Positions 1 through 22,192 of a stretch of DNA of 22,192 nt are shown in pieces. This DNA comes from a virus. The DNA is taken from the IMG/VR virus record IMGVR_UViG_3300046491_000458, positions 1-22,192 of that record; one strand, given 5' to 3'. The notes below the pieces were generated by a model. That model had not been told where the DNA came from, searched no databases, and worked only from the letters and a program-made list of their open reading frames with translations. The first letter of the stretch is position 1; each line of letters starts with the position of its first letter. Position numbers and translations under genes: made by a program.

Positions 1-198
1 ACTGCGGTACTGACCGGATTCTTCTTCTCGATCTTCCTGACACAACCGGTGACAGCGTACCTCGTTCACAAGCTGGAGCTGGTGTCAGACGACTACCTGC
101 TCTGCGGTGTCGCTTTCGTGCTGGGTCTGACGGCCATGAACCTGATTCCTGCCGCGAAGGCTGTACTTGGGCAGTTCGTTGCAACGCGAGGCACCTGA
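1..198 (+). CDS. C-terminal part of a small phage membrane protein, probable holin
   Basis: The frame is open from the first base to the TGA at 196-198, giving the last 65 residues of a protein that starts before the window. Two hydrophobic segments are visible, one near the beginning (about residues 1-22) and one at about residues 32-55, joined by a short polar stretch with two Asp. The tail is short and mildly basic. Small two- or three-span membrane proteins just before the terminase genes are often the holin in Pseudomonas prophages. That role is inferred from position and topology, as I do not recognise a specific family. The next gene starts 2 bases after its stop, so the two are probably translated together. 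Confidence 0.6.
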   Translation, partial: TAVLTGFFFSIFLTQPVTAYLVHKLELVSDDYLLCGVAFVLGLTAMNLIPAAKAVLGQFVATRGT

Positions 199-199
199 C

Positions 200-541
200 A
201 TGAACATCATCCTTACGGGCATGGATGCCGTGTTGTGCATCTTCGTGGTACTGGCTGCGCTGGAATACCTGCGTGCAGTCGACTTGCTCAAGCATCCAGT
301 CCTTGCCATCGCGTTCTACCTGGTCGCCATTGGCGCCTTCGGCCTGATCGGCGAAATGATCCGTGGTGCAAGCGCCTCACTGTTCACTGTGACGTTGCAT
401 AGCGGTGTCGTCCTGTATGCCTGGGCCCGCCGCCGATACATCTTCACGCAGGATTGGAGTTGGGGTGGGGAAGAGCGACGAAGAGGTTATCAACCCGTCA
501 GACACATGGCCAAAGCAAAGCATCCACCGCGCAACCCCTAA
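200..541 (+). CDS. Phage membrane protein with three predicted spans, possibly lysis-related
   Basis: A 113-residue protein. I chose the ATG at 200 over an upstream in-frame ATG at 167 because the latter lies inside the preceding gene, while 200 has a GAGG about 7 bases upstream. Three hydrophobic segments are visible, at about residues 8-22, 32-52 and 58-74. They are followed by a cytoplasmic-looking basic tail rich in Arg, Trp and Lys that ends in a Pro-rich stretch. The charge pattern puts the basic tail inside by the positive-inside rule. It sits in a cluster of three small membrane protein genes before the terminase, where holins or holin partners are usual. It could also be a holin antagonist or a superinfection-exclusion protein; the sequence does not decide. 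Confidence 0.65.
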   Translation: MNIILTGMDAVLCIFVVLAALEYLRAVDLLKHPVLAIAFYLVAIGAFGLIGEMIRGASASLFTVTLHSGVVLYAWARRRYIFTQDWSWGGEERRRGYQPVRHMAKAKHPPRNP

Positions 542-551
542 GGAGTGACCC

Positions 552-746
552 ATGCAACTGATCGACAACTGGAAACAAGCGTTGAGCATGACCAGCGTTC
601 AGGCGGGCGGCGCTATTGCGGTTTTGGGTATCGCTGAGCAACTGCTGCCGCAACTACAGGCCGTGCTGCCACCGATTGCCTATGGCGTGTTGGGCCTGCT
701 GGTGATGGTTGCCCGGGTGATTCTTCAGCCGAAGCTGAGTAAGTAG
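552..746 (+). CDS. Small holin-like phage protein, DUF7940-like
   Basis: A 64-residue protein preceded by a strong ribosome site (TAAGGAG, 6 bases before the ATG). The N-terminus is an amphipathic stretch beginning MQLIDNWKQA. It is followed by a Gly/Ala-rich hydrophobic segment (about residues 18-35) and a second hydrophobic segment (about 41-58), ending in a short basic tail. This arrangement resembles the short phage proteins grouped as DUF7940, which occur beside holins and terminases. That match is from memory of the N-terminal pattern and is not a search result. It probably acts in the inner membrane in late infection, perhaps as holin or pinholin. Confidence 0.6.
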   Translation: MQLIDNWKQALSMTSVQAGGAIAVLGIAEQLLPQLQAVLPPIAYGVLGLLVMVARVILQPKLSK

Positions 747-771
747 GGCGCCAGGATGACTAGGTGTAGCC

Positions 772-1515
772 ATGATAAAGATCGATGCCCGCACCAATGT
801 GGAAGAACTTTCTAAGGCGCTGCGCACCTTGGGTAGCAAGCAGATCCCTTTCGCTTTTGCCCTCATGGCTACGCGTCTGGCAATGCTTGTTAAGCAGGGA
901 GAGCTCTCAGTGATGAGGGCCCGCCTTGATAGGCCGACCGCCACCACCATGAACAGCCTTTATGTGAAGGCAGCCAAGAAGGGTAACCCTGAGGCGCGTA
1001 CATTCTTCAAGGATGCATGGACATCTGGTGTGCCGGCTGACACCTATCTACAGCAGTCAGTGAAAGGTGGTCGTCGGCCGCATAAGCGTTTCGAGAAAGC
1101 ACTGATCGGCAAAGGCATCATGCAGCCAGGGCAGTACGCAATCCCAGCCGCATCAGCGCTCAATCAATTCGGCAACGTACCGCGCGGCACGATCATGAAG
1201 ATCCTGTCTGGCCTGGGTGCGGCCGAGACTGTCAGTGGTGTGCAGGCCAACGCAACAGGCAGCAAGCGCAGCAAGCGCAAGGGTAACGCCCAGAAGTATT
1301 TCGCCGGTGATGTCGATGGTGCGCAGGGGATCTGGGAGAGGAAGAAGACTGCGTTCGGTGATGCCGTTCGCCCTGTCTTCATCTTCAGTGAAGGTGAGCC
1401 TGGGTATCGAGTGATCGTTCCGTTCTACAAGATTGCAGACAACATCGTGAAGGCGAACCGAGCGAAGGAGTTCGCCAGCGCGATGGATCAGGCGCTGTCC
1501 ACAGCCCGGGGCTGA
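772..1515 (+). CDS. Phage protein of unknown function before the terminase genes
   Basis: A 247-residue soluble protein with no signal peptide or membrane span. The ATG at 772 has TAGGTG about 5 bases upstream. The centre (about residues 100-145) carries a basic Arg/His-rich stretch followed by a pattern of the type Gly-Ile-Met-x-Pro-Gly-x-Tyr-Ala-x-Pro and then Gly-Asn-Val-x-Arg-Gly. This pattern recurs in uncharacterised proteins of tailed phages. A Lys/Arg-rich linker lies near residues 163-175. The basic character suggests nucleic-acid or virion contact, for example a minor virion or tail-completion protein. I do not recognise a named family and no function can be assigned. Confidence 0.75.
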   Translation: MIKIDARTNVEELSKALRTLGSKQIPFAFALMATRLAMLVKQGELSVMRARLDRPTATTMNSLYVKAAKKGNPEARTFFKDAWTSGVPADTYLQQSVKGGRRPHKRFEKALIGKGIMQPGQYAIPAASALNQFGNVPRGTIMKILSGLGAAETVSGVQANATGSKRSKRKGNAQKYFAGDVDGAQGIWERKKTAFGDAVRPVFIFSEGEPGYRVIVPFYKIADNIVKANRAKEFASAMDQALSTARG

Positions 1516-1637
1516 CAGGCAGGGCAGGGGGCCCCCCCCTTTGGGTCCTTCCCGGGGCCCCGACCCCTTGCGGGTAATTCGGGCCCCGCGCGCCAAATAT
1601 GTATGGCCTTTTTCCCACGGTTGGTTGTTGTTTAATC
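1516..1637 (+). other. GC-rich palindromic gap before terminase, candidate cos site
   Basis: This 122-base gap lies directly before the small terminase gene, which is where cos lies in lambda-type phages. It holds a G5C5 palindrome at 1527-1536 running into a C8 tract (1532-1539). A perfect 10-base palindrome CGGGGCCCCG lies at 1553-1562, with a near copy CGGGCCCCG at 1580-1588. A less symmetric segment lies between the two copies. After 1590 the sequence becomes AT-richer and T-rich up to the start codon. Paired GC-rich half-sites fit a terminase recognition and nicking region. This is inferred from position and symmetry only. There is no poly-T tract after the G/C stems to suggest an intrinsic terminator. 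Confidence 0.4.
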
Positions 1638-2183
1638 ATGGCCAAAAACGAAACAACCAAACAGCGCGGGTGGTTGAACAAATCCGAAATGGCTTCGAGC
1701 CTCGGGATTTCCCCGCAAGCCTTTGACAAATGGGGAGTTGCGCCTGTCGCACGCATCGGTCGTGAGGCGTTTTATACCGTGCAGAACGTGGTCGAAAACC
1801 GCGTTGAACACTCCCAACGGAAACAACAACCGGCGGGTGAGGGAACCGAAGGTGTCGATCCGATGATCGAGTACAAGCTGCTCGAAGAGCGCCGCGGTCT
1901 CACTGCCGCGCAGCGCATCGCCCAGGAGAAGAAGAACCTGGTCCTAGACAAGCAACTCGTGCCTGTCCCATTTGCCACATTTGCCCTTGCCAAAATCGCC
2001 GCACAGATCGGCTCGAAACTGGACACCGTCGGCAAGACTGTCACCCGGCGTCACCCTGAGGTTGACCCTCGAATCATCGAGTCGGTGGAGCGGGAGATCG
2101 CGCTTGCTCGAAATATTGCCGCCAGCTTTGGCGAGCAACTTCCGGAATTATTAGATGAGTACGTTGAGTCCATGGCTGAATGA
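1638..2183 (+). CDS. Terminase small subunit, Nu1-like DNA packaging protein
   Basis: A 181-residue protein. Near residues 11-40 is a winged helix-turn-helix of the Nu1 type: the run GWLNKSEMASSLGIS followed by QAFDKW and an Arg-Glu-Ala-Phe-Tyr strand. The middle and C-terminal parts are charged helices that would mediate oligomerisation and contact with the large subunit. The small subunit binds cos DNA and delivers it to the large subunit. I chose ATG 1638 over an in-frame ATG at 1599 because the helix-turn-helix then begins close to the N-terminus, as in the family; neither start has a clear ribosome site. It overlaps the large subunit gene by 29 bases, a common translational coupling arrangement. 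Confidence 0.88.
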   Translation: MAKNETTKQRGWLNKSEMASSLGISPQAFDKWGVAPVARIGREAFYTVQNVVENRVEHSQRKQQPAGEGTEGVDPMIEYKLLEERRGLTAAQRIAQEKKNLVLDKQLVPVPFATFALAKIAAQIGSKLDTVGKTVTRRHPEVDPRIIESVEREIALARNIAASFGEQLPELLDEYVESMAE

Positions 2184-4101
2184 TCTGCGCAAGTCGATCA
2201 AGCTAGGACTCCAGGCGCTCTACAAAGAACCACCGCAAACAGCCGTCGAATGGGCGGATGCAAATTTCTACATGTCCGCTGAGTCCTCCTATAACGAGGG
2301 CAGGTGGACGACCGAGCCGTTTCAGGTTGCGATCCTGAACAGCATGGGCAACGACCTGATCAATGTCGTCAACTTCATCAAGTCGGCACGGATCGGTTAC
2401 ACCAAGCTGTTGATGGCGAACATCGGCTACAAGATCCAGCACAAGCGCCGCAACGTCATGATGTGGAGTCCGACAGACCCGGACGCCGAGGACATCAGCA
2501 AAAGCCACGTCAACGGAATGATCCGCGACGTTCCTGCGCTGGGTGACTTGGCCCCGTGGTTCGGCCGTAAGCACAGCGACAACACTCTCGACCAGAAGAT
2601 ATTCGCTAACCGGCGGACGCTATGGATCAGGGGCGGCAAGGCCTCGCGCAACTACCGTGAGAAATCCGCCGATGAGGTGATCTACGACGAGCTCTCCAAC
2701 TTTGACGAAAGCGTCGAAGGCGAGGGCGCGCCGATCACTCTGGGCGACAAACGACTCAACGGTGCGATCTACCCGAAATCAATTCGCGGCTCAACGCCGA
2801 AACGAGTTGGCTCCTGCCAGATCACCAAGGCCGTCGAAGAGTCACCCTACCTGCTCAAGTTCCACATCAACTGTCCGCACTGCCGGCAGGAACAGACGCT
2901 GAAGTGGGGCGGCAAGGATTGCGAGTTCGGACTGAAGTGGGAAAAAAACGCGCTCGGTGAAGCCGAGAAAGCCTGGTACGTGTGCGAGCACGCTGCCTGC
3001 ATCATCTGGCACAACGAAATGGTCGAGTCTTCCAAGAACGGCCGTTGGGTCTGCGAATACACCGGCATCTGGACCCGCGACGGTATGGACTGGTTTGGCG
3101 TTGATGACGAGATCATTCGTACTCCGCGCTCTGTCAGCTTCAGCATCTGGGCGATCTACAGCACCTGGAGCACGTGGCTCAGCCTGGCAGAAGAATGGTT
3201 GAAGGTGAAAGGCGACGTCTCGAAGCTGATCACCTTCATCAACACGACGCGCGGTGAAACGTGGGACGACGACCAGGGTGAGAAGCTCGACTCCGAAGTT
3301 CTGTACGGTCGCCGCGAAGTTTATCCGCAGGTACCTGCTCTCGGTCTTGTCCTTGTTGGTGGCATCGATACCCAAGACGACCGTTTCGAGGGGCGTGTCT
3401 GGGCCTTCGGCCCGGGCGAGGAAGCGTGGTTGGTTCATCGCTTCATTCTGATGGGCGACCCTGCCAGTGAAGAGCTCCGCCGTAAGGTAGGGCTTGAGTT
3501 GCACCGGCAATTCACCCGCGTGGACGGCACCGTCATGAAGGTTGAGCGCTGGACGTGGGACGCCGGTGGTCACTATGCGGATGAGGTCTACGCCGAAAGC
3601 CGCAAGCACGGCGTGCACTGGGTGGTGCCAATCCGTGGTGCGACCATCTACGGCAAGCCGATCGCGAACTTCCCGCGCACAAAGAACAAGGTACACAAGG
3701 TCTTCCTCACCGAGGTCGGTACCGACAACGCTAAAGAGTTGCTCTACAGCCGCATGGGGCTGCACGTCGATACGGCTTCATCCCAAGCGTGCGTGTCTCA
3801 GCCCGGGGTCGTTCACCTTCCGGCCAACGACGCGATCTGCGACGAATCGGAGGTGAAGCAACTCACCTCAGAAAAGAAAAAAGCAGCCATATCCAAAGGC
3901 AAGCGCGTGATGCGCTGGGACAACGGCGGCCGTCGAAACGAGGCGCTCGATTGCTTCGTGTATGCACTCGCCGCGCTGCGCATCTGTCAGCAGCGGTTTG
4001 GGCTTGATCTCGATCTGCTGGTAGCTGCGGTCGCTGGCGGCAATGAACCGGACGCTGAAGAACGGCCGCGGAAGAAATCCTCTCACTGGAATAAAAACTG
4101 A
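2155..4101 (+). CDS. Terminase large subunit, lambda gpA family
   Basis: A 648-residue packaging ATPase and endonuclease; lambda gpA is 641 residues. The variant Walker A motif KSARIGYTK is at residues 76-84, the position and form seen in lambda gpA. Walker B DEVIYDE is at 173-179, with E179 as the probable catalytic carboxylate. A likely zinc-binding cluster has CPHC at 240-243 and further Cys at 277 and 282. The nuclease domain starts near GIDTQDDR at 403-410, with D405 matching the family's catalytic Asp. It pumps DNA into the prohead through the portal and cuts concatemers at cos. All key residues are present and the length is normal, so it should be active. Its last base is the first base of the gpW gene. 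Confidence 0.97.
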   Translation: MSTLSPWLNDLRKSIKLGLQALYKEPPQTAVEWADANFYMSAESSYNEGRWTTEPFQVAILNSMGNDLINVVNFIKSARIGYTKLLMANIGYKIQHKRRNVMMWSPTDPDAEDISKSHVNGMIRDVPALGDLAPWFGRKHSDNTLDQKIFANRRTLWIRGGKASRNYREKSADEVIYDELSNFDESVEGEGAPITLGDKRLNGAIYPKSIRGSTPKRVGSCQITKAVEESPYLLKFHINCPHCRQEQTLKWGGKDCEFGLKWEKNALGEAEKAWYVCEHAACIIWHNEMVESSKNGRWVCEYTGIWTRDGMDWFGVDDEIIRTPRSVSFSIWAIYSTWSTWLSLAEEWLKVKGDVSKLITFINTTRGETWDDDQGEKLDSEVLYGRREVYPQVPALGLVLVGGIDTQDDRFEGRVWAFGPGEEAWLVHRFILMGDPASEELRRKVGLELHRQFTRVDGTVMKVERWTWDAGGHYADEVYAESRKHGVHWVVPIRGATIYGKPIANFPRTKNKVHKVFLTEVGTDNAKELLYSRMGLHVDTASSQACVSQPGVVHLPANDAICDESEVKQLTSEKKKAAISKGKRVMRWDNGGRRNEALDCFVYALAALRICQQRFGLDLDLLVAAVAGGNEPDAEERPRKKSSHWNKN

Positions 4102-4304
4102 TGGCCTACACGATCGAGCAATACAACGCCCTGCAGGCGGCCATCGCCGAAGGGGCGTTGTCGGTCCGCTATGCCGACAAGAGCGTCACCTACCGATCAC
4201 TCGACGAGATGATGCGGATCCTCAAGTTGATGGCCTCCGAGCTTGGGCTGAATGTTTGTAACGACGGTGGTCGCCGATACGCTTCTTTCTCCAAGGGGTA
4301 CTGA
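4101..4304 (+). CDS. Head-tail connector protein, gpW family
   Basis: A 67-residue protein, matching the 68-residue lambda gpW in size and position between large terminase and portal. It has an N-terminal helix (about residues 4-18), a short beta hairpin with the Val-Arg-Tyr-Ala-Asp and Val-Thr-Tyr-Arg pattern, and a second helix starting at Ser-Leu-Asp-Glu-Met. This is the alpha-beta-alpha layout of gpW. The protein closes the portal after packaging and makes the site on which tail joiners assemble. The start codon overlaps the terminase stop (TGATG), so translation is coupled. The rest of the C-terminus is a short basic and aromatic tail. Confidence 0.9.
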   Translation: MAYTIEQYNALQAAIAEGALSVRYADKSVTYRSLDEMMRILKLMASELGLNVCNDGGRRYASFSKGY

Positions 4305-4305
4305 C

Positions 4306-5814
4306 ATGGGGATGATCGACAACTTGTTCCCTGGTCTGGCCGCGAAGCGTTCGGAGATGCGGTTGAAGAAACTGCGGACCGACCTGGCGATGGACGTGAT
4401 CAAGCGACGATTTGAAGGTGCGGCTGGTGGGCGTCGTAACGATGGCTGGCGTAGCGCTGGTACTGATGCCAACGCCGAGAATGCTCCTGCGCTTGCGGTG
4501 CTCCGAAATAGAGCGCGCGACATGCGCCGGAACAATCCATACGCCGAACGGGCCGTGACTGGCATCGCCGACAACGTGGTAGGCGCTGGCATTGTTCCTC
4601 GTCCGATGGGCAAGGAGCGCGATAACAAGGCACTGGTCGCACTCTGGAAGGCATGGGCCGAAACTACGCTGTGCGATGCCGATGGGCTGGAAAACTTCTA
4701 TGGCCTGCAGCACAAGATCATGGAGACGGTTGCGGAGTCGGGCGAGTGCTTGCTTCGTCGCAGGCGCCGGTTCAGCTCCGACGGCTTGCCGGTGCCTGTT
4801 CAGCTTCAACTGCTTGAGCCTGATTTCCTCGACGAGAGCAAGGCTGACATCGTCGGTCTTAACAGGATCATCCAAGGCATTGAATTCGATGCGCTTGGGC
4901 GCCGAGTGGCCTATTGGTTGTTCGACGAGCACCCGGGAGGGAATCGTGTTTGGGGTTCGATGCAGTCAAAGCGCGTTCCCGCAGAAGACGTCATACACAT
5001 CTTCCTGCCCAAACGTCCCGGGCAGGCCCGCGGTTACACCTGGTTCGCCCCCGTCATGCAGCGCATGCGCAGCTTTGACGAGATGGAAGATGCGGTCATG
5101 GAGCAGGCGAAGATCGCTTCCTGTTTTGCCGCCTTCGTAACCAAAGATGAAAACAACGGTACTCCTGGCGCTAAAAAACCGCCGCTGCTGGATCGTGTCG
5201 AGCCCGGAATCATTCAGGAGCTTGGCTTTGGCGAGAGCGTGAGCTTCGGCACACCGCCGTCGTTCAATGGGTACACCACCTACTCATGGCAGCAATTGCA
5301 CGCCATGGCCGTAGGCATGGGCATTCCTTACGAGCTGCTGACCGGCGATCTCAAGGGCGTCAACTTTTCCAGTGGTCGCTTGGGCTGGCTGCACTTCGCT
5401 CGCCGCGTCGATGTATGGCAGTGGCGAATGTTGATCCCACAACTTTGCGATCAGGTCTGGCGCTGGTTCATGGAGGGACAGGTGCTGCTGCCAGCGGGTG
5501 TTCGTGATGACGTCAAAGCGCAGTGGGTTCCGCCGCGCCGGGACATGGTCGACCCGAAGACGGAAACCGACAACGTCAAGGATCGCGTCCGCAATGGACT
5601 GACAACCTGGCCGGATGCACTTCGCGAGCTAGGTGTCACCGATCCAAAACAACACGCGCAAGACATTGCCGATTCCAACGCATTGATCGACAGCCTGGGC
5701 CTAATCCTCGACTGCGATCCTCGCATGGTTGCGGCTGCCGGCGCGGCCAGTCAGCCGCCAACAACTCAAGAGAAAACCGACGATGGCAAATCAGAAGCAG
5801 CCGACGACGAATAA
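4306..5814 (+). CDS. Portal protein, lambda gpB family
   Basis: A 502-residue portal. I chose ATG 4306, with AAGGGG about 8 bases upstream, over an in-frame ATG at 4252 that lies inside gpW; a further ATG at 4312 is possible. The N-terminus is helical and basic. Around residues 72-100 is the pattern ARDMRRNNPYAERAV followed by a Gly-rich Asn-Val-Val-Gly-Ala-Gly stretch, typical of lambda-type portals. The stem and clip part follows, and residues near 340-370 carry a Met-Gly-Ile-Pro-Tyr-Glu-Leu-Leu-Thr-Gly-Asp pattern also typical of the family. The portal forms the dodecameric ring at the unique vertex. The C-terminus is acidic and overlaps the next gene by 32 bases. Confidence 0.94.
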   Translation: MGMIDNLFPGLAAKRSEMRLKKLRTDLAMDVIKRRFEGAAGGRRNDGWRSAGTDANAENAPALAVLRNRARDMRRNNPYAERAVTGIADNVVGAGIVPRPMGKERDNKALVALWKAWAETTLCDADGLENFYGLQHKIMETVAESGECLLRRRRRFSSDGLPVPVQLQLLEPDFLDESKADIVGLNRIIQGIEFDALGRRVAYWLFDEHPGGNRVWGSMQSKRVPAEDVIHIFLPKRPGQARGYTWFAPVMQRMRSFDEMEDAVMEQAKIASCFAAFVTKDENNGTPGAKKPPLLDRVEPGIIQELGFGESVSFGTPPSFNGYTTYSWQQLHAMAVGMGIPYELLTGDLKGVNFSSGRLGWLHFARRVDVWQWRMLIPQLCDQVWRWFMEGQVLLPAGVRDDVKAQWVPPRRDMVDPKTETDNVKDRVRNGLTTWPDALRELGVTDPKQHAQDIADSNALIDSLGLILDCDPRMVAAAGAASQPPTTQEKTDDGKSEAADDE

Positions 5815-7792
5815 GACGCACGAGACGCCGATGCTTAGCCTGCGCGCCGCCGTGCGGGCTGGGTCGGTCGACGTCGACGCCCGGACTGTCGAATTGACTT
5901 GGACCACCGGTGCCAAAGGCCGCCGCTGGTCCTGGGATGTCGGCAGTTACATGGAAGAGCTTGAAGTCAGCGAAGACGCTGTCCGGCTGGATCGACTGAA
6001 TAACGGCGCTCCATTCCTGAATGCCCATAACTCCTACGAGCTGGACGACGTGATTGGCGTCGTCGAGAAGGCTTGGATCGAAGGGGCTGAAGGTCGTGCG
6101 TTAGTGCGATTCAGCAAGCGCGACGACGTTGAGAAAATCTTCAACGACGTTCAGGACGGGATCCTTCGCAACATCAGCGTCGGGTATGCAGTGCACCGAT
6201 ACGAGGTGACTGAAAGCGCCGACGACAAGCTCCCTACCTACCGCGCTGTCGATTGGGAGCCCATGGAGTTGTCACTTGTGCCGATCGGCTTTGACGACGG
6301 TGGCAAGTTCCGCAGCGCCAAGACTGCCGAGGATTACAAGGGGCAGCGCTTCAACACAATTTTTGAAGTTCGGGAGGCAAGTAAGCCCTCCGAAACACCG
6401 GCCGCCGTGCCTACGACCCAAGAGGAAGATGCAATGACCGAAGAAGAGAAGCGCGCGGCTGACGAGACACTGCGCCGCGAATCCGCTGAAGCGGAGCGCA
6501 AACGCAGTCTTAACATCCGCACTATGGCTCGCAAGGTGCAGTTGGACGACGAAGCCTTTGTCGATGACCTGGTTGAGCGTGGCGTTTCAGTTTCCGATGC
6601 CAGCATTGCGCTGATTGATAAGGTCGCCGAAAAGCAGGCCAAAGATCAGCCGAATACTCGCAACAGCCACCAGACCATTGTGACCGGTGGCCAAGACCAG
6701 ACCGTTCTGACCGCCAAGCGTGAAGCCATGCAGAACGCCTTGCTGCACCGCTGCGACTCCAAAATCAAACTCGAAGATGCCGGGCGCGAGTTCCGTGGCA
6801 TGCGCCTGGTGGACATGGCTCGTGAGTTCGTCGAGATGTCCGGTGGTAATTCACGTGGCATGACTCCCCAGGAGCTTGCGCGAGCGGCCTTGGGTTGCGA
6901 TCGCCAGGCAGTTCGCGCGGCCGGCATGCACTCCACCAGCGATTTCCCGCTGCTGCTGGGCAGTACAGTCAATCGCACCCTGCGCGATTCGTACACCAAT
7001 GCGCCTCAGACATGGCGCCCTCTGGGCCGTCAGACCACTGTGCCAGACTTCCGCGCTGTCACCCGCGCAGCGCTGGGCGACATCGCCGCACTGGAGCAGG
7101 TCAAGGAACACGGCGAGTACAAATACGGCACACTGTCCGAGGACGGTGCGCCAATCAAGGTCGCCAAGTTCGGCAAGATTATCGCAATCACCTGGGAAAC
7201 CATCGTGAACGATGATCTGGGTGCGCTCACCCGCATCCCGGCAGCGCTGGGCAATGCGGCCGCCGCGACTGAATCCAACGTGGTATGGGCTCTTCTGCTG
7301 GGCAACCCCAACTTTACTGATGGTGTCCCCTTCTACGACGCGAGCCACGGCAACGTTGCAGGTAGCGGTGGCGCGATCAACACCACCACGTTGGCAGCCG
7401 CTCGCGCGGCCATGCGCAAACAGAAATCCAAGGCCGGCGAGTTCCTCAACCTGTCGCCAGAGTTTCTGGTTGTCGGACCGGACAAGGAACTGGAAGCCTT
7501 CCAGTTCACCAGTTCGGTCTACGTGCCGGCGAAGAATGCCGACATCAACGATGTTCGCAACGCCTCGCTCACGGTGATCGTGGATGCTCGGATCACCGGC
7601 AACCAGTGGTATCTGTTTGCCGCGCCGGGTGGGGTCGACACGTTTGAATATGCCTACCTCGAAGGTGAGCAAGGCGTGTTCACTGAGACGCGTGAAGGCT
7701 TCGAAGTCGACGGCATGGAAATCAAAGCTCGCTTGGTCTTCGGGGCTGGCTGGATCGACTACCGCGGCGCGTACAAAAACCCAGGCGCTTAA
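5783..7792 (+). CDS. Prohead protease / major capsid protein fusion
   Basis: A 669-residue fusion. Residues about 15-180 look like an HK97-type prohead protease. His82 lies in a Leu-Asn-Ala-His segment and Ser132 in Asn-Ile-Ser-Val-Gly-Tyr, and these are the likely catalytic His and Ser. A Trp-Glu-Pro-Met-Glu-Leu-Ser-Leu-Val-Pro segment follows at 158-167. Residues about 195-320 are charged, helical and low in hydrophobics, like a scaffolding delta domain. Residues about 330-669 are the capsid subunit, resembling Mu gpT-type major heads. Such fusions are known in other phages. I chose ATG 5783 over an in-frame ATG at 5729, which lies deep in the portal gene. A strong internal ribosome site precedes Met218, so a shorter scaffold-capsid product is possible. 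Confidence 0.93.
   Translation: MANQKQPTTNKTHETPMLSLRAAVRAGSVDVDARTVELTWTTGAKGRRWSWDVGSYMEELEVSEDAVRLDRLNNGAPFLNAHNSYELDDVIGVVEKAWIEGAEGRALVRFSKRDDVEKIFNDVQDGILRNISVGYAVHRYEVTESADDKLPTYRAVDWEPMELSLVPIGFDDGGKFRSAKTAEDYKGQRFNTIFEVREASKPSETPAAVPTTQEEDAMTEEEKRAADETLRRESAEAERKRSLNIRTMARKVQLDDEAFVDDLVERGVSVSDASIALIDKVAEKQAKDQPNTRNSHQTIVTGGQDQTVLTAKREAMQNALLHRCDSKIKLEDAGREFRGMRLVDMAREFVEMSGGNSRGMTPQELARAALGCDRQAVRAAGMHSTSDFPLLLGSTVNRTLRDSYTNAPQTWRPLGRQTTVPDFRAVTRAALGDIAALEQVKEHGEYKYGTLSEDGAPIKVAKFGKIIAITWETIVNDDLGALTRIPAALGNAAAATESNVVWALLLGNPNFTDGVPFYDASHGNVAGSGGAINTTTLAAARAAMRKQKSKAGEFLNLSPEFLVVGPDKELEAFQFTSSVYVPAKNADINDVRNASLTVIVDARITGNQWYLFAAPGGVDTFEYAYLEGEQGVFTETREGFEVDGMEIKARLVFGAGWIDYRGAYKNPGA
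6421..6436 (+). promoter_or_regulatory. Internal ribosome binding site and in-frame ATG within the protease-capsid fusion
   Basis: AGAGGA at 6421-6426 is followed after 7 bases by an ATG at 6434-6436. This ATG is exactly in frame with the fusion (codon 218) and lies at the junction between the protease domain and the charged scaffold-like domain. The spacing and strength equal those of real gene starts in this operon. Internal initiation here would make scaffold plus capsid without the protease. The site is seen in the sequence; its use is inferred. Confidence 0.55.
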
Positions 7793-7814
7793 TTCGCCAG
7801 TTCAATCTGAACCC

Positions 7815-7842
7815 AAAAGGGCGCCGCGTGGCGCCCTTTTTG
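7815..7842 (+). terminator. Intrinsic terminator hairpin after the capsid gene
   Basis: A perfect 11-base stem, AAAAGGGCGCC paired with GGCGCCCTTTT around a GCGT loop, is followed by T and G/T-rich sequence. It lies 23 bases after the capsid stop and 34 bases before the cement gene start. As the late operon continues beyond it, it is probably a partial terminator that lowers downstream expression relative to the capsid, or a 3' end that protects the upstream mRNA. Confidence 0.75.
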
Positions 7843-7875
7843 TTTTCCAGTTTCTGTCTCTAAAGGGGACCTTGA

Positions 7876-8226
7876 ATGAAGACTTTCATCCAGCATGGCG
7901 ACTGCCTGACCGTTCTTGCTCCGGCCGGCGGTACCACCTCGGGCGAGCTCTACAAAGTAGGCGCCATTGTCGGCGTTGCCGCTACCACTGAACTTGTTGG
8001 CGCGCCTGTCGTGCTGAAGCTCGATGGTGTTTTTGGCTTGACCAAGACCAGCGCCCAAGCCTGGGCAGTTGGCGATCTTCTGTTCATGAACACCACCACC
8101 CGCGCACTGACCAACGTGTCTGCTACCGGCCTGGTGTTGGTCGGCATGGCCACGGAAGTAGCGGCCAACCCGAGCGCGACCGGTGCCTGCCGTCTCAACG
8201 GCGTGTCTGCTCCGGCGGCTGTGTAA
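7876..8226 (+). CDS. Capsid cement/decoration protein, DUF2190-like
   Basis: A 116-residue beta-rich protein preceded by a strong AAAGGGGA ribosome site. Small hydrophobic strands alternate with Gly/Ala/Thr turns, and the sequence contains the pattern Gly-Ala-Ile-Val-Gly-Val-Ala and a late Trp-Ala-Val-Gly-Asp-Leu-Leu segment, characteristic of DUF2190 proteins. Members of this family trimerise on the outside of capsids and stabilise them after expansion. The position right after the major capsid gene supports this. It follows a terminator hairpin but has its own strong ribosome site, which would help high output from reduced mRNA. No signal peptide or membrane span is seen. Confidence 0.85.
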   Translation: MKTFIQHGDCLTVLAPAGGTTSGELYKVGAIVGVAATTELVGAPVVLKLDGVFGLTKTSAQAWAVGDLLFMNTTTRALTNVSATGLVLVGMATEVAANPSATGACRLNGVSAPAAV

Positions 8227-8574
8227 ATGGGCTGGGCCTCAATGGCCCAGCGCATGCTCGGCGTGTCGATCCGGACCTTCAGTGAGCCATCGGCGTCCAT
8301 CGATCCTGATGGCGCCGTGTACTGGTTGACGGACGGAGTCGCGCCCGGCATGGCTCTGGCCCAAGCCGTGTTTGATACAACTCACGTTTCAGTTGATCCA
8401 GAAACGGGTGCGCCGGTATCGAGCAACAACCCGATCCTCGGTGTTCGGTTGGTCGACTTGCCGAACGAACCCACAAACCGCGATCGCGTTAAGGCTCGTG
8501 GCGTCTTATACAAAATCAACGACGTGCAGGCCGATGGCGTGGCCGGTGTGACGCTATTCCTTCGCAAGGTCTGA
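8227..8574 (+). CDS. Probable head-tail joining protein, lambda FII-like
   Basis: A 115-residue protein lying between the cement and tail terminator genes, the position of gpFII-type joiners. The N-terminal region is flexible; the C-terminal half (from about residue 60) is beta-rich, with a Val-Arg-Leu-Val-Asp-Leu-Pro strand and a final Arg-Val-Lys-Ala-Arg-Gly-Val-Leu-Tyr segment leading into Val-x-Leu-Phe-Leu-Arg-Lys. This fits the small beta-barrel that sits on the portal/gpW surface and receives the tail. The start ATG touches the previous stop (TAAATG) and has no good ribosome site, so coupled translation is likely. A second ATG at 8242 is possible. Confidence 0.68.
   Translation: MGWASMAQRMLGVSIRTFSEPSASIDPDGAVYWLTDGVAPGMALAQAVFDTTHVSVDPETGAPVSSNNPILGVRLVDLPNEPTNRDRVKARGVLYKINDVQADGVAGVTLFLRKV
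8231..8251 (+). promoter_or_regulatory. Perfect hairpin at the start of the joiner gene
   Basis: GCTGGGCC at 8231-8238 pairs perfectly with GGCCCAGC at 8244-8251 around a TCAAT loop. It lies 1 base after the ATG at 8227 and puts an alternative in-frame ATG (8242) in the loop and stem edge. Such a structure could make translation depend on ribosomes arriving from the cement gene. This is an inference from base pairing only. Confidence 0.35.
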
Positions 8575-8576
8575 CC

Positions 8577-9131
8577 ATGGCTCACCCACGAGAACTGATC
8601 CGCAAGCAGGCCGTTGCGGTGCTGCTGGGCGTCACAAATGCAGGGGCGAGCGTTTACGCCAGCCGCGTGGCGCCGCTTATTTCCAACGGATGGCAGAGCG
8701 AGCTCCCCGCGATCATCGTTTACACGATGGATGAGTCTGGCGAGATCTTTAACCAGGCGCCACGCGAGTACCTGCGCAAAGTCGAGCTGGTGGTGGAGAT
8801 CCACGCGGAAGGTAACGAAGCGCTGGATGACACCCTCGACACGTTGGCTCGGCAGGTCGAGCGCCTGCTGCTGATGGACGACACTCTTGGAGGCACCGTC
8901 AACGACTTGGAATACCTGCGTTCGCGCATGGTGTTACTCGATCAGTCGGAGCATTTGACCGGTGCCTGCCGGGTGATCTTCGAGGCCTCGTATCTGGACC
9001 GTCATCCCGACGACCTTTTCAACGAAACACTTCCTGATTTCAACACGCTGGGCACCGAGTACAGCCTGGACAACGCCCAGCCCAACCCGCCGGATCGTGC
9101 CAAAACGATCATCGAGGAACTGAATCCATGA
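8577..9131 (+). CDS. Tail terminator/completion protein, gpU-like
   Basis: A 184-residue protein with AAGG about 8 bases before the ATG. The N-terminus (Arg-Glu-Leu-Ile-Arg-Lys-Gln-Ala-Val-Ala) starts a helix. Next come a strand with Leu-Pro-Ala-Ile-Ile-Val-Tyr-Thr and then Arg-Lys-Val-Glu-Leu-Val-Val-Glu-Ile-His, a helix with regularly spaced Leu, and a further strand pair. This alpha/beta order is that of lambda gpU-like tail terminators, which cap the tube once it has reached its length and make the head-binding face. In Mu-type gene order this slot is held by gp37. Its stop overlaps the next start (ATGA). Confidence 0.75.
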   Translation: MAHPRELIRKQAVAVLLGVTNAGASVYASRVAPLISNGWQSELPAIIVYTMDESGEIFNQAPREYLRKVELVVEIHAEGNEALDDTLDTLARQVERLLLMDDTLGGTVNDLEYLRSRMVLLDQSEHLTGACRVIFEASYLDRHPDDLFNETLPDFNTLGTEYSLDNAQPNPPDRAKTIIEELNP

Positions 9132-9325
9132 CAACCCGAGTGCAGGTTATTCCCGTCGAGGGTCGCCTGGTGCGGATCCCCGGCACCTACGAGGCGCTGC
9201 CAGCAGAAGGCAAGACGCTGGAACCGAACAGTTACTGGCTCCGCAAGAAGGCAGCCGGTGACGTCGAATTCAAAACTGAACAGCCTGTTGATCAGGCCCC
9301 GACCCCAAAAGGTGAGAAACAATGA
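9128..9325 (+). CDS. Small tail-module protein, DUF2635 (Mu gp38-like)
   Basis: A 65-residue protein located directly before the sheath gene, as Mu gp38 is. It has the family pattern Val-Arg-Ile-Pro-Gly-Thr near residues 16-21, followed by Leu-Pro-Ala-Glu-Gly and a Tyr-Trp-Leu-Arg-Lys segment. The last 15 residues are Pro/Gln-rich and probably disordered. No biochemical role is established for this family that I know of; its strict place beside the sheath gene suggests a part in sheath or tube assembly. It overlaps both neighbours by 4 bases (ATGA). Confidence 0.85.
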   Translation: MTTRVQVIPVEGRLVRIPGTYEALPAEGKTLEPNSYWLRKKAAGDVEFKTEQPVDQAPTPKGEKQ

Positions 9326-10794
9326 GTATTGGATACGACACCATCCCTGGGCCTGGATCTCTGCGCAAGCCGGGCGTCTACAGCGAGATCGACAACAGCC
9401 AGGCCGTACGCGGCCCGCAGTCGGTCACCTATCGTCGCCTGTTGATCGGCCAAAAGTTGGCCGCCGGTTCTGCTGTAGCCAATACCATGGTTCGCGTGAC
9501 CAGCGCCCCTCAGGCCGACTCGCTCTTTGGTGCGGGCTCGATGCTTGCGGGCATGGTACGAGCGGCCTTGGCCATCGACACTTACACCGAGCTGCAGGTG
9601 ATGCCGCTGATCGACAATGTCGCCGGTGTAGCTGCCACTGGTACGCTCTTGTTCACTGGCCCGGCCACTGGGTCAGGCACCGTCGAATTGATGATTGCTG
9701 GCCGCCGTGTGTCGGTCGGGGTAATCAGTGGTGACACCGCCACCGCCATTGGCACCGCTGCTGCTGCCGCGATCACCGCCGCCGCTGATATGCCGGTGAC
9801 AGCAATCGCCGCTACGGGCACCGTCACTCTGACCAGTCGCCACAAAGGCGAGGCGGGCAATAGCCTTAATGCGCGGGTGAACTACTACGCCGGGCAGACA
9901 CTGCCTGCCGGTGTTGGCGTCACTGCCACCGCATTCACCAACGGTGCCGGCAACCCTACGCTGGATACCGCGCTGGCTGCACTGGGCGACGAGTGGCTGC
10001 ATATCTGGGCTGTGCCGTATACCGATGCGGCCAGTCTGACCAGCATCAAGACTGAGCTGAACAGTCGCTTCGCTTGGAATCGCGAGATTGAGGCACACGC
10101 CTTCGCGGCCGCGCGCGGTAGCCAGGGCGCGCTCGGCGCAATCGGCGACAGCCACAACAGCCAGCACCTCTCGATCATTATGGCCAACGATGAGCCGATG
10201 CCGGCTTATGAGAAGGCTGCCGAGACCATGGCGATCGCTGCGTACTACGCGGCCATCGACCCGGCGCGGCCGATCCAGAATCTGGCTTATGCCTGGTGTT
10301 TGCCACCAGCGGCTGCCGATCGTTTCACCAACGAAGAGCGCAACCTGCTTCTGTTCGATGGGATCGCCACCAGCAAGGTCGGAACCGACGGCACCATGCT
10401 CATCGAGCGCCTGATCACCACTTACAAAACCAACGCCGCCGGTGGGTCTGACATCAGCTACCTGGACAGCGAAACGCTGTTCACCTTGATGTTCATCCGC
10501 CACGACTGGCGCGACTACATCCTGCGCAAGTACCCACGGCACAAGCTGGCCAACAACGGAACTCGCTACGGTATCGGTCAGGCAGTGGTCACTCCGAACG
10601 TAATGAAAGCCGAAGCGATCGCCAAGTTTCGCGAGTGGGAGGAGTTGGGGTTGGTCGAAAACATCGATGACTTCAAAGCCAACCTCATCGCTGAACGTAA
10701 CGCGAGCGACCCGAACCGGCTCGACGTGCTGCTGCCGCCGGATTTGGTCAACCAACTGCGCATCGTCGCCAACAAAATTCAGTTCCGCCTGTAA
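9322..10794 (+). CDS. Contractile tail sheath protein, Mu gpL-like
   Basis: A 490-residue sheath subunit, close in length to Mu gpL. The N-terminus has Pro-Gly-Ser-Leu-Arg-Lys-Pro-Gly-Val-Tyr-Ser-Glu, the usual beta-strand arm of gpL sheaths. An Ala/Gly/Thr-rich outer domain follows (about residues 75-210). The conserved core is at the C-terminus, with Phe-Ile-Arg-His-Asp-Trp-Arg-Asp-Tyr-Ile-Leu-Arg-Lys-Tyr-Pro near residues 392-406, and a final beta segment ending in Ile-Gln-Phe-Arg-Leu. The sheath surrounds the tube and contracts to drive it through the envelope. The presence of a complete sheath makes this a myovirus-type virion despite the lambda-like head genes. Confidence 0.95.
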   Translation: MSIGYDTIPGPGSLRKPGVYSEIDNSQAVRGPQSVTYRRLLIGQKLAAGSAVANTMVRVTSAPQADSLFGAGSMLAGMVRAALAIDTYTELQVMPLIDNVAGVAATGTLLFTGPATGSGTVELMIAGRRVSVGVISGDTATAIGTAAAAAITAAADMPVTAIAATGTVTLTSRHKGEAGNSLNARVNYYAGQTLPAGVGVTATAFTNGAGNPTLDTALAALGDEWLHIWAVPYTDAASLTSIKTELNSRFAWNREIEAHAFAAARGSQGALGAIGDSHNSQHLSIIMANDEPMPAYEKAAETMAIAAYYAAIDPARPIQNLAYAWCLPPAAADRFTNEERNLLLFDGIATSKVGTDGTMLIERLITTYKTNAAGGSDISYLDSETLFTLMFIRHDWRDYILRKYPRHKLANNGTRYGIGQAVVTPNVMKAEAIAKFREWEELGLVENIDDFKANLIAERNASDPNRLDVLLPPDLVNQLRIVANKIQFRL

Positions 10795-10818
10795 GGCGGA
10801 CTTTGGGAGAACCATCAA

Positions 10819-11184
10819 ATGGCTGGCAAACGCGTTGGCGGCATCATCAGTTTGAAGATCGATGGCGATATGTATTTCGCCAAGGGCGACTTCACCTACA
10901 ACCTCGGCAGGCCGAAGAAGGAGGGCGTAGTCGGTAGTGACCGTGTCCACGGCTACAAGGAAACACCACAAATTCCATTCGTAGAGGGTGAGATCACTGA
11001 TCGCGCCGAGATGAGTTTGGAGGCGTTGCTCGATATCGCTGATGCCACCATCACCCTAGAGCTGGCGAACGGCAAAGTCATCGTCTTGCGCGAGGCCTGG
11101 TACGCCAACGAAGGCACCGGCAACACCGGTGAAGGCAACATCCCGGTTCGTTTTGAAGGCATGTCGGCCGAGGAGGTCAAGTAA
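10819..11184 (+). CDS. Tail tube protein, Mu gpM-like
   Basis: A 121-residue protein with GGGAGA about 10 bases before the ATG. It starts Met-Ala-Gly-Lys-Arg-Val-Gly-Gly and shows the strand pattern Ile-Ser-Leu-Lys-Ile-Asp-Gly-Asp. Pro-Phe-Val-Glu-Gly-Glu-Ile-Thr-Asp and a Leu-Glu-Leu-Ala-Asn-Gly-Lys strand follow, which together make the small beta barrel of tail tube subunits. It polymerises inside the sheath and forms the DNA channel, with length set by the tape measure protein. The stop overlaps the next start (TAATG). Confidence 0.92.
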   Translation: MAGKRVGGIISLKIDGDMYFAKGDFTYNLGRPKKEGVVGSDRVHGYKETPQIPFVEGEITDRAEMSLEALLDIADATITLELANGKVIVLREAWYANEGTGNTGEGNIPVRFEGMSAEEVK

Positions 11185-11486
11185 TGGCAAAGGAAAAGCA
11201 GTTGGTCCTCAAAGAGCCAGTGCAGTTCGGTAGCGACTCGGTCACCGAGTTGACCATCTCCCGCAAGCTGAAATTTCTGCGTGGTTATTCACTGCGCATT
11301 ACCTCTGACGGCAAGGGCAGTGGTGCGATCGATCTCGATTTCTCTACGCTCATTGACCTCGGTTCGAAAATGGCTGGCCGTGCTCCGGCATTTGTCGACG
11401 AGATGGGCGAAGAAGACCAGGCAGTTCTCATCCAGGAAGCCCGAGATTTTTTGCTGGCGCACCTCGGGGGTGGCAGTCCGGTGTGA
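11184..11486 (+). CDS. Tail assembly chaperone, Mu gp41-like
   Basis: A 100-residue protein with GGAGG 8 bases upstream of its ATG. It carries a beta N-terminus with Leu-Val-Leu-Lys-Glu-Pro-Val, a Glu-Leu-Thr-Ile-Ser-Arg motif and a helical C-terminal half, as in Mu gp41-type chaperones. It should bind the tape measure protein and keep it soluble before tube polymerisation. In this family a longer form is made by ribosomal frameshifting into a second reading frame. Here a T TTT TTG heptamer lies at codons 88-90, 33 bases before the stop, and the -1 frame is open into the next small gene. The frameshifted product would be about 142 residues. Confidence 0.88.
   Translation: MAKEKQLVLKEPVQFGSDSVTELTISRKLKFLRGYSLRITSDGKGSGAIDLDFSTLIDLGSKMAGRAPAFVDEMGEEDQAVLIQEARDFLLAHLGGGSPV
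11447..11453 (+). promoter_or_regulatory. Probable -1 ribosomal frameshift site (T TTT TTG)
   Basis: In the gp41-like frame the codons read GAT TTT TTG. The heptamer T TTT TTG satisfies the X XXY YYZ rule, so both tRNAs can re-pair after a one-base backward slip. The -1 frame then stays open through 11611. Programmed frameshifting between the two tail chaperone frames is established for many tailed phages, including Mu-like ones. I did not identify a convincing downstream pseudoknot by eye. Confidence 0.6.
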
Positions 11487-11611
11487 CTGTCGTCGTCAAG
11501 GTGATGGGCGTTCAGCCTTCTGAAGTCATGGATATGGACTTCGATGATTTGAACTGGTGGCTTGAGCGGGCAGAGGAGTGGACGGAGTGGCAGACAAAGG
11601 CTACGGATTAA
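11483..11611 (+). CDS. Second tail chaperone segment, Mu gp42-like (frameshift extension)
   Basis: A 42-codon frame between the gp41-like gene and the tape measure gene, in the -1 frame relative to the former. It begins with a possible GTG overlapping the previous stop (GTGTGA) but has no clear ribosome site, so it is more likely read as a C-terminal extension after frameshifting. It is acidic and aromatic, with Met-Asp-Phe-Asp-Asp-Leu-Asn-Trp-Trp-Leu and then Glu-Glu-Trp-Thr-Glu-Trp. In such systems the extension recruits the tape measure protein while the short form coats it. It runs 25 bases into the tape measure gene. Confidence 0.75.
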   Translation: MTVVVKVMGVQPSEVMDMDFDDLNWWLERAEEWTEWQTKATD

Positions 11612-13503
11612 GCGTCATCATCGGTGCTGTTGATCGACTGACTGCTCCGCTGCGCGGGATGTTGGGCAAAGTTCAAGGGTTTACCGCGGGCGTAAGCCGT
11701 GCGATCGACCGAACCGGGCTGCCCGTCTTCACCAACAGTTTGAAGAACGTGGGGCACGCCGTCGGTGGTGTTGGCAGTGCGGTAGGAGCGAGCTCGGCGA
11801 AACTGCTCGGGCTTGGTGCAACGCTCGGCATCACAGGTGCTGCGCTCGGCGTATTTGTCGAAAGGTATGCGGATGCAACCGGTGCAATTGGTGATACTGC
11901 CGAGCGGACCGGCATCAGTCGCGAGCGTTTCCAAGAGTTGGGATTTGCAGCCAAGCTGACTGGCTCCTCGTCAGAGGTGCTGGCCGGCGCCCTGCAAAAG
12001 ATGAACATCAACGTCGGTGCCGCGACCAAAGGTTCGAAAGAGCTGAAGGACATGTTTGCAGGCTTGGGCATCAACCTCAAAGACTCAACCGGCAAGCTGA
12101 AAAGCACTGACGCCCAGTTCGACATGTTTGTCGATCGAATCTCAAAAATCAAAAACCCTTCGCTGCAGGCTCAGGCAGCAGTGAAAATTTTCGGTAAAAG
12201 CGCGACTGAGCTTTTGCCGCTGATTAGAGGAGGCAGCGCTGGCCTTCAGGAGATGTCCGCTGAGGCGCGCCGGCTTGGGATTGTTCTTTCTGATGATGCT
12301 GTCAGGGACGGTGAAGCATTCGGTGACATCCTCGACACGCTAAAGGCTGCCGTCGGCGGCGTGGGCAACATCATCGGCACAGCCCTCGTCCCCGAACTCA
12401 GCAAAATGTCGACCTGGCTCACTGATACGATCGTCAAATACCGTCCTCAGATTGAAGCGTTCGCCACCAGCTTTGCCAAAAACCTTCCGGGGAATATTCA
12501 GAAAATTACCGGTTTCTTGGGTGATCTATATGACGGAGTCCAGCCGGTTATCGACAGCATCGGCTGGCTTTCCGACACATTTGGCGGGGCCAACGTCATT
12601 CTGGCCGCCGTGGGTGCGTACATCGGCGGCGGCCTTGTAGTAAGTATTTGGAATTTGGCGATGGCCTTTAAAGGCTTGGGTGTCGCCATTCTCACGACCC
12701 CAATAGGCTGGTTCCTAATCGCGATTGCGGCAATAGGTGCAGCCGCCTACATCATCTACAAAAACTGGGACCAGATTGTCGCTTTCTTCGAAGAGAAGTG
12801 GGCTGGCGTAAAGGCAGCCTTCAGCGACGGGATCATCAACGGCATCTGGAAAGTTTGGACGGAATACAACCCGGTAACGCTGATGACTGAAGCGTTTATG
12901 GGATTGGTGAAGTACCTGACGGGCTGGGACCTTGGGGCGATTCTGGGGGCTAAGGTCAAAGACGCGGTCAGCGCAATGAAGCGCGCCATTCCCGACTGGG
13001 CCGCTGAAATGTTGGGGATTGAAATATCGGCCGAGGAACAGCCTTCTGGCGGTGGCGATGAAAACGGACCTCCGCGAGAAGCTAATAAGTCGGCGGAAAA
13101 AGCCACAGACAAAATCATCGACAACTCGGTTTTGCGCAATCAAGCACCAGTAAAAAGCGCTGCCGTATCGGGCTCGGAAAAGCAAATCCCCCTCGAAGGT
13201 CGCCCTGCAATACCAAGATCGGAAAGAGAAATTTCCGAGATCGGTCGACGAGCATCCGATCGCAATCAAGTACCCGAAAGCAAGGCTGCTGCACCAGGCT
13301 CGGAAAGGGAAATATCTGATATCGGGCGTCGGGCCGCGCAGGTGGGCAACAATACGGCGAAGGTCGTGGCGGCCCTGCCCACCGAGGTTCGAGTGAAGGT
13401 GGATTTTGCAAACATGCCTCCGGGCACAAAGGTCAAAACCGAGGGAAGCCAAGGAGCGCAGTTCGATACGAACTTGGGCTACTCAATGGCCAGCCCGACA
13501 TAA
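11587..13503 (+). CDS. Tail tape measure protein
   Basis: A 638-residue protein that sets tail length and is ejected with the DNA. I chose GTG 11587, 8 bases after AGGAG at 11574-11578; an upstream in-frame GTG at 11578 overlaps that ribosome site. The N-terminal 90 residues are Gly/Ala/Val-rich helix. Residues about 105-250 contain the conserved tape-measure core with Ala-Gly-Ala-Leu-Gln-Lys-Met and Phe-Gly-Lys-Ser-Ala-Thr-Glu-Leu-Leu-Pro. A strongly hydrophobic region with two or more spans lies at about 332-393, probably the part inserted in the host inner membrane. The C-terminal 140 residues are polar and disordered with three imperfect repeats of Ser-Glu-x-x-Ile-x-x-x-Gly-Arg. For its length it predicts a short tail. 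Confidence 0.93.
   Translation: MADKGYGLSVIIGAVDRLTAPLRGMLGKVQGFTAGVSRAIDRTGLPVFTNSLKNVGHAVGGVGSAVGASSAKLLGLGATLGITGAALGVFVERYADATGAIGDTAERTGISRERFQELGFAAKLTGSSSEVLAGALQKMNINVGAATKGSKELKDMFAGLGINLKDSTGKLKSTDAQFDMFVDRISKIKNPSLQAQAAVKIFGKSATELLPLIRGGSAGLQEMSAEARRLGIVLSDDAVRDGEAFGDILDTLKAAVGGVGNIIGTALVPELSKMSTWLTDTIVKYRPQIEAFATSFAKNLPGNIQKITGFLGDLYDGVQPVIDSIGWLSDTFGGANVILAAVGAYIGGGLVVSIWNLAMAFKGLGVAILTTPIGWFLIAIAAIGAAAYIIYKNWDQIVAFFEEKWAGVKAAFSDGIINGIWKVWTEYNPVTLMTEAFMGLVKYLTGWDLGAILGAKVKDAVSAMKRAIPDWAAEMLGIEISAEEQPSGGGDENGPPREANKSAEKATDKIIDNSVLRNQAPVKSAAVSGSEKQIPLEGRPAIPRSEREISEIGRRASDRNQVPESKAAAPGSEREISDIGRRAAQVGNNTAKVVAALPTEVRVKVDFANMPPGTKVKTEGSQGAQFDTNLGYSMASPT
13174..13338 (+). repeat. Degenerate repeats in the tape measure C-terminus
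   Basis: Three related 12-residue units start at residues 530, 545 and 572: SEKQIPLEGRPA, SEREISEIGRRA and SEREISDIGRRA. The second and third are nearly identical in protein but differ in many third-codon positions, so the motif is kept at protein level. They sit in a polar, probably disordered linker of the tape measure. Confidence 0.7.
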
Positions 13504-13515
13504 CCGGAGCCACCC

Positions 13516-14817
13516 ATGGGCTGGAGAGACAACTACCGCGCCGCGACCTTTCGCGGCGTTCCTTTTTTTGTAGAGTCCGCCGACAGTACTCACGGTCGCC
13601 GTCAGGCGGTGCACGAGCACGCTCAGCGGGACGTCCCTTACACAGAGGACCTTGGTCGCCAGGCCCGGGAATTTTCTGTTTCTGGGTACCTGGTCGGGTT
13701 GGAATATCAAACCCAGCGAGATGAGTTGATCAAGGCTTGTGAAACCGCCGGCCCTGGTGTTCTCGTTCACCCATATCGTGGCGAAATGACAGTCGAATGC
13801 CGTGGCCTCGGCTTGAGCGAGAGCACGGAAAACGGTGGCATGTGCCTGGTGAAGCTGACCTTCCTTGAAGCAGGGGAAGCCTCATACCCATCAGCCAAGG
13901 TCGATACGGTCAACGCCATCAGCGCGAAGGGCAATGCCGTCACCGCCGCCGCTGAAAAAGGTTTTGTCTCTGATTTCCTGACGACCGGGTTCCCGGCATA
14001 TGTTGCCGAGTCGGCGGCGACCGGGCTTGCCGATCTTGGCGAATTCATGGCGGCACCGGGCTTGAGCTTTGGCGGAGATTTTCAGGCAGCGTCTGACTTT
14101 TACCAGCAGGCGAAAGGGCTTGCATCAGACGCCTACAGCCTGGTCCAGCAGCCACTCAATATGGTCAGCCGAATCACTGGATTGTTTGGCTCAGTCCGCT
14201 CGGCCTTCGGCAGCAATGCCTTTAGCATGCTGACCAGCCTTTTTGATCGGTCGCCGTCTAGCTACTCGGGCAGCACCGCAACGCCGAGTCGTCGTCAACA
14301 GACCACCAACACGATTGCTCTAAATGCCTTGGTGCGCCAGGTGGCAGTTGCTGAAGCTGCGAAGGCCGCAGTGGTGACGCAAACGTCGGTGACCACACCA
14401 ATATCAGCGACCGACAGTAGGGTAGTAAATGCCGTGCATGCGTCCGTTCGACCTGCAAGCGTGCAGACCACTACGTCTTCGACGCCAACGGTCTACGACA
14501 GCTATCAGGCCGCGATAAAGGTCCGGGAGGAATTGGTTGATCGCATTGATACCGAAAGCGAGGCCACCCCGAACGATGAGGTCTACGTAACCCTGTCCGA
14601 TTTACGGACCAGCGTCGTCCAGGCCGTGCCGAACCCTGAGCAAAACCTTGCTCGGATCGTCCAGTACGTGCCGAAAGAAACGCTTCCATCGTTGCTCGTT
14701 GCCTATCAAATTTACGGAAATGCCGGCCGCGCGGATGAAATCGCAACCCGCAACGGTCCGCGTCATCCTGGTTTTCTGATGGGAGGCGACAAGCTTGAGG
14801 TCCTTGCAGATGGATGA
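13516..14817 (+). CDS. Baseplate/tail protein with DNA circularization N-terminal domain, Mu gpN-like
   Basis: A 433-residue protein with GGAG about 8 bases before the ATG. Residues about 5-95 match the gpN-type N-terminal domain: Trp-Arg-Asp-Asn-Tyr-Arg-Ala-Ala-Thr-Phe-Arg-Gly-Val-Pro-Phe at the start. A Gly-Arg-Arg segment follows, then Leu-Gly-Arg-Gln-Ala-Arg-Glu-Phe and Gly-Pro-Gly-Val-Leu-Val-His-Pro. This domain was first named for DNA circularisation, but Mu gpN is a baseplate component at the tube base. The rest is Ala/Thr/Val-rich helix and linker, with a conserved C-terminal part from about residue 320. It overlaps the hub gene by 8 bases. Confidence 0.9.
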   Translation: MGWRDNYRAATFRGVPFFVESADSTHGRRQAVHEHAQRDVPYTEDLGRQAREFSVSGYLVGLEYQTQRDELIKACETAGPGVLVHPYRGEMTVECRGLGLSESTENGGMCLVKLTFLEAGEASYPSAKVDTVNAISAKGNAVTAAAEKGFVSDFLTTGFPAYVAESAATGLADLGEFMAAPGLSFGGDFQAASDFYQQAKGLASDAYSLVQQPLNMVSRITGLFGSVRSAFGSNAFSMLTSLFDRSPSSYSGSTATPSRRQQTTNTIALNALVRQVAVAEAAKAAVVTQTSVTTPISATDSRVVNAVHASVRPASVQTTTSSTPTVYDSYQAAIKVREELVDRIDTESEATPNDEVYVTLSDLRTSVVQAVPNPEQNLARIVQYVPKETLPSLLVAYQIYGNAGRADEIATRNGPRHPGFLMGGDKLEVLADG

Positions 14818-15934
14818 TCTCGAGCTTTTGGTTAATGGCATGAACTACTCGGGCTGGACGTCTCTTGGCGTTACTCGCGCGATTGATGCTGCGACGACCG
14901 CCTTTACTGCATCGCTCACTGAAAAGTGGGAAGCCAGCGAAAACGCGCCAGCCCAGGTTGAGCCGTGGCCGATCCTCCCGGGTGACGCTTGCGAGGTTCG
15001 ACTTGCCGGATTTCCGATGGTGATCGGCTACGTCGATATCTTCAAACCGTCCTACAGCTCAACTGACCACACCATCAACATCCAAGGCCGCGACAAGGTC
15101 GCCGACTTGGTCGATTGCAGCGCTGTGCATGCCCCGGACGAATGGAAAAATATAGACCTGCTCAGGTTCGCGCAGATCCTTGCCGCGCCTTTTGGCGTGA
15201 CCGTCAAAGCGGATATCGATGTGGGGCAGCCTTTCCCAGTGTGCAAGCTTCAGCAGGGCGAGACGGGATTCAAGGCTATCGAGCGATACGCCCGTCAACG
15301 AAAGGCGCTGCTTATGCCTGACGGTGCTGGAGGACTTTTGATAACGCGGGCCGGTGTGCGGCGGGCATCAACTTCGCTGGTGCAAGGCGAAAACATCCTT
15401 AACGCCAGCGGTACGATCGACCACAGCCAACGATTCAGCAGTTACCTGGTGAAAGGCCAGGCCAGCTACAGCCCAGATAGCACAGGTGAGACCGAGGCGC
15501 ACATCGAGGGCGGTGTAACCGACAGCGGTATCAAGCGCTATCGGCCAATGCTTCTGGTTGCCGAAACCGGTGGAACCTCTTCAAGTCTCCAAGATCGTGC
15601 GACGTGGGAGGCCAACAGCCGGATTGGTAAGTCGGCCGCGGCAAGCATTGCCGTTCAGGGGTGGCGACAAAGCCCGGGCGGTGCGCTGTGGGAGCCGGGC
15701 CTGTTGGTCTACGTCCGATCGTCTTGGCTGCGAATGGATGGCTGGATGCTGATCCGGCAAGTGACCTACGAACGCGGCGAAGGCGGTACGACCGCCAAGC
15801 TTGAAATTGTCAGCCCCCAGGCTTTTGACCCTGAACCTCCCGACAGCGAGAAAGGGAAGAAAGGCAAAAAGGGGAAAAAGGGCGGCCGAAACATTTGGGC
15901 TGAAGCGATTGGTGATGAGGATCCGCCAAAATGA
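14810..15934 (+). CDS. Baseplate hub protein, Mu gpP (gp44)-like
   Basis: A 374-residue hub protein. I prefer ATG 14810, with GAGG 9 bases upstream, because family members begin close to the Trp-Thr-Ser-Leu-Gly-Val-Thr-Arg-Ala-Ile pattern, here near residue 15. An upstream TTG at 14795 also has a good GGGAGG site and cannot be excluded. The body contains Ile-Gly-Tyr-Val-Asp, a Gly-Arg-Asp-Lys-Val-Ala-Asp-Leu-Val-Asp segment and several beta domains, as in gp27-type hubs that join tube and spike. The C-terminal 30 residues are unusual: three Gly-Lys-Lys units between acidic segments. The stop overlaps the spike gene (ATGA). Confidence 0.92.
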   Translation: MDDLELLVNGMNYSGWTSLGVTRAIDAATTAFTASLTEKWEASENAPAQVEPWPILPGDACEVRLAGFPMVIGYVDIFKPSYSSTDHTINIQGRDKVADLVDCSAVHAPDEWKNIDLLRFAQILAAPFGVTVKADIDVGQPFPVCKLQQGETGFKAIERYARQRKALLMPDGAGGLLITRAGVRRASTSLVQGENILNASGTIDHSQRFSSYLVKGQASYSPDSTGETEAHIEGGVTDSGIKRYRPMLLVAETGGTSSSLQDRATWEANSRIGKSAAASIAVQGWRQSPGGALWEPGLLVYVRSSWLRMDGWMLIRQVTYERGEGGTTAKLEIVSPQAFDPEPPDSEKGKKGKKGKKGGRNIWAEAIGDEDPPK

Positions 15935-16446
15935 GTGAAGCTCTCAAAGAGATGGGCAATCGAGTCATGATGATGTTCGGCCGCGGTGTTCTGCGTGCCG
16001 TCACTGATACCGGCCCACGACAACAGGTGCAGGTTGAACTGCTCAAGGACGAGCTTCGCGATGGCCTTGAGCACATGCAGAACTATGGCTTCACCAGTCA
16101 CCCGCTGGGTGGTGATGTGGCGGTGGCTTTCCTCGGGGGCAACCGCGAGCAAGGGATTGTTCTGGTGGTCGATGACCGTCGGTACAGAATCCCTCTGTTG
16201 GCTGGTGAGGTCGCCATCTACGACGACCTCGGCAACAAGATCGAGCTACTGCGCGAGATGGTGAAAGTCACCGCGGTTCAGCACGTTGAAGTGGTCGCAC
16301 CGACGATCAAGCTAATTGGCAACCTTGAGGTGATCGGAAACATCGCAACCACCGGCACCATCACAAACAACGGCAAGAATATCGACAGCACTCACCAGCA
16401 CAGCGGCGTTACCGCCGGCAGTGGAAACTCAGGAGTGCCTGTCTGA
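15931..16446 (+). CDS. Baseplate spike protein, Mu gp45-like
   Basis: A 171-residue trimeric spike. An N-terminal OB-fold (about residues 15-90) is followed by a beta-helix region of short strands (about 95-150). The apex carries His155-Gln-His157, the HxH motif that binds an iron ion at the tip of P2- and Mu-type spikes. The tip pierces the outer membrane when the sheath contracts. Length and motif position match active members. The gene overlaps the hub gene by 4 bases and the gp46 gene by 1. Confidence 0.93.
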   Translation: MSEALKEMGNRVMMMFGRGVLRAVTDTGPRQQVQVELLKDELRDGLEHMQNYGFTSHPLGGDVAVAFLGGNREQGIVLVVDDRRYRIPLLAGEVAIYDDLGNKIELLREMVKVTAVQHVEVVAPTIKLIGNLEVIGNIATTGTITNNGKNIDSTHQHSGVTAGSGNSGVPV

Positions 16447-16913
16447 TGGCCGATGGCGCAATGGTAATGACCGAAGATGGCGGCGCGCTGCTGTTATCAG
16501 GCTTCGATCTGGAGCGTGACGATGGCTTGCAAACGGCTGTGATTATCAGCCTTTTCACTGATCGCCGCGCCAGTCCGGAGCAAATCCCCGCCGAGCTTCC
16601 GCAGGATGACCTTCGTGGTTACTGGGGTGATATCGCCAGCGCTACACCTTCTGACCAAACCGGTTCGCTGCTGTGGCTGCTGGCTCGCGAAAAGCAGGTG
16701 CCGCAGATCCTTGGCCGCGCCCAGCAGTATTGCCGGGAGGCATTGACCTGGATGGTAGAGGACTTGGTCGCCACGCGCGTCGAGGTCACTGCCGAGTTTG
16801 TGGCCCAAGGCTGGATGCTGATCCTTGTCGATATATTCCGGCCAACCGGCTCTCCGGTTCGCTACCGATTTAATTACGAATGGGCGGCTCAAGCCGCGAA
16901 GAGGTCTGCCTGA
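16446..16913 (+). CDS. Baseplate protein, Mu gp46-like
   Basis: A 155-residue protein in the exact Mu order between spike (gp45) and baseplate arm (gp47). It shows the gp25-like/GP46 features: a strand with Leu-Gln-Thr-Ala-Val-Ile-Ile-Ser-Leu-Phe-Thr-Asp-Arg-Arg-Ala, then Arg-Gly-Tyr-Trp-Gly-Asp, and Leu-Leu-Trp-Leu-Leu-Ala-Arg-Glu-Lys. A helix followed by Ala-Leu-Thr-Trp-Met-Val-Glu-Asp comes next. It helps anchor the sheath to the baseplate wedge. The stop and next start overlap as TGATG. Confidence 0.92.
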   Translation: MADGAMVMTEDGGALLLSGFDLERDDGLQTAVIISLFTDRRASPEQIPAELPQDDLRGYWGDIASATPSDQTGSLLWLLAREKQVPQILGRAQQYCREALTWMVEDLVATRVEVTAEFVAQGWMLILVDIFRPTGSPVRYRFNYEWAAQAAKRSA

Positions 16914-17971
16914 TGCCATTTGCTCGACCAACACTGACCGAGCTGATCGACCGCGTGATCACCGATATCAGCAGCCGAGTAACTGGGGTCGACAGTGCCG
17001 TGCTTCGTCGCTCGCTGCTCGGCATCGTCGGCCAGTCGGAAGCCGGTGCCGTGCATATGTTGTATGGCTACCTCGACTGGATCGCCAAGCAGTCGATTAT
17101 CGACACCGCCGAAAAGGAATACCTGGAGCGCTGGGCGGCGATCTGGAAGGTGATTCGCAAAACAGCGGGTTTTGCTTCTGGGCAGATCGCACTTTCCGGA
17201 ACAGCGGGCGCCTCGATTCTTGACGGCACAATCGTGCAGCGACAGGACGGCGTTCAATACAAGGCGCTCGGTGATGCTGTGTTTGGGGGTGGTCCGCTGA
17301 TTGTGCCGGTTCTGGCTATTGAAGCGGGGGAGGTCGGTAACTTCGGAACAGGCTTGCCTATCTTCCTGCTTTCGCCGATCGCAGGTGTCCAATCCACGGG
17401 CACAACATCCAGCGCGCTCGTAGGTGGCGTCGATGTTGAGTCTGACGAAAGACTGCTGGCGCGCCTGCTTGCACGAATTCAACAACCACCGCACGGCGGG
17501 GCCAAATCTGATTACGAGTTGTGGGCCTTGGAGGTGGCAGGTGTGACCCGTGTCTGGGTCTACCCCCTACAGATGGGGGTCGGCACCGTTACTGTGTTGT
17601 TCGTGTGCGATGACGAGGTATCAATCATTCCGTCGCCAGCCAAGGTCGTCGAGGTGCAGGCCTACATTGATGCACGCCGACCGGTAACCGCTGAAGTATT
17701 CGCCGCGGCACCAATTGCCGATCCATTGAATATGAACATCAAGCTTTCCCCGAACACCACAGTGGTTCAGAACGCCGTGCGCGCTGAACTGGCGGATCTG
17801 CTCGATCGAGACGCGGAGCCAGGCGGGCCAATCTTTATTAGCCGCTTACGCGAGGCGGTATCGCTGGCAGCAGGTGAGGGTAATAACCAAATCGTCACAC
17901 CAACTGCCGATGTTACGCACGCCACAGGTCATATGGCGACTCTCGGGACACTCACCTTTTCCAGCCTGTAG
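16913..17971 (+). CDS. Baseplate J-like wedge protein, Mu gp47-like
   Basis: A 352-residue protein; ATG 16913 overlaps the previous stop, which decides against an in-frame ATG at 16880. The N-terminus has Thr-Leu-Thr-Glu-Leu-Ile-Asp-Arg and a helix with Tyr-Leu-Asp-Trp-Ile-Ala-Lys-Gln. The conserved Leu-Glu-Arg-Trp-Ala segment follows near residue 70, then a beta-rich domain and the C-terminal Ala-Arg-Arg-Pro-Val-Thr-Ala-Glu-Val-Phe motif typical of the J/gp47 family. It forms the wedge that links sheath, hub and fibres. An AGGAGG just after its stop serves the next gene. Confidence 0.94.
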   Translation: MPFARPTLTELIDRVITDISSRVTGVDSAVLRRSLLGIVGQSEAGAVHMLYGYLDWIAKQSIIDTAEKEYLERWAAIWKVIRKTAGFASGQIALSGTAGASILDGTIVQRQDGVQYKALGDAVFGGGPLIVPVLAIEAGEVGNFGTGLPIFLLSPIAGVQSTGTTSSALVGGVDVESDERLLARLLARIQQPPHGGAKSDYELWALEVAGVTRVWVYPLQMGVGTVTVLFVCDDEVSIIPSPAKVVEVQAYIDARRPVTAEVFAAAPIADPLNMNIKLSPNTTVVQNAVRAELADLLDRDAEPGGPIFISRLREAVSLAAGEGNNQIVTPTADVTHATGHMATLGTLTFSSL

Positions 17972-17979
17972 GAGGCGTA

Positions 17980-18570
17980 ATGCCAACAGCTGCTGAGTAC
18001 AGGGAGCAGCTGAAAGCGCTGCTGCCACCAGGCCAAGCCTTCCCGCGAGATCCCGGCACCACGCTTCACGACCTTCTTGACGGCATGTCAGTTGAACTCG
18101 CGCGACTCGATGGCAGGGCCAGCGTTCTGCCCCACGAGGCGAATCCGGCCACGTCCCTGGAACTGCTTCCAGACTGGGAGCGTGTGGCGGGCCTGCCCGA
18201 CAAGTGTTCGGGCGTCCTCGAAGAAACCCTTCAAGGTCGACGTAATGCTTTGCTGACAAAACTCACCAGCACTGGGGGGCAGTCACCTGCCTACTTCATT
18301 GAGCTGGCTGAAACACTCGGCTACAGGGTGACTATTGAAGAGTTCAGGCCGTTTCGGGCTGGGATGTCGGTAGCTGGCGATGCCCTGACCAATGGCCCTT
18401 GGGTTCACACCTGGTTGATTCGAGCGCCTGCAGCGAGCATCACGGAATTTCGGGCGGGTCTATCAGCCGCCGGCGAGCGGCTGCGTACATGGGGTAACGA
18501 CACCCTCGAATGCAAAATAAATCAATTGAAGCCCGCGCACACGGTCGCGCTCTTCGCTTACGGAGATTAA
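17980..18570 (+). CDS. Baseplate/fibre-attachment protein, Mu gp48-like (DUF2313)
   Basis: A 196-residue protein with a very strong AGGAGG ribosome site. It begins with Tyr-Arg-Glu-Gln-Leu-Lys-Ala-Leu-Leu-Pro-Pro-Gly-Gln-Ala-Phe-Pro, the characteristic start of gp48/DUF2313. A Pro-x-x-Ser-Leu-Glu-Leu-Leu-Pro-Asp-Trp-Glu segment near residue 60 follows and is also diagnostic. The remainder has a helix-strand layout with a Cys near the C-terminus. It probably connects the wedge to the tail fibre. The fibre gene follows after 3 bases. Confidence 0.92.
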   Translation: MPTAAEYREQLKALLPPGQAFPRDPGTTLHDLLDGMSVELARLDGRASVLPHEANPATSLELLPDWERVAGLPDKCSGVLEETLQGRRNALLTKLTSTGGQSPAYFIELAETLGYRVTIEEFRPFRAGMSVAGDALTNGPWVHTWLIRAPAASITEFRAGLSAAGERLRTWGNDTLECKINQLKPAHTVALFAYGD

Positions 18571-18573
18571 CGC

Positions 18574-19521
18574 ATGCACAGAATTGATGGTCCAGGTGCC
18601 ACGGTCGACAACAAGTTCACCGATGGTGATCCGGTTGGCGGTATTCAGGCGACGCTCGTGACCGACGACTGGCTGAATGATATTCAAGAGGAGCTGATCA
18701 GTATCCTGACTGCTGGGAGCGTGACTCCTGTCAAAGGGACACAGAATCAAGTTTTGGCGGCGATCCGATCGCTGTCTCCTGGAATCATCGGAGCCGCGCG
18801 AAATGCTCGGATGTCCGTAGCCACCGCGAGTGCGACCGCCACATTTACGGCTGATCAGGTTGTAGTGGGAGCCAGTCTTGGAGGGGCCACCTTCAGGCTA
18901 AATGGACTCAACAAGACCATTAACCTGGGCAGTGTTGGCGCTGGTGGGATGGATATCGGCGCGGCACCTGTAAGTGGCTATGTCGCTATCTATGCAATCT
19001 ACAACCCAACCACTGGTGTTTCCGCTTTGCTTGCGGTGAATGCTACTTCTACGCTTGCGCCCGAAGTGTACGGTGGCGCCAATATGCCTTCGGGGTATAC
19101 GGCATCAGCACTGGTTAGCGTATGGCCAACAAACGCTAGTTCGTTGTTTGTTATTGGTGCGCAATATGATAGGTCGGTCGGCATAACTCCTGTAACAATA
19201 TTAACCTCAGTGGCGACAGTTGTTCCATGGACACCATTGTCCTCTGCTGTGGCTGTACCAAGAAACGCAAAATCTATGAGCGGGTATACAGCGGCTACCG
19301 CCACATCTGGCGCCGGTGGGTACCTTCTTGGGCTGGCAGCCCTTGTTAACGGTGCTGGCGCCCAGATTGGGGAGGGGTACACCGCCCCAGCTTCGTCAGT
19401 GTTTAGTTCGTTTTCAGACGTGCAAATGCCGACGCCACAGGTAATCAATTATCAAATCGCCGTTACCGGCACGGTATCTGCCATCAGCGGCCAGATAATC
19501 GTTACCGGGTACAAATTCTAA
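18574..19521 (+). CDS. Tail fibre protein
   Basis: A 315-residue short fibre. Residues about 1-60 form the baseplate-binding part, with Met-His-Arg-Ile-Asp-Gly-Pro-Gly-Ala-Thr-Val-Asp and then Val-Thr-Asp-Asp-Trp-Leu-Asn-Asp, common to many Pseudomonas prophage and pyocin fibres. Residues about 85-315 are Gly/Ala/Thr/Val-rich beta structure that should carry receptor binding. The distal half shows lower GC and different codon use (for example 19181-19280), as expected for fibre tips swapped between phages. GGAG lies about 9 bases before the ATG. I do not see a chaperone domain or enzyme motif at the C-terminus. Confidence 0.9.
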   Translation: MHRIDGPGATVDNKFTDGDPVGGIQATLVTDDWLNDIQEELISILTAGSVTPVKGTQNQVLAAIRSLSPGIIGAARNARMSVATASATATFTADQVVVGASLGGATFRLNGLNKTINLGSVGAGGMDIGAAPVSGYVAIYAIYNPTTGVSALLAVNATSTLAPEVYGGANMPSGYTASALVSVWPTNASSLFVIGAQYDRSVGITPVTILTSVATVVPWTPLSSAVAVPRNAKSMSGYTAATATSGAGGYLLGLAALVNGAGAQIGEGYTAPASSVFSSFSDVQMPTPQVINYQIAVTGTVSAISGQIIVTGYKF

Positions 19522-19537
19522 TCAGGAATACACACCC

Positions 19538-19714
19538 ATGGCAGACATCTATGTTGTATTTAAAGACTCTACAGAAGAAAAGATAGTTACTGTTTTTGGT
19601 GGCCCACAAGACCCGGTCTGGTATGACCATTATGCGATTGTTAAGGATACCGATCAGCGCTACCTGGACTTTCTTGGTTTGACTGCGCCTGCCATGCCTG
19701 CCGCTCCGGACTGA
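19538..19714 (+). CDS. Small fibre-associated protein of unknown function
   Basis: A 58-residue acidic protein, too short for many gene callers. It starts Ala-Asp-Ile-Tyr-Val-Val-Phe and has a Val-Phe-Gly-Gly-Pro-Gln-Asp turn. Near the end is Asp-x-Arg-Tyr-Leu-Asp-Phe-Leu, followed by a Pro/Ala-rich tail. Small proteins with this beginning and the Asp-x-Arg-Tyr-Leu motif commonly follow tail fibres in Pseudomonas prophages. Their role is not known to me; a part in fibre assembly is the simplest guess. The ribosome site is modest (AGGA about 12 bases upstream). A terminator hairpin follows 20 bases after the stop. Confidence 0.75.
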   Translation: MADIYVVFKDSTEEKIVTVFGGPQDPVWYDHYAIVKDTDQRYLDFLGLTAPAMPAAPD

Positions 19715-19734
19715 GTTAGTTGCAAGAGAAGACG

Positions 19735-19755
19735 CCCGCTGAGTGCGGGTTTTTT
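19735..19755 (+). terminator. Intrinsic terminator between fibre and lysis genes
   Basis: CCCGC at 19735-19739 pairs with GCGGG at 19745-19749 around TGAGT and is followed by six T. It lies between the fibre-associated gene and the endolysin start at 19773, so the endolysin is transcribed either by read-through or under antitermination. Confidence 0.75.
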
Positions 19756-19772
19756 ATTGTCTGGAGAAAAGC

Positions 19773-20324
19773 ATGCCGATCACCCCGCAGCAACTTCTGC
19801 TGATCCTCCCAAACGCCGGCAAACAAGCCGGCGTTTTTGCATCTGCGCTGAACCTTGCCATGGATAGCTACCATATCGACACAAGGCTGCGGATGGCGGC
19901 GTTCATTGCCCAGGTAGGGCATGAGTCGGGCCAGTTCCGCTACGTGAAGGAACTGGGCGGCGACCAGTACCTGAGCAAGTACGACACCGGTTCAATGGCG
20001 AAGCGCTTGGGGAATACGCCCGAGGCTGATGGTGATGGGCAAAAGTACCGCGGCAGAGGATTGATTCAGATCACCGGCCACGACAACTACCTGGCGTGCA
20101 GCAAGGCGCTGTTCGGTGACGACCGGCTGCTGCGTACACCTGAACTGCTCGAACAGGCCGAGTGGGCGTGCAAGTCGGCAGCGTGGTTCTGGAATTCGCG
20201 GAACCTGAACGCACTGGCCGATAATGGCGACATAGTTGGCATCACCAAGCGCATCAATGGCGGCACCAACGGTTTAGCTGAGCGCCAAGCCTTCTATAGC
20301 GCTGCGCTGAAGGTTCTGACGTAA
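19773..20324 (+). CDS. Endolysin, glycoside hydrolase family 19 (chitinase-like)
   Basis: A 183-residue muralytic enzyme that cleaves the glycan strands of peptidoglycan. I chose ATG 19773, with GGAG 7 bases upstream, over an in-frame ATG at 19743 inside the terminator region. Gly-His-Glu51-Ser-Gly is the catalytic Glu motif and Glu60 lies 9 residues on, the spacing of the two acidic catalytic residues in phage GH19 endolysins. Tyr-Arg-Gly-Arg-Gly-Leu-Ile-Gln-Ile-Thr-Gly at 92-102 is the family signature. There is no signal peptide or membrane anchor, so it depends on a holin. It is single-domain, without a cell-wall binding module. A terminator-like hairpin lies inside codons 13-22. Confidence 0.94.
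   Translation: MPITPQQLLLILPNAGKQAGVFASALNLAMDSYHIDTRLRMAAFIAQVGHESGQFRYVKELGGDQYLSKYDTGSMAKRLGNTPEADGDGQKYRGRGLIQITGHDNYLACSKALFGDDRLLRTPELLEQAEWACKSAAWFWNSRNLNALADNGDIVGITKRINGGTNGLAERQAFYSAALKVLT
19811..19838 (+). terminator. Terminator-like hairpin inside the endolysin coding sequence
   Basis: AAACGCCGGC at 19811-19820 pairs perfectly with GCCGGCGTTT at 19827-19836 around AAACAA, and the T-run continues to 19838. It has the form of an intrinsic terminator but lies 38 bases into the endolysin gene. It may give early termination when translation is slow, or reflect codon constraint. Function is inferred. Confidence 0.5.
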
Positions 20325-20330
20325 TTTCTA

Positions 20331-20633
20331 TCAGGAGTTATTTGGCAAGCAAGCGACGATATTGAAGCCCTGCACGTCGTCGGGGAGAGCGGCATCGTTG
20401 GAAGATCCCTGCTCGCCAACAAGCACGTATCCCCAGCATGAAGCGTCGCTATTCGGCCGATAGAGTCTCAGAGCGACCGGGTCTAATCCTGCTTCATTGA
20501 ACACAATGCTGATGCCTCGATGGTCAACTTTCATCTTGGTAGTGCCGATGCAGAACTCAGCACAGCCGTTTGATGTCGCCTCATCGATCGCGCCAGTGAT
20601 CCCGGCTATTACAGTTTCCATCGCCTTGCTCAT
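20331..20633 (-). CDS. Hypothetical prophage accessory protein, convergent to the endolysin
   Basis: A 100-residue soluble protein on the strand opposite to the late operon. I chose the ATG at 20633, with AAAAGGA about 8 bases upstream; a GTG one codon earlier is also possible. It starts with an amphipathic Ala/Ile-rich helix. The middle carries a beta-like stretch with Cys-Ala-Glu-Phe-Cys-Ile-Gly and Val-Asp-His-Arg-Gly-Ile-Ser-Ile-Val-Phe, and there are four Cys in all. I do not recognise a family. Its stop lies 6 bases from the endolysin stop with no terminator seen between, so the two transcripts could overlap. Position and independent orientation suggest a moron, expressed from the prophage or regulating another phage gene. 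Confidence 0.7.
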   Translation of the reverse strand: MSKAMETVIAGITGAIDEATSNGCAEFCIGTTKMKVDHRGISIVFNEAGLDPVALRLYRPNSDASCWGYVLVGEQGSSNDAALPDDVQGFNIVACLPNNS

Positions 20634-20707
20634 CACAAATTCCTTTTAATAAAAAGATCGACCCTTCTAAATGTTACCTCATGTGATTAAGCACGAGAAG
20701 ACGCTCG

Positions 20708-20857
20708 CATCACGCCAACGACGGCAAGGCGCCCGATCCTACCGGTGGTGCCACGCACTACTACGCGACCACCATGCCAAAGGTTCCGACTTGGATGAAG
20801 GGTGCCACTCAGACCTTGAAGCTCGGTCACCATGTTTTCTTTAAGGATGTGCCGTAA
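20708..20857 (+). pseudogene. C-terminal remnant of a SleB-like cell-wall hydrolase
   Basis: An open stretch of about 50 codons ends in TAA at 20855-20857 and has no start codon or ribosome site; an in-frame stop lies shortly upstream. It reads Asp-Pro-Thr-Gly-Gly-Ala-Thr-His-Tyr-Tyr, then Pro-Thr-Trp, and ends Leu-Gly-His-His-Val-Phe-Phe-Lys. This is the C-terminal signature of SleB-type hydrolases (Hydrolase_2), in which Ala-Thr-His-Tyr-Tyr and Gly-x-His-x-Phe are conserved. The catalytic N-terminal part is absent. It is probably the leftover of a second lysis gene lost by recombination at the accessory end. It lies between two minus-strand genes. Confidence 0.65.
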
Positions 20858-20894
20858 AAGGTCACGCTATGCCTTTTGTTGATAAGGCTCGAAC

Positions 20895-21185
20895 CTACTT
20901 TTCAAGCTGATCATTAATGAAGGAGAGGCGTTGAATCTCGCCCAGTTGTACCGTGGTGTCAGCTTCACGGTTTGCCAGCCAGATGCGAGCTTTCGCCAGG
21001 TTCGCCGATAGCTGGTCGTTCATCTCGACGAGGCCCTCAATATTTTCCCTGGCCGCACGAAGCTCCCGTTTCAACGCCTGAATGTCCTCTTCTAACATGC
21101 TCGCGTAATGCTCGACAGTTTCCAGCCTGGTCGGACTGCCGATCCAGTCGCTGGTGTCTTCGATTTCGTAAGGGTCCACGGTCAT
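20895..21185 (-). CDS. SOS-controlled small coiled-coil protein of unknown function
   Basis: A 96-residue acidic protein. Residues about 22-95 are predicted helix with Leu/Met/Ile in a heptad-like rhythm (Leu-Glu-Glu-Asp-Ile-Gln-Ala-Leu-Lys-Arg-Glu-Leu and later Leu-Ser-Ala-Asn-Leu-Ala-Lys), so it should form a coiled coil. The short N-terminus is Asp/Glu-rich with one Trp. No DNA-binding motif, signal peptide or membrane span is visible. A perfect CTGT-N8-ACAG LexA box lies 12 bases upstream of the ATG (21183-21185), in the presumed promoter. The only purine-rich site is AAGG almost touching the ATG, so the mRNA may be leaderless. It could be an antirepressor or induction factor, or a damage-induced accessory gene; no family is recognised. 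Confidence 0.72.
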   Translation of the reverse strand: MTVDPYEIEDTSDWIGSPTRLETVEHYASMLEEDIQALKRELRAARENIEGLVEMNDQLSANLAKARIWLANREADTTVQLGEIQRLSFINDQLEK

Positions 21186-21197
21186 GCCTTATAGATA

Positions 21198-21213
21198 CTG
21201 TTCGGATATACAG
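21198..21213 (-). promoter_or_regulatory. LexA (SOS) box
   Basis: The 16 bases read CTGT, then 8 bases, then ACAG, which is the full gammaproteobacterial LexA consensus frame, with the flanks TA and TG continuing part of the palindrome. On the minus strand a possible -10 (TATCTA, 21197-21192) directly follows the box and a weak -35 (TCGATC) directly precedes it, so LexA would occupy the promoter spacer. The site faces the 96-residue coiled-coil gene. The forward direction has no gene to serve. Confidence 0.78.
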
Positions 21214-21424
21214 TGATCGAGGCGCGTTGATTGGGCGAGGGTAGAGCGACGAGCAGTTGGGTTTGGGTCTTTGTATTCGGTCGGCAGGACGCCAAGAAAA
21301 AGGAACTACTGTAGGAATATACAACGCTAAGTTGTTGATTCTTATAGGGGCATACCGCTGTTTTGCACTCCTGCTAAAACGCCTATTTATCGTTATAGAT
21401 CAGTTGGTTGCGTAGGTTTCGGGG

Positions 21425-21474
21425 TCACCTTGACATGGTGGGGGTCGTTGGTTCGAGTCCAATCGCGCCTACCA
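21425..21474 (+). other. attR: 3' fragment of tRNA-Val(GAC)
   Basis: These 50 bases fold as the anticodon arm (CACC / GGTG with loop TTGACAT, anticodon GAC), variable loop, T arm (GTTGG, TTCGAGT, CCAAT) and the 3' acceptor strand CGCGCCT with ACCA. The 5' acceptor strand is missing and the D arm is not in register, so it is not a whole tRNA. Integration into the 3' half of a tRNA gene leaves such a fragment at the far end of a prophage, while the intact gene is rebuilt at attL. A D-arm-like run TAGATCAGTTGGTT lies upstream at 21396-21409, but spaced too far for a normal tRNA. Confidence 0.85.
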
Positions 21475-21503
21475 AACAAAATCCGCTCTGCTGGGCGGTC
21501 TAG

Positions 21504-21533
21504 AAGGGCTCACCGAAAGGTGGGCCCTTTTTT
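21504..21533 (+). terminator. Host tRNA operon terminator
   Basis: AGGGCTCACC at 21505-21514 pairs with GGTGGGCCCT at 21519-21528 (one T-G pair) around a GAAA tetraloop and is followed by T6. It lies 30 bases after the tRNA CCA end, as expected for the native terminator of the tRNA-Val gene before the prophage split it. Confidence 0.9.
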
Positions 21534-21674
21534 GTCGTCTGCGATTTGCAAAACTTTTGCAGAACGTCCCACCTCAGAACGCCAATCGGCGCCTACCTCC
21601 AGAGTGAACTCCGTGGACCGGTAGATCCAGCCATGTCTGTCGCCGGCGCTGATGCACCTGGTTGGTGATGCGCT

Positions 21675-21868
21675 TCACGAAGGCCCCTGGATCAGGATGT
21701 TGTTCTCGCAGGCGATGAGCCGGGCGCGTTTGGTTTCCATGCTCATGACCCTGGCCGCTTCGATGAATGTGCGTTCGGCTTCGGCGAACTCTCGTGAGCG
21801 GCCTGGGTGCGAATTGACAGCACGCCGAGGGCGTCCCGGCGTTGTTGCCGCAATGGGTGCATTTGCAT
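21675..21868 (-). pseudogene. Frameshifted short reading frame in the host flank
   Basis: On the minus strand an ATG at 21868 with AGGG about 9 bases upstream opens a frame reading Met-Gln-Met-His-Pro-Leu-Arg-Gln-Gln-Arg-Arg and reaching about 27 codons. Past that point the neighbouring frame gives a clean helix-like run, Arg-Glu-Phe-Ala-Glu-Ala-Glu-Arg-Thr-Phe-Ile-Glu-Ala-Ala-Arg, ending at the TGA at 21675-21677. Joining the two by one frameshift near 21790 would give a protein of about 65 residues. I do not know the family. It may be a decayed gene or a chance open frame; the rest of 21541-21958 shows nothing else I can support. Confidence 0.35.
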
Positions 21869-21958
21869 GGTTGATCCCTAGGGTTTGATGTAACTCACCA
21901 GTGAATCATTGAACCGACTCACGGTCTTATCGCGGACTTTAGCTTTTAGGACGTTCAA

Positions 21959-22192
21959 ATGAAGCGTGTAGTAATAATGTTCATGGCCATTTCAGGCTCT
22001 CTCCTGCTGGCAGGTTGCGGGCCTCACTGGCACGACGGAGATAGGTACGGTCGTGATCGGGGTTATGATCATGATCGTGGCTACGACCGAGGGCATGACG
22101 ATGATCGAGAGCACTACCGCAGACATGATCGTCGCTACGATGATCACGGGTATGAGCGCAATCGCGATCGTGATGACGATAGAGACGACTAA
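21959..22192 (+). CDS. Small lipoprotein, His/Arg/Asp/Tyr-rich
   Basis: A 77-residue protein, complete to the last base of the window. It has a lipoprotein signal peptide with basic Lys-Arg at positions 2-3, a hydrophobic core and the lipobox Leu17-Ala-Gly-Cys20. After lipidation at Cys20 the mature part (about 58 residues) is almost entirely Arg, Asp, His, Tyr and Gly, in loose repeats such as Asp-Arg-Gly-Tyr-Asp. Residue 21 is Gly, so outer-membrane sorting is likely. Such charged, His-rich lipoproteins occur in Pseudomonas, but I know of no proven function; metal or surface binding is a guess. TTTTAGGA about 8 bases upstream serves as ribosome site. It is host chromosome, outside the prophage. 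Confidence 0.82.
   Translation: MKRVVIMFMAISGSLLLAGCGPHWHDGDRYGRDRGYDHDRGYDRGHDDDREHYRRHDRRYDDHGYERNRDRDDDRDD

Follow-up and report, generated by a model that had tools for sequence, protein, structure and literature searches.

The question raised by this locus is whether a small coiled-coil gene, placed behind a LexA box at the edge of a prophage, is a new induction factor or an accessory gene of the response to DNA damage. Both readings were offered in the original prediction, made from the sequence of the window, i.e. the whole stretch of 22,192 nucleotides of virus DNA analysed here, which is a record of IMG/VR. Relatives of the gene were taken from 15 genome loci and 93 viral-contig loci, and a profile search yielded 171 in viral contigs, where relatives taken from metagenomes may be incomplete. 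The close homologues include a few duplicates of one contig, and 73 are left once redundancy is removed. For distant comparisons, 59 homologues were chosen across the genus, with profile E-values down to about 1e-7. The homologues in whole genomes all belong to Pseudomonas.

The gene at the prophage edge

The predicted 96-codon open reading frame, counted from the ATG at 21185 and ending at 20895 on the minus strand, is present in the window (Table 1). Its position at the edge of a Pseudomonas prophage was also supported, by a tRNA remnant, by a module boundary at 21293 and by relatives that carry the gene at the end opposite the integrase. ARAGORN found no complete tRNA. Of the alignments that meet at the boundary, 58 on the gene side begin at 21293 and many on the att side stop at 21277-21283; the junction motif has 109 forward copies versus 1 reverse copy across 155 loci. 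The strand-biased motif, CCCCGGCGTYCTGCCGACCGAACACC, separates phage-specific direct repeats that resemble att arms from the accessory gene. The switch in homology falls exactly at CCCCGGCGTYCTGCCGACCGAACACC, as if two modules were joined there.

The window copy of the gene has been shortened. Comparison with a relative of 99% identity (L017) revealed a single C to T change at 20897 that turns CAG into TAG, a nonsense mutation that costs the window copy its last 11 residues; intact relatives continue with QVRALSTKGIA. The SRAP gene discussed below is absent from the window, and the remnant of a hydrolase gene, with intact relatives in 65 loci, stands downstream of the coiled-coil gene instead. 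Between this remnant and the endolysin gene is a 101-aa open reading frame (20331-20636, minus strand) with no match in Pfam, PHROG or NCBIfam.

Table 1. Positions of the features at the attR end of the window.
Feature	Position	Strand	Remarks
tRNA 3' remnant, mark of the attR side	21406..21471	+	Rfam RF00005, 29.2 bits (gathering 29)
Junction motif GGCGTCCTGCC, where att-side and gene-side homologies meet	21283..21293	-	Alignment ends
Upstream promoter element TCGTCGC-N6-CTCGC	21235..21252	-	Fixed distance, 22-40 bp upstream of the box
CTCGATYA, abutting the box	21214..21221	-	Conserved; kept in distant homologues too
LexA box CTGTATATCCGAACAG	21198..21213	-	Conserved; type as in host lexA and recA boxes
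Shine-Dalgarno sequence AAGG	21187..21190	-	7 nt before GTG 21179; columns kept in 73 non-redundant homologues
Coiled-coil gene, family A	20895..21179	-	GTG start 21179, 94 codons and TAG stop
Premature TAG (20897-20895), with in-frame codons VRALSTKGIA and a stop behind it	20862..20897	-	Comparison with L017
C-terminal remnant of convergent cell-wall hydrolase gene	20717..20857	+	Frame ends in NDGKAPDPTGGATHYYATTMPKVPTWMKGATQTLKLGHHVFFKDVP and a stop

LexA box, promoter and start codon

The box, CTGTTCGGATATACAG, is the sole CTGT-N8-ACAG site found when the 22 kb of the window were scanned. We rejected it as proof of a LexA site by itself, since 23 of 100 shuffled sequences also had at least one such site (chance expectation 0.28). 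It is significant because it is kept across homologues. A perfect box was found in 80 of the 93 scorable close homologues, at a nearly fixed distance, and the remaining 13 differ by one mismatch. Among the distant homologues, 50 of 59 have a perfect box upstream, a rate to be compared with 4.5% for 220-bp segments drawn at random from the same DNA. In three Pseudomonas genomes, the host lexA and recA genes have boxes of this type in front (CTGTATATAATCACAG, CTGTATAAAAAGACAG and CTGTATAAGTAGMCAG), and the window gene has its host-type box 18 nt ahead of the conserved start. Given the host-type boxes and their conservation in close and distant homologues, it is very likely that the coiled-coil gene is under direct LexA control. 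The search for homologues thus went in favor of the original prediction: the box is kept rather than lost.

Conservation extends beyond the box. The TCGTCG core of the upstream element, which may be an activator site, occurs in 24 of 48 distant homologues versus 1.6% in the background. A -35 and a -10 hexamer had been proposed on either side of the box (TCGATC and TATCTA, 17-nt spacer). The geometry would allow this, but each hexamer agrees with the consensus in about three of six positions and transcription would then start past the conserved AAGG. We consider that transcription probably starts inside the box or just past it.

The open reading frame stands as predicted, but the conserved start is the GTG at 21179 rather than the ATG at 21185. 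An ATG or GTG is located at the equivalent of its third codon in all 96 homologues, and box and start are 15-21 nt apart across nearly the whole superfamily. The suggestion that the message is leaderless was rejected on account of this start codon and the Shine-Dalgarno sequence upstream of it; a transcript from the proposed -35 and -10 hexamers would leave the Shine-Dalgarno sequence outside the message.

A protein family in an exchangeable place, sometimes upstream of SRAP

The homologues, here called family A, are under purifying selection (pN/pS 0.34), the third codon position being the most variable. Their most conserved part is the N-terminal peptide EIEDTSDWLGxPTxLE, in its fuller form M-D-P-x-E-I-E-D-T-S-D-W-L-G-x-P-T, and their C-termini belong to several unrelated coiled-coil types. 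The AlphaFold2 model of the L017 orthologue consists of a flexible segment (residues 1-17) and a single helix (residues 18-104), with a mean pLDDT of 89. No match above the curated cut-off or with a convincing E-value was obtained for family A in Pfam, PHROGs or NCBIfam, a fold search with its one long helix gave no match, and a search of the literature found no description of the gene. The homologues, the predicted helix and the lack of a match in the three family databases bear out the description of the product as a coiled coil of unknown family. Weak Pfam and PDB coiled-coil matches (Sas-6, DUF2508 and metallopeptidase 8i6o) were judged to be due to chance, and the labels "DarA" and "minor tail protein" on relatives in phage records are not backed by any family match. 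We infer that the conserved flexible peptide could dock onto a partner involved in the handling of DNA damage or in replication in the damaged cell. An SOS transcriptome of P. fluorescens DC206 was reportedly described by Jin in 2007, as cited in PMC2647930.

Of 399 Pseudomonas genomes, at least 123 contain family A, in one to four copies each; this count is a lower bound for which a fraction of the first-look candidates was scored. Outside the genus it is almost absent, with 3 of 245 genomes drawn over the order and 1 of 369 drawn over the class, counts that include the starting genome. No match was found in the plasmids searched. Gene and integrase occupy opposite prophage ends in most of 39 phage records. 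Where the integrase is terminal, the gene has the same direction, with a circular gap of 28 bp to about 9 kb. In PseuP_222, PseuP_224 and VW-6S the gene comes after the integrase, just past it across attP, and in PseuP_222 and VW-6S it is convergent with the lysis genes.

Several other genes were observed in these surroundings. A divergent gene for a D12-type DNA adenine methylase (PF02086) lies about 250 bp upstream in L011, L013, L066, L083, L004 and L089 and has a LexA box of its own, CTGTATATATAAACAG or CTGTATGGATAAACAG; the methylase appears to be another gene of the attR end under SOS control. A 69-aa gene (MPNSDLLPSLLxKINENQLALEAAIMEL...), with no family in Pfam, recurs upstream of family A in L003, L019, L008 and others, sometimes in tandem copies and often with the GGCGTYCTGCC motif in front. 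A LexA box within one mismatch precedes it in 4 of 48 cases and is mostly missing. A further open reading frame behind a LexA-box promoter, at about 6500 in L439, is a possible SOS-controlled prophage gene that we take to be DUF1654-like.

Downstream, a gene for a SRAP protein (YedK/HMCES; PF02586) follows in the same direction within 2-30 nt in 34 of 96 homologues. In a wider set SRAP comes after the gene in 47 of 146 loci, over several C-terminal types, leaving about two thirds of the family A relatives, and the window, without it. SRAP acts by capping abasic sites of single-stranded DNA (PMC9436759) and is known from SOS operons and from prophages (PMC3765255). A strict scan of 149 genomes for the promoter pattern hit one place only, upstream of a family A gene. 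Looser patterns, scanned in viral contigs, uncovered a second family, B, behind the same promoter, upstream element included, in 49 loci (e.g. L316:317-1039 and L480:1133-1855).

Family B proteins are about 241 aa in size (PHROG_19595), have a Cys-rich C-terminus with a conserved CxxC...CxxC pattern and no Pfam family, and are unrelated to family A; their predicted fold (pLDDT 86) resembled nothing in PDB or BFVD at an E-value under 0.001. An intact SRAP gene lies within 120 nt in 24 of 47 family B loci, and the SRAPs behind the two families are about 90% identical. From this swap and the similarity of the SRAPs it follows that the first gene is exchanged while the promoter before it and the SRAP behind it stay constant, which favors an accessory cassette of the damage response. 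Family A and SRAP may share a pathway, although about two thirds of the family A relatives have no SRAP.

Candidate functions and known systems

We consider it reasonably probable that Pseudomonas prophages carry, at their attR end, a small accessory cassette under SOS control, of which the coiled-coil gene is the exchangeable first gene. Host LexA would occupy the box in the lysogen and keep the gene off. DNA damage would remove LexA and give rise to a short transcript from the dedicated promoter, so that the cassette, lying at the prophage end, would be switched on without involvement of the phage repressor. This transcript would be translated from GTG 21179 into a rod-like coiled coil with a flexible, conserved N-terminal peptide, through which it may join a lesion-handling or replication protein. 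Where SRAP is present, it would cap abasic sites in single-stranded DNA, and family B could take the place of the coiled coil, with the promoter unchanged and the SRAP almost so. The gene is more likely a damage-response accessory of the lysogen or phage than a switch that inactivates the phage repressor.

One alternative is that RecA or LexA is the target of the coiled coil, which would damp or prolong the SOS response by binding to it. Such modulators are known, DinI acting on RecA and gp7 of GIL01 on LexA (PMC4551915), and a small SOS-controlled phage protein would suit an autoregulatory logic, as the restriction to Pseudomonas would suit a host-specific partner. However, no sequence relation to DinI was found, no tie to RecA or LexA was seen, and the SRAP linkage hints at lesions rather than at a switch, making this explanation rather unlikely.

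Also unlikely is a LexA-controlled antirepressor, i.e. a protein made upon damage that binds the phage repressor and thereby triggers lytic growth. The protein is small, its gene is under LexA and outside the immunity region, and the variable C-termini could suit partner-specific antirepressors. The SRAP linkage leaves room for this function, because the LexA-controlled Gifsy operon, with the order dinI-antirepressor-irsA, combines antirepressor and damage-response genes (PMC3121763). However, phages that rely on a LexA-controlled antirepressor have a repressor that is not subject to cleavage (PMC3121763), whereas at least 33 of the 39 carrier phages encode their own S24 repressor of the RecA-cleavable type, of several distinct types; these counts come from relatives, the window's own repressor being located outside the window. 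The Ser-Lys pair is kept in 20 of 20 S24 repressors examined, and an A-G or C-G site is present in 13 of the 20.

Six of the 39 records lack S24 (PF00717), and at least four of these are fragments without the early region: G1193 and G1196 have neither S24 nor integrase, while the records of G1187 and G1191 start within the late region. Being incomplete, these four say nothing on the type of repressor. G1214, in which the integrase is terminal, offers no more than an HTH-like protein of 150 aa that lacks S24. It also speaks against an antirepressor that the conserved part of family A is the N-terminus, common to phages with unrelated repressor types, that an unrelated protein can replace it, and that a comparison with Pfam gave no match above the cut-off to the DinI half of Tum or to an antirepressor domain in 45 members. 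Of the two readings first offered, the new induction factor is thus weakened by the repressor types, the SRAP gene downstream and the family B swap, while the damage-response accessory is favored by them. If the accessory reading is right, it cautions against taking every small LexA-boxed prophage gene for an antirepressor.

A gene induced along with a co-resident prophage to hinder competing phages or host replication would suit the moron-like position, the up to four copies per genome, the exchangeable slot, the variable C-termini and the LexA-boxed Dam gene adjoining in some phages, but is unlikely, with no similarity to defence or toxin genes in Pfam, PHROGs or NCBIfam and no co-evolving partner gene seen.

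Returning to the SOS-controlled accessory cassette, it is conceivable, though we hold it with less than even confidence, that temperate Pseudomonas phages share a site for such cassettes beside attP, consisting of a constant LexA promoter, an exchangeable family A or B gene and often a constant SRAP. At this site the GGCGTYCTGCC junction would join the cassette to integrase-specific att arms, allowing modules to be swapped, and the first gene would represent a hitherto undescribed class of damage-response partners that work together with SRAP at lesions of the phage or host DNA. If the cassette is correctly understood, at least 30% of Pseudomonas species would carry prophage-borne SOS-regulon genes (family A) that have no entry in Pfam, PHROGs or NCBIfam, and carriage of prophages would be tied to the handling of abasic sites or replication stress in damaged Pseudomonas cells. 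Families A and B would then be two new protein families and possible SRAP partners, and phages would have a defined site for the exchange of SOS-controlled cargo.

Among known systems, the replication-initiation control protein YabA has a weak coiled-coil likeness to 4 of 45 members (best E 8e-4), but the window protein scores far under the curated cut-off (15.2 versus 30 bits) and we rejected this identity as a chance coiled-coil match. Tum of phage 186, GfoA and GftA of the Gifsy phages and AntC of N15 are likewise encoded by small, directly LexA-controlled genes outside the immunity region. Family A differs from these in that its carriers mostly have S24-type repressors, that there is no sequence match as judged by Pfam families, that an unrelated gene can stand in its place, and that it lies away from the integrase, at the other end of the prophage. 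The SRAP-containing SOS operons (PMC3765255) resemble the cassette in having SRAP beside SOS-controlled genes, also in prophages. The partners named in the text of that study are UmuCD, ImuAB-DnaE2, DinB and Ku/ligase, with no mention of a coiled coil, whereas in the present loci a dedicated prophage promoter is followed by family A or B and then by SRAP. Finally, the type of LexA box is shared with Pseudomonas lexA and recA, in contrast to which family A is prophage-borne and has the additional element TCGTCGC-N6-CTCGC.
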